Shown here: positions 1 to 64,000 of the stretch, piece after piece
How positions within the stretch are numbered: the stretch's first letter is position 1
Layout of the letters: the number at the start of each line of letters is the position of its first letter
Assembly: GCA_950295325.1 (NCBI GenBank)
Contig: OX485809.1
Span: forward strand, 14,756,001 to 14,820,000
DNA from: Polytrichum commune
Lineage: Eukaryota; Streptophyta; Polytrichopsida; Polytrichales; Polytrichaceae
Direction of reading: 5' to 3'
DNA length: 64,000 nucleotides
Translations under genes and position numbers: made by a program
The notes under the pieces: generated by a model
Told to the model about the DNA's origin: nothing
The model's database searches: none
Seen by the model: the letters and a program-made list of their open reading frames with translations, nothing else

Positions 1-109
1 CTCTCGATCGAGAGGAACTCCCCAGGGTGCAGAGGGTTCCTCTTGATCGAGAGGAACTTCCCAGGGTGCAGAGGGTTCCTCTCGATCGAGAGGAACTCCC
101 CAGGGTGCA
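1..109. repeat. 39-bp tandem repeat with palindromic core
   Basis: Two full units (1-39, 40-78) and a partial third (79-109) of a 39-bp repeat. Each unit holds the palindrome CTCGATCGAG (3-12, 81-90; one mismatch at 42-51). The array is open in one frame and would encode a 13-residue repeat containing PLDREEL. It is cut by the window edge, so its true length and whether it is exonic are unknown. The same core recurs at 1925-1934, 1961-1970 and 2803-2812. Confidence 0.9.
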
Positions 110-218
110 AGTTTGTTTCATTCATATTGGTTCTTGTATTGACATTCAACAATTCTTGTATTTTGACATGGCAGAATTTCACAACAAGCATGGAGGCCTC
201 TTTCACAGCCATAGCTAG

Positions 219-3200
219 AGGAATCACTCATGCAAATCTGAATGCAGAGCTCACCCTCATCATGGCTCCAGATCCGACGTCGAGATTGTGGAGGAGATTT
301 TTATAGCTCACGAAGAGGGCACACTCATGAATCCAGATAAGCATGGCTATACATTTCTGGATGACTACATGGAGGCTCAACAGAAGCTGCGAGCCCGTCA
401 CGAAAAGAAAAAGTCGCCTTCTGCATTTGAAGAAAAACCCTATGTTTGCAAACCTCTAACAAGGGAGACCTTAAAAAACATGGCCGGCCTAACACGGGCT
501 GATTACTTCCTTTGTGCACAACGTATATTGGATATAAGGAATGGAGAGGATGTTCCCAGAGTGATTCTGAGAACGACAAAGAATCCAAAAGTTTCGACCT
601 TGAAGTCCTGGTCTAACTTTAGGAAATGGAAGAATAACTTACTTCAAGAGTTGTCTTCACGCGATCCAAAACAGCGTGGTATATGGGGAAATGATTCAGA
701 GGGTTTTGATTGCGTGGACCGTGCCGTTTGGATCAAGTTCAAAAAGGAGCACGGAATCACAAAGGCAAAGTGGGTTAAGCTCTACCAGGTTGCGGGTGAT
801 ACATGGCTCAATAAGAAGCGTTTGCCGAACAACAAGTACCTCGAGGCACCCCCTGCATGCGACCGATTGCTGCACGACTGACTTCAAACAGACATGCGGG
901 AGTGCAATTCGAAGGTCATCACACGCTGGGTAGATTACAATTCAATCAAGAAGCAATTGGTAATCCCTCACCAAGACAATAGCGATATCCAGTGGTTAAG
1001 TAAAAGCAACATATGTGGTGGATTCATAGACTTCAGATTTGTCCCTGGCAGCGTTGACCAACCGGTGTCCACTTCAGTCGTGGAGTCATTGGTGAAGTAC
1101 ATTACCAATCCGGCATGGTCCCCGGGTCTTAAGATTGTCCCTGCTTGGATGATTGTATCGGATCTCCGTAACCACCCAACAGCAGTTGAGTTCATATGTA
1201 TGTTGTGTCGGAGGCATCCAGACACGTTTGTGAATGTACCATCATTCTATTTCCCCTGCCCCGCTGAGGATCTGCCACCATGCAAGGAAGTAGACAGCAA
1301 GAGGACTTCTCCGGCTCTTTATGTCGACTTTCTGACAACCAAGCTCCTACCCAGGTTCAAAGTCTTCCCATGCCCAATGTTAGCTCCGGAATCTCGACGG
1401 TACACTGTGAGTCCCAAGCAGTGGTCGGAGTTGAGCTATGAAGTGAGTCGCGGCGAGCTGAGGATGGAAACATATCTTACATTCCTTAGCCACCTGGGAT
1501 GCTCGGGAGCAGTGGTCTTGAATTTCTTCGGAGGATTGAAGCCAATAGCTGCCGCACTGGTCAGTTCATTGCACCTCCTCTCTTCGCAACCTCTTCCATT
1601 CATTGGCATGCTTTCAACCGTGCATTCTCTATGATTGCTAATGAATTACTTGTGTGCAGATGAACGAATACAATGTATTTTCGTACATGGATTCGAATTT
1701 CATGCACACATTTGGCGACAAATTGGCACATATTCGTCCCCTTCGCGCCGTTGACTTTCAAGAGGATGAGTCTCATTTTGATGCTTACGGAGCACAGGAG
1801 CTAATTCAACCTATTCGAGATGAATCCCCTCCTCAATTGCTGGTACGTCTACATTATTGCACGAGTCAAGTGGAAATACATTGTGGACATACTTTAGTTT
1901 CTTTCAAGCCATTCTATATTTCCTCTCGATCGAGTGGAAGCTTGGTGGCCTGGTCTTCCTCTCGATCGAGTGGAAGCTTCGTCGTCTTCCCATGACCTTC
2001 CACATTCTTCGCATGGCCTAATGTTCTTGGTTAAACACAGGAGTATGTCCCAATTCAATATTCTCCCGTTGTCGGCATCGATAATATGGATATCGACAAC
2101 CCTGTCTCTGATGGGGACGACTACGAGGAGGCTCAAGATGATGACGACGAGCGGGAGGCACCAAGCGAGCAGGACACCGATGAGGCAAATAGCGAGTACG
2201 ATCTTCAATCCTCCCCTCTTGATTTACCAACCTCCCCTTTGCGAGCCAAGGCCCTCGACTTCGGCTATGCGTTGGAAGAACGCCGAGAACATCCGGCAGA
2301 ACCACACGAGGAGGAAGACGATAATGAAAGACATGCCGTTGGCGACCGCGAAGCGCACGAGGGCGATGAAGAAGATCAAGAAGACGATCAAGATGATGAT
2401 CACGACTCCGACCATGAGGATGATCGCAATGATGTCCGCGGGGACATAGATGAACTTCATGAAGCTAGTTCGAGATCATCCAGTTCAGATGATATCGGGC
2501 AAGACCTTCCTCCCCCGAGTTCATCAAAACCTACTACATCCACGAGGAGTAGGCATGTTTCCAGTAGATCCCCCCCAAAGGAACTGCAGTGGAGACGACG
2601 CAAACATAGGGTGATGGAGCCTGTCATCACCGAATCAATGATGGAAGACAAGATTGTGGGCATTCTGAGCAAAACGTTGACTCAGATGCTCTCGGGTATG
2701 TTTCAAGAAGCGATGTCTCAGGCCAAAGTTCTGCCCCTCCAACAAGTGCCTCAGACGACACCTTCCGTGCATGTCGCAACATCCACTCGGCCCGAAGTCC
2801 CACTCGATCGAGTGGAACTAGTGCATGCTGAACAAGCTATTGGCGTGCAAGGTGTCGATGTGGATAAATCCTTCAACGTTGATGCCCCGATGTTGGAAGT
2901 GGATGCCCCGACATCAGAAGTGGATGCTCCGACATTGGAAATGGATGCTCCGACATTGGAAGCGGATGTGCCGGCGGTTGCCATTGCAGCGTCGACGGTT
3001 CCCGTGGACTCCCCCGCCACGGCTGATACTAATGTAAGTATCATTCCGAATGTTTTAGCGCTTTGAATGCCTCTATACAAGTGACTGAATCTCCACCTGG
3101 ATGTTTGATCCAGGTTCGAGACGGCGCACCATTGTGAAGCGTTCGTGATCAACTATGAAGCCACATCCTTAGATCAATAGTTTAGTTTAGTTTAGTTTGG

Positions 3201-6200
3201 CTTTTTCCCATTCAGGCCACTGTAGACCGCCTTCAATGTGAAGGCAAGATGGAATATGTGCGCCTCATTATTATGAATAAAGTCATGATTTCCCTTCATA
3301 CTTCAATTTTATGTTTTATGGTCTTTAATGATCCGTTGGACTTCACAGGCTTCCTTGCCAATATTAGAGCACGTGGATCTTCTTCCGTCTACAGTAATGC
3401 CTCTTCCAACGTCGCCAATGTTCGATGTTCGGAACAATGAACCCTTGCCAATTCTTGGGCCCATCCAAGCACCGATAGCCACAGTAGCTTCTCGGCCTCG
3501 CGTAGTTTTGGGTTCAGGGTCCCAAATGCACGAACACGGCTATGGATGCGCCTGTACCAAAACATCTTGTTTATGATAAGCTCTTTGTTTACGATGACAC
3601 CTACCCAAAGGTCAATAGGCCTCTCCAAGTATTTACAAGGGAGATGGGAATCGCGTGTGCTAAAAGACTAATGTCTAAGTATCCTGAAGATCCCTCCTTA
3701 GGATCTTCTGATCTATGGGAATTCAATCCGATACGCTATGAGGTATATATTGGTTCGGTCACATATTACTGTTGTTAGGTTTCACTTTCGTATCGTCTGC
3801 GGCATTGACCTACCACCAATTTATAACTAAGTCATACATTGGTGAACTATATCATGCTTAGTTTAGTTCAATTGTTAAGTTCATGGTAGTAAGTTTAAGA
3901 TGCTCACCATGGATTCATTGCGGCAGGCGCTTGCTGCTGTCCCCCGTCGAAGGTTCATTGTGGTGTTCGATTTAAATGGCATATTTTGCCACTGTACCCC
4001 CCGTCTCAAGAATATGTTAACAATCCCTACGTGGATAATGCAAGATCGTGCGTTGGACAAAGAACCTGCATTGGTAGGGCCCAAGGTTGTCCTCCCTAGA
4101 CTGGGATACAAGACATTTTGGGAGAGCATGTCTACAATGTACCATCTTTGCATTTGGTCCTCCATGAAAAAATCTACAGTCGATCTTGTGGTGGACTATC
4201 TTTTTGCTGGGATGCCAAAACCCGCTATGGTACTCGGCCAAGAGGATTGCATCACGTTCAAGGATATGTGGGGAAATGTCGTGAGGAACCCTTTGAAGCC
4301 ACAATCTGTCTTGTTTTTCAAAAGTTTGACATCAAGGTTTTGGTGGCCACCTATATCCCTTGATGAAGGGAGAATTACTGCTACAATTTCCAACAGCATA
4401 CTTGTAGATGATTGCCCTTACAAGTCTGCTTGTAATCCGGACGAGTGTGGTTTGTTTCCCAGTCCCTTCACCAATAACCGGGTCGACGATGCAGACATGA
4501 CAAAGGTTCTCCTACCTTTCTTTCAAAGTATGTTCTACTCACCAATGTCAGACGCACGCGATTTCTTGGTAAGACGTAGATTTGGGCAGCAACCTGTCAG
4601 GCATAACGACGCAGTCAAACTGGCAATTCAGAAATCCAACAAGTTTCCCAATCAACCCGCATTGCAACCCTTAGAGCCTGTGCAAAGAAAATTAGGCTAA
4701 CTAGCTAGCATAATTAGGATTATATGCCATGTAACATTGTATTTTATGCTATCTTCAGTTTCCTCCTGCTGGATACACACCCTCAAGTTCCACACGATCT
4801 GCTTTCGTGTGCCCCACACCGGGCCATCTGCGCAATGAAGTCGTGGTGCAAGAAAAATCAGTAATGGATCATCCATTGGAGGATCCAGTTGTCAAGGGCA
4901 CTCACTCTGATCTCTTCCACCACCCCCAAACAACTGAAGGTTCCCATCTGGTAATTTTTGTGGCAATTCTCACTGCTTGAACACGGAGTATGTTATTGTG
5001 TAAATGTTTTGTAATATTCTACACACCACTTTCAATGCAGGCTCATTTGCATGAATGACTGAGTAGATTGGATATGAATATGCATGGATGTATATGTCAA
5101 TAACAATGGAATGTAGTAAATTGGCCCAACGCTTGTCCCGTTGTCATCGTGCAGAATGTTGACCTCAATATGATCCCCCAAGTCGAAGAATCGGCACCCC
5201 CTATTGAAGCGTTGTCAATCGTGCGCCCAACCAAGTCAAATCGCGATTACCAAATTTCGTTAATCGAATCAAGAGGCCCTAATTCAAGGGGTGTGCAAAT
5301 GTTGCGTGCTGGATTGGCTGGCATTGGCAAGACTTGTGTGCCTCAAGCAATCGCGACTACAGAGCCGTTTCCCCTTTTCAACGCGCAGGGTGCTGACCTC
5401 AATATGACTGGTCCGCTGGACAGTTCAACACCACCTAGCGAAACAATGCGTATACCCCGTCCCCTAGCTACCCGCGAGCATCAAATTGCTCTAATCGAAT
5501 CAAGAGGACCTAATTCACGAGGTGCACGTCTCTTGCATGCTGGACTAGCGGACATAGCCAAGACAGCTTCCCTTCTCACTGGGCAGCCAATGGTCACCCC
5601 CCCTTTTGAAGCCACTGTCCATAATCTCCATTCTGATGGACAACTATTCCGTTTGTACCCTAAATATAGTAGAAGTTAAATCTTCCCATACCAAATGTGT
5701 GCAGACATTCATACTTGTCTACTGCATTACTGCATTATGTAAAATATAAAAAGGTGGCCAAACACATTCACCACCCAATGCAGTTGCGTCCATCATATGC
5801 ATGTCTATGTACCCATTGTATGTAACCTATATGACTTGCATCAACATTTCCATGATGGCTTGGACTATCCTAAATCTCATATATGTCTTGCTTCAACATT
5901 TCCATGAACCCATGACCCCATGTATGCAATATGTAAGGCTGCCATTGTTTGTTGCACAAATATTCACGCGTGTACATATATTTCAAATGTCCTCAGCACA
6001 TTACGGAGGCTCCTCCTGCCCGAGCCCCCTCATGCCCATCTAGATTTGGGGAGTGGATCCAGAGATTACAAACAGCTGTTCCGGATGCCCCGCTGGACGC
6101 CCCAACAGAAGTGCGAAGTATGGACGACGAGTTTAAGAACTTAGCCCATGACATTGATGTGTGCACGGAACGGTTCTGGCAACTACAAACGAATATGACT

Positions 6201-6869
6201 ACAGCTCTGGATAGATATCAATGGTGCCGCTTGGTTGGAATGGATGCACACATGCTTGGTAGATTGGTGCATGCATCTATCAATATAGGGCTCAGCATCC
6301 CCCAAGTGGAGTTCCTCCAACAACGTGTACCCGATTTGCACTTAATGGAGAACGAGATGTGGGAAGGCACACAAGAAATCGAACCTCATTTACATGACCT
6401 ACTCCAGCCTGATTCAGAGGCGATGGTGAACCATGTCTATGACAATGAGGAGAACCTCCCAATCACACCAATGTTGGAAGCATGTCGGATGGACCAACCA
6501 TCTCATGAGGAAGGGGGTCTGGTCGAGCCCCCAATGGGAGAGCATACAATTGCCGACGAGTTTATTCACTTAGCAGAGGAGATTGATGAAGTTACGGATA
6601 AGTTTATGAGGCTACAAACGACTATGACCACTGCTCTAGAGAGATATACGAAGTGTCTTTTGCTCAGCGATCGCATATACAACCTTGAGAGAGTGGTGCT
6701 TGCGGCACAACATATTGGGTTTGACTCTCAACAAATGGGCTATATCGAGAGCAAAATCCCAGACTTGATGTACATGGAGAAAGTTGCGTGGGAACAATCT
6801 TTGGAAATCAAACCTCATTTGGAAAACATCTATGAGTCCATGGACAATCAGCTCAAAAACTTAGAGTAA
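219..6869 (+). CDS. Large multidomain gene with FCP1-like HAD domain (about 10 exons)
   Basis: Inferred exons: about 219-795 (5' limit unknown), 892-1559, 1660-1842, 2041-3033, 3349-3393, 3518-3742, 3900-4679, 4759-4950, 5155-5616 and 5997-6869 (TAA). All internal junctions are GT-AG and phase-compatible, giving about 1,660 codons. The first in-frame ATG is near 327; upstream exons may lie outside the window. The N-terminal part is unrecognised. It ends in VLNFFGG followed after splicing by NVFSYMDSN, weakly like the glycine loop and acidic strand of a Rossmann methyltransferase. Exon 2041-3033 is strongly acidic (long D/E runs), then carries a VDAPT repeat. Exon 3900-4679 is an FCP1-like HAD domain. 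Exons 5155-5616 and 5997-6869 each hold a duplicated module. The last exon may belong to a separate gene, because the frame of the previous one can also run to a stop at 5679. No overall function can be assigned. Confidence 0.6.
1925..1970. repeat. Two intronic copies of the CTCGATCGAG palindrome repeat
   Basis: Two direct copies 36 bp apart (cores 1925-1934 and 1961-1970), each followed by TGGAAGCTT, inside the intron 1843-2040 of the large plus-strand gene. Both belong to the same family as the array at 1-109. Confidence 0.85.
2086..2460 (+). other. Acidic low-complexity coding segment
   Basis: Within exon 2041-3033 the encoded protein is dominated by Asp and Glu, with clusters such as DDYEEAQDDDDE and EDQEDDQDDDHDSD. 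It then turns Ser-rich and contains a basic patch (KELQWRRRKHR). The composition predicts a disordered linker, perhaps with a nuclear signal in the basic patch; that role is inference. Confidence 0.75.
2798..2821 (+). repeat. Palindrome repeat copy inside coding sequence
   Basis: CCACTCGATCGAGTGG (2800-2815) is a perfect 16-bp palindrome in exon 2041-3033. It reads PLDRVEL in frame and closely resembles the PLDREEL encoded by the array at the window start. A mobile or copied short repeat has apparently been accepted in frame. Confidence 0.8.
2878..2970 (+). repeat. Coding VDAPT repeat
   Basis: About five copies of a 27-30 bp unit encode DAPMLEV, DAPTSEV, DAPTLEM and DAPTLEA in tandem near the end of exon 2041-3033. 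The units differ at several positions, so the array is not brand new. Confidence 0.85.
3900..4679 (+). other. FCP1-like (NIF/HAD) phosphatase-type domain
   Basis: Single exon of 260 codons within the large gene. Visible motifs are FIVVFDLNGIFC (nucleophile Asp at exon codon 24; the second Asp of the canonical DxDx(T/V) is Asn), then LCIWSS with a following KKSTVDLVVDYLF, and ILVDDCPYKSACNP (HAD motif IV with paired Asp). This order and spacing match the plant FCP1-like HAD group, whose members also carry DLNG rather than DxDG. Canonical FCP1-type enzymes dephosphorylate Ser/Thr, for example in the RNA polymerase II C-terminal domain. Loss of the second Asp, the usual general acid, makes normal catalysis doubtful here. 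The domain call is firm; activity and substrate are unknown. Confidence 0.8.
5155..5616 (+). repeat. Coding duplication with LIESRGPNSRG motif
   Basis: The exon encodes two copies of a module of about 80 residues. Each runs DLNM..., I.RP, then LIESRGPNSRG and AGLA.I.KT: once at about 5160-5330 and again at about 5398-5570. The module is not one I recognise. Exact conservation of ESRGPNSRG between copies suggests functional constraint or recent duplication. Confidence 0.8.
6121..6860 (+). repeat. Coding duplication of an approximately 95-residue helical module
   Basis: The terminal exon encodes two related modules. The first starts DEFKNLAHDID (about 6127-6405) and the second DEFIHLAEEID (about 6556-6834). 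Shared landmarks are LQT.MTTAL.RY, a PDL..ME..., WE and EI.PHL. A Pro/Glu-rich linker joins them. Both look mainly alpha-helical, and the family is not recognised. Confidence 0.8.
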
Positions 6870-8850
6870 TTCCAGTTCAGCCATTTAAAATGCATTATAC
6901 TTAGGACAATACTCAACACATTACGTATCTTCTAGCATAGAAACGCAGTGTTTCATTGGAGGACATTGTGGGAGCAGTTCCCTCCTTGTATAATCATATC
7001 TTTTTGTTTAGTAAAATCATCAGGCAAGCCACTTTCTTGGGACCCCCCAGGTGTGTTCATGAAATTGGTCACCCACATGGCAAATGCAAACAACCAATGG
7101 ACTCAAAGCATAATATACGTCTCGCATGTGTTGTCCTGTCCTAAAGAGTTCCCAATGTGTTCCCAATGAGTTCCCAATGAGTTGCGTATGAGGTCCCCAC
7201 TGGCATCACAGATGTCCCAAAATTACCCTAAAGTCCCATAATGTTTAATATCGTGTTATGTAGGATGGGGTAATATGTCATAATAATGTGGAGGGATCTG
7301 AATATTTGGTCAGAGTCAGCATGCATGCAAGGGGTTGATCACACCAACCAATTTTGATACCATCCATGAGCATCTCAAGCTATAATAATGTGAAAAGTGG
7401 TGGACCAACATCTATTTATGAACATACTGTAATCCCCAACAATTTCATGGTTGGAGTCAGATAGAAACTTTGGTGTGATTGGGGCATGAGAGCATGCCTC
7501 CTTCCTCGAGGTTTCCAATACAACCGGTTAGTTTTCACCACGTGTCAAATAATCATTGCTTCCACATATGGTGTATCCTTCATCTTGATATGATATTTAC
7601 TTTATATGCTTCACCGCCAACCAAGTCCTTATTAAAGTGTGGTTAGTGCCTTTGTAATCACCGCCTTCCTCGAAACATGCACCCTCAAATAAAAAGAGAA
7701 CAAACTCTATGGTCTTAATAATAATGTTATGTGTTGATGAGATCACCGTTCCAAATTTCCAAAATGACCAGTCGTTGACAATGACGGCATGTTGAACGAA
7801 CGGTGTGGGATGAACTAGAACATTGACTCATAAGCACGGATGCAACGGAGCAAAACCAAGGGCAACTTGTGAATGGCACTTGTAATTAGTACATTGAACG
7901 CTTGGAGGCCATTGACCGTGATTGAAGCAAACTTGAAACAAACAAGGCTTACCAAAAGGTGACTTTACATGTATGGAAGGGAAAAATCTAGATTTGGAGA
8001 TTTATAATTATCACATGTGTATGATACTCCACATAATTGTATACATGGTTTTATAGTTAAACTCTATTTCAAAAAGAGGTAAATAAACATTATTTTGGCC
8101 ATAACTTGTCACGTTCTTTACGATGCAATAGTGGATGATATGAATTATGTAGAATGTGGTAGGCATTTGTTGGTAACTTACAACAAAACAACACCAATAT
8201 CAAATCCCCAAAGTTTAAATACTAGTGAAATAGTTGTATCAAAACCTTACATATATATTTTGAATTTGATTGCATAATGACTGTTTAATGTTATAAGATT
8301 GACAATGAATAGGACGGATTGTGAACATACAACATTTCAATTATGGATGCAATGTTATGGAAATATGAGATCCAAACATGCACAATCAGTGAAAAACTTG
8401 CTCCTAAACAATTCGTAATGAAGTAATAATTTATTCAATGTCCGTGTTGTAAATGAGTTTAAGTTGTAAACATAATGCAATCTATATATCAATGCTATGT
8501 TCATCCTCTAATGTAGATGTGTGTTTTCAACATTTGTAAAGCATTACAAATGCATTTCAAACATATTGCCACCTGTTGCAAAACCGATATAAAGGTGGGC
8601 ACAATAGTATATTCCTTTCTGTATTAGCAATTTTGCAACGCTTTTTGAGAACTTAGAACCAATATGGGGATCTCCAACATCCACAAAACCGTTGCAAAAC
8701 TGTTGCAAGAATGTTACAATTATGTTACAATCTATACCCCTGGGTACTAGTGCTCTGCAGTTCTGATCCACCGCTCCTTGAAGCCATCCTTGTGGTGCCT
8801 AGAATCTTATCCTCTCCACCGTTTTACGTCCTGAATCGCATAGAAACTTT
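6870..8850. other. Intergenic, no gene seen
   Basis: AT-rich sequence with only short stop-broken frames. A small imperfect tandem of GTTCCCAATG occurs near 7146-7185. I see no RNA gene, transposon terminus or conserved protein motif here. Confidence 0.6.
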
Positions 8851-10000
8851 GCTGCACATTGAGAGACTGGAGTAGGTAGTGATTTCGGTAGTCACGGGGA
8901 TTCACGGGAACATGTATATATAGACCGTATCGAAATCATCCGTTCCAGATGATTACAGTACTACAGAGGTATGGCATACAGGTAGGTGCCAGTGTCTATA
9001 GGCGCTGCTTAGTTTCTGCCTTGCTGTTTGCACTTATCAAGAAATTTGTCAAATGCGAGTAATATTAAAGCTTCACAAAGTAGCTTCTGATCACACGCAC
9101 CTCTCCAGGGGTCGTGAGGCTCAGTACCAGGGTCCGATCTTACTGGATCGAAATTTCTTCAAAGAAGAATCCTGCCGGGCTGATGGTCTAGTTGGACGTC
9201 TCCACTCCACTCTCCATTATACACGGCCAATTAGTGTCCGGATAGTAGAGACCGTAGTAGACTGCAACGTCAGTTGGAGTGAAGCCAATGCGCAAGAAGT
9301 GGCAGCGTATGATGATCTTGCCGAAGTGCGGGCTGGATCGCCGAAGGAATAAGACATTGTAGACTTCATCGATCGTCGACCGAATTACGTTCGCCGTACT
9401 GCAAGACATGAAGATTTGCTGCACATTGGAAGATTGGAGTAGGTAGTGATTTCGATGGTCACAGGGGATCACACAGAAATAGACCGTATCGATATCATGC
9501 GTTGCAAATGATTACAATACTACTGAGGTACGACATACAAGTGCCAGTGTCTATATATAGGCGCTGCTTCCTGGCCCGCTGTTTGCACATAATCAAGAAA
9601 ATCTTAAAAAGGCTAGTGAAATCAGAGCTTCGGGAAAGTGGCTTGTGGTCACGCGCATCTCTCCAGAGGCCGTGAGGCTCAGAACCAGGGTGCGACCTTA
9701 CTGGAGCGACAGAAGAATCCTGCCGGGCTAATAGTCCAGTTCGACCTCTCCACTCCACTCTCCAGTCGACACGGGCAATTGGTGTATGCATAGTAAAGAC
9801 CGTAGTAGATTGCAACGTCCTTTGGAGGTAAGCCGATGCTTAGGAAGTGGCAGCGGATGATGAGCTTGTCGAAGTGTGGGCTGGATTGCCGAAGGAACGA
9901 GAGATTGTAGATTTCATCGTTGACCAAATTATGTACGCCGTAATCCACTCCAGGTGAGGCAGTCGAGGACGGCGGATCAGAGGCGCAGTGCACATGTAGG
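8851..10000. repeat. Tandem direct duplication (about 560-bp units) in the S1-homologue cluster
   Basis: About 8851-9417 aligns along its length with about 9418-10000. Shared landmarks are GGAGTAGGTAGTGATTTCG (8870, 9436), GCCAGTGTCTATA (8988, 9542), the TCCTGCCGGGCT block (9170, 9718) and the coding block ending near 9405 and 9925. The left unit stops before the 5' half of the gene. Confidence 0.85.
9147..9405 (-). pseudogene. S1/SPH-like pseudogene (3' half of the neighbouring gene)
   Basis: Read on the minus strand this matches the C-terminal half of the intact gene at 9679-10143, with landmarks SSPHF, IIRCHFL.IG and YYGLYY. The signal peptide and N-terminal half are missing. The Trp codon of the WTISPAGFF motif has become TAG (about 9195-9200). 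The Cys after GFF is Phe, and the frame then runs on into unrelated sequence. Together with the flanking duplication this marks a truncated dead copy left by tandem duplication. A short secreted product cannot be fully excluded, but no start with a signal peptide is present. Confidence 0.8.
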
Positions 10001-10143
10001 TCGGTGTTTGGCCCCATCTGACTCTTCATGCTCACGCTAACATTTACAGCAAGTCCTGCAACAGCATTCCTGGCGCAGTGCCCGCTTGCTATGACCGTCG
10101 CCAGGGTCAGAAGCACGATGAAAAATTTGAAATATCGATCCAT
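9679..10143 (-). CDS. S1-type self-incompatibility protein homologue (SPH family)
   Basis: Uninterrupted frame of 154 codons. I chose the ATG at 10143 because it is followed by a clear signal peptide (MDRYFKFFIVLLTLATVIASG); an upstream frame extension lacks this. The rest is a small secreted Cys-containing domain: NVSVSM near the N-terminus, IIRCHFL mid-way, VAIYYGLYY, then CPC and WTISPAGFFC close to the end. This pattern fits the plant self-incompatibility S1 fold (beta-sandwich with conserved Cys and a terminal W.I...G..C). S1 proteins are secreted; in poppy one is a stigma ligand in pollen rejection, while most homologues have unknown roles. A possible acceptor (TCTATTGCAG) sits just upstream of the ATG, so a short 5' exon like that of the plus-strand relative could exist. 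Confidence 0.75.
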   Translation of the reverse strand: MDRYFKFFIVLLTLATVIASGHCARNAVAGLAVNVSVSMKSQMGPNTDLHVHCASDPPSSTASPGVDYGVHNLVNDEIYNLSFLRQSSPHFDKLIIRCHFLSIGLPPKDVAIYYGLYYAYTNCPCRLESGVERSNWTISPAGFFCRSSKVAPWF

Positions 10144-10870
10144 AGCTGCAATAGACACGGCTAGTTGATGAATCACATGAATATATGATCCATACATATG
10201 TAAGTATGGATCTCCAGTTTAGATTAACAATGGAGAAGGACATTCTGAAATGGAAAGAGAACAAAACAACAAGCAAAGCAGAATTCGTCACAGGTTTAGA
10301 GCTAATGTGTGCAGATTACAGAAGCTTCTTAAGCCAAGAGCATTGAAGTGAAAAGGAAGCCAATAACTCGAATATGTGAATCAAGTGAATCAAGCGAATT
10401 TCTCGCAAGAAGTGCAGCAAACAGTGAAGCCGGTGCCTGCTTCAGGCCAGATCGATCACCTGCTAGGACCAGTACTCGCTCACCTAATGACACCTGAGTC
10501 TGTTCTATACACAACTCATTTGCCTGTCCTTCGAGAAACAACTTCTTGGCATGTGTTAAAGAATAGACCTCCCGGCTATAAAAGTGTCACCATCACGACG
10601 TCGTGGGGTCTGCACGTAGGTGTCAAGCTTCTTAAAAGACGCTTGGAATATCATCATACGTAGCGGTTCTACCTTGAAAGAGAAGGCACTGGAGAGTCAT
10701 CTGATTTGACGCCATACTAATCTTCACGAATCACGAGATTTTGAAGATGAGGATGAACTAGAAACACGTAAAATGGGAGGTAAAGCGGGACTAGAGCAGT
10801 ATCTATATATACCGGATAAAATCGTTCTGAATCCTGAGCAATTGAGTATATACATGTACTACTGGAGTGG

Positions 10871-10878
10871 TATAAATA
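10871..10878 (+). promoter_or_regulatory. Candidate TATA box
   Basis: TATAAATA lies about 490 bases upstream of the ATG of the plus-strand S1 homologue. Use would imply a long 5' leader, so the link is weak. Confidence 0.3.
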
Positions 10879-11368
10879 ACGCGCACGGGATTATATGGAA
10901 ACGTTAACTTCTTAGCATAGATGTGCGTTGTGTAAATCACTATGTAGTCACATCAACAGGTGACGTGACGACTACGCTGAGTTCACAAACCCCTAAGGTT
11001 ATTCTTCACATTGAAGACACAACTGGAATTCTGACAGTAATGAACTAGATGTTTCCGAGATTTGAAATTTTGTGATTCCAAAGCTTTTCAGAGATGGAAA
11101 ATACCAGAATATGCTTTCCTGATTTTGTAGTCCATGTTCACAAGTCTCGACCAAGGAGATTCAGGACCCGGAGGAATTGTTTGGATGTTTTGAGAAGGTT
11201 CCTGAAGGCGGAGATATAGGTTACACATTGCCTTAGTTGCATCCTTAAGGAGTGGCGTTTCTTGTTCATCTCTCGCAGGATACTTTCGTCCTTCTAGAGT
11301 CCTTCCGGTCCACTTTCAGTGTCCGTGAATGCTTGTGCTGTGTGCTTTTTGCAGCTCAATTTATCGCC

Positions 11369-12009
11369 ATGGCATCACCCTTAAAGAGTTTGTCTGTGCA
11401 GGTAATCAGTGCAGTTCTGGTGAATGGCCGGTTAGTTATACACATTGTAAATTTGTGTCGCAGTGTCTATCAGCATTTGTAGTCCTTAGTTCCAGGCTGA
11501 GCATGTGTCGATTAGATTCTTTCTTTTATCATATTGATCAATTCAAGAGATTCCTGATTCTCATCACAGCCTAATGTGGATATGTGCAGGGCTTGAGCCT
11601 CGCAGCCTTCGTCTTACTTGCCGTCGCACTTTCTGGTACAACGGTTGTCCGCTGCACCGACGATACCGGTCTCTACCACAACGTGACTGTGAAACTGAAG
11701 AATCAGCTCGATTCTGGCATCCTGCTCGATGTATCATGTTATTCCCCTGCCCTTCAGGACTTCCGCGGGGCTAGAAGGTTGCGCCGAGACGGTGTTTATA
11801 CCATGGTGATCCCCCCGCCACCCGACCCTTCAAACTGCACCTACAAATGCAGGTTTGCCGCACTTGGCTTCCCTCCATCATATGCCGATGTTTACCCTGT
11901 TGTATCCGGTGCCTGCATTTGCAACCCGACGCATGATTGTCCACTTTGGACCATCTCCCGCGCAGGCTACTTCTGCGCAGGCACCAAGATTGGGAATTGG
12001 TGGTGGTGA
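11369..12009 (+). CDS. S1-type self-incompatibility protein homologue, two exons
   Basis: Exon 1 is 11369-11401 and exon 2 is 11590-12009, joined in phase 0 over a 188-base GT-AG intron, for 150 codons. The split falls inside the signal peptide: MASPLKSLSVQ from exon 1 joins GLSLAAFVLLAVALSG from exon 2. Starting inside exon 2 would need a non-ATG codon, which supports splicing. The mature part carries NVTVKL, VSCYSP, CTYKCRF, ADVY, and CPLWTISRAGYFC near the C-terminus. That terminal motif is nearly the same as WTISPAGFFC of the minus-strand neighbour. Two N-glycosylation sequons (NVT, NCT) are present. The domain fits secreted SPH/S1 proteins. Function is unknown; a signalling or defence role would be inference from the family. 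Confidence 0.8.
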
Positions 12010-12132
12010 ACCATATATTCACCTTCATATTCCATGCCCTGCACGCTTTATGCACGAATTAAGGTAGCCAAGTTCTGGCTAAAGCAGGCGATTCCTACTT
12101 TTATAGGAACTCTTCCTTTTGTAGGAGTTATG

Positions 12133-12138
12133 AATAAA
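12133..12138 (+). terminator. Polyadenylation signal
   Basis: AATAAA lies 124 bases after the stop codon of the plus-strand S1 homologue, at a suitable distance for its 3' end. Confidence 0.55.
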
Positions 12139-12871
12139 ATGATGGCTCTGTTGTGACTACAAATCCTGATGTGTATTCATCACCCTCATGTCTTCAAGCT
12201 CTCATTTCATCACCCTCATCTTTTACATGCGTGCATCAGAACATGTAGTTTCGTAGTTGTTGACTATAACAGGCGATACCGTTCTCGTCATTTGCGTGTC
12301 AAGCTGCGTACATTCTCTTGCAGCAGGGATACTCGATACAGTTCTGGACTGGTTGGAACTTGGATCAGTTTCCAGTTTCTGTGTAATTAAACACATCGAG
12401 AGCGAGATCTCCAATAATGTGAAGGTCCAATATGCGGTACGTGCGAATGGTGAGTTACTTGAGGAACACACGCATGTTATTTCACAAGGTTAACTGGTGG
12501 TGTTGTGCTGACTTTAATGAACATATGGTCCGGGTATAGTGTTCACTTCAATGCAAGAAGCGTAATGACAAATAAATCGCTTGCAAACTTTCGGCCTTCT
12601 CAACAACAATCTGTGGATGGTATTGGCCTTTACATGTATTTGTGGTGACCATGTCATTGCAGGATGACTGCAAAACATAACGCGAGGTTTACTAATTATC
12701 AAGAACGGAGCATGTTTGCAACTTTCCAATCGAAGTAATTAGTCTGGTACGTTTCCATCTGAATAAAAAGTATTCCTCAACCACTTCACAACAAATTGTT
12801 AAACATCAGAGGCAATTCTGGTCCAACCTGAGGTGCATATGCAGTAAAAAGTGGACCATCGAGTTTGGTAG

Positions 12872-13039
12872 CTTGGAAAAATGAACGTACTCTGGCGCAT
12901 TTACAAATTAAGCAAATAACCTGAAGAGTGTAGGCAAGAATTAACACATTCTTAGCTTGCAAAAATGAACATATTCTGGCGCGTTTACAAATCAAGCAAA
13001 TAACCTGAAGAGTGTAGGCGAGAATCAACACATTCTTAG
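12872..13039. repeat. 84-bp tandem duplication
   Basis: 12872-12955 and 12956-13039 are near-identical direct units running from CTTGSAAAAATGAAC to ACACATTCTTAG. The sequence between the S1 gene and the large minus-strand gene (12139-13346) is otherwise featureless. Confidence 0.9.
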
Positions 13040-13052
13040 ATCACCAGCGATA

Positions 13053-13060
13053 ACTTTATT
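13053..13060 (-). terminator. Candidate polyadenylation signal for the EF-hand gene
   Basis: TTTATTTA on the plus strand reads AATAAA on the minus strand, about 290 bases after the stop codon at 13347. Plausible but unproved. Confidence 0.3.
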
Positions 13061-13346
13061 TATTATCGATAAATTGTGCAATTTATCTGTGGTGACTCTA
13101 GTGTCTCTGAATTTTCATTGAGATATTCTACCTCAAGTATCAAGCGCAAATAGATTATGCTCGTAGCCTAGAGGTCTATAGTTACACATCTATCATGTAA
13201 AATGGGTATTTCTTCTAAAGACTCCAGTATGTTGTTCAAAGACACAAGCTCTTCAATCATGTGTACAACTGTTCAGGTGAAGGCCTGCTAAATCACAGAA
13301 TAAACAACGTGAGCAATCACAAAATTATTGTAATTGTATACCTTCA

Positions 13347-16300
13347 TCAAGTTCCATCTTCTTCCTGAGGCTCAGAGTTAGCAGGTGGAGTTTCTTCTGT
13401 CTTGCCACAAAACTTGAGCACAAAGCTTTGAAATGTCTGCACAGCCCGATTGACATCGGAAACTTTCCTCTCCTTCAGCATATCTCGCAACACTGCTCGC
13501 ATCTCATCACATTCCTTCTTCTTGGCCTTGTCTGCTCCTAATTGCTCCTCATTCACATCGTCTTGGATCTAAATAGCAAGATGACATTAATACACGTTAA
13601 GTCATGACCAGAGACCCAACAGGCTGCATAATCCAGCCCCAATCTGGCCACTTACACTTCGACGATGATCTAGGAACTCAGGAATTTTAGACGATTGCTT
13701 ATCTTGTACACTTTTAACAACCCTCCAATCACAATAACATGTTTGAGAGATATGACTCGCAAACAAGAAGTATTCACTTTTTGGTCATCAATAACAATTT
13801 TGTATTTGATCTTGTTGGCTTATCCATGGATTCCTGTGAATTGTGGCCCAAATATTTCATGTGGGTATTCATTCCCCAAAAGTTTGCGTACACAGAATTT
13901 CCTTTCCCCTCCCATCATTTATTGGGAACATCATCTTGATTGTGCCTCTAAATCCTAAAACACAGTCATAGGACCCTCCAGGTGACCATTACATTTTATC
14001 AAATTTCAAGTCACTGCTCTAAGGTTGCTGCTCACCACTCGCCATGTTAGCACCAGTGTTAGACTGGGTATATAGGTGAATGCATGGTATGAATAATCAA
14101 CATCAATAATGGTATCAAAGAACCTACCCACGGGTATCAAAATTATAATACGAGTCAAATATTGATATTTGGTGGGTATGTCAAGGTGAGAGATCTTTGT
14201 ATACCCGAGTTATCATTTGGGTCAATACCATTCTAAACCATATTGATACTAGTACGATTTGACCTAGGTATGAAGGTCCTTGCATTGTATGTATACCTGA
14301 ATGGTATCGAAAAGAAAAACTCCATGAAATACCCATACCCTACATGTCAAAAAATGTGGCATCCTCATTATAGATACCCGAAAGGTACTTAATAAAAACA
14401 ATACCAATCCAACACTGGTTAGAACCGACACCAATAGGGTATGGGTATTTCACGGAGTTTTTCTTTTCGATACCATTCGGGTATATATACCATGCAAGGA
14501 CCTTCATGCCTAGGTAAAATCATACTAGTATCAATATGGTTTAGAATGGTATTGACCCAAATGATAACTTGGGTATACAAAGATCTCTCACCTTGACATA
14601 CCCAACAAATATCAAAATTTGACTCGTATTACAATTTTGATACCCATGGGTAGGTTCTTTGATACCATTATTGATGTTGATTATTCATGCCATGCATTCA
14701 CCTATATACCCAGTCTAACATTGGTTAGCACTGCTGATCAGTACAAATCAACTTGACCATAATATTCTCTCTTGATTGTCTGGGTCTAAAGAAAACTTTG
14801 AATCAGTTCTTGCATCCAGTATGGACATCAATGAAGGAATGGTAGAAGTGCCCTTCAGATAGGAGCAAGCTTCAATAATCAAACCCTCTAATTCAGATTC
14901 TTATACCCGAGCACTGGTCACACTTAAAATGCTTCCTGGATAGAGAGAGGCCCCAGACTCTTCAAAATCGAAATGAGATTGGACAAAATTAGATGAGGTT
15001 GTACCTGCAACCATGTCTTCTTGAGAAGATCATACACGACAGCAGGAGTAGCTCGAATATCATGTGAATTCGCAACACTGGCGAATGCCGAGGGAGAGAT
15101 ATTGTCACCACCATCAGGCATAAGCAGTAATGTTTCTCTGAACATACGCAACGCATTCGTCTCTGAAACTGATGCATCCGCACAATGAATGATTTCGCGG
15201 AACTCATTGAATGTCAAAACACCATCCTGGTTGGCATCACCGGCCTTGAACAAATTCTCAAGATCCATACTCTGCATGAACCGCATCAAAAGTCATTATA
15301 ATGGAACAAGAGGACATCATTAAATGAGCCTGTTAAAATGAAGATTTTAAACTCATATATTGAATATCAATCAAATCTTAGGAAGTAAGTGGCACAAGAC
15401 CAAAGACAACAAAAATTAATGCACAAAAGTACAAACCTTGAAAAAGATGTGCAACAAAGATTTTGAGGCTTTACCTTCGGGAATTATTTGGTTCCCATCC
15501 ACTTTGCCAACATATTATAAGAATAAAATCATAATGTCTGTAGCTCATACTACATAGAATTTGTTTGTATTATCCCTCCCATCCATCTAAGAAGGGTCAC
15601 TAAGCAAAGAGGTCATTGGGAATGATTATGTACACGTTGTAATCCTTGTGATGATGATTGAACACAAATCCATACATGATCAAAGAGATCAAATAGACAG
15701 TTCAATTCTTCAGGCTATCAACGTACATGAGCATCTTCCAAGTCAAGTCATTCCACATCAACTAGTATTTAATGAAATAAAGATGAGAAGTGTACTTCAT
15801 ATGAAGGATTCAAGCACGATTCAAGTAGGATGGTGACACCCCCTTCAGAGTAGAGTGGGATTTTCATACTAAATTCTTTATAAATAGCATGAGAACTCTA
15901 AATGATAATTGTAGCACTTAGTCTTGTGAGATGTTTATGCTTAGAAATAAGGGAAAAGAAAATTTAGTGTTCTTACATCCTCTTTGCTCATTGCTGCAGC
16001 AGCTTTGGGTGCGGCCTTTGGCTTTGGTGGTTTCTTACTCTCCTGGATTTAGGCATCCATTTTTAGTAAGTAGGGACTTGGATTGCCTATGTCAATCCTT
16101 ATAAGATTCTATCAAGCAAACTTTATAGACAAGAGAGCGACTCGAGAGTTGGTTAAGGCTTTGGTTTATTATAACAAAAGGATTGATAATGTAAGCCGGG
16201 AATAGAAGTGAATGATACAATAGATTACTTGATCCCATGAACGGGTAGTGAAGACATAAGTAAGAGCAATTTGACAGACGATTAATGTTTACATATGTGC

Positions 16301-19300
16301 CCTAAAACTATTTGTAGCAATACAAGTAATTAATGCATTGAATAAAATACTTTGTGTGGTGCAACTTCAATGATTGCCTCCATCAGAAGATCAAAGTCGA
16401 GCTTCTTCACAGTTGTGGATTTGACTATCTTTTGCACCTGTTCAGAAAACACCCAACTTATAATCTTCTCAGGCATGTAGATAGATAGACAGATAGATAG
16501 ATAGAAAATGCCAGCTTCCCGGGGAAACAAGAGTGACTGAAGAGTTTCTTTTCCCATGGGCTACTGCCACGTTTCAGTGGTGGATGACATGTAGATAGTC
16601 ACTCAATCTTTATTATCAAAACAGAAGATGGACCAAACCAGCAACTTAAGTGACATGCTGAAGTTGTCACATTTTGACATGTATATGAGCCTACCTCAAA
16701 GCATCAAACCAAAAGCTTGAGTGGTTGGGAGTCAACTCCGTCGTGCCATGTTAGTGATACCACTATGATCCACCCAGTCATTGTGGAATTCACCACGACA
16801 ATTGGTCATCCTAAAGTTGAGGTTACAGAAGGGCTCAGTGAACTTAGTAGGGGAGGAACAATGGACGATCAAGTTGCCCGAACCACAGCCATTAGAAAGA
16901 GTCCACATCTTAACTGATGAGGCAGTAGCCTACAAACAAAGAGACTATAATTCATGCTAGTGTTGGCAAACATTGGAGTAATCCTTCTTTCTTTCTTGTA
17001 GAATTTTAGCCTACCTCAGGAGTGACTTTTTCAACAGTTGAGTTTGCTGCTGCAAATTGGGCAATAAAATCAGCTGCAACCTCCTTGCTGCCTTTGAACT
17101 GGGAAAGGAGGGTTGGTTCCTCTAGCAAGATATCCATTTGCCCGGCATTGATAAAGCTAGTTGCAGAGTCACCTTCAGCTGGAAAGAAAACGCCCACCCT
17201 ACCTTGTGCACGAGATAGGCATTTAAGGTATAAGTAAAGGTCTAGTTCTGCATATCCTCGAAGTGGATCGAAACCGCAAAATCGTTGAAAGAGCCGCAAC
17301 TGCCACATACATAACAAAAATGTGAGTTAAGGTCCCGACTTGGGGGGCACTTAACAGAGCCCATATTGTACCACATGGGTGTATAAAAGGGTATTCAATG
17401 AGAGTTTAGTTTACAAAACATGCACATGGGATGAGTAATGTTCCACATAATTTTGTAGAAGTCTGAATTAGAGGTAGGTGTACTCTAAAGTCCCCCTAAG
17501 GTTTCTCACAAGACGGGTTTCTTTCATCCAAATATACCTCCTACCCCCATGATGTCATTGTCATCCCTCATTGTTCACAAAAATGAAGCCCATATACATA
17601 ATTTAGGCAATTTACTCTAGGAGTTCAAAATGTAGACATACATTTGACTGTTATGTAGTCTAATTTTTGTATGCATAGTCTTCCTTTTGGTCATGAAAAT
17701 TTTGTATACAGGGGTTTTTAATAAGGGGTTTTGCGCCCACTCTTAAAGAAGAGTGTCCCCCCCACCCAAAGTTTTACCACAAGCCGAATCACTAGACGTT
17801 GTCACTCCAATTACCAATAATTCCATGTCACTATGACTGCCATGTCAATAACACATATTGGCATTCAACACACACTGGAGGAGAAAACATTCAGAGAGGG
17901 CCATAATATGAAACCTTGCCTTGTGGGTTTTCTCTATGCCTTTACTGATCATCATCTGCTTGATCTTTTTGAAAACTCCATGAACAGCTGATTCTGCGAG
18001 TCCTTTGAGCCCATAAGAGTTGAGCATAAAGTCATACATAAACTCACAAGCATTTTGACGTTCATTCTCTTGTGCGTCATCAACAGAATCTGCTTCAATT
18101 TTCTTCTCATAAATTGCTTCGACAAGCTTGAGCAGCTGTAGACTTGGCACTTAACCCATTAGTGAATATAATTTTTGCTTGGCACATTCTTACAAAATCA
18201 AATAGCATAGAACGGGCCTTATTGACCTCCTAGCTTAGACTAGTATGAGGGTTGTCACAAGGTGCAAAGTAGCCTGAACCCCAGGTAGGCAACTCCAATA
18301 TTATATGCAGGTGTACTTGGCAATGAAACTCATTACAGGTTGAATTTGCTCATTGTAAAAGCTACATATCTAAAACGAAAAGTCTCAAGATGTTGCTTTT
18401 ATGTTTTATTAGAAACAAAACCTTGGTAATTTTGAAGTGTTTGACTACTTTCCAAGTGGAGTAGAATGTCTATTAGGGGTGCTAGAGTTCAAACAAGTTC
18501 ATCAATCCCCTTCCAAAAGTTGGCTACCACATAAAATTAGAATTTTAGTTTTTTCATATGAAAGACTTTTAATTTTAACATAAAGCCAAAACAGTTGGGT
18601 AGGTTGCCATATGAAACCTTACCGTGTATTTTAAGAACCCATATACCTATTTTAGTTTTGAATACAAGGTAAGGTTTGAAACATGAATGCCACAGTATTG
18701 GTGGGAGTAGGCTAAAGTATTCTGATATTGATTTTGAAGATCTAAGAAAAAATATGAAAGCAGAATTATACAGTTGACTTCATAAGCTAACTTTGAGCAT
18801 AGGGCGGCTTAGAAATCATACCTGATGCTCAGTGAATTGTTTTATGTTCTTGGGAGGTGGATTGATTTTCATCATTTTCGAAAACCCAAGGGGAATGTTT
18901 GGTAGATCCTTCGGCTTAGTCCTGAAATTTAACACAATTAAGAAACACGTCAAAAAGACAAATGTATTTCTCCCTTCATACCTGAGTACCTATTTCCCAA
19001 GGATTCACGCTAGTGGTTCTCGCATTCAGGATGCAGTTTGTGAACTAATTACGAAGATGTGAAACCAGGAACATACACTTTAGCCTTCGAATTCTTTTGG
19101 CGCATCATAAGCTCTGCAGCAATAGAGATAAACATTTCTTTACGTTGATTTGCCTCCTCCAATCTACTTCGTAATTTTGCCCAACCCCTGAAAGGAAATA
19201 CACAATCAGAAGGCAACATCAAATGAAACATTATCAATATTCAGGCAATTACAGAGAGTACAAGATCACTAATATGCAGAACCCGTAAAAACATTCGACC

Positions 19301-22300
19301 AACCAACCAACCAAGGTAGTTAGTGACACCATATTGTATTGCGATGAAGGACAAGGATCACACTTGTAATCGACTCTCACTACTGCAATTTTGTTAAAGA
19401 TAGTACACACAAATCCTTACTTGTTTTTCTTCTTTTTACTACTCCCTTCAGAATCAGGACCCTCATCCTCCTCTCCATCACCATGGACTGAACCAGAATG
19501 TCGCAACCTGGTGAATTTACCAAACAAGTGGTTGAGCTTCTCAGCCATCTCATCATCCATATCTTCACCGGCAAGATGATCTAGAACCTCAAGGCTGTCA
19601 TTGGCCAACATCTTAAGAGCAGATTTGTTGATCTTTGCGAAGTTGTCCTCTTCCGCCATGTCATCTGTGGCATCTAACATAGCAATATCTTCAGCTGAAA
19701 GACCCGTCACCACAGGCTCCTTCTTTACCACTTCCTGCTCTCCTTCTGCTAGATCCCTGTGAACAACGCCACTTGCAAGTTGAAACTCTTCGATGATGGC
19801 TGTCATGAGTCTCCCTGGAGCAGACACTGGTCTCTTCAGAATCTCAAAGAAAAGGCCTCTTCCTGCTATGTCTAGGTCTGTTTGAACCCCAACGTCTGCG
19901 AGCAATTCATCTGCGTGAAGAAAACCTTCTGATATTTTACCGGGTTTGTACGCATCTGGGTCAATGTCTTCTACCTTACCGGCTTCCTCTTCATCAACAC
20001 TGTGTTCATCAATGTCTTCTCCAGGACCAGTTGGAATTGTACCTTCCTCGCCAGGTTGCAAACCTCCATCTATGCTTCCTGATGCCTCCTCTGCGCTGTC
20101 ACTAACCTTTTCCTGACCGTGTCCTTTTCCTGAGAAGAACCGACAACAAACTGATTACAGGAAATTTCTGGCACACAGGATTTGCTTGATCAGTTCACCC
20201 ATAGATCCCACTGATTGGACATAGTGTAGAGGATTGACTAACATGTGTCAGTGAGGAAAACCTTAACCAAGGTTCCATATCAACACTTCCCACATCACAA
20301 GTGAAGTTGATTATATCAAAACTTAGAGAGGGCATGTTAATACACTCAATAAAATATAGAATCTGGATGCTAAAGTGTGACAATTCTATCGCCAATAGCT
20401 TGGGTGGTGTTGGTTGCATTCTCTATCAAGCCATGCTACTGTTACCTACTGGGCACCACACAGTCATTGTGGGGTCACCAGGTCAACCCGTTATTTGAAA
20501 ACTTGTGAAGCTTGGCAAGCTTAGTAGGGGAGGAACAATGGGCGATCAAGTTGCCCTGGTTACGGCCATTAGAAAGAGTCCACCTCTTAATTGAGGCAGT
20601 AGCATGCGGGCAAATAGACGCATACTTCATGCTTGTGTTGGCAACCATAGGCGTCATCCTTTTTCTCTTGACAATTCTATCTGGTTAAAAAGTCGCCTAA
20701 CAAAGCATGTGTACTCACTGGTAGTACCTTTAGACTTTTGGTCCTTGTGACCATGACCTTTCTGAGACATCTCCGAGGCAGGAGTGCCAAGACTTCCATC
20801 CGCTTGTCCACCCTCTACATCCACACCAGCTTCCCGTTTGGCAAAACCTTTTTTGTGCACATGATGAGAACCTTGATCAAGATCCTCTCCTGCACAAAGA
20901 TGGCACCGTTTTAGCTGAGACCATTGGAGTTCTTTTTCCTTGAGTTGCGACTCAGTAGCTTCAAGATTTTGGATGGTGGCAGCTAGCTCCTCAGAGGTTT
21001 TTCCAATCTTTTGGTTATCGAGGTAAATACTCTCCTTCAGCTGCAAGGTATCCTTCTCCATCAGCAGAAGCTTTGGTTCTACACGAATCATTACCTACAA
21101 TCAGTATTGAAGGATCCAGGTTCAGAATAGGTGATTAGCAATCTGCAACCTACTTTAGTTGATCTCCAAGTTAGGGTGGTGATATTTCTTAGGTGACCTC
21201 TCCCTATTCAATCAGTACAGCAAGTTCTGGAATCTCCAAATCCATGATAACTTTTCAGATCAATAAGGTATTAAAGGTTTTTTCTTTCTTAATGCAGCAT
21301 GCCAAAGCATACCTCTCTATACCAAAGCATACCTCTCTATACCAAACCAAGTTTGTACAGTATAAAATTTGTTAAATTTGTGTAGAGAAAGGCTACACTA
21401 TTTATGCCACAGTGAAGAGCTATATCTAAGTGAACAAATATGCTCAGGGGACCAAGAACACACTTATGAGTATAACTGATATTTTCTACTCATTAGCACC
21501 TCAAGAAGTGGATGTTAAGGACCTAAAGATTGTCATAAATACCTAGAATATGTTTATTTTCTTTTTATTACTCTCCCTCGAGAGTAGATTCAGCCCCATT
21601 GATCGATCTTTTGGTTTATCCAAAGGTGCAGCTAGACGACTTATTTTAAGCATCAATGAAGAATGACTGTAATGCAACTGCAGATTGGTATAATTTAATA
21701 TTTTATTTCAAGGTTTGCAGGTGGGAATTAGCAGTAGGAGTCTATGGAGAAATATCTTGCTGTTGCCCACAGTATCCAGGACTAGATCATGAAACAGCTT
21801 GAATCCACAAAGAGAACACCTACATGCAGGAAGTCACCGCTCAACAACCCAGTTCAACCAGAATCATGTGGCACGTCACCAAGCATTCTCTCAGCTGAAA
21901 AGCATCTTTCTAGAGAATCCTTCACAAGAAGTATTTTGCCTATGTGGGATGGTTATATTGTCATCAGGCGCGTTCTCATCACCTGGAGAGGTGCAAAAGA
22001 CAAAATACCTGACTGAATATGCGAAGAAGTTGTCGCCACACATGAAGCAGCATATCTCCTCTCTCCTCACACTGCAGACGCACCTGTTCCACTTGAAAAA
22101 GTTAATCAAGAGAACTGTCATCTCAAACTCCTCAGCTGTCCATGATTGAAGATAAAATAGACAACAATCTGCTAAGTAATTACCTGTGTCCAGTGTAGCC
22201 TTTTCCAAAATATTTAATAGAGCAGTGTAGTTTTGTATAGAGAGCAGAACTTCCAAGAAGGTACAACAGTGAGTATAGAGATCTACAGTGATCTGCACCA

Positions 22301-25300
22301 TATGATTCAGAGATGCAAAATACCTGGCGTACAATTTCCAAAAATGCAATCGAATACAAAAGGAAGGCAGAATCCACATCAGCAAATTGACCATCCGGCA
22401 TTTCACATCGATTTTGGATAATTGCATGTTTGAGCCATTCTCCTAAGAGTTGGACATTCTCCTTATTTGCTGGCTGTTAGAGAGAGGGTGTATCAGATGG
22501 GGTTCCCCACAAGCTTTGAAAGATAAAATTAACTATTCAGGCCTGAACAATTTCATGCAGGACAAATTGGAATTTTGAGCAAGCTCTCACCTGGAGTGCA
22601 GGAAAGAGAACTGAGTAATATCGTTTTTCACTTAGAGAACTGAGTGATCTTCTCAACTCTCCAGTAGAGCCCAGCAGCTATAAACTCTCACACACCAACA
22701 ATACAATTGTCAATCAGCCTGCATTAAGCCAATAACTTGAGTTATTAGGACTCACCAACTCACCACCACGATTGCAAGGGGTGTGGGTTCCATTCTCACC
22801 AAGCCATGCTAGTGTTGCTCACTAATGTCCACCCAATCGTTGTGGGGGTCACCGGGTTGACTGATCATCTTCTAAACTTGTAAGTACCAAGAGGCTCGGC
22901 AAGCCTAGTAGGGGATGAACAATGCGTGATCAAGTTGCCCCGACAACAGCCCTTAGAAAGAGCCGAGCCCACCTCTTTATTGAGGCAGCAGCCTGTGGGT
23001 GAAGAGACTCTAATTCATGCTAGTGTTGGCAAACATAAAAGTTTCTTTCTCTTTTCTTTCTATATCGGCCTTCTCACCTATGTCCTAATAATATGCACCC
23101 TTACTCTAGGCCGATCATATATATCATGGTACGTGCATATGTTGACTTTGTCAGTTGCACTGAGGTCCCCTGAATCTTTGAATGCTTTATATGTAGACTA
23201 ACATTGTGCATGACCAGAATTTTGCACTCCTGGTACTATCAGGTTGTGTACCTCTCAGCAGATTTCTCACGGACAATATTTGTAAGAAGGGAGTGCAGTA
23301 GCGTCATGACCATGGGGTCCGATTAACAAGATCACTAATCCTCCATGATCTTGACTATAATTTGTTGAGTGCCTTCCAAGACAATTCGCATAATAACCAA
23401 TTTCAGTATCCTAAAGATGTTATTTACAATTAACATAGAAGGCTTCAAACAAGAATCAACAGTCGATAGTACCTGAATTGACTGCCTTGGATTGGCCATC
23501 TGGTCTACAAGAGCGCCACGAGGCAATTTTGAGGCTGGAAATGGAGTTTGACCATCTTTGCCAAAGCCTCTTGGTTGAACTTGACCACATAAAGCACATA
23601 GGCTGGCTCCCATTCCAAAGACAGGTGAGAGGCTGCCCTCTCGATCACGCTCAAAACCCTGCAAACAGAGCGACCTAAAGAAACAAGATCATACAACCAA
23701 GCGTAAACCTCATCACAACCTAAATCAGTCAAAGCATTCAAATAAACCGGGCACCAAGCGTCTTCTTACCAATAATCTGAGTGTCTCACAAAGTGAAAAG
23801 AGTTGAAAAGCCTTGGATCAAATACGACATATTGAGTTTTTCAAAACATGTAGAAGACAAGAAGAAATTCAATAAAACATGACCAGTACAAAACTTGCAT
23901 GCCACTTGCTAGAATTGCCCGACATATCCAATTGATGTACACAAGTTGTCAGCTGGACCAATGTGTCAGACCTGGAGCAAGTGAACTGCATGACATTGAT
24001 AACCAGGGGCCCAGTTTCACTTGACAATGTTAAAGAAGTGGTTTCGAACAACCTTCCAAAGGGAGGTTCTTTTTCCACATGGTTACACACCCTATTGTCA
24101 CTCCAACGGCCTTTTCCACTTCATGTGGAGCTCATATGGAGCCCATGTGGAAATCTAATGTGATGTGGAACCACTATTCTTGTAGTGACATGATAGTCAG
24201 ACCCTGCTGTTGACAGGTCACCAGCTAACCTGTCTTCTGCATAATTCAAAACTTAATCTACTCTTCATGGAATAGTGAACAATTGCGGTGTCCAAGGTCC
24301 ATCTGCTGAAAGATATTGATCTGGAAGGGACGCGAGAGCTGCTATGGAAAAATGGCACCCAGTAGACATGGTGTCCTCATCTTCTCAAGGATCTCTTAGG
24401 GACAAAAGAATCAACAACAACCGACCTAGAGACTTAGAAGGACTAACGGAACCAGAGATTGCACTGAAGAATGGAAGCTTGAGAAATGCTATGCTTTTGT
24501 GATCTGACAGGGGGAAGAAAAACAGTAACTAAGTTCAATGTAAACTGATACATCATACAATTTGCAAATGAAGACTTTTGAATGTCCTTATTACTTATGA
24601 GCCCAGTTCTCAAGGTGGAAGAAATACCTGGAACATCATTGAAGGGCTTCGGCTACGAGAGTGTTTTCTGCCTCTGAAGGGAGCATTTTGGGATGAATCC
24701 TTGACTGGACTAATCTCTTTGCGGGTGACAACGTCACCTTCCATACTCACTTCTACACTTGACTGTCTGTTCTGCTCTTCCAGTAATTCTTCTTCAGGAT
24801 ATTTGGTGTCAGAAAGCTCAATGAAATGTGACAGTAAGATTTTCACTTTATCCAAGAGTACCTTGTCCTTAACAAGTGTTTCGGCTTCTTGGGGCACTTT
24901 CATTTGGCGGGCTGCAAGGGCATCCCATTGTGCCCTTACCTCTCGTACATGGTCGCTTGCAAGCTGAGGCACCAGCTCCATCTGCAACAAAAGATGCAAG
25001 GTGTCCTTAGAGAACTTACAGCTCATTGACAATTCTCTCATCTTGTAGAGGAGAGTGGACTTCCAAAATATGGCAAGAACAGTATAGAATACTATTGTCA
25101 TCCATTAAGAAGAAGGTTGTTACTCAAATGCCATGAACAAAATAGGCAAACAAACTTCTGCATTTCCTAAGAAAGATGTGTAGTGTCCCTAAGAACTTAC
25201 AGTTCATTGACATTTCTCTCATCTTGTAGGTAGGAGTGTTGACTTCCAGAATATAGCAAGAACAGCATAAATTACTATTGTCGTTCATCAATAACGAAGT

Positions 25301-27312
25301 TGTTAATTAAAAGACATGAACAAAATAGGTAAACAGACTTCTGCATTTCCTGAGAAAGATGTGGTGGTGTGTCCCTAAGAACTTGCAGTTCATTGACAAT
25401 TCTCTCATCTAGCAGAGGAGGGTTGCCTTCCAAAGCATCACAAGAGACAACACAGAATAAATAGTATTGTTGTTCATGAATAACAAATCCGTTAATCAAA
25501 AGGATGATCAAAATAGGTAAATGTCAGAATTGTGCATTTCCTGAGAGAATTCTAATTCATAAGATTAACATGGCAGTAGTACCTTCAGGTTGAACACATA
25601 CTTGGTCACAGAGCTCTCGCAATTCGGCATCTCGTAGGCACATAGTCTGCAGCAGCCATTGCTTAGCATTCACAGGCACAATTACGGTGCTCAATCGAGC
25701 CTTGGGTGCAATGGTGATGTATTTGCTGGTTCGGCGGTCACGAGCCCCAGCCGCCCCATCAATGTTGGTTGCTGCTATAACAGATCTCACAAACGCACTC
25801 CGGCGATTGCTAGTGATAAGTGGACCAAACGTACTGAAGGCTCTTAGACTCGACCTCCGGGACTCGCCTCTCATGTCTACAAGGTACTGGGGCACTTGCA
25901 TTGCCAAGCCTTCGATGGCAAGTTTTTGGGTGATTGATGGCGGCTCCTTGGTGGCGTCTCGCCATTCCTGGTCTCCAGGAACTCGTGGTGTTGCAACAAT
26001 GGAACATCCATTGTCAATGTGTAGTTCCCCTTCGAAGCATTTCTCACCTGGAATGACCTCTGACCCAAAATTGCTCCGACGTCTCTCCCCTGCTCCAGGC
26101 AAACCCAAATTCCATTCACATGCCCTTTCTCCTCTGAACATAACAGTGATAGATTACCGAATACTTGTCCATTGAATGACAACTTTTGAAAAGCATTCTA
26201 ATTAAGACATCTGGACTAAATTTCAAGAACTATATTGATAAGCCAAGACCGCCAAGTGTGCCAAGCAATGATCAGCTTTCGTGCACCACGGCATTATTCC
26301 AACAATGTACTCCGCATTTGAACTCCGTTTTGAGAAATTTAGATTGGAAATGCTAAATTCAGCGCATAAGATCTCTGAGAGGATTTGGCATCAGACTGCG
26401 TTCAAAACATCAATCCAAACCTCCTTTCGACCTAATGTTTGTGGCCGGGAATTACATAACCAATCCCTTGCAAGATCATAGCAAGATTTTGTAGATAATT
26501 CTAATATAGAGGCATTGACTCCAATTTCAAGAACTTGAATCAAACTGCGTTCGGAAGATCAGTCAAGACCTCCTGTAGACCTAATTTTGTAGAAATAGAG
26601 CCAGAAATATCAAAACTAATCCCTTGCAAGATCATGACAAGCTGACGGCTAAGAAAGATCATGAAGAGCATTCTAATTTAGACACGTTGAATCCAAATGC
26701 AAGAGCTTTAAGAGGATTCGGCATCAAAATCAGACCTAATGTTTGTAGAAATAGATATGGTCGGAAACTACGACAACAATCCTTGCAAGATCAGAGCAAA
26801 CTGAAGGCGAAGAATTAAGGATACACATACATACCTGTGAAAAACGACTGGGACTGCCTCCTGAGGAAAGGGAATGGCAGAGACTCCTTAGGTCGCACCG
26901 GCAAGGAAATGGAGAACCTCACATGGTGCTTCGTCATGGAATCATCAGCATCATCCTCTTCCTCTTGATCCTCTGTGTCCAATCCTCGTTTCAATCGAGC
27001 TCCCGCGGGAGATCGACCTCGAGAGGCTGGCCCTCGAGACGGTGCTCTACTGGTGTTACGAGAGCGAGATTCGGGTGACGACGAGTACCTCTCGTCTTGT
27101 CTCGCTTTGATGAGTTGCTCGTAATCCACCCAACTGATCTCTCGCTGCCTCAATTTTGGAGGGGACGACATCTGCTGCCTCGCTGCTTCTCCTCCTCGGT
27201 CCCGTAACCCCGAGATGGGTGAAGAGCTGTGCGGCCGATCCGGCACATCATCCCTTCTGAACATTTTGCTAACAACGGCCTTCTTCTCTTTACTTTTCGC
27301 CTTCTTCGTCAT
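13347..27312 (-). CDS. Large EF-hand/coiled-coil protein gene, about 17 exons
   Basis: Exons read by splice consensus and phase (minus order): 27312-26835, 26131-25583, 25426-25383 (weak), 24981-24628, 23658-23473, 22473-22184, 22091-22009, 21094-20719, 20129-19421, 19187-19077, 18921-18822, 18135-17872, 17299-17015, 16437-16351, 16042-15977, 15271-15005 and 13568-13347 (TGA). This gives about 1,490 codons. The N-terminus is basic, Ser/Arg-rich and disordered. Exon 23658-23473 has a CALCG motif. Exon 22091-22009 looks coiled-coil. Exon 20129-19421 is acidic and ends KKKKNK. Exon 18135-17872 holds FMYDFMLNSYGLKGLAE. Exon 17299-17015 starts LRLFQRFCGFDPLRGY. Exon 15271-15005 carries one canonical EF-hand loop, DANQDGVLTFNEF. 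The YGLKxLAE-type segment and overall design recall axonemal proteins; that is a guess. Exon 22473-22184 needs a one-base correction to stay in frame, so the allele may be broken or misassembled. Confidence 0.65.
14054..14723. mobile_element. Foldback hAT-type MITE with perfect 8-bp TSD
   Basis: A 670-bp element made of two inverted arms of 287 bp (14054-14340 and 14437-14723) around a 96-bp spacer. The termini read CAGTGTTAGACTGGGTATA and its inverse. It is flanked by the direct repeat GTTAGCAC (14046-14053, 14724-14731), the 8-bp TSD and CAG-type end expected for hAT transposons. It has no coding capacity and sits in the last intron of the EF-hand gene. A one-armed relative lies at 53736-53965. 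Confidence 0.9.
15005..15271 (-). other. EF-hand exon
   Basis: Exon of 89 codons in the large minus-strand gene. The loop DANQDGVLTFNE has Asp/Asn at positions 1, 3 and 5, Gly at 6 and Glu at 12, which is a complete Ca2+-binding pattern. A second half-site (MPDGGDNISPSAF) is degenerate, lacking the position-12 Glu. Ca2+ binding by the first loop is likely. Confidence 0.8.
16700..16985 (+). mobile_element. SINE-like repeat, copy 1
   Basis: Intronic copy of a dispersed element of about 280-310 bp. It shares with the copies at 20390-20650 and 22725-23045 the blocks CAGTCATTGTGG, TTAGTAGGGGAGGAACAATG, GATCAAGTTGCCC, TTAGAAAGAGTCCAC, GAGGCAGTAGC and TTCATGCTAGTGTTGGCAA. A pyrimidine-rich TTCTTTCTTTCT tail follows. 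Confidence 0.7.
20390..20650 (+). mobile_element. SINE-like repeat, copy 2
   Basis: Second copy of the family, in another intron of the same gene and in the same orientation (antisense to the gene). It keeps GTTGGTTGCATTCTC at the position of the B-box-like segment of copy 3. Confidence 0.7.
21302..21342. repeat. Short tandem repeat (about 20 bp, two units)
   Basis: CCAAAGCATACCTCTCTATA occurs twice in direct tandem within an intron of the EF-hand gene. Confidence 0.85.
22725..23045 (+). mobile_element. SINE-like repeat, copy 3 (most complete)
   Basis: Longest copy. Its 5' part contains GTGTGGGTTCCATTCTC, similar to the Pol III B box GGTTCRANYC, preceded by TTAGGACTCACCAACTC where an A box would lie. 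This suggests a tRNA-derived SINE. The 3' end is TTGGCAAACAT followed by a pyrimidine tract. Confidence 0.65.
24985..25530. repeat. Tandem triplication of about 185 bp around a small exon
   Basis: Three diverged direct units (about 24985-25153, 25154-25337, 25338-25530). Anchors are TCATTGACAATTCTCTCATC at 25022, 25204 and 25390, and CTTCTGCATTTCCT at the unit joins. The unit contains the short exon candidate 25426-25383. The middle unit has in-frame stops. The left unit merges with the acceptor of exon 24981-24628. Confidence 0.8.
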
Positions 27313-27970
27313 CTTAAATGACTCTGGCTATGGCTATGACTAAGTGTTATTTTCTATTACCATCACATTGCATACATGTGTGTTTCTACCATTTTCAGGC
27401 TTCAGTAAGAGGACAGAGCATAGTGCTCAGGACTCACACATTTTGGAATATTATAGCTCAAAGACTTATCAGCCATATAGTTGGAATTGAAGTTTGAGTT
27501 CTGGCTATGGCTATGGTGTTTGTTTCAATCACTTCGCAATGCATACATGTGTAATATTTCTACCACTTCCAGGCTTCCGTAAGTGATATTAGAGCATAGT
27601 GCTTAAGATTCATACGGACTGGAGATTTTGAAGCCTAAAGACTTGTCAATCATATTGTTGGAACTGAAGTTTGATGATCTCTGAGGCTTCGGCACATCAT
27701 CCCTACTGAACAATTTGCTAACCACTGCTTTCTTCTCTTAGTGTGGCCCTCTTCATCATGTTCAATGTTCTACTACTTTCTGGCTAAGGCTACGGCTATG
27801 GTTGTTTCTTTCTATAGTTACCTTCACATTGCATTCTTGTGTAATGTTTCTACCGTTTTCAGGCTTCCGTAAGAGGATATTCGAGAATAGTGCTCAAGAT
27901 TCATACGGACTGGAGAATTGAAGCCCAAAGACTTGTTAGCCATATTGTTGGAATTAAAGTTTGATGGTGT
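27310..27970. repeat. Three-unit tandem duplication upstream of the EF-hand gene, with a copy of its first codons
   Basis: Units starting near 27320, 27500 and 27785 share GGCTATGGCTATG, TGCATACATGTGT, TTTCTACC and TTTCAGGCTTC.GTAAG. Between the second and third, about 27693-27765 repeats the first 24 or so codons of the gene (compare 27241-27312) with a stop, so the 5' end of the gene was copied with its promoter-proximal DNA. Confidence 0.8.
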
Positions 27971-28017
27971 GAGGTTCTGGCATCTCTATTGCTTAGCAGA
28001 ACCTGGAGATGCACAGC

Positions 28018-28090
28018 AACAAACTCTGAGAGCGGGATTCTTTTCTTTAGCAACAAACTCTGAGAGCGGGATTCTTTTCTTTTGCAACAA
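28018..28090. repeat. 34-bp tandem duplication
   Basis: Two direct 34-bp units containing ACTCTGAGAGCGGGATTC and a partial third, at about 28018-28090. The units are essentially identical, so the duplication is recent. Confidence 0.9.
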
Positions 28091-28099
28091 ACTGTTCCA

Positions 28100-30781
28100 A
28101 GAAATACATGCAGGCACGGCACTTTCTTGTGACCAGGATGTCCTTGTTGTGCACTGACGATCATTGTGATCGTTCATGACTGAAGTAGAATACAACATAA
28201 TGACATCAAAAGGCTGGAGGGTGTTCATGATGATTCTGCAGATAGAAATGAAACTCACCGATTACATAGGGGCTTCAGGAAGGACACTTAGCGATACCTA
28301 GAGGGAGTTCAGGCATTTTGGGAGAAGAGAACTGCACAAATGTCTTCATTCACACAATAGAGCTTGCGGAGGTGAAGAGGTCTGTAACCGTCCCTAGGGT
28401 TCAGGATTTAGTGTCAACCGCCCTCCTTCATCCGAATATTCTATTTCCGCTACTTCTGCATACATTGCCGTCTTCTGTCAAGAGACAATGTTTTCGTAAT
28501 ATCAAAATCAGCCGTTGTCTTGAGATCCACCTCACTCTCCTCATTGTAGCTAGTTCTCATCTCTAATTTACCATCAGCACTTAAGTGAAAGGAAAATCTT
28601 ATGCTGACGAATGTGAGCTTCTTTCTCCAACTTCTTTGTTGCCAACTTCACAGTATCCGATTCGGAATTTACTCGTTGTCAGCACTGACGGATCAAATCG
28701 TCTGCGGATCACCACATCCCGTGCTGTTTTTCGTCATTCGAAGTTGCATTGGAATCAAAATTGCAAAGGTTGCAGGAAACAAAGTTTGCAAAGGTTTAGG
28801 TATGGAGACTAGTTGTTCTGTAGAATTCCATGCTTCTGGTTCAAGTTCATGCCATAATTTCACTACAGTCCCATTTTGTATAACATTACTACACCATTTA
28901 TGGAATTTAGTGTCACACACACCATTTGCAATGGGCCTAAACTAGATGCCTAGAGGTCTCAAAGTGTCACGTCCACTAACTGCCAATATGATACTATTCA
29001 TCAACAAAAATAACATTTCAAAGTGAAAATGTGTTCACATTATGACATTTAGCGTAGCACATTGGGATACTTGAGATGATAGTTTTGTGTTTTATTATGA
29101 AAGGGGAAGATATGATTGAGCATACCAATGACAAGTGTCGTGTGTTTACATTTTAGTGTGCAAGAGGAAGATATTCTTGGGCATATTCATGTCAAGTGCC
29201 ATTTATGTACATTATTGTCAACTTATCAACCATTGTGTAACATGTGCATACACCTCATAACACTATTGAACATTCTCATGCCAAGTTATTAGTTAACGCA
29301 CTAGAACGCCAAGTATCATGAGGTGACCCTACTGTTGAAGTTGTTGATCGTTAGTGTAACCTAGCATACCCTTCAAAATAGGGTAAGTGACACATTTATG
29401 CATGTGACACTAAATACCATAAACGACATACTACCTATCCATTTGGTCCATGAGGTGGCAATCCAAGCTTGGGTAAGAGGATAACTTCCCTAGAGCATCT
29501 TCATCTACCCTCCATCTAAACTGCAAGATAGACAACTCCAAATCGATTGCATTTCTTATTAAGACACCTATGTGTGAGTGGTATGTGGTTTGGTGTAGCT
29601 CCACAAACGGACACCAATAAGGACTAGATTGCAAGCTCAAAATATGATAACCATTCTAGGTCCAATGGTCAACATGATTGGCAGCATTTGTATAACCAAT
29701 AAACATAGAAATCTTCACTTTGATAATGAATAAGATATTCATTTGAGCTTCGAAACTTATGAGGAAAGTGGTTGTAGCCTCATTTTGGATCTGAACCTTA
29801 TGGCAGGACACCCGTGTCCCATAATACACCATTTAAACCCTAAAGCCCGTGTCAACTTCAAAAATGGTCAGCTGAAGGCAATCAAAGCGGTGTTGAAATT
29901 ATCTCGACATCATGTACACACTCTGATATTCGAAGTTGGTATTTATTTCCGATCACTTACAACCACAAAACCAATCGTTAAGGAGGCTCCGATTTATTTG
30001 GAACACCGTAAGGTTCATTTGCTAACCATCTTGTACTAATCGCGTGTTTTATATCCTTGGAGAAGTGAGCTAGTCGGAAAAAATTAATCATTTAACACCC
30101 ATTGACCTTGGATCTCCATGAGTGGGAGGGCCTATAGAAGATAGCACTCAAATGGTTATGTCCGGTAACCCCCTCGAGCCTCCATTGCCGAGTGGCCCAC
30201 AGCCCAAAGCGATGACGAAATCCTTGGATATAATGCAGTGTCTCTAGGATGGGTTGAGAATCTATTCATTGTTCATTATGCCCCCATCAAAAGAACTGCA
30301 TCAGCCTCCATTGGAAGAAGCCTGTGATATATGATATTTTAGAATGGAATAGAATAAACGACATTCTATTACAGATTCCAAAAAATATAAATCCTACTTT
30401 TTGTAAGATTGATAAAAACACAAGAAACAACTCTCCGACAGATTCTCATCGAAAGTGCAACGTAGCACTTGCTTAAACTGTAGCATACAACTTTGACACT
30501 GAACCTGTAGCATCCGTTGTAGCAAAAGACAAGTAAAAGAATACAGAAGAAAAATATCTGTATGTCCCTGCATGCACCTTGTCCTCGACGAAAAACCAAA
30601 AAATGCAACAGTTACCAAAGACTTGTAAGGAACACTCACTCTATGAACACAAATGCACTTAACTCAGACCCAGCAACTTTCCTTGCGGAATGAGTTGGCG
30701 GAACTTCCTGCAGGATAACAGAAGTTCAAAACACTTCGCTTCGATTCGCTTTTGCCCACTTACTCACACAAACCACTAGAA
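28100..30781. other. Intergenic with old dispersed repeat, no gene seen
   Basis: No credible coding sequence. The part from about 29640 to 30300 has scattered similarity to 62240-62720 (for example ATGATAACCATTCTA, TATGAGGAAAGTGGTTGT, CATTTAACACCCAT in the same order). It therefore belongs to an unidentified dispersed repeat, probably an eroded retroelement. Confidence 0.5.
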
Positions 30782-33700
30782 TTACTCGATGACAAGGGAA
30801 TCAATGTTTTTCTTGCCATCCGGCCCTTTGGAGTACCAGGCTTTGACATGCTCCCCATACACAACGCCCCGGAATAGTGCGGGATGTTCGTCGTCCAGCA
30901 ATGGCGCAACAGGAGCGATGCGTTGGCTCTTACAGGGATCATAGAAAGTCGCCACAGACATTCGTGGCCGCTCCCCATTCACCACGGCTCGGTGCTCAAT
31001 ACTCTTATACTTGTCATTGCTCAGGATCTGTAAGACAACACAAACAGACTCGCCATCTCAGAAGATGCTCGCTTTGATCTTGACTCAACCAACATGTGTA
31101 ACACTCGATATGCTGATTCTTAAATTTTGTCATTGAGAACAACAGAATGCCATGACATTGAAGCTATGCTGAATCAAAACACTTTAAGAATCTGCAGTTA
31201 CAAAAGGACAAGAAGGCATGAATACATATATATGTATATATATATATATATATGGGCCTTGTTTCACTTGGGATCGTAGTGTGGGGACCCCCATTGATGT
31301 TAAAAAAAATTTAAATCAGCAACCAACAAGACCAAGGTCTGATGAGGGGTATGGAATCTAGACATAAGGCTAAGAGAATTGGGGCATTGAAGTAGAGAAT
31401 AGTGCCTCATTCCTTGGAAAATCGTGACCATTGAAACAATATTGAAGGATGGGCAATCAAGGCCGTCGATGTAGTGTTTCTTGGTTTAAGTAGGAGTTAC
31501 CTTTCTTCTATTTTCCATGGTTATTTCATTGCTTCTTGCATGCCATTGTTTGTTCCTTAGGATACATGGTTCTACCCTTGGAACTTCCTAGAGCTTACTT
31601 GAACACAATGTATGTATATGAGAGCAAGGGAAATTCCAACGAATGCATAAGGTCAGAAGGAAAGGAGAGAACAAAAGGAGAAGTAGAAGCAAGGAAGAAA
31701 GGGAAGGAAGAGTGGGAGGGGAGGGAAGGTAAATTTTACTTATTTTTGTTAGAATGAATGTAGTCATCTTTACCAATGATATGAGACTTCTTGAGTATTT
31801 CCTTTCTCTGAGCAATTATGGGAAATTGTTAAGGGGGGTCTACTATTGGGAGCAGAGGTGAAGAAGCAGAGGTGAAATAATGTAAAGAGGATAAGGTTGA
31901 TACAACATGACTTTAAGTGAAATTGCAGATGCAACACAAGGCGTGCTGGTGAAAAATTGGTCACCTGGAGCATGTCACCCAAGTTGACAACAAACGCGTC
32001 TCGCATATTCTGCACTGTGAACCAGTCATAGTCTTTGCGGACCTGCAGGCCAGGGACATCATCTTGGAGCAGGAGTGTGATGGCTCCCATATCAGAGTGT
32101 GCCTGCAAAAACATAATCAAGACACATAATTGGCATATAAGGTTGTTATGGATGACTACCTAGAATCAACCTTATGTTGAGATTAAAACAATTCTACACA
32201 AATGATGATGATGTGTAGCTTTCAATCACAGTATGGATGCTTGAATGACAATAAGCTCCAGTAGTACATACCTGTAGCCCAAGTGTGAGATGTGGCTGTG
32301 GGCATGCAGGGTAGTAGTTTATGGTAATGTTTTGGTAAGGTTCTCCAATAGCATCTACAAGACACTGTGATTCCAATCCAAGACTCTCTGAGATGAGCCC
32401 CAGTATTCGCTCCGCCAACTTTCTTGTCTCATGACTGTACTCCTCCATAGTGCTCCTAACAAAGGGTGCAAACATCCCTCAAGTTAGGCACGCCCCATCA
32501 AGATGATGACAACTCAGAGATCAATTAAAAGTAATAGTGCCCAGAGGCCATGCTAATAAATGGTGTGCCTCACAAATGGACATTTCTCAGAGATAAACAA
32601 GCTGCAAGTGACATGAAATCTAGGCCCAGCCATCCCCCAAATTTAAGAGCAGACCATGCAAGCACATCTTCACCGCAGGCAAATGTTTTCCTTTTGAGTG
32701 AATTAAGATGATTCCGGAGTAACACTGTCCCACCCTACTTATTTCATACCTGCTGATATTAACTGAGTAGAGCGATTAATTGGTGTGTAAAAATAATTTC
32801 ATAAGAAACAGGCCTAAAACCATTTCGGTGCTGGAAGATGCTGTGTACAATACTAACTTCAACCTATATTCGTTAAAGAAAACTCACCTATAATGAGGAG
32901 GATCAGAAGGCCATTTAGAAGGATTGCGGCGAGAAAGGGGCAAAGTATGGTGATCGAAGTAGTCTCTCCAATCTAGAACTTGTTCATCCTTAACAAGCAT
33001 GCGGCTTCCATAGCCCTCTGGAGCTGTCCCTGGGTCCTTACAGGCATATACCAACTTCTCTTCCAGTGGCTTTGCATAGAATAGAGCTCCTATTTCACGC
33101 ACCCGATCGAGAAGCTCCAGAGGTACTCCATGGTTTACTACCTGGATGACTCCAAACAACCTCATCAACCTCCCAAGCCTACCAATCCACAAAGAACAGC
33201 TGACTCGGTTTCACTAGAATAAATTGAAAGCAGACATCTCCAAATGCAGTCAACAGTCCATGTACCAGTGAGGGAGCAATACCAGTTGCCTTCAAAATCT
33301 AGAGTTTTGAAATGAATACGTCAGCAGGTCATGTCATAGCATTCTTAAGCATATGTAAGGATGTTCTCATTCTATTCTAAATCCAAGAATCAAAGCCCTT
33401 GATTACATGCATGAACGCCAAGCATACTCAAGTCGCAAGTTCTCATTAGATGACACCTCATTGTTACCTATCTTCGGACAAAGCCCTTCTCCCATCTACC
33501 AAGCTTCATCGTAAAACTCTTGCCAAGAAAAATCTCACCAAGTGTACACCCTCTAAGACGCTTATCTTGGGAGAACACCCACTATGTACACCACTTCAGA
33601 ATGCTATGGTTGCTTACACCTAGAAATGGAATTCACAAAGAAACAACTTAGGGCTCTAGAGAATACCCAGAATGCCGTGAGGTCAGTCCAATGAAAGTTA

Positions 33701-34052
33701 TGTTTCTCACTGTATAGTGATGAGATGTTGGTATTGTATTCACTTTTGAGTTATCACATATTGAGGAGAATCTAGAAAAAGCAAAAAGATAAAAAATAAA
33801 GAGGGGGGGGGGAGAGGGGTTTACCTGAAAGAACCCCCATACGCGGCATGCCTCTCCTACTTCTTCACTGATATGTGGACCACCCTCTGCCAAATCAATC
33901 ACAGGGATGTCTCGATGTGCCGAATGTTGCACGGCAGGGCGCTCCCCAGCAGGTCGGATGTAGGAAGTCGGTATCTCCAAAATCCCTTGCTCTGACAAGG
34001 ATTGCACTCTGTCATGTGTGAACTTAATTCCTTGAAGCACTTCTGTTGCCAT
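30782..34052 (-). CDS. 2-oxoglutarate/Fe(II)-dependent dioxygenase (plant DOXC type), five exons
   Basis: Exons: 34052-33825, 33141-32888, 32455-32272, 32102-31965 and 31027-30782 (TAA), all GT-AG and phase-consistent. They give 349 codons, the usual length for plant soluble 2OG dioxygenases. The start is the ATG of MATEVLQG. The N-terminal DIOX_N domain shows [10 protein letters not shown] and [12 protein letters not shown]. The catalytic domain has NYYPACPQP (from Asn207), the iron ligands in AHSD (His224, Asp226) and His280 in SIEHRAV, and the 2OG-binding pair Arg290/Ser292 in RMS. All catalytic residues are present, so an active cytosolic hydroxylase or desaturase is expected. The family includes flavonoid, jasmonate and SRG1-like enzymes. 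The sequence cannot be placed in one group by eye, so the substrate is unknown. Confidence 0.92.
31228..31252. repeat. AT microsatellite
   Basis: A run of TA dinucleotides broken by single G, inside the last intron of the dioxygenase gene. Confidence 0.8.
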
Positions 34053-35270
34053 TGCCAGCTCCAATCACCTTCACAAATACCAGTATCCCGCAGACAACCC
34101 GTGCGGGCCACAATGTTGCACTTTTTTACGTCAGTACCAGCGATCAATCTGTTGACATCAATACCCCCACACAAACCCGCAAGGACACATCAGATAAACC
34201 CTGCGCGTATATCCTCAGAAATAAGAACTTTACACGGACTAAAAAGTCACAAATACAATTTCGCAACGAAAACAATTGCTCATGGGTATAATTCAATCTT
34301 TAATCCAGCGGCTCTCGTCTGGCTAGAAATAAATTCTTTCTAGAGTAAACTCGCAGCTCTTGCTTGCAATCACGGCGAGGAAAGACTTCAAACCACAAAA
34401 ATTAAAAAGAGAATGCAACTCTTGAATTTTCACCGTATACAGTCCGCATTATTTCAAAACAAACAGACAAGAAAGAGAGAAATCACAATGTGAAGACTTG
34501 ACAGCCTCGAAGGAAACAAGCTAAGAAACTCGTTCATTTTTGCGGTGGAACAATATTTTCAAACAAAACTTTCAACCCTACTCCTTGTCACCTTCAAAAC
34601 AGATCGTGAAGGTGAAACCTCGACAATCTAAGAGACTCTGCACATCGTTAGCAGATCTGTTGCAAATTGCAACCACGCACTCCATATTCAAAAAACGGAC
34701 TACCTTACACAGGACAAGCTGCGTCCCCAAACACAATTCGCCAATGAAATTGGCAAATTGAATAGAGCCTCTTCTTTTCTTCCACAAATTACAGAATTGA
34801 AAGGCCCAGTGAAAAACAGAAACTACGCAAAAGACAGCAATTCAGCTCCGGGAGGTCACACCAATTTCGCCTTCTCCTCCACAAACCGACAACAACCAAA
34901 ATCACCGTCAATTCTTACATAACTGTTGGTAAATCCAATCAAAGGGAGGTCCCTCCAACCTTTACGTTGCAGACACTGCCCGATCCAGGAACGCAACAGG
35001 CTCGGACCGCTACCGAACTCAAATCTAAACCTACACAACGAACGAGCATGAGGTTGATGATGCAGCCTAGTATCGTTTGGGAGCCATAGTTCTTCTTCTC
35101 TTTTGTTGTTTCGAATGATGATGATGAAGAAGGAATGTCTGCGGAGTAAGCAAGTTCCGGAGACAGAAGGAGGAGAGTGCCGAAATGCGGAATGGAATCT
35201 GCTTGCAGTGTTGATGGCGATGGCGGCGTCGGAAGTGACGAAGCACAAACGATGCGAAGGAAAAGAAACG
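34053..35270. other. Upstream region of the dioxygenase gene
   Basis: Probably holds its promoter and leader. The part near 34900-35270 is less AT-rich than the surroundings and has open minus-strand frames, but they lack recognisable protein features. No clear TATA box was found at a suitable distance. Confidence 0.4.
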
Positions 35271-35279
35271 AACCCCGTT

Positions 35280-35510
35280 TCCGACACAGTGATACCCTCC
35301 AATACCCCGTTGATACCCGCTTCAGCAGGGCCCATCCACCGGCTGACATAACCGTCGCCACCCGTTTATACCCGCATTGGGAGGGCCGAATAACACTAAC
35401 ATAACCGTAGATACCCGTCAATACCCGCGTCGACAGGGCCATCCACAGGGTTTACTGAATAACACAACATAACCGCCGATACCCCGTCAAGCCAAGTCGC
35501 ATTCACACTG
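35280..35510. repeat. Diverged GATACCC-rich tandem repeats
   Basis: Three imperfect units of about 60-65 bp combine GATACCC(C/G)GT, AATACCCGC, AGGGCC(C)ATCCAC and ACATAACCGTCG. They lie just upstream of the dioxygenase promoter region. Confidence 0.7.
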
Positions 35511-38500
35511 ATACACCGATCCACTAAACCTCCCTAATATCACGCCTGTGGCAACCAAAGTGCACTTGATATGAATGAGGTTTGCAGTGTTAACATGAGT
35601 GCGTGATAATAGAGAGTTAGTGCAGCATGTGACATTATCGAATGATGCAAAGTCAAGCATTGCAATAATGACAATGATGGCAATGTGATGCGTGCAAGCA
35701 TGTGGTTTGAATTCTTTTGGTGGAATATTTTAATGTCAAAACCCATGATGTATGAGAGAGAAATGTGAAAACAAGGAGGCAATTTTAAACTCAGTGCACC
35801 CATTCCCTAGGGTTTTAGGATATAAGAGCAGGAGTGACATGACAGAGGGTGACATTACGGAGGTCATGAGTGTATACCCTAACTATTCACATGGGAAATA
35901 GACACGTGCATTACAAAGTTCCCAAGACACCAAACTCTACCTACCTATTGATACCCTTCATCTCACACAAGGATGTTGAGGGGGCGTCAAGGGTACCTTG
36001 CACCACACATGATGTTACATCAATTTAAAGACACGTACCCGCCTAAGCAAGTACCGGAGGGATATTCCCAAGAAGTTTTCTAAAAGAAGATATGCACTAG
36101 ATATTGTATGTGAGAAGCCCTATTACAAGTTGCAGCAAGGCGACACATGTACAATGTTGAGCGTAGCGATCACCGTGTCATGAGGGAAGTTTGCTCTGGT
36201 CTATATTCATCGTGCTCATGTCCAATAAGGACATGACACGTCAACGAGGTTTGAGATGGTGAACGATGCAAACCGAGGACTTCAAAGGAGTACCTTATGT
36301 TGCAAGGAATCTCCTCAACCAAAGCTTACTTGCATGGTGGTATTTTGGGAAGAAGTGCCCGAGGCCCAAAAGACGGCGAGAAAGGTTGCTTGGCACACCA
36401 AATCTTCACAAACTCTAGCTCTACTTGTAGAGCGTCGTTGTTTGCCAAGTATCCGAATTGTAGCATCTCGAGTCAAGATTCGCTCAGCCGAAATTTTGAA
36501 AGCACGCGCCCATTGAAGAAAGGGTTTTAAAAAAAATTGCGATATCTAAAAATGTGTAAAATATTATTGCTAGATAATTGATCATGTCTATGGAAAACTC
36601 TCACTCGTGATATAAAACAATGGATCGATTACATTGAGCGTTTTTATCACATTTGGAACATTCATATGGCTATGTTTGGATCAATGGTATTTGTAGCTTG
36701 TTGTAAGTGCCACGTGTCATCGTTTGGTTGGTTGGACGTCTCAGAAGAAGATGTGGAATTTCAGTTTAAATGGAGAACTGCCCAATCACACATGAATGTA
36801 GAATCAACTACAACCACAAAGTATCTATGGGGATTTTAACGTGTGGTGTAGGGCGTGCTAAACACTTTCCGGACCCCCACCCGTGCACTTTATTATTGTT
36901 GAACATTCAAACTAGGTCCCCACTCAACTAAAGTGTGACCTCTTTTTCCTTCTTTGATTTTCATGTCAAAATGAACCGTCTTGAAAGAAAATGAATGATT
37001 ATATACACCATTCACAAACTTCTCACATGTTTGTTTTTCACCTATTTAATGGTTGAATGACATATTTCAGTAAATCTAGATATATTTTTGGTTGCTTCGA
37101 TTCTATTGGCGGATCCGTCGGTTGAATTTTGATGTTTCAAAATTCCATGGGAGATATGTGAATACTTGAATATTATTGTTAAATAATGTTTTATCCTACC
37201 CCTGATAGAAACGGACATTTTTACATGACCCTATACCCTCCTTCATTCCTATTACGCTATTGTATTGACATTACTCAATACTGGGGAATGTTATCTCTAT
37301 CGCGTCAGCTACTATATGACTCTACCACTACTACAAGAACTACCAAGCCAGTCTCCCTACCAAGTCGTCTCTATACCTATAGGTGTTGCCATTCTCATAC
37401 CCATGAAATACTCTATAATTCAAAGCAACTTGCCAAGTGCATCAACCAAGCTCCCCAAGTTAGCATTGAGCGAAATTTCAATTGCTTAGGGAACAATTCA
37501 TGATAATTACTGTCCATGATGGCCACACCTTCCTAGTTTCATGTGCTACACAAGTTTGATCGTTTACCGTCAACCAGTTTAGGTTAGGCTCTAAGACATA
37601 CGGATTTTCCTTATTGGTCCACTTCTTCAAGGATATTAAACACATGATTAATATGAAACGATTAGCAGATCCTAATCCACGAAATGTTTTAGCCAATGTT
37701 CATGTAGGTTTTAATCTACAAATTGAATGCAAATTATGTTCATCAATAATCTCGCATCATCAACATGAATATTATATATTGGGGAGCTTAGTGTCCTCCA
37801 AGTGCATAAATCTTCTTAAAGGGTTGGGGACCGCATAGTCAACATGTGGTGTTTTACTATAGCACTACAATAACTATACAAGATGTATTTTGAAAAACTA
37901 AATATGTGATAGGATGACCCTCGTAAAGGTATCATGATGTCACATAAGATAATGTTATCTGAAGACCAAGATTATTTTCGCCATTAAATTGGGAGCTCGA
38001 ATGAACATCTGAATCATCGTCAAAGTGAAGCATCATTCTCTTTCTTCTTAGCATCAAAAGGTTTTCAAGTCATGTCTTTTTTCACATAGTAGCATTCAAT
38101 GTTCATCGTTGCACTAAGGGTGAGTTTTCATGCAGGTTGCTTGCCCACTAGATTCTAGATAATAGTGGGTTGGAGATGTTCTCATGTATCATAAACACGT
38201 CACCAACCAACCACAATATGGTGGCCTATTAGGATGTGGAGGACCATGGACATGAGCCACTAGACTTCTATGCGCCCACTAAAGTATTTTTTAACCTACA
38301 ACTGCCGATCACCGAAGGATTGAAGGAGGAGGTCCATCCTTGGTAACCTATAGGAGGAGGTTAGTAGGTGGGCCTGGATTTGAGAAGATGAGAGCAACTA
38401 GTTGGCAAGTACTAACCCTACCCCTGCCAGATTCCATCTACATTTGGGCGAGTTTGCCATTATTCCCACTAGAATTTAGTGAGCAAGTGGCCTACATGGA

Positions 38501-38590
38501 AAGCTACCATACATATCCAATTTAGTGTGTGTGGTTCCAATTCTTGCAACACACACAATTTTGTCACGTCTCAAAATTAGTGAGGGCTAG
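35510..38590. other. Intergenic, no gene seen
   Basis: AT-rich DNA with only short frames, none with a recognisable domain. No transposon terminus or RNA gene was identified. Confidence 0.55.
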
Positions 38591-38608
38591 AATTTTTGCT
38601 AAGTGATA

Positions 38609-38635
38609 CTCCCTCTGTCCCAAAATTATTGTCCT
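38609..38635 (+). mobile_element. Stowaway-like MITE terminus
   Basis: TA followed by CTCCCTCTGTCCCAAAATTA closely matches the terminal sequence of plant Stowaway (Tc1/mariner) MITEs, including the TA target. No matching opposite end was found nearby, so it is a solo or truncated end. Confidence 0.6.
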
Positions 38636-38699
38636 ACTCCCGGAGTTTAATATCCCAAAATGTAGCATTCATGACATGGAGATAGCTCAATGTGGGTAA

Positions 38700-38932
38700 G
38701 GCACACTAAATATTGTGTTTAGTGTCACTTACTATTTGGAGTTACACAATACTATATCTTTTTAATAATAATGTATATTTTTCCCAAGTAAAGATGTTAA
38801 TGTTCTTTAATGTCCAAACAACCAGTTTGACCTTTGTTGACAAAACATAAGATATACAACAAATAGTTATAGCATTGCATAATTCCAAATAGTAAGTTAC
38901 ACTAAATACAATATTTATTCTAGTGTCTCATA
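38700..38932. mobile_element. ACACTAAATA-type MITE, copy 1
   Basis: Palindrome-like element of about 230 bp. The left end holds CACTAAATATTGTGTTTAGTG and TCACTTACTATTTGGAGTTAC; the right end holds the inverse, GTAAGTTACACTAAATACAAT. The centre contains GTCCAAACAACC, shared with copies 3 and 4. Confidence 0.75.
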
Positions 38933-40736
38933 TGGAGACACGTGTGTGTGCGCCTTAATAACCTACCACCAAACTAACCCACTAATTAGAGTCACTTAGC
39001 ATGAGCTTCATTCCTCAACTTCTCACTTTTTGGTATTGAAAACAATAATCAAGTGGAGCCACAAAGTTTTACATGCACATTAACAAGGTCGAGTGGGCCA
39101 AACTAATTTGTTAAGCATAATATGAGCTCATTATTTAAGTAATGTAGCTATTCAATACTAAAATATACTATACTATTCATTCCACTAGAAGCATAATATT
39201 GATTATATACAAATACATATTGTCAATGACATTATTTTGTTAGATATATAACATATATATACATCTATAATGTACTATAGCACTATATTATAATAATACT
39301 TTTGGAGCATGTTTTTAATTATTCTTATTTTGGCACAGGGTTAAAAATCAATTGCAAGAAAATGAACCAAAATATAATCAACCCCATGAGGACCAGTGCA
39401 ACCCGAGGGGAAATCAAGAAATAATGGCCATGTGGGGTCTAATCTTCCAAGTGACCGTTAAATTGATAAGGGTCATAATAAGACCTTTGACACCCCAAAT
39501 CGAGTCAGATTCTTTAAGGACATCTTGATAGGTGACTTTTGGGACCTTTTCCAAGTCTGAGAGAGTACGTTTCCACTTGATCCTACCATAATCCTGCAAG
39601 GATTTTTAATTTTCAAATCTAATATGTTACTATGATTGACATTACATTATCAACCATATTAAACACGCCTATAAACCTGGGCCACAACACTCAATACATT
39701 AGTGGTTGGTGTGGTTTGTATATAACTAGTATAATTGTTGTGTTTAAGTATTGTGTGTTAGGAGTGTTGTGACCCACACTAATGGCAACATTCAAGATGA
39801 TAACTTTCACTATCTCCGATGACATCCAATGTGACCAATGGCAAACTTTCATTTGTCGGCATTCTAGTAGAAAAATATTAGACTTCGTCAATGTTGGGCG
39901 ACATTTGTGGGCAAGATCACCCTCTTGACATGATTTCTCGATGGGCAGGTGTTTCCCCAACATATGAGAATTTGGATATGCTTCATTGTCAAACATTCAT
40001 ATCATGATGTGATCATCATCCCCATTACCCAATTACAAATGTCGCACAAGTGGAAATTTATTGGAACTCATAACTTTTAATTTAGAAGAAATTAAATCCA
40101 GAGGCAATAAACTTAAAGTAGGGTGTAAATGATGGAAACATGTTGGCTTGAAGAGAACAAGGGAACAAATTTATGACAACTTCATATTCACCTTAACAAA
40201 GTTGTGCAAATCCATTGAATTCCCACTAAAATGAGAAGTGAATCTCATGTTCCAAAATAGAGAAGGCGGTCAACTCCCTATCCTCAAACTTCACTTTCTC
40301 CCAATAATTGTGTTGGCCACCAATTTTGGTTCTATGTGTAAAATCCAAGGTATGTCCATGTGGATGGGGCTTCACAGTTTGTCATTGAGAGTAGTTTTTG
40401 CTTACTTGGCTGGCAAATCGAAGTTGTGCCAACTAAATCGTGTGGCGGGACCTAGGTGACCCATACAAACTCCATCTCGAAATGTAAAAAACTATTTTTG
40501 GGTTGGCTTAATTCGTGCCTGCAGAATTTGGTTGGATATCATGCGTTTAAGGATTGGAAGAGCAAGTCCATCGGCAGTCTCACGTTGCCCATTCAAATTA
40601 CCAATCCTTGATTCAAATATAGCCCCTGTAACTCTCGGCAAAAGCAGTTGTTTGCTGCCTTCCTCAACTGAATCGGACTTATATTGACATTGCTACAGCC
40701 TTTGTGCGAGAGACGGGGTCCTGCCACTCAATTCAA

Positions 40737-40958
40737 CTACACTAAATAGTGTATTTAGTGCCACTTATTATTTGGAGTTACCCAATGCTATAAATATTTA
40801 TTGTATATCACATTTTTTGCCAAAAAATGTCAAACTGGTTGTTTGCACACTATAGAACACTGCCATTTTTACTTGGTAAAATTTACATTTATAGTAAAAA
40901 TGTATAGCATTGGGTAACTCCAAATAATAAGTGACACTAAATACAATAGATAGTGTAA
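40737..40958. mobile_element. ACACTAAATA-type MITE, copy 2
   Basis: About 222 bp. Its arms are long and well paired: TTATTTGGAGTTACCCAATG near the left end and CATTGGGTAACTCCAAATAA near the right end. The best-preserved foldback of the family. Confidence 0.85.
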
Positions 40959-41189
40959 CACGCCATGCTTGATTTTTTCTATAAGTTAAACTAATCATGG
41001 ATTACAATGTGTATGAAAATAGTTGAAGTCCAAATACAATGCGAATTCTATTTAACTTTCTTCACTAACCCTCAAAATTGATAGACTTGAAGAAAAGTAC
41101 ATGCTCATAGGCCATGAACAACATCTCTTGAGCACAAATTTGCAAAGCAAACTTGGTGCTAAATCCTAGCAATCGATGTGTGTGTGTGT

Positions 41190-42800
41190 TTCTTGGCTCT
41201 GTCTACATGGTAGAGACTATGCATCAACTTCGTTGTTTTTAGAGCAAATTTCCTAACCACTTTGCGTTCACACTTGAACGTTATTTGTTCTTGTTCTATC
41301 TGGTCCATTCTATTTTTATGTGGATGTTAACTATAGTTATACATATATAGTTAATTATATTATATGTATCTAGTAAAATATATTTGTTTCTTAAAATATA
41401 CAACCATCCATAAATCAAAAAATGAATTGGATGAATGTCTATCTTATATTTTAAGTGACTTTTTTAATCTAGCCAATTTTAAAATTATTATTTTGTGGGT
41501 TACCTAACTTCCTTTTATACTTTAATTATTAATTATTAGGTAGAAAAGTGCCCAAGTTGCTTGAGAGCTACATTATTGAAAAATCTAATTATATATAGTT
41601 ATGAATATGTTGCGTTCAACTTTTAGTTAATTATAGTTAATTGGATTTTTTAACAAACCAAATTTAAAATCATTATAATTAAGATATTTGAACTACTAGT
41701 TGAAGGAAGCCTCAACTCATAGTAGTATCTAGTATATAAGCTATAAGGTTGGGTGGAACATGCCTCTTGAATCTCATTATTGTGAGAACCACCTGCACAT
41801 CTGCATAGTTGTAGAACCACCTTCACATCTTCTGCTATTATGTCTATTGCATTCATGTCTCTTGCTTTTGTTTTTTCTATTGTAAGTGTCTATCTCATGT
41901 CCATAGTTCTAGTACTGTCAAGCAACTTGGGCACTTTTCTACCTAATAATTAATAATTAAAGTATAAAAGGAAGTTAGGTAACCCACAAAATAATAATTT
42001 TAAAAATTGGCTAGATTAAAGAAGTCACTTAAAATAAGATAGACATTCATCCAATTCATTTTTATGATTTATGAATGGTTTTCCTAATTTCATCTCTGGC
42101 GGCTTTTATTAACCTAAATACTTTTTTTAACTAACATTCTTTACCCTAATTTTTTTTCTTTTACTTGTATGTTAAGGTTTTGTTTGACAAATCTACTTTG
42201 TTGGATTCTAGTGAATGTCATTTGCATTATTATAATTTTCGGCATCATTTGAATGTTATTGTTTTTGGACAGCCAACAAAATTATTTTTCCATGAATTTA
42301 GGTACTTTTAAAATTAGTTAATTTATGTCCAAGCTAGTAGAGAGCTACTGTATGATATATTTAACTAGATACATATAATATAATTAACTATATATGTATA
42401 ACTATAGTTAATATCCACATCAAAATAGAATGGACCAGATAGAGCAAGAACAAGTAACGTTCAAGTGTGAACGCAAAGTGGTTAGGAAATTTGCTCTTGA
42501 AACAACGAAGTTGATGCATAGTCTCTACCATGTAGACAGAGCCAATAAATATATTCAAATATATTTTAACATTATGTTGAAGTTAGATTATGTACTAAAA
42601 CATTATAATCTTCAACGAAATACAACATTCTTCTATAACGTGGGCGATTGTTTATTGGCTATGTCTGTAGGACAAAGACTATGCATCAACTTCTTTGTTT
42701 CAAAAGCAAATTTCCTACCCACTTTGTGTTCACACTTGGACGTTACTTGTTCTTGTTATTTTTGGTCCACTTTATTTAATGTGGATGTTAATTTTATATA
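41190..42800. repeat. Complex nested inverted repeat
   Basis: 41193-41400 is repeated inverted at about 42350-42545 (landmark GGCTCTGTCTACATGGTAGA). Inside it, 41428-41570 is repeated inverted at about 41925-42075 (landmark CTTGGGCACTTTTCTACC). A third, direct copy of the outer arm lies at about 42655-42795. About 275 bp in the right half has no partner. No transposase was seen. Confidence 0.85.
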
Positions 42801-42829
42801 TATATATATATAAGTGCTCCCTAAAATGC

Positions 42830-45100
42830 ATTGAAAGAAATCTAGTTAACTATAGTTATTTAGGCAATTCTTGATTATTTATTTTTAAAAATTGGGTGAT
42901 AAATGAGTAGCTTCAATCCTTGACATGTATTTGAGAAGAAGGTGCACAAAATCCAAGAAAGGTTTGGTATAGTGAATAGCCATGGATTGGCATGAGCAAA
43001 GAAATCAACTACAATTGTAGTCTTTCATAGCAAAGGACAGAGCCTCACGGTAATACTGTTTTCTTGTTTCGTTTTTGGTTTTTAATCTTTTTAAACTTGG
43101 ATGTTAGTGGTCAAGATATGGATGTGATGGGTTGTAATTTGTGTCAAGAGGATGGAAAAAATTGTGCATTCCACAAGTTCACTTGTTCCCCTAAAAGAAC
43201 ATCATAATAGAAGAGTCGTTCACATTCCACTCCTAAACCTACCAGGTCAACAAATGAAGAGGTCGAATCTCATAGGAAGTTGATGTGACTTGCCCTCATT
43301 GTGGGGCAGGCTCAACGGAATTGATAGAGCATAGGTTCTTATGCTGGCCCCTCTCGTTCAATTGTCACAATATGGTGGTAATATCATTTGCGATGTTTTT
43401 TTAAAACCCTATAACCAAAATCCTTGAGAGTCCTTTAGTCTTATGCAATCTCTTTTTAAATAAAACATCAGTAAGACAACTGAGAAGATTTAGCATTGCT
43501 CATGATGAGATCTTTGTTAGATTTGATTGGTTATGGTGTGTTAGAAATACAATTGTTTAAAAGGAGTAATTTGGTTGTGAATTGGCGAGCTACTGCTCCA
43601 CCTATGGTTTGATTGACTTAAACCGATTAGACATCTCCAGTTTATATACTTTGTCCCTCTTGCTTAACCCTTAAAAAGTCACCAAGGACCCCACTGGGCT
43701 TTTGAGACTAAAAAACAAGATTCCTTTGTTAGTAACTTCATTTTAGTCATTTCTTCGAAATATTTTTTTCTTAAAATAGTTTAGTCCTTCTAGTGATATT
43801 ACCATATTAAGAAAATATAAGGAAAAAAAAACATGTAGTTACGTGTAATATCTAGTATATCTAACCACCATTTCTACATACAATTGTAATTTGTTTCAAT
43901 CCTTCAAATTATGTTTTACATAGAGTAGTTTGAACCTTCACCAAATTTCATCTTATAGAACTTTGATGTGAAATTTTAATAGATATTTACAATCAACTCT
44001 TTTGTATAGATATATGCCTTGTCAATACAATAATCTTGGATTCTAATGATGCAAATGTAATATCATGTACCGTGTAACAACTTAGATTTTTGTGTGGATG
44101 ACATTTGAGCATTGAAAGTCGTTCCCCTTAATTTTATCGCACCTTCAAAAAAAAACACCAAGTGACCTTTAAGGGTTAGCTTGTGCCATCATCCTCTCTA
44201 TCCATTATGAGAAACTGCCACAACGTTGCAGTTCCATTCCATGATCGGGAGTCTCAACAACCATGTTAAGCTTATCTACCATAGTGGATGGAGAACACTC
44301 TAATAACTTTGTACATTGAATACAAAGTCTAGAGTCTTTGTGAATACATCTATAACATACAAGCACTTCAATAATTCTTAAGAATTAACTTCGGAATAGC
44401 CTTCACAAGACGACTCGGTGTTTGCTTCATTACTTTTCTTCTTCTTTTTTTGTTCCTTTGGTACACAACATTTTGAAGTCGGTAAGATGACATAATGGCA
44501 TTAACATCAACCTCCCCTAGACAAAGGCTAATCGATATAAAGGGTGCAGCTATCTAATTTCCTTTGCCCGAGGAGCGAGCCTAGTGGCATGAAATTCCAT
44601 GCTCGACAAAACAAGAAGCTGATGGGATTCTTCAAATCGGGGCATTAAAAGCGAAGAAAAACGGAAAATCTCTTATTGGTCGTCGGTTCATCGGTTCAAT
44701 GAAACATGTGAACCACATGAAGAAAGCGTCAGTTGTACGTGAACTTGAACTGAAATGTGCATAGTTGGTCCATAGCTACCAAGAAACAAACATGACTCCG
44801 AAGCAGGTTAGGCACTGCAACAATTTAGGTGCTTGAGAATCAAAGGCGGACGTCAAGTAGGATAGTCACCGCAACACTTTGATGCATGAGAAACTGAGAG
44901 ATGGAAGGTGCTTCGTGTGTGCACACAGATGAGATAGCGTTTGTGCAAATCTTCTCCCAGAGATGGAACCTGAAGGGATCTTCTTAGCAACCTTCTTCAC
45001 GAGTTTGCAGGCTTCGTCTTTCGCAAGGGTGTGTCCTCCGCAACAAATTTGGGAAGATCGATTCAATCGTTTATGATGAGTTCCGATCTGCGCAAACAGG
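42830..45100. other. Intergenic, apart from a LINE-like scrap
   Basis: AT-rich with no host gene visible. The only protein-like signal is the zinc-finger fragment listed at 43282-43370. Confidence 0.5.
43282..43370 (+). pseudogene. Possible LINE reverse-transcriptase zinc-binding (zf-RVT) remnant
   Basis: The frame from 43282 reads DVTCPHCGAGSTELIEHRFL then CW. This has the C-x2-C...E-x-x-x-H-x-x-x-x-C layout of the zf-RVT domain found after plant LINE reverse transcriptases. No reverse transcriptase domain is left around it. Confidence 0.4.
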
Positions 45101-45107
45101 ATATGAG

Positions 45108-45532
45108 TGCTCCAGTCTGGGGAGATTTTTGGGCATAATCGGTCAGAATCTTGGTGTTTTCAAGTCCGACTGGTTGCATGTTGTGATCTTTCGGTTTTTC
45201 TTGTTTTAATTTGAGGTATATTCTACAGATTCCTCTTAAACGGTGGGTTGTTTTCCTGAAGTCTTGAACTCGTACCGGTGTTTTCTCAAACTCAATCGGT
45301 TCCTCTGTAACTAGCGGTCGGTTCTCCAAGAAACAGGGAGTACCGACTGCTAGTTACAGATGAACCGGTTGAGCTCAAGAAGCATCCGATTGAAGTTCAA
45401 GACTCAAGGAAAATGACCCACCATTATTTTAGAGGAATCTATGGAATATACTTCAAATCAATAAAGAAAAACTGGCTCAACTTGGATTTTGACCGATTAT
45501 GACCAAAAATCTCCCCGGAGACTGGTGATGAA
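45108..45532. mobile_element. TGTCCGGGAAGA-family MITE, inverted dimer
   Basis: Two family units head to head. The outer ends are GGGGAGATTTTTGG...CATAATCGGTCA (45118) and its inverse ending CAAAAATCTCCCCGG (45519). The units meet at about 45330, where CTGTAACTAG and CTAGTTACAG face each other. Single units occur at 47.6, 54.1, 58.1 and 60.95 kb. Confidence 0.8.
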
Positions 45533-46017
45533 CGAGTTGCAAGATTCTGCAATATGGAATTCGAGATTACGTAACATGTGCCATATGCACAAATTCGAAT
45601 CCTCAGTACAGCAAATGAAGGGGGAAATCTGGCGGTGCGCCCCAGTCACAACCTGGCCGGTTTCTCTTGAGTTTAGGTTTCCCAGTGGACACATGGCATA
45701 TATGTGGAGAACAAACACTCTCAGTTCAAGGTCTCATGTTTTCAGAAACCCTACTGGGATTCCTAAGCTCTCCTGAACCCCCTCCCGAATTTGCCAAACT
45801 TTGACACAATTCAAGAGCAAACAGAAAACTGCACCACCTCTCCAAAGTAGGTGAGCGGCGCTGCGAGCGACTTTGTCTCGTGCAGTATGGAATCTGCGAT
45901 TGAGGTAAAAACTATTCTTCTATGCAGCAAGGTTTAAGCATGCCTTCAGCAAGATTATCGAGTTTTTATGAAACCACATCTGCTTCCTCGACCTTCCTTA
46001 TGTGATTCTCATTAATG

Positions 46018-46752
46018 CAGGCCTCCTAAGATATGGCAAACGCCAATTTTATCACTTTTAGCTTAAATTCAGCGTCCAAAAATCTTCAAAATCGGCGATA
46101 TGTAAAAAGTGGCAAATTGCCTCGAATTTAATCAATTTTCGTGACGTAAGTTGTAAAGGTGTCAGTTGCTCGTTCTATTGGGCCCTAGTGCCATCATCAA
46201 ACCTAGTTGGAACAGGAATTCCCATCACAACACCGCGTTGCTTGGCTTGAAAGATGCCCTCCAACGTCAGGTTCATCATTGACTGTCGAAAGTCATCTTT
46301 TTCCCATTTTAGAATGCTAAAATCCGACTCAACGCTTGTTGTGTTGGCGAAAGCATTTGCCAATCCACCGTAGAACATTCGCAAATGCTCAAAGTGTCCC
46401 TTTAGATCATCCCATCCCGTATTGAAGAATGTTGTATGATCCTACTTATCAATGAGGAGCTTGGAGCCAGGTTCCATCTTGTAAGCATTGAAGAGTTCAT
46501 GTTGATGTCGTTCAATGAGATCGATCTTCTCATCACGCCAAAACTTTGCCAATTGACTTCGATATGGATCGAGAACCGAATCAATAAAATCACACAGTGC
46601 CATCTCAACAAGATGGAACAACATCACAGGAGGAGAAACGTTTGCGTAACATTTTCGGACCAAACATTTACTTCTTATTTTCAGCGTCCAGGAAACCTTA
46701 TATTATCTAAATGTGGCGTCTAAAAATAGAATGCCACATTTTAGGAGGCCTG
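46018..46752. mobile_element. hAT element remnant with transposase C-terminus
   Basis: The ends are CAGGCCTCCTAA (46018) and TTAGGAGGCCTG (to 46752), extended by an imperfect match of about 20 bp (GATATGGC against GCCACATT). The flanks CATTAATG and CATTGAAG agree at 6 of 8 positions and may be an aged TSD. Subterminal TTCAGCGTCCA occurs near both ends. The interior encodes the transposase fragment on the minus strand. Confidence 0.75.
46175..46663 (-). pseudogene. hAT-type transposase C-terminal fragment
   Basis: A single frame from 46663 to 46175 broken by one TAG (46442-46444). Upstream of the stop it reads YRSQLAKFWRDEKIDLIERH. Downstream it reads FNTGWDDLKGHF and then TTSVESDFSILKWEKDDFRQ. 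The VESDFS.LKWEK block matches the C-terminal dimerisation region of hAT-like transposases. The catalytic N-terminal part is absent, so it cannot transpose on its own. Confidence 0.65.
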
Positions 46753-47600
46753 CATTGAAGTCTTCTGGTCACACGAATGCCAGAGGGTCTTGGCCATTAA
46801 GAAGAAGTCTGGTTGTCTTTCTTAAACGAATAGCAAACTTCGTCCCAAAGTAGAGAAGCCTGAAATCTAAGATAAATTAGCATTTCCCAGCATTCTTCGG
46901 ATCCAGCAGTGGCATCAACTTCTTGAATAAATCATGAAAAAAGTTTATCAGACTCGCAAATGAATATAAACACATCCGTGTAAGTTATAGCACATGCAAA
47001 GATCACATGATGACTCATGAGAATCGGGGATGTCATTTCAAGAATGAGCTCTTAGAATTAGAAACAACAAGGGGCATATATATCCCAACAAACCTTAGCC
47101 ACTTACGCTCATATAGGGTATTAGCCGGTTTGAAACCCATCCTTATGTATTTTCAGTCTCATTAGCCTTTTGACTTCCCGGACTCTAAAACCAATTTCAT
47201 TTCATAGCCACTCGATATGATGGCGACTAACAATAAATAATAATAAGGTTTACAGGTTGACAGTAGTTGCTACCGAAAGAATACTATCACAATCGGACTT
47301 ATCTACCTCATCAAGTCTCTCTTCGAAGTTTGGAGAGTGAACTTCCAACAACTCATGTATGCCTTTTTTCTATCCACGCAAAAGACGTTTCATTCATAAC
47401 CTCCGGTTTCTAGCCACATGCAGATTGGCATTACCTCATAAAACAACTGGACCAGGTAGATGTCTCAATGCTACAACAACTCATCATCCACTCTCCTCTC
47501 GCCCATTACATAGTTTGTAACCTTGGTGTTGTTAATCAAAGGACCCCCCCCCCTCCCTCCAATATGGATCTTCTATTCCTCGTTCGAAAGCTTGATGCAA
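46753..47600. other. Intergenic, no gene seen
   Basis: AT-rich sequence with short frames only; no motif recognised. A C-rich run occurs at about 47542-47557. Confidence 0.5.
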
Positions 47601-47604
47601 TGAA

Positions 47605-47815
47605 CGTGCAGATGAACCGGTTGAGTTTGAGAAATAACCGGTTCAAATTCAAGACATTAGGAAAAGTATCGATCAGTTTAGAGGAATTCAAGGAATATTC
47701 TTCAACTTAATAAAGGAAAAATCGAAAGATGTCAACATGTAATCAGTTGATATTGGAAAAAATTAGGGTCTCGACCGATTATGCCCAAAAATCTTCCCGG
47801 ACATTGGTTTGATGT
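47605..47815. mobile_element. TGTCCGGGAAGA-family MITE, single unit
   Basis: Contains GATGAACCGGTTGAGTTTGA near the left and CGATTATGCCCAAAAATCTTCCCGGACA at the right end, matching one arm of the dimer at 45.1-45.5 kb. The left terminus is eroded. Confidence 0.7.
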
Positions 47816-47819
47816 GAGG

Positions 47820-50640
47820 GATTTTTTTAATCCATTGTGAACGATAATGGCTGCCTACATTGCCGAGTTCCATGCGGTTATGTGCTTGATTTCCACACTA
47901 TTTTCATGCCTTTCCACACTACATGGTGAGGGCTGGGGCTCTAATTAACATCATAGAATTCGAATTGAAATGCTAACACCTGATACAGTCTCACCTTGAT
48001 AATACGCCACCTTGATTGTATGAAACATTTCCCGTCAACGAAATTTTATAGTGTTAATTTACCCCCATATTACAACTATGACGCTCTTAATACGGCATTG
48101 TTTAGGCCCAATTTGCCATATAATAGAGGTATTTAATGTGCATATGTTGTGGGTCCCACGTTAAGGTTTTGTCTTGGGATCCAAGAGTTGTTCCAAATAC
48201 AAAATGAATCGGCAAAATGACATGACTCATTATCATTAGTGGGTTAGCTTAACTTAACTAATTAAAGTTATTTGTTTGAAACTTTGGTTTTAGAACAAAC
48301 GTTGCGCTTTTGAATGGGTGGGAGAGGTTGAGGCATAATTGAAGAAGATCGAAGTAAGCTTAAGTGATTGTTATGAATTTCTTCCCAAGTTTCACTTGAA
48401 GGTTGGGTGTAGGTGGCTTGATTACACTAATTGGTAGTTGAGAGTCAGTGAAGGTGTTTCAAGGGTACCTAGGGGGTGGACTCTTTGTGCCATGTACGAA
48501 CTAACGTGAGTGTAGAAATGGGCATTATTTGAGGTATTAGCATAGATAGTATACATATGGAAGAGGCATGGTTTGTGTCTCGTGTGTGCATTTAAAAAGG
48601 TTATTCAGAATATTGAAGTGAGGGTAGATGTATCAAAAGGGCCCCATAAGGTTTAAAAATAAAAATGACAAGAGATGTGCTAGTTTTACCCAATTTACAT
48701 TCTTCATCCAACTAATGTGTGTTTCAAGGTCTGATTCTTATGAGTTGCATCCTACGGATGAAAAAATGCACAATGATTTTCACATTGGAAAGTGACAGTG
48801 GATTCTATATGTAATAAAGGCTTATTGGTTTCATGATTTATATTTTGTGTATGAGTATAAATACAAATATCCATCTAGCCTACCGTTAGTACGTATGCAT
48901 TTTTTTCTCTATAAATTTCTCGTATACATGGGATTCTATTTCATAGTCGTCCACGTACATCATTAAGGTTTCCGATGAATAGTCCACCCTCGGGGGAAGG
49001 ATAGAGGGTTTGTTAATTAGGAAGCATGCTAGTGGGGTTAGGGGAATTCATTCACGTATATTGGAAGATTCCAGTGGCAGTTGCTAGAATCTTTGTAATA
49101 TATTTGGTGGGGAGAATTTCGGGTTAGAGTTTTGGTGATGAGGTGATGTTTGATATTTGAAGAATATGGAGTTGGGTTAGGATTTTGGGTATAAGCATTC
49201 ATCACCTCACCATTTTAAGTTTAGATTCAGATTTGGGATAGAAGAGTGATAATTGATGATGATTTAGATCATTAGGTAATAATTTCTGGAATCTTGCGAT
49301 TGATCGATGCATTGAGCTGCAAAATTCAATATTGCAACCTAGGTTTAATCTTGAATGGTGGGATGGGAGGGATGTGTTAAAGGCATGGCTAAGTTGGTGG
49401 ATTTGCATGGGGGTAGAGAAGTCCATTTGGGTCTAGATTTGAATGAAGAGCCAATGGAGGAGAATGATGTGAATGATTAACCAACACCAATAGTCAAGCT
49501 TCCTCAAGCGTGTAAGTATGCCCAATTAATATCCAATTTTGCAATGAATCATTCCTCAAAACTTCAGTTGCAAATGTGATGAACATGCAACCTTTCATGA
49601 ATAAATTGAACAAGATGTCAATTTCCAACATCAACAAACATCAATTACAAGACAATAAATTCGTACTTTTGTAGTGCTGATATGGTGAGACATCATCATG
49701 GGACTATATTAATTTTAATTCCATATCATGTGATGTTGTGAGCACATTTCTTCAATATAAAATGTTATTTTCATACATGGGTCCTCATTGTGTATACAAT
49801 ATGACATTTTACATCAAAATAGGCCAATTTCTTGAAAAAACTCAATAACACGACACTTTCTTGCACGACCAAATGTGTCATATTAAAGAGGGAAAACAAT
49901 AGTGCAGTGGGCTCTCTAACTCGTCTTTACTAACTTAGTGCTAGAATGTAGTTTCCGCGTAGGATACAAATGGGCCTTAGCCATTTTGAGCATGATACAT
50001 GACATGATCTGAAGGATTTTTTTTTTAATTTGTTGGAATAGAAAGACATGTACAGTTCCTTAACTGAAGCTGATATCAATAAAGGGTGGGAGGAAAATGA
50101 AGAAAAAGAAGTTGGGCAAGAAAGACTTATTACAATCACTGTACCTCTCATTCATCCACAAAAACACCCTAAAACATCTAGTATGTAAGTTGTTAGGTTC
50201 ATGTTCCGGGATAATTTGACCTTGGCATATGAATCAAAGATCCCAAATCAATCTAGCATAACACAAGTGAAATGAATCAACCATAAAACTTAAAGGGGAT
50301 ACCTAGGTTTCTAGCAATTCTCTCACGCCAAAAGGTTGTATGGAAAGGGGTATTTTGCCGATCCTCATCTATATGGTACAATTGTGCAATGAATGCTTGT
50401 CCTAAAATGCAAACAATGTACAAGGAACTTTGGGCAATTTACTACCTAAAATAACATGTCACAAAGTGGACAATGTCGGGTGAATGGATCTCGCCCGCAA
50501 GACACAAATTCTTTGTAGACGAGTTGATAATGTCGGTACATAACCATTTGTCACCTACGATACGGTGTTGTGAGATTGAGGAGAATGATGACTTTGAGGT
50601 AGTGCATAAAACTTGCCTTCCCCACCCTCAATCTTGGTCG
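47820..50640. other. Intergenic, no gene seen
   Basis: Long AT-rich stretch. No frame has a recognisable domain, and I see no repeat termini or RNA genes. Confidence 0.5.
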
Positions 50641-50672
50641 TGAAAATGGTTCTAAATACATCGATTATCTCA

Positions 50673-50785
50673 ACTAGTGCGTGTTACTATTCGGAGTTAC
50701 ACAATGCTATAACCATTTAATGAGAATGTAATATTTACCAAGCAACGTCATTTATGTTCTATAATGTCCAAACAACCTATCGAGG
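50673..50785. mobile_element. ACACTAAATA-type MITE, truncated copy 3
   Basis: Left half only: TTACTATTCGGAGTTACACAATGCTATAA through TATAATGTCCAAACAACC, as in copies 1 and 4. The other arm is missing. Confidence 0.65.
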
Positions 50786-50789
50786 GAGC

Positions 50790-52195
50790 AAGCATGGTCA
50801 AGTATACAAAAAAAGTGTTCCGGTATAGTAAAACCCTCGTTTTTGGGGTCAATCACCTAAAGTAGTAGCAAAGTGTTTCTCAAACTGGATTTCTTTTCCT
50901 AGCGTCCTCTATTGTTGTGTTAAGAACTCCAATATAGAATATTTAGATGAGATCTCCAAAACTTTTCATTTAAAGTATAGCTCGAAAGGTAGTGGCTAAA
51001 TTTGGTTTTGGATGTAGATTTCATGACCTTATAATCCGAAGTTTAACTTTGCACATTCCTTGAATTCATTTGTAAACTCAAGGGCAACATTACAAAATTT
51101 TGTAGAAATTCATCAATTTCATGTAGTTTAATTCATTTTAAAACAGATTCCAGACAAACACGTGTTAAATAAATTTATTTACACATTATTTTCCATGTCT
51201 TCTAGAATATGTATACTTTTCTTGAAAAACTTCTTATCAACATAAGTAACATGGCTTTGTAAGTCAATGTGTTTTCCAAGTGTAGATGATTTTTTCTTTA
51301 ACAAAATGCAAAGCTAATATATGGTTTTCAATCACTTTCACTGATGGAGTTGTGTACTCGACTGTGCTTGTGCCCTTGAACTTTTATCAGTAAAAATTAA
51401 GCTATTGAGTAAGACATTTTTGCACTACATAACTCCAAAAATTAACACACACTAATTGGGATAATCAAGTGTAGTGTGTAGAAGCTTAACCTCCTTGAGA
51501 CTAACTTGTATTTAAGTCCTTTGACATGGAATTTTGCTAAAATTGTTGATCTCGTGCTTCAAACGAAATGGAGGCTCCCCATGGCATTCTAGTTGAAATA
51601 GCAAATGCTTGGCAAAAGTCGATGTTATCTCAACATCAAATTGGTAGATTTTAAAGTACATGGGTGTTATTTGGTTTGTTTTCTCATGTTCTCCAACTTC
51701 TACCGATTAGGTTTACACGACCAAACTCATGTTGCAATAGCAAATCTACAATGAAACATATGCAATAATTAGATTGAAAACCATACCTCCCCTTATTTAG
51801 TTATAATTATCAGAAGTGCGTGTTTATTGATTTCTTAACTGGATACATAAGCCTTCTTAATTGTGTTCACGGTTGAGTGTAGTGAAGGTGTGTATTATTT
51901 GAGAAGTAGTGCAATCTCTGTCAAAAATGTTGTCTTTATTATGTTTTCTCTTTGATCATCACTCAACCACATACTAATTAGATATTGGGATCGATTAAGA
52001 AAACAAGCCACTTCAAACCCATCTACCTTATAGATCAATAAAAACCTCAGCTTATACTTGCGGAGCAAACATAAATTGGAGAGTCTCAACATCATGTATA
52101 CATCTATGGCACCGTGTCATTCTCCAATCCCTAAACAATGTTTTTCTTCATGTCTAGAACCGTAAGATTGAGTCATTGTTTGAGAAATCTGAAGT
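50790..52195. other. Intergenic, no gene seen
   Basis: No coding signal. The inverted motif near 51440-51490 is discussed with a possible CACTA-type element. Confidence 0.5.
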
Positions 52196-52199
52196 TGAA

Positions 52200-52421
52200 C
52201 TACACCAAATATGATATTTAGTGTCACTTACTATTTGGATTTCCACAATGCTATTTTTTTAATATTGATGTAGTTTTTTACCAAGTTAAGTAATTGATGT
52301 TCTATAATGTCCAAACAACCAATTCAACACTTGTTGGTAAAATATGAGATATATAGTTAATAAATGTATCATTGCGTAATTTCAAATAATAAGTGACACT
52401 AAATATTATATTTAGTGTAGC
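52200..52421. mobile_element. ACACTAAATA-type MITE, copy 4
   Basis: Complete copy from CTACACCAAATATGATATTTAG to ATTATATTTAGTGTAG. Its right terminus overlaps the target duplication of the hAT-type element at 52425, so the hAT insertion hit the end of this MITE. Confidence 0.8.
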
Positions 52422-52424
52422 TAC

Positions 52425-53347
52425 CAGTGTTGAACGGGTATCTGTCCCGCACACGGGTCTGTAAAAGGGTATGTACATTGGTTTGTGATACCAGCTTGAA
52501 CTACCAAGCAGTGCGCAAATACCAAGTTCATACCCGGGCCCTGGACTCACTGCCAACCCTAAACCTGGTCACTAACCCGTACCTTGCTCAACGATGAGCT
52601 TGGAAACCCTTAAACATGCACATCTTTGTTCATTATGCCTGCTTCCGGCGATGTACGGGTTTGTTGTGTGCACAGCGTACTACAAGTAGTGGAGCTTTGT
52701 TGTTGGGGTTAAGCTAGCAACGTTGATTAATGTGGGAGAGAGGGTGTTGCACCTTCAAGAAGAGGTAATTCCGTTTTGTCTTTGCTTGAAGCACCAACTT
52801 CATATAACAACTAGGGTTTGTGTTTGCTAAACAAGATTAGTGAAGAGGAGTTGATTGCAGCGGGTGAGCTAGAGTGAGATTTAGCTTGAGGGCATTGTTT
52901 GATTGTTTTTTATCAATTCAACTTTGTTTGATTAAACTGATGTTGGTCGAAGTAGTCCATGTTGATCCGATTCAATACTTAGTCAAGCATGACAATTTGA
53001 TAAATTCAAATCATGATTCAATTTGATCAGTTTGCTCAAGTTCATGCTTCATCTGTTTTGGATTTTTTATTTTTTATTTTTTATTTTATTAATTAATTAA
53101 ATTATCTCTTAAAAACCTTAAAATGACATACCATACCCTTGCACTGGGCACCTTGGTATATGAAAAAAAATCACACCATAACACGTACCCTAAAATTCAA
53201 GAAATTTTACAAGACCACATACACATACCCTACCTTGAAAATACAAAACCTTTGTAATATCAATACCTCGATGTTCTACATTTCCAAGAAATTTTCAAAA
53301 ACCAGGCCTCCCCTGTATGCACTTTACAACATACCCGTTCAACACTG
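52425..53347. mobile_element. Non-autonomous hAT-type element with perfect 8-bp TSD
   Basis: 923 bp with perfect 16-bp termini CAGTGTTGAACGGGTA and inverse. It is flanked by GTAGCTAC on both sides (52417-52424, 53348-53355). The target is itself palindromic, so the repeat looks 24 bp long. The interior is AT-rich with no transposase frame. The CAGTGTT end resembles that of the foldback element at 14054. Confidence 0.9.
53055..53103. repeat. ATTTTTT low-complexity tract
   Basis: Tandem TTTTTTA-type units followed by ATTAATTAATTAAAT inside the hAT-type element. Confidence 0.8.
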
Positions 53348-53735
53348 GTAGCTACCCACATTTCCCGTGAGTCTCAAATTGGAATTTCACATTACACCCA
53401 AGTATAAGTAAGTCGACATCTGCAGCCTTTTCAACACTTGTTGTTGTTGATTCCAAACTGAAGAAAACATTCTTGATATCCCCTCGGGTTGCGTTGGTAC
53501 CCCGTGGTGGTTGTATTGTGGTTCCTTTTCTTGCAATTGAATTTTCCATTTGTATTGAAAAAAGAAAAAGAAAAGAACAAACTTGAAGAAGACAATAAGT
53601 TGTTACAACAATCGCAAAAACAAGTGTTAAAAAAAGTCATATAATCCTCTCCCTATCCATTAATTTGTTGAGTTGATGTGGTGGTGCAGATTGTTATAAG
53701 CTTCAAATTCCAAAGCCATAATATATCCATCGGCA

Positions 53736-53965
53736 ATATTGGACCGGGTATATAGGTGAATGCATGGTATCAATAATCAACATCAATAATGGTATCAAAG
53801 AACCTACCTACGGGTATCAAAATTGTAGTATCAGTCAAATATTGATATTTGGTGGGTATGTCAAGGTGAGAGAATCTTTGTATATATGAGTTAATGTTTG
53901 GGTCAATGTCATTCTAAACCATAGTGGTACTAGGGTAATTTTACCACGGTATGGAAGTTAAACAA
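53736..53965. mobile_element. One-armed relative of the 14-kb foldback element
   Basis: Aligned from GGGTATATAGGTGAATGCATGG through GGTGGGTATGTCAAGGTGAGAGA to GGTATGGAAG with the left arm 14054-14275. Spacer and right arm are absent. This is a truncated or single-arm copy. Confidence 0.85.
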
Positions 53966-54069
53966 CTTTTTTTTAATATTAAAAGTTTTTATTTTAAAAA
54001 CGATATGAGTCCAACAGTGGCCCAGAGGTCCCACACATTGTCCATTTTACCTTGAAATTGCTACACAAC

Positions 54070-54402
54070 AATGAACGGGGGAACCAACCTCTAGTTACTA
54101 ACATGAACCAATCGAGTTTGAGAAATAACTCGTTAAAGTTCAAGATTGCAAGAAAACAACCAATCGTTTTATATGAATCAATAGAATATACTTCGTTCAT
54201 GTTGGCCATAAACAAAATATAACCATGGGATCTGCACTAAATTTGCACCAGCTAGGGCATCCCATGGTTATATTCTCGGGGGGGGGGGGGGGGACATGAA
54301 CAAACACACGCCGCTTAACAATGTTACGTAATTAACACTAGGTTGGACTTGGAAACACTAGAATTTTGACCGATCATGCCCAAAAGTCTTCCCGGACACT
54401 CT
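54070..54402. mobile_element. TGTCCGGGAAGA-family MITE with internal hairpin insert
   Basis: Left part CTCTAGTTACTAACATGAACC; right end CCGATCATGCCCAAAAGTCTTCCCGGACA. About 110 bp in the middle is absent from other copies. It holds a perfect 16-bp inverted repeat (AATATAACCATGGGAT and inverse, about 54216-54269) and a poly-G run. Confidence 0.7.
54281..54294. repeat. Poly-G tract
   Basis: An uninterrupted run of about 14 G. A second such run (8 T then about 14 G) is at 55577-55600, and shorter ones occur at 33802-33812 and 62284-62292. Confidence 0.8.
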
Positions 54403-55089
54403 TGTACAAACTTCCACATTCAAGATGAGCGTGGGTCTAGTCCTTTGACAAAGTGGAGATGTGTAGCGTAGAAGCTAAATTCATTATAAGAAAGTTTCAA
54501 TTAATTGACACTCCTCCCAACCATGACCCCCCATGACCATACACCAAGAGGAAGTCGAATAGCAAAAACACATATGTAACAAGTGATTTTAACTTCTTTT
54601 CTAAGTTGGTAACGTAGCTTACCCCGTGTCAATGTTATGAACTACAATGTACACCGATTACCCCAACTACCGATGGTCCAAGGGCTAATAGTGAGTGTGA
54701 GAAATTAGTGAAGGTGATATTAAGTTTCTTTACGTTATGAAATTTAGTGTCATCCAAAGATCTAGGAAGCATTGTTCATCCCGACACTATTCAGTGAAAA
54801 TGTTATTGATAGTGATATTATTTATTGAAAGTACCGGCACTATATCATCCTAGCACTGTTTATTAACAAGCACGTGTTTGCAAATATAAACAAATTATCA
54901 CTGTAGAAGCACGTTAGATAGTGCACTGATTTTCTTGACATGTATGGTAAATGAGCATGTGTTCGTGAATTTTGATATCATTCCGTCACAATTTCAGCCC
55001 TCGCGATTTTGAGACTTGACAAAATAGTGTGTGTTTTGGGAATGAGTACCGCACACACTAATTGGGATCATCGGTGTGGTAAGTGGAGG

Positions 55090-56230
55090 CTAATTCTCTC
55101 ATATGTTGAGTCAAGTTTGAACTATTCTAAGTACTTTTAGCGTCACCCTATACACAAGGGCCTTGCATGTTACGAGTTTTGTTTGTGCGTGGGGCAAGAT
55201 TACTAATATGTATGACCGAAAGTAGTATTGACATGATCAACTCCACACATTTCAATCGAGTGTACGATGATCAAGTTTGAGACCAAACATATGAGAATAT
55301 TTTTTGCTTTGTCCTTCTTATTTTCAACTGTGGTATTGTAGCACCATAGCTAGTTCGTGCACCTCAAAACGAATATTTTTTATTGAAAAAAATAGGTTCG
55401 TTAGTTAAAAGTACAAATTTTGAAATTTTGTTTGCCATGTTATCAAAAAAAAAAAGTAATTCTTTTTTCCCAACGAGGTCCAACAATACCTTTTACTGGT
55501 AAGGTCCAACAATATTTGTGTTTTTTCCTAATATATATTTTCACTTATTCCTTTGACTGGGCTCATAATTTACATGTTTTTTTTGGGGGGGGGGGGGGGA
55601 AGGATTATTCTGGCACGAACCAACTATGATGCTATGGTACATCGTGAACAAAGTTTGTCTATACAACACATGATATACTAGGAACCACAAGTTCTTCATA
55701 TTGCATAATATTGGTAAGAAGGGTTGGTTGGTCTCTTGTTTCCTAGTTCCAAATGAAACCTTGCAAGAAACTATAGTGCTACAATATAGAACGTGTGTTT
55801 AGACTAGATTCATGCACTTTGAGGAAAACTTCGGGCCTATCTATTGCATTTTAACTGAAAGCATGAATATATTAGAATAGTTTAATGTTGCGCATAGTTT
55901 TTTAACTACCAATCTCCGTTTATTTCGTGGGCCATGTTTCCGCATATATATTGACTTCAATAACATCATGGTTGTACGCTATCAAGTTTTTATATTATGA
56001 TGAACTACGTTTGGTCACGTCCTCAAAAGTTTTTTTTGTACATTTTCGCTCTTACAATCATGTCAAATTCAGAAAAAAATAAAAAAATAAAAAAAATCCA
56101 ACCCACCATCACAACATCTAGCTACAAAGACCGTCTTTTATATAGGCGTCTCTTATGCGGTTTTTCCCATACTATAAACCATGCACAAGGTTTCGGACAC
56201 TTTAAGCTTTCTATAGTGACCGCAAGAAAG
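55090..56230. other. Intergenic, no gene seen
   Basis: AT-rich with homopolymer runs; no domain or repeat terminus recognised. Confidence 0.5.
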
Positions 56231-56236
56231 GTATAC

Positions 56237-56745
56237 TTAGGGCCACTTCACACACGAGACTGAGAGCCCATGACCATTACACCTCAAGCACTCCCATTGG
56301 TGGAAAAGACGGAGCCGGTCCAAGTTCGCTTCACACTACGCTTGAGGGACCAACGGAGTATGTCAATGCAAGATGGATGTCAAGTCTACATGGATTCCTA
56401 CATGGCATCGAATGGGTCACGTTTCATGGTCACTTGGACTATTTTCAAAAACTATCTCTTGGAGGTAGGCCTACCATAAAACCGGCATACCATATCACTC
56501 CAAACGCTCACAACTGCTGATTTATTCTATTTTTATCATGGTTGAGGGCCCTAAAAAAACAAAAATTCATTGAAATAGCATTCGGTTGAGGGCCCGGTCA
56601 CATAAGACTTCACACTACACTTGAGGACCCGTGACCACACCACATGATGTTGGAGGTGGTCTTGACATGGCCTTCGGACACTCTCATCCGGGCTCTCACA
56701 ATCTCACGGTCACGGCTCTTGGCTCGTGTGTAAAGTGACCCTAAG
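56237..56745. mobile_element. GGGCCACTTCACACACGAG-type MITE, copy 1
   Basis: About 509 bp with imperfect inverted ends CTTAGGGCCACTTCACACACGAG and CTCGTGTGTAAAGTGACCCTAAG. Internal landmarks are GCCGGTCCAAGTTCGCTTCACAC, TCTACATGGATTCCTACATG and GAGGGCCCGGTC. No coding capacity. Confidence 0.85.
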
Positions 56746-56799
56746 ATATACATATGCGACCGGATCGCGGGCATAATTACGACCGATGGATCGAACCGG

Positions 56800-58085
56800 G
56801 AATCGTCCCATCCGCATAGCAATCATAAACCACAAAAATCGTCATTTCAAGCTCCGAAACTATAAATTGAGATAGTATACAACACATTACAAGGCCCAAA
56901 ATGAAGGATTACCTATCTCCCCTCTCGAGTGGCCTCATACCACTCAAATATAGGGTACCCGAAGACTCCGATTACGAAGAGAGAGACCACGCATCCTATA
57001 ATAATGCGGGGTATGAACGACTAACTTACAATTATGTACATCGCTAGCTAGAAACCAAATTGGATTTGTCGTGTTTATAACGGAGTAAGTGACCTCCCTC
57101 ACATACCCCCCGGGCCTTGGTTGTTAGGGTTTGCGGAGGTGCTTTGTTGCATAGATAGATGGGTAGATGGAGTTGATAGTTTATTCATGACTCTATGTAT
57201 GTGGATCTATAAGTTAAGTTAACACCGAAAAGCAGCCTTGGAAGCCCTCACACAATGGAGGGAAGGGGATGGCTTAGTGGGCCAGCTGCTTTTCGCACAG
57301 GAATTCTTCTGTCAGGTTCAGTGTATTTTATTCTGAGTCCATTGGGTGGGCTTCCGTCATGCCTAACTTATGATCGTGACTATGGGTTGGTGTGTTAGGT
57401 ATGTGTGTGTGTGTGTGTTCAATGATGATGCCCCCCACGCGGGATTTTTGGTTATTTTTATTTTTATTTTTGGGGTTGTTTGTTTTGTTTTGTTGTATTT
57501 TAGGGTGTGTTTACACGAAAGCAAGCGATGGACGGACGGGGGGAGACCTGGCCCGCTTCGTTCGGGGTCGTTTACACCTTGGACCGTGAAGTCGTTCCAA
57601 GGTCCTGTAAATTTTGTGATTGGTTGTTGGACTCGTCCCGGGATCACTTCGGGTTGCACGGAGGAAACTGTGTTGGAGTGACCAGGGAGTTCGAGGTTCC
57701 CTGAACGACTTGTTTTGAGGCTTACGTTGTCCAGTGAGGTGGAGCAGTGGGTTTTGAGGTGGGAGAGGCAAAAGAGAGGTGCTATGATGGGAAAAGGCAA
57801 GGGTTTGTGACGGACAAATATTGTTGTGATGAATTTTTAATGAATTGCTTTTGTGGGGAAGAGAAGATGAAAACAAGAGAAGACAAAAGTATGATCAATC
57901 TTGGATTGTTTCCACAACAACTGCCCATTTTGGACATGTGTTAGAAAAAATCAGCACGTTCATTCCTCTTGGTCTGCATTCGGTTTACACCTAGTGAGGG
58001 ACCCGAAGGCTTGGTAAATTGATTCTTCAAGAACTCGGACCATGGAAAGAGGCCATCTTCCATGGTCCGACTTCATGGTCCATGA
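56800..58085. other. Intergenic, no gene seen
   Basis: Contains a less AT-rich stretch (57500-57720) with open frames on both strands but no recognised domain. A short inverted pair, CGAAAAGCAGC and GCTGCTTTTCG (57227, 57285), may be a small MITE end. Confidence 0.45.
57390..57420. repeat. GT microsatellite
   Basis: A run of about eight GT units at 57403-57419. Confidence 0.85.
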
Positions 58086-58300
58086 TGGAAACCGGCCCTT
58101 AGTTACAAACAAACCGGTTGAGTTTGAGAATCGATTGGTTGACATTCACAACTTCAAGAAAAGAACTGATCGTTCTAGAATAATTTAGGGAATATACCTC
58201 AAACTAATGAAAAGAACCCGAAAGATGTCACCTTATAACTGGTTGGACTTGGAAACACTAGGATCTTCACCGATCATGGCCTAAAAATCTTCCCAAACAC
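58085..58300. mobile_element. TGTCCGGGAAGA-family MITE, single unit
   Basis: Runs from AACCGGCCCTTAGTTACAAAC and AACCGGTTGAGTTTGAGAA to CCGATCATGG and AAAAATCTTCCCAAACA. Same order as the other copies. Confidence 0.75.
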
Positions 58301-60035
58301 TGCACAAAATTCATTTGGCCATGGCACTGGAGAACCCTTGCATTCTCATTGGTTGAGAGTGTCATGGGCCTCTGCTTTAGGTTTATTTGAGGATGGTTTT
58401 GAACCACATCCCATAACATCTTCAGTGGATGAAAAATCTACATGGGATCCCACATGGCAAGTGTAGATAATGTCGATCAGGATTATAGGGATTTTTTTGG
58501 GAAGTAAGTAGACCTACTTACTTTGATAGGCATGATGAAATTTGCAACAAGAATATGGGTTTACAACTAAGGGCTTGTGCCCATCCACAAGACTTTGGAG
58601 CTATACTCCATGGACTTCTCTATGGTCTCATCCACAAAGCAATGTACCATGGTCATTTAAGGGCCACGATCTAATGGCTTTGGTGTAAATATGACCTAAG
58701 GTATTCAATGAAGTTGGCACCAACAACAAGGCCAATTTGGTGCCATCAAGCCCACACAATTGCTTCCAATGCAACCATCTTGATGACCTTGTTGTGGGCA
58801 CTTTCAACTCCCCATTCAATTGATTTGGCCATTTGATTAGTTTGCGCATAGTCTCATCCAATTAGCAATTGCGAGTCACATGTATTGATTTCAAGTTTGA
58901 AAATTGGAGTTGTGATGCAGAGGTTTAGAAGGTGAAAGTGATTAGTCTTCTTTCTCCTTGTGAAGTAATCACATACGATAGTATATCCTCCCAATCAATA
59001 TATTCACCATTGAATCTACATTGATATGTGCAATTAGGTGACCTTCACGCATAGATTACCTCTTTACTCATACAAATTACCTTGGGTCAAATTCAGATTA
59101 TATAAAGTTATAACTTTGTTTATTCATCCGTATAGCCACCAGAATAAAACATAATGCTTGTTTTGTTATTGTCGTAAAAGATATTATGGAACATTGATAA
59201 ACGAGCGCAGGGTAATCTAATCGCACTTATCAGTGCACGAGGGTTCAAAGCAAGGCACATAATAAGATATTTCTTGATTCTTGTCATCAGTGTGTATGTT
59301 TGGCAATTTTTATTTGACGTTCAACTTCAAATCCAAAGTGTCACGAGATGTTTTTAAAAAATAAGAAATGAATGTCAATCGACATCTACATTTTATTTTT
59401 AAACGTCACCTCAATGGCACATGCTTAGTAGTACATGTCATTTCATATTGTAATATGTCAATTGACGTGTGTTTTTTTCCTTCACAAGTCACACTACATG
59501 TCAAAAATCTAAATTGTGCGTGTCAATTGACGTGCATTTTATTTTTGTGTGAGTTTTTGTGTGTCAAATATCAAAAACTTGCCAAGATTGTGTCAAAAGT
59601 ATACATTGCTTGTCATCTTTGAATGGAATTGGCAAAGAAGTGCATGCAACAAACATCAAATTCTTTATCACTAATACATAAAAAGATGTAACATTTGAAA
59701 ATGACTAATTCAAAGTTGAACGAAAACATATGATTTTGTTTAAGGTAAAACCAATACACACAAAATGATCGAAATTGACTTAAAAGTGATACAAGTGACA
59801 TATTGCTATAAAAGCATAGTGTTAGAACATTATGAACTTGCATCTTGGATATCCAACAGCTATCAACATCCACACAGTACCTCAAAAAACATACATTATG
59901 GATCTTCTAATAGGGCGGAAATAAAATAAAATATAGTGTCTATTTTTGTGTCAGATCAATGTGTGTGAAGGAGTACATTTTGACTTCTTTATTTACATCG
60001 AGTTTATTTTTGGATTCATAGGCAATGAATGGGGA
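58300..60035. other. Intergenic, no gene seen
   Basis: No coding signal. The motif GTCAATTGACGTG recurs at about 59457-59470 and 59521-59533 with a related GTCAATCGAC at 59373. Confidence 0.5.
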
Positions 60036-60077
60036 GAACGGACCACTAGTTACAGGTGAACCGGTTGAAGTTTCATG

Positions 60078-60585
60078 GCCACTTCACACACGAGCCAAGA
60101 GCCGTGACCATGAAATTGTGAGAGCCCAAAAGAAAGTGTCCAAAGGCCTGTCCCAAGACACCTCCATAATCATGTAGTGTGGTCACGGATCCTCAAGTGT
60201 AGTGTGAAGTCATATGAGACCGGGCCTTCATCAATTAAATGCAATTTCAATGAATTTCAATTCATGCAGGTCTTCATGTGTGATAAATTACAATAAATAA
60301 ACGGTTGTGAGCGTTTGGAGTGCCCTATCTCCCGGTTTTGTGTCAGGCCTACCTCCAAGAGGTGGTTTTTGAAAAAAAAATCCAAGTGACCATGAAACAT
60401 GATCCATTTGATGCCATGTAGGAATCCATGTAGACTTGTACATCTATCTTGCATTCACATCCTCCTTTGGTCCCTCAAGCTTAGTGTGAAGCGAACTTGG
60501 ACCGGCTCCGCCTTTTTCCACCAATGAGAGTGCTTGAAGTGTAATGGTCACGGGTTCAGTCTCATGTGTGAAGTGGCCCTTAGAA
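60078..60585. mobile_element. GGGCCACTTCACACACGAG-type MITE, copy 2 (inverted)
   Basis: Begins GGCCACTTCACACACGAGCCAAGAGC and ends CTCATGTGTGAAGTGGCC. It lies in the opposite orientation to copies 1 and 3; for example, it reads GAATCCATGTAGACTTG where they read the inverse. Confidence 0.85.
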
Positions 60586-60700
60586 ACTATAACATTATGC
60601 AGCTGAATAGGAGGGTATGTGGGATCGGGAATTTGTTACGTAGTACGGCAAGATCTACCATGTAGTACATTCTCTTAGCAAATTCAGGTTGATAAAGTCG

Positions 60701-60840
60701 GGTGAAGCATTGTCATTCATATTATTAGAATGGAACGGTTGGTAGCAGCCAAATGATGTTATGACACTAGGTGAAGAATTGTCATTGATACTATTAGAAT
60801 GGAATGGTTGATAGTAGCGGAATAATGTTATGACACTAGG
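60701..60840. repeat. 69-bp tandem duplication
   Basis: Units 60701-60769 and 60770-60838 share GGTGAAG.ATTGTCATT.AT, TATTAGAATGGAA.GGTTG and ATGTTATGACACTAG. Confidence 0.85.
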
Positions 60841-60939
60841 TTCTAACTGGTTATGCCCAAAATCCTCCCCGGTCAATGTTTGTAGGTGGTCGTTAGCACT
60901 GGCTAATATCACAAAAGTGCATGAAAACAATGCAATGGG

Positions 60940-61170
60940 CTAGGAATCAGGTATCGGGAAATTTTTGGGTATAGTTGGTCAAGATCCTAGTGATTCTAAA
61001 TCCAACTGGTTACATGTTGACAACTTCCGGTTTTGCTTTATTCATTTGAGACATATTCTATAGATTCCTCTAAAATGATCGGTAAATTTCATGAAGTCTT
61101 GAACTTCAACCGGTTATTTTCTCGAACTCAACCGGTTCGTCTGCAACTAACCGCCGGTTCTTCCCGGACA
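60940..61170. mobile_element. TGTCCGGGAAGA-family MITE, single unit, inverted
   Basis: Left end TCGGGAAATTTTTGGGTATAG, right end ACCGCCGGTTCTTCCCGGACA. The matched ends CTTCCCGGACA and TCGGGAA show that one arm is itself a unit with inverted termini. Confidence 0.75.
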
Positions 61171-61179
61171 TAGCTAGGG

Positions 61180-63250
61180 AGTGACATGTTGCCTCCAAAA
61201 CACACTAAGTGTAGGAAGATAAAGGTCTCTCATGCACTCAACCTAGTTAAGTCCTCATAAGGCCATAACTAGTTTTTTGCACATTTTTTATCCGTCCACA
61301 AATTTAGTTTCAAAGCCAAATAGTGATTTGTAAACATGAGGGGGTCGGTCTTGCAAGGCTTTGTCTTACGGTCAAAAATGAAATCATTCGTTATAATTTC
61401 TTTTTTTTTACCTATCAAAAACATGGGTGACATCTGGGTTTTTTTAACACATTTTTGGACATTTTGGAGGTATCTTCGCATTGAAGCATAGATGTGGAGT
61501 GGTCCAATTAGAAATACAATGGACTCAAGATTTTGGAAAAAATAACATTACTTGTTTCTAAGTATATACATATTCTTATCTACCGCTTGGATTGTAGTAC
61601 TTGGGGAATATGTCTTTTATGGCATAAAATTCTCAAAGCATACTATCTTTGACATGTGCCCAAAACAAGCCTATGGAACCATGCCAAATGAACTCCCAAA
61701 GAAAAATCTCTTTTTTGTAGATGGGCTAAACTCACATCCAAGGGTCTAGGAGGAAAAGTGTCACCTCAAAAATAATGAAACAATCATTGAGAAGTCAATA
61801 CCAATCAAAAGCAAGACTCGTTCACCTCCTAGATAATTCCATAGTTGGGATTTCATAGCCCTAATTTTGACGGCCAAAACACTCTCAAATGATATAAGAA
61901 TTCAATGTCAATGCCCTTAATACTACTATATGCAATCCATAAGGATGATATGAGAAAATTCATAAACTAACACCCACTACAACATCCCCAATTGAAAACG
62001 TGAGAATTGTTGTAAATTCTATTTTGCTCTACACATTGTCCTTTAGGGGTTGAGTTATGTCATCTTTGCACATAATTTTGAACCATATATTCACAGCGTG
62101 GGTTCACACAGTGGTGGATGAGTTGGTTCCTAAGCCTCAAAACTTTAAGAATTTAAATGGCTCTTCCCACATGTTATGAAGTTTATCCAAAGAAATTGCC
62201 ACATCATCAAAATTGGAGTGTTTTTTTTGTGCAATGTGTGCTCAAAATATGATAACCATTCTACGCTCAATACTCAACGTAATGGGGGGGGGGACATGTA
62301 TAACTTTTAAATGACCAATAGAATATTCACTCTCATAATCATCAAGATATTCATATGAGCTTCCAGAATTATGAGGAAAGTGGTTGTGCCCTTGATTTGG
62401 ATTGCAAGCCATTTCATATTAAAAGTTTGTTTCATATCCTAAGAGAAGTGGTTTGTCAAAACAAGTAACCATTTAACACCCATCTACCTTCACTCTACCT
62501 TACATAACCTTGCCCACATGGACTTATAGAGATATTAGCTAAAATAAATTACACTCAAAGGCCTGAAGGCAAGAAAAAGTCCTTGCAAAATACCCTCCTT
62601 TCATTGCTTACTTTTCATCAAAAATTGAAGTAAAATGAATTCCGTGTGGAATCCTATTATACCGTGGATGCATGGCATGAGATATATCTTTGACAACACT
62701 CTAGATAAATCTAGAGAACATCACATTATCACCTTATCGACAAATGACATCATAGTCATATGTAAATCTTACCTCGAATAAACACATTACATGCTCGTTC
62801 TTAGGTTTCATTACACTTGCAACAAGCATAGACCATGAACCATTTTGAATGAGAAAAGTGGCATCGATTGATATGCAAACCAAGGCCTGGGATTTTACCT
62901 AAGGTAGAGAGTGCTTAATCAACCCTTTGGTGCATTATTGGCTTAGCAAATGCACTTAGACATTGTAGAAACAATAATAAAATAAATTGTGCATCATATA
63001 AATATACTACAAATTGTTGAAATCACTTCGCCCTAGTTTCTTGGATCCATGTCTAGATCCACATCTTTCTCATTGCAAATGGCTCTTAAAATCGTATTGA
63101 CACTCACCCAAAATCAACCTAGCTTGTTTTCAGACCGTCCCCACCTTTTGCCCAAATTGTCTCCACACTAAAACCCAAAATTGCACCTTTTTATTTAACT
63201 AAAATAAAATAAAATAAATTATCTTCAATAGTTTTGTATATGGGATCTTC
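61180..63250. other. Intergenic, no gene seen
   Basis: AT-rich. The part 62240-62720 has scattered collinear similarity to 29640-30300 (old dispersed repeat). Nothing else recognised. Confidence 0.5.
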
Positions 63251-63263
63251 GTAACAAATATAA

Positions 63264-63765
63264 GGGTCACTTCACACACGGGACTGAGAGCCCGTGACCA
63301 TTTCACTTCAAGCTCTCTCATTGGTGGAAAAGGCAGAGCCGGTCTAAGTTCGCTTCACACTCCGCTTGAGGGACCAACGGTGTATGTGAATGAAGAATGG
63401 ATGTAAAGTCTACATGGATTCCTACATGGCATCGAATGGATCATGTTTCATGATCACTTGGATTATTTTCAAAAACCACCTCTTGGGGGTAGGCCTAACT
63501 CAAAACCAAGAGACCATGACACTCCGAACACTCACAAGTGTTGATTTATTCTATTTTATCATGTGTGAGGACCTGCATGAATCGAAATTCATTGAAATAG
63601 CATTTGAGTGAGGGCCCGGTCGCATTGGACTTCACACTACATTGGAGGATCTGTGACGACACTACGTGATTGTGGAGGCGTCTTGGGATGGCCTTTGGAC
63701 ACTTTCTTTTGGGTTCTCACAATTTCATGGTCACGGTTATGGCTCATGTGTGGAGTGGCCCTAAG
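63264..63765. mobile_element. GGGCCACTTCACACACGAG-type MITE, copy 3
   Basis: About 500 bp, same orientation and internal landmarks as copy 1. The flanks TAA|GGGTCACTTC and GGCCC|TAA give a direct TAA, as expected for PIF/Harbinger (Tourist) targets; copy 1 has TTA and TAA instead. Confidence 0.8.
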
Positions 63766-64000
63766 TAACCTACCCCGAGCTACATTCAAACACTTGTCCA
63801 AATACAATCCCACTTTTGCCCAAAATCAACACCATATTCTTTTGAAACCTCCTTGCTTTTCACCCAAATCTCCCCCCCCCCCTTTTTGTTATGCCTTAGA
63901 GACGTTTGGATAGTTTAAGGTGTGCTCCAGTTACATGATAAAGAGGCGTGCATAGGGAACACATTTTAGGAACTGGTTGGATTTACCACACTCTACTTTA

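What the first reader, a model, noticed from the sequence alone, without database searches (positions are those of the whole stretch)
219..6869. Unnamed multidomain gene joining an FCP1-like HAD domain to duplicated novel modules
Ten exons with consistent phases encode an architecture I cannot match to a known protein. It has an N-terminal module, a D/E-rich linker, VDAPT repeats, a DLNG-type FCP1-like domain, a twice-repeated LIESRGPNSRG module and a twice-repeated helical module of about 95 residues. This is the best candidate here for an undescribed protein family.
Basis: partly seen in the sequence, partly recalled or inferred. Interest (0 to 1): 0.75.

Follow-up and report, generated by a model that had tools for sequence, protein, structure and literature searches.

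The report
Giant transposon's ParB-phosphatase-like accessory gene
The "unknown gene" is the second gene of a 23-kilobase jumping gene that is scattered through this genome, and its protein may recognise its own element through repeated mirror-image DNA sites carried inside it.

Summary
The exons are real, but this is not a host gene. Window 1-7257 is the right end of a 23,031-bp DNA transposon (C7:14740227-14763257) with terminal inverted repeats and 4-bp target duplications (6 of 6 copies read). Its left end carries an opposite-strand DUF7869 gene, the likely transposase. Both enzyme-like parts lack a canonical catalytic residue (DFRxxPG for DPPY, inferred; DLN for DxD), yet the low dN/dS points to purifying selection. 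The window copy is broken (1-bp deletion near 294, TGA at 879-881). Closest in print: the 21.5-kb Sola1-1_Ec32 of Ectocarpus, with a ParB-methyltransferase gene opposite its transposase; no HAD in the passages read. Not found in print: the HAD part, and arrays of palindromes of about 20 bp inside the elements, different for each ParB clade and near-absent from the flanks read, which I take for parS-like self-recognition sites (inferred). New variant of a known kind.

The parts
1..7257 (.). right-hand 7.26 kb of a 23,031-bp DNA transposon whose left end is at C7:14740227, upstream of the window
   Evidence: similarity among four copies stops at the same ends; facing TIR pair
7231..7257 (-). right terminal inverted repeat (AACACGATATTAAACATTATGGGACTT on the minus strand)
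   Evidence: 102 forward and 103 reverse matches genome-wide at up to 2 mismatches, 0 in the reversed control
7258..7261 (.). 4-bp target site duplication ATGT (its partner lies directly left of C7:14740227)
   Evidence: CTTA, GGTT, CATG at three sister copies; AACA and ATTT at two copies of a distant subfamily
1660..1842 (+). next exon, completes the motif-I region (MNEYNVFSYMDS...)
   Evidence: junction supported by an intron-less copy
2041..3033 (+). acidic D/E-rich linker with VDAPT-type repeats
   Evidence: no Pfam family; dN/dS 0.36
3506..3742 (+). short open frame upstream of the HAD exon, conserved in copy C
   Evidence: no Pfam family
3927..4697 (+). FCP1/NIF-type HAD domain, motif I DLNG
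   Evidence: Pfam NIF 39.8 bits; motif conservation; SCP1 nearest among solved structures, E 4e-5 for the whole chain
5155..5676 (+). twice-repeated LIESRGPNSRG module
   Evidence: 92 matches; dN/dS 0.37
5997..6866 (+). twice-repeated helical module, subfamily-specific
   Evidence: 76 matches; dN/dS 0.43
76..95 (.). palindrome TTCCTCTCGATCGAGAGGAA (candidate operator site; a variant lies at 37-56, and another site straddles the window start)
1920..1939 (.). near-palindrome TTCCTCTCGATCGAGTGGAA in an intron
1956..1975 (.). near-palindrome TTCCTCTCGATCGAGTGGAA in an intron
2798..2817 (.). near-palindrome TCCCACTCGATCGAGTGGAA inside the linker exon

Best explanation
The finding is the right half of the accessory gene of a 23-kb, Sola1-like DNA transposon present in many copies in a 408-Mb genome. 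The element has two gene blocks on opposite strands: a DUF7869 gene at the left end (likely transposase) and, from about window -1650 onward, a gene for a ParB/DGQHR-like + methyltransferase-like + acidic linker + HAD protein. Shown: TIRs, 4-bp target duplications, copy number, linkage of the parts, homology of the ParB-like and methyltransferase-like stretches across subfamilies, low dN/dS, and family-specific palindrome arrays inside the elements. Inferred: the ParB and methyltransferase labels (motifs, weak fold matches, published parallel) and the mechanism, in which the ParB-like part binds the palindrome arrays carried by the element itself, so that the protein coats or marks its own DNA; the methyltransferase-like and HAD parts, both without a canonical catalytic residue, then act there on base modification, phosphorylated chromatin or polymerase tails, or purely as binding modules, to keep the element expressed or mobile. 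The window copy has lost the intact protein through a frameshift and a stop codon.
For: Boundaries, TIRs and TSDs: (4-bp TSD in 6 of 6 copies read). TIR pattern 102 forward and 103 reverse, control 0 and 0. Of 94 zero-mismatch ends, 27 facing pairs; 24 of 27 are 21.9-31.5 kb long, 26 of 27 hold a HAD match and 22 of 27 an N-module match. N-module to HAD on one strand: 48 of 51 close copies and 29 of 78 distant ones; distant N-module to opposite-strand DUF7869 33 of 78; HAD to DUF7869 18 of 140; controls 0-2 (capped lists, rows dropped as told in the full report). DUF7869 140.5 bits. ParB-like and MT-like stretches of the window clade match subfamily F and others at E down to 1e-24 and 6e-30 and align in 18 pieces. 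Of the 50 fold matches listed for the predicted model, 6 are KorB (a ParB protein) and 43 are N6-adenine methyltransferase complexes or enzymes, E 0.019-0.15 (many entries of the same proteins). Published ParB-methyltransferase gene in Sola1-1_Ec32, found after the reading was noted. Palindromes. dN/dS.
Against: No Pfam, NCBIfam or PHROG family recognises the ParB-like or MT-like parts at a significant level (the one PHROG 'ParB-like partition protein' hit has E 0.18), and profile searches of solved structures found nothing credible for them. The AlphaFold model is poor overall (mean pLDDT 47.6); no fold match has E below 0.001, target TM-scores of the rows listed are 0.25-0.42 and rmsd 6-17 A. 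The recalled ParB CTPase signature is absent. The transposase model gave no meaningful fold match. The link to Sola1 rests on architecture and TSD length; no Sola1 reference sequence was available. No expression data; organism not identified. 8 of 46 exact palindrome sites lie outside the spans counted.
Confidence: 0.82

Rival explanations
1. A host gene of an undescribed family, with repeats arising from ordinary gene-family expansion.
For: Long frames, domain order and low dN/dS look like a normal gene.
Against: Near-identical copies on different chromosomes end at the same TIRs with different 4-bp duplications; the window copy is broken.
Confidence: 0.01
2. The DNA transposon is real, but the palindromes are small parasitic or structural repeats (hairpin mini-elements, siRNA-producing inverted repeats, or slippage products) with no tie to the ParB-like protein.
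For: They occur in introns, between genes and even inside an exon (window 2798-2817), often in tandem units some 36-90 bp long, as slippage or mini-elements would give.
Against: Each ParB clade has its own arms but a shared layout, arms ending in CG around a 2-bp centre in four of five classes; two loci fetched before their palindromes were known fitted; 38 of 46 exact sites lie in 0.3% of the genome.
Confidence: 0.4
3. The accessory protein is an active DNA N6-adenine or N4-cytosine methyltransferase that marks the element, as proposed for Sola1-1_Ec32.
For: Domain order, motif-I-like N-x-FGG-x-K and fold neighbours; published proposal.
Against: Where the catalytic DPPY-type motif is expected, DFRxxPG is invariant in 9 of 9 rows.
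Confidence: 0.2
4. HAD, LIESRG and helical modules form one or more separate genes captured by the element, not part of the ParB-MT protein.
For: The HAD frame ends in a stop at 4698-4700; the helical module has no match in the sister subfamily at C3:1.96-1.99 Mb, where LIESRG is present. The HAD frames of the window and of L020 do have a Met before the DLN motif.
Against: In subfamily F (L017) and in L021 the HAD frame has no Met before the DLN motif, which suggests an upstream exon; N-module to HAD spacing is 2.8-4.2 kb in the 29 distant pairs.
Confidence: 0.3

Closest known systems
Sola1-1_Ec32 of Ectocarpus (PMC12477816; passages and part of the reference list seen)
   Same: giant (21.5 kb) DNA transposon with a protein of ParB-like and N4C/N6A-methyltransferase domains encoded opposite the transposase
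   Different: the words 'phosphatase' and 'palindrom' do not occur in that text; here the expected methyltransferase catalytic motif is replaced, a HAD follows, and family-specific palindrome arrays are present
Sola superfamily in general (PMC10741241, passage; PMC3627910, passages on Sola2)
   Same: 4-bp TSDs, TIRs, some members over 15 kb, reported in the moss Physcomitrella
   Different: homology of DUF7869 to Sola1 transposase not tested here (no reference sequence)
ParB/KorB partition and operator systems (site facts recalled)
   Same: predicted fold neighbour KorB; dyad DNA sites in clusters
   Different: eukaryotic-type transposon with introns; GQHS in place of the recalled ParB CTPase signature; binding not shown
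FCP1/SCP (NIF) phosphatases
   Same: Pfam NIF match and conserved motifs II-IV
   Different: second Asp of DxD is Asn in 5 of 5 rows aligned

Membership tests
Sola1 DNA transposon | 4-bp target site duplication | tested here: met
   6 of 6 copies read
Sola1 DNA transposon | terminal inverted repeats | tested here: met
Sola1 DNA transposon | DDD transposase of RNase H fold | tested here: inconclusive
   DUF7869 140.5 bits; strand/helix order fits, with motifs IHDKMD, VQLDN, GHTHDDID at strands 1, 4 and after 5 by my reading, but pLDDT 50.5 and no fold match
Sola1 DNA transposon | sequence homology to reference Sola1 transposases | not testable with these tools
   no transposon reference library held
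ParB/sulfiredoxin-like domain | fold | tested here: inconclusive
   residues 281-390 of the model have pLDDT about 80; KorB is the best match, E 0.019, probability 0.91, but TM-score on the target 0.35
ParB/sulfiredoxin-like domain | ParB CTPase signature (GERRxRA, recalled) | tested here: not met
   the site reads [ND]GQH[STN] in 8 of 8 rows; closer to the recalled DGQHR motif
beta-class N6A/N4C DNA methyltransferase | motif I FxGxG-like near the C-terminus (recalled) | tested here: inconclusive
   N-x-FGG-x-K invariant in 9 of 9 rows, resembling but not matching FxGxG; continues into the next exon
beta-class N6A/N4C DNA methyltransferase | catalytic [DNS]PP[YFW] motif IV (recalled) | tested here: not met
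   DFRxxPG invariant in 9 of 9 rows at the strand that should carry it (correspondence inferred from the model)
FCP1/SCP (NIF) HAD phosphatase | NIF domain | tested here: met
   39.8-59.9 bits in 4 of 4 HAD exons scanned, cut-off 21.8
FCP1/SCP (NIF) HAD phosphatase | DxDx[TV] catalytic motif (recalled) | tested here: not met
   DLN in 5 of 5 rows; Ser (motif II), Lys (III) and DD (IV) kept
host gene | absence of mobile-element boundaries | tested here: not met

The most novel reading that the evidence does not exclude
A superfamily of eukaryotic DNA transposons carries its own ParB-parS-like self-recognition system: a ParB/DGQHR-like protein fused to methyltransferase-like and HAD domains, together with arrays of clade-specific palindromic operator sites scattered through the element, sites and protein having diverged together, so that each family marks its own copies.
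Probability: 0.5. Interest if true: 0.82.

Novelty: new variant of a known kind. Interest (0 to 1): 0.6.

Why it matters
Large DNA transposons often carry accessory genes of unknown use. Here the accessory protein comes with what look like its own DNA targets, repeated many times per element and different for each family. That makes the published guess, that such proteins bind and modify their own transposon, testable by a binding assay with sequences read off the genome. It also shows that many HAD (NIF) frames of this genome are transposon genes that an annotation could mistake for phosphatase genes.

Tried and rejected
Host gene family: rejected on TIRs, TSDs and copy positions. Sequence-only searches for the ParB-like and MT-like parts in Pfam, NCBIfam, PHROGs and solved structures found nothing significant; the toxin-component and Cas1 hits (E 0.26-0.43), the U1A hits (E 0.03-0.05) and the Occludin_ELL hit of the helical module (17.5 bits, cut-off 31.2) are taken as chance. 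Searches of viral contigs with A1 and A2 could not run (no conserved stretch), and I did not try again with A4 or A5, so relatives outside this genome were not sought in any sequence collection. The transposase fold search was uninformative. A second aligner was not available. dN/dS could not be computed for saturated pairs (7 of 17 rows). In one search the fourth row (L007) was cut from the wrong place and is disregarded; the comparison rests on L008 and L010. Two works cited by PMC12477816 (Iyer 2011; Petroll 2025) were seen only as references. Literature, judged from listings only: DUF7869 in 0 papers; 'HAD phosphatase' in none of the 20 papers listed; 8 papers with 'NLI interacting factor' and 'transposon' and 1 with 'Sola', 'DNA transposon' and 'haloacid dehalogenase', none on this subject by title; ParB with palindromes in a DNA transposon: 3 papers listed, of which PMC12477816 alone is on the subject and has no 'palindrom'.
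Full report
OBSERVATION. The HAD exon matches Pfam NIF at 39.8 bits (cut-off 21.8); the other exons scanned match no Pfam family above cut-off. Searching the window's own genome (G000, 407.8 Mb, 64 contigs, organism not named; the window is C7:14756001-14820000) shows that neither the HAD nor the N-module is unique: 149 HAD matches (148 of 1031 candidates scored) and 150 N-module matches (150 of 775 scored), with 8 N-module copies at 85-100% identity, the window's included, and near-identical pairs on different chromosomes.

BOUNDARIES. I compared the window copy (A) with copies on C6 at 38.88 Mb (B), C2 at 50.18 Mb (C) and C6 at 38.18 Mb (D). Similarity starts and stops at the same ends in all four: C7:14740227 to 14763257 for A, that is, 23,031 bp ending at window 7257. 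The ends are inverted repeats, AACACTATATTAAACATTTCGGGACTT and AACACGATATTAAACATTATGGGACTT, and each copy is flanked by its own 4-bp duplication: ATGT, CTTA, GGTT, CATG. Two copies of a distant subfamily F (C5 at 1.40 and 45.71 Mb) have ends AACACTATATTCGTTAAATTGAGACTT and duplications AACA and ATTT. The window-type end occurs 102 times forward and 103 reverse at up to 2 mismatches, against 0 and 0 for the reversed pattern. From the 94 zero-mismatch ends I formed 27 facing pairs; 24 of 27 are 21.9-31.5 kb long (the others 3.6, 15.7 and 41.9 kb, and some overlap in a nested cluster on C2), 26 of 27 hold a HAD match and 22 of 27 an N-module match.

GENES. At the left end, on the minus strand, lie exons with DUF7869 (140.5 bits). 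DUF7869 has 1492 first-look candidates in the genome (150 scored). Its predicted strand and helix order resembles an RNase H fold with Asp-bearing motifs at strands 1 and 4 and after strand 5, but confidence is low (mean pLDDT 50.5) and the fold search gave nothing meaningful; that it is the transposase is inference from position, motif and linkage. In copy C the ParB-like frame runs to L008:5932 and the next exon starts near L008:6245; in subfamily F the two parts lie in one open frame of 993 aa (L017:1907-4885). The window-clade pieces match those of F and other subfamilies at E down to 1e-24 (ParB-like) and 6e-30 (MT-like), and 18 pieces from ten loci align.

LINKAGE. I used 51 full-length close and 78 distant rows of the 150 (21 rows, mostly fragments, dropped), 74 close rows of the 149, 140 rows of the 152 matches, and all 150. 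N-module to HAD within 8 kb downstream on the same strand: 48 of 51 close (3.0-7.4 kb) and 29 of 78 distant (2.8-4.2 kb). Distant N-module to DUF7869 on the opposite strand upstream: 33 of 78, median 10.2 kb. HAD to DUF7869: 18 of 140. Other-strand, mirrored and random controls: 0, 0, 0; 1, 0, 0; 0, 1, 0; 0, 2, 0. Because the lists are capped, these are lower bounds.

WHAT THE PROTEIN IS. The first part contains [ND]GQH, with G, Q and H invariant in 8 of 8 rows. The N-module ends in ELR...N-x-FGG-x-K...A, invariant in 9 of 9 rows, and continues across an intron into MNEYNVFSYMDS; copy L022 lacks this intron and reads straight through. I read this as a ParB/DGQHR-like domain followed by a beta-class DNA-methyltransferase-like domain (motif names recalled; noted). 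The predicted model is poor overall (47.6) but about 80 over residues 281-390. Its best PDB match is KorB, a ParB protein (E 0.019); of the 50 rows listed (of 516 with E up to 10) 6 are KorB, 43 are N6-adenine methyltransferases (METTL3-METTL14, MTA1 and its complexes, M1.HpyAVI, M.BceJIV, AMT1-AMT7) and 1 is an RNase P protein pair; none has E below 0.001, and target TM-scores are only 0.25-0.42. Here the place expected for the methyltransferase catalytic motif reads DFRxxPG, and the HAD has DLN in place of DxD in 5 of 5 rows, the other HAD motifs being kept; the nearest solved HADs are SCP1, CTDNEP1 and UBLCP1 (E from 4e-5 for the whole chain, no single stretch passing alone). dN/dS point estimates: MT-like 0.07-0.10, HAD 0.16-0.28, DUF7869 0.17, linker 0.36, LIESRG 0.37, helical 0.43; 7 of 17 rows were saturated and no test was made. 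LIESRG gave 92 matches (100 of 100 candidates scored) and the helical module 76 (80 of 80); the helical module has no match at C3:1.96-1.99 Mb, where a sister element lies.

THE WINDOW COPY IS BROKEN. Against copies C and D it lacks 1 bp near 294, and it has TGA at 879-881 in a frame that is open in C. Its ParB-like exon and one DUF7869 exon are also split where C has single frames.

PALINDROMES. ACTCGATCGAGT is the commonest 12-bp palindrome in copies A and C (11 and 12 times; 13 in B, 11 in L027), with 0 in the 56.7 kb of the window outside the element and 0 in the flanks read. The fuller site is TTCC(A/T)CTCG-NN-CGAG(T/A)GGAA. Clade F instead has GTTTGGGTCG-NN-CGACCCAAAC, L029 TTTACGAACG-CG-CGTTCGTAAA, and L028 a near relative of that. 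Perfect palindromes with arms of 8 or more number 17 and 15 in elements A and C and 15 and 14 in the 9-kb parts of two F copies, against 5 in 56.7 kb, 0 in 4.2 kb and 5 in 18.7 kb outside; five shuffles each average 0-0.6 for the element parts and 0.2-1.8 for the others. I then fetched three pieces before their palindromes were known, scanned with arms of 7 or more: L037, of the window's ParB clade (84% identical to C), has 14 sites of the window class; L038, with a ParB match of 24% identity (E 1.5e-6), has 5 copies of a new class, (GCC)CACGGGTG-NN-CACCCGTG(GGC); L039, of type F, has 2 F-type sites. Genome-wide, TTCCACTCGATCGAGTGGAA occurs at 46 places (control 0), 38 of them in spans (chosen by me, -17 to +7 kb) around the 51 close N-modules, 0.3% of the genome, and 8 in three clusters outside. 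GTTTGGGTCGATCGACCCAAAC occurs at 1591 places (control 0); how many lie in elements was not counted. ParB core identity is 75-86% within the window and F clades, 54% between L028 and L029, and 27-46% between classes (8 sequences). Against the reading: L020 shows one site of the variants counted, and L021, L034 and L035 none beyond a bare CGATCG in L021 (they were not scanned for other palindromes); L026 has only 2; tandem units suggest spread by slippage.

MECHANISM. Shown: mobile element, two opposed gene blocks, conserved protein, clade-specific sites. Inferred: the ParB-like part binds the sites; the MT-like and HAD parts act there or only bind. Since both lack a canonical catalytic residue, a marking or scaffolding role is as likely as catalysis.

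NOVELTY. A transposon with a ParB-methyltransferase gene is a known kind. The HAD, the altered catalytic motifs and the clade-specific palindromes were not found in print in the library searched, judged from the listings and the passages.

Noticed in passing
window 14052-14725: Inverted repeat with 291-nt arms, 95% complementary, 92 nt apart: perhaps a hairpin or small mobile element.
   Followed up: no
L022/L036 (C7:5.10 Mb): A copy that lacks the intron after motif I, as after gene conversion with a processed transcript; its HAD reads NLN for DLN.
   Followed up: partly
G000 C2:23193592-23289424: Cluster of nested or inverted elements with many facing and tandem ends and mirrored HAD copies.
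   Followed up: no
L021 about 6503-6506 (C2:21347503): Abrupt junction between the MT-like exon on one strand and the C-terminal part of a DUF7869-type gene on the other, suggesting an internally deleted element.
   Followed up: no
L031, L032, L033: A divergent DUF7869 lineage (about 23% identical to the window family's) covering nearly the whole Pfam model; whether it has a ParB-HAD partner or palindromes is unknown.
   Followed up: no
G000 C1:63049582 and C1:63052384: Two HAD frames facing each other about 2.2 kb apart, possibly an inverted element pair.
   Followed up: no
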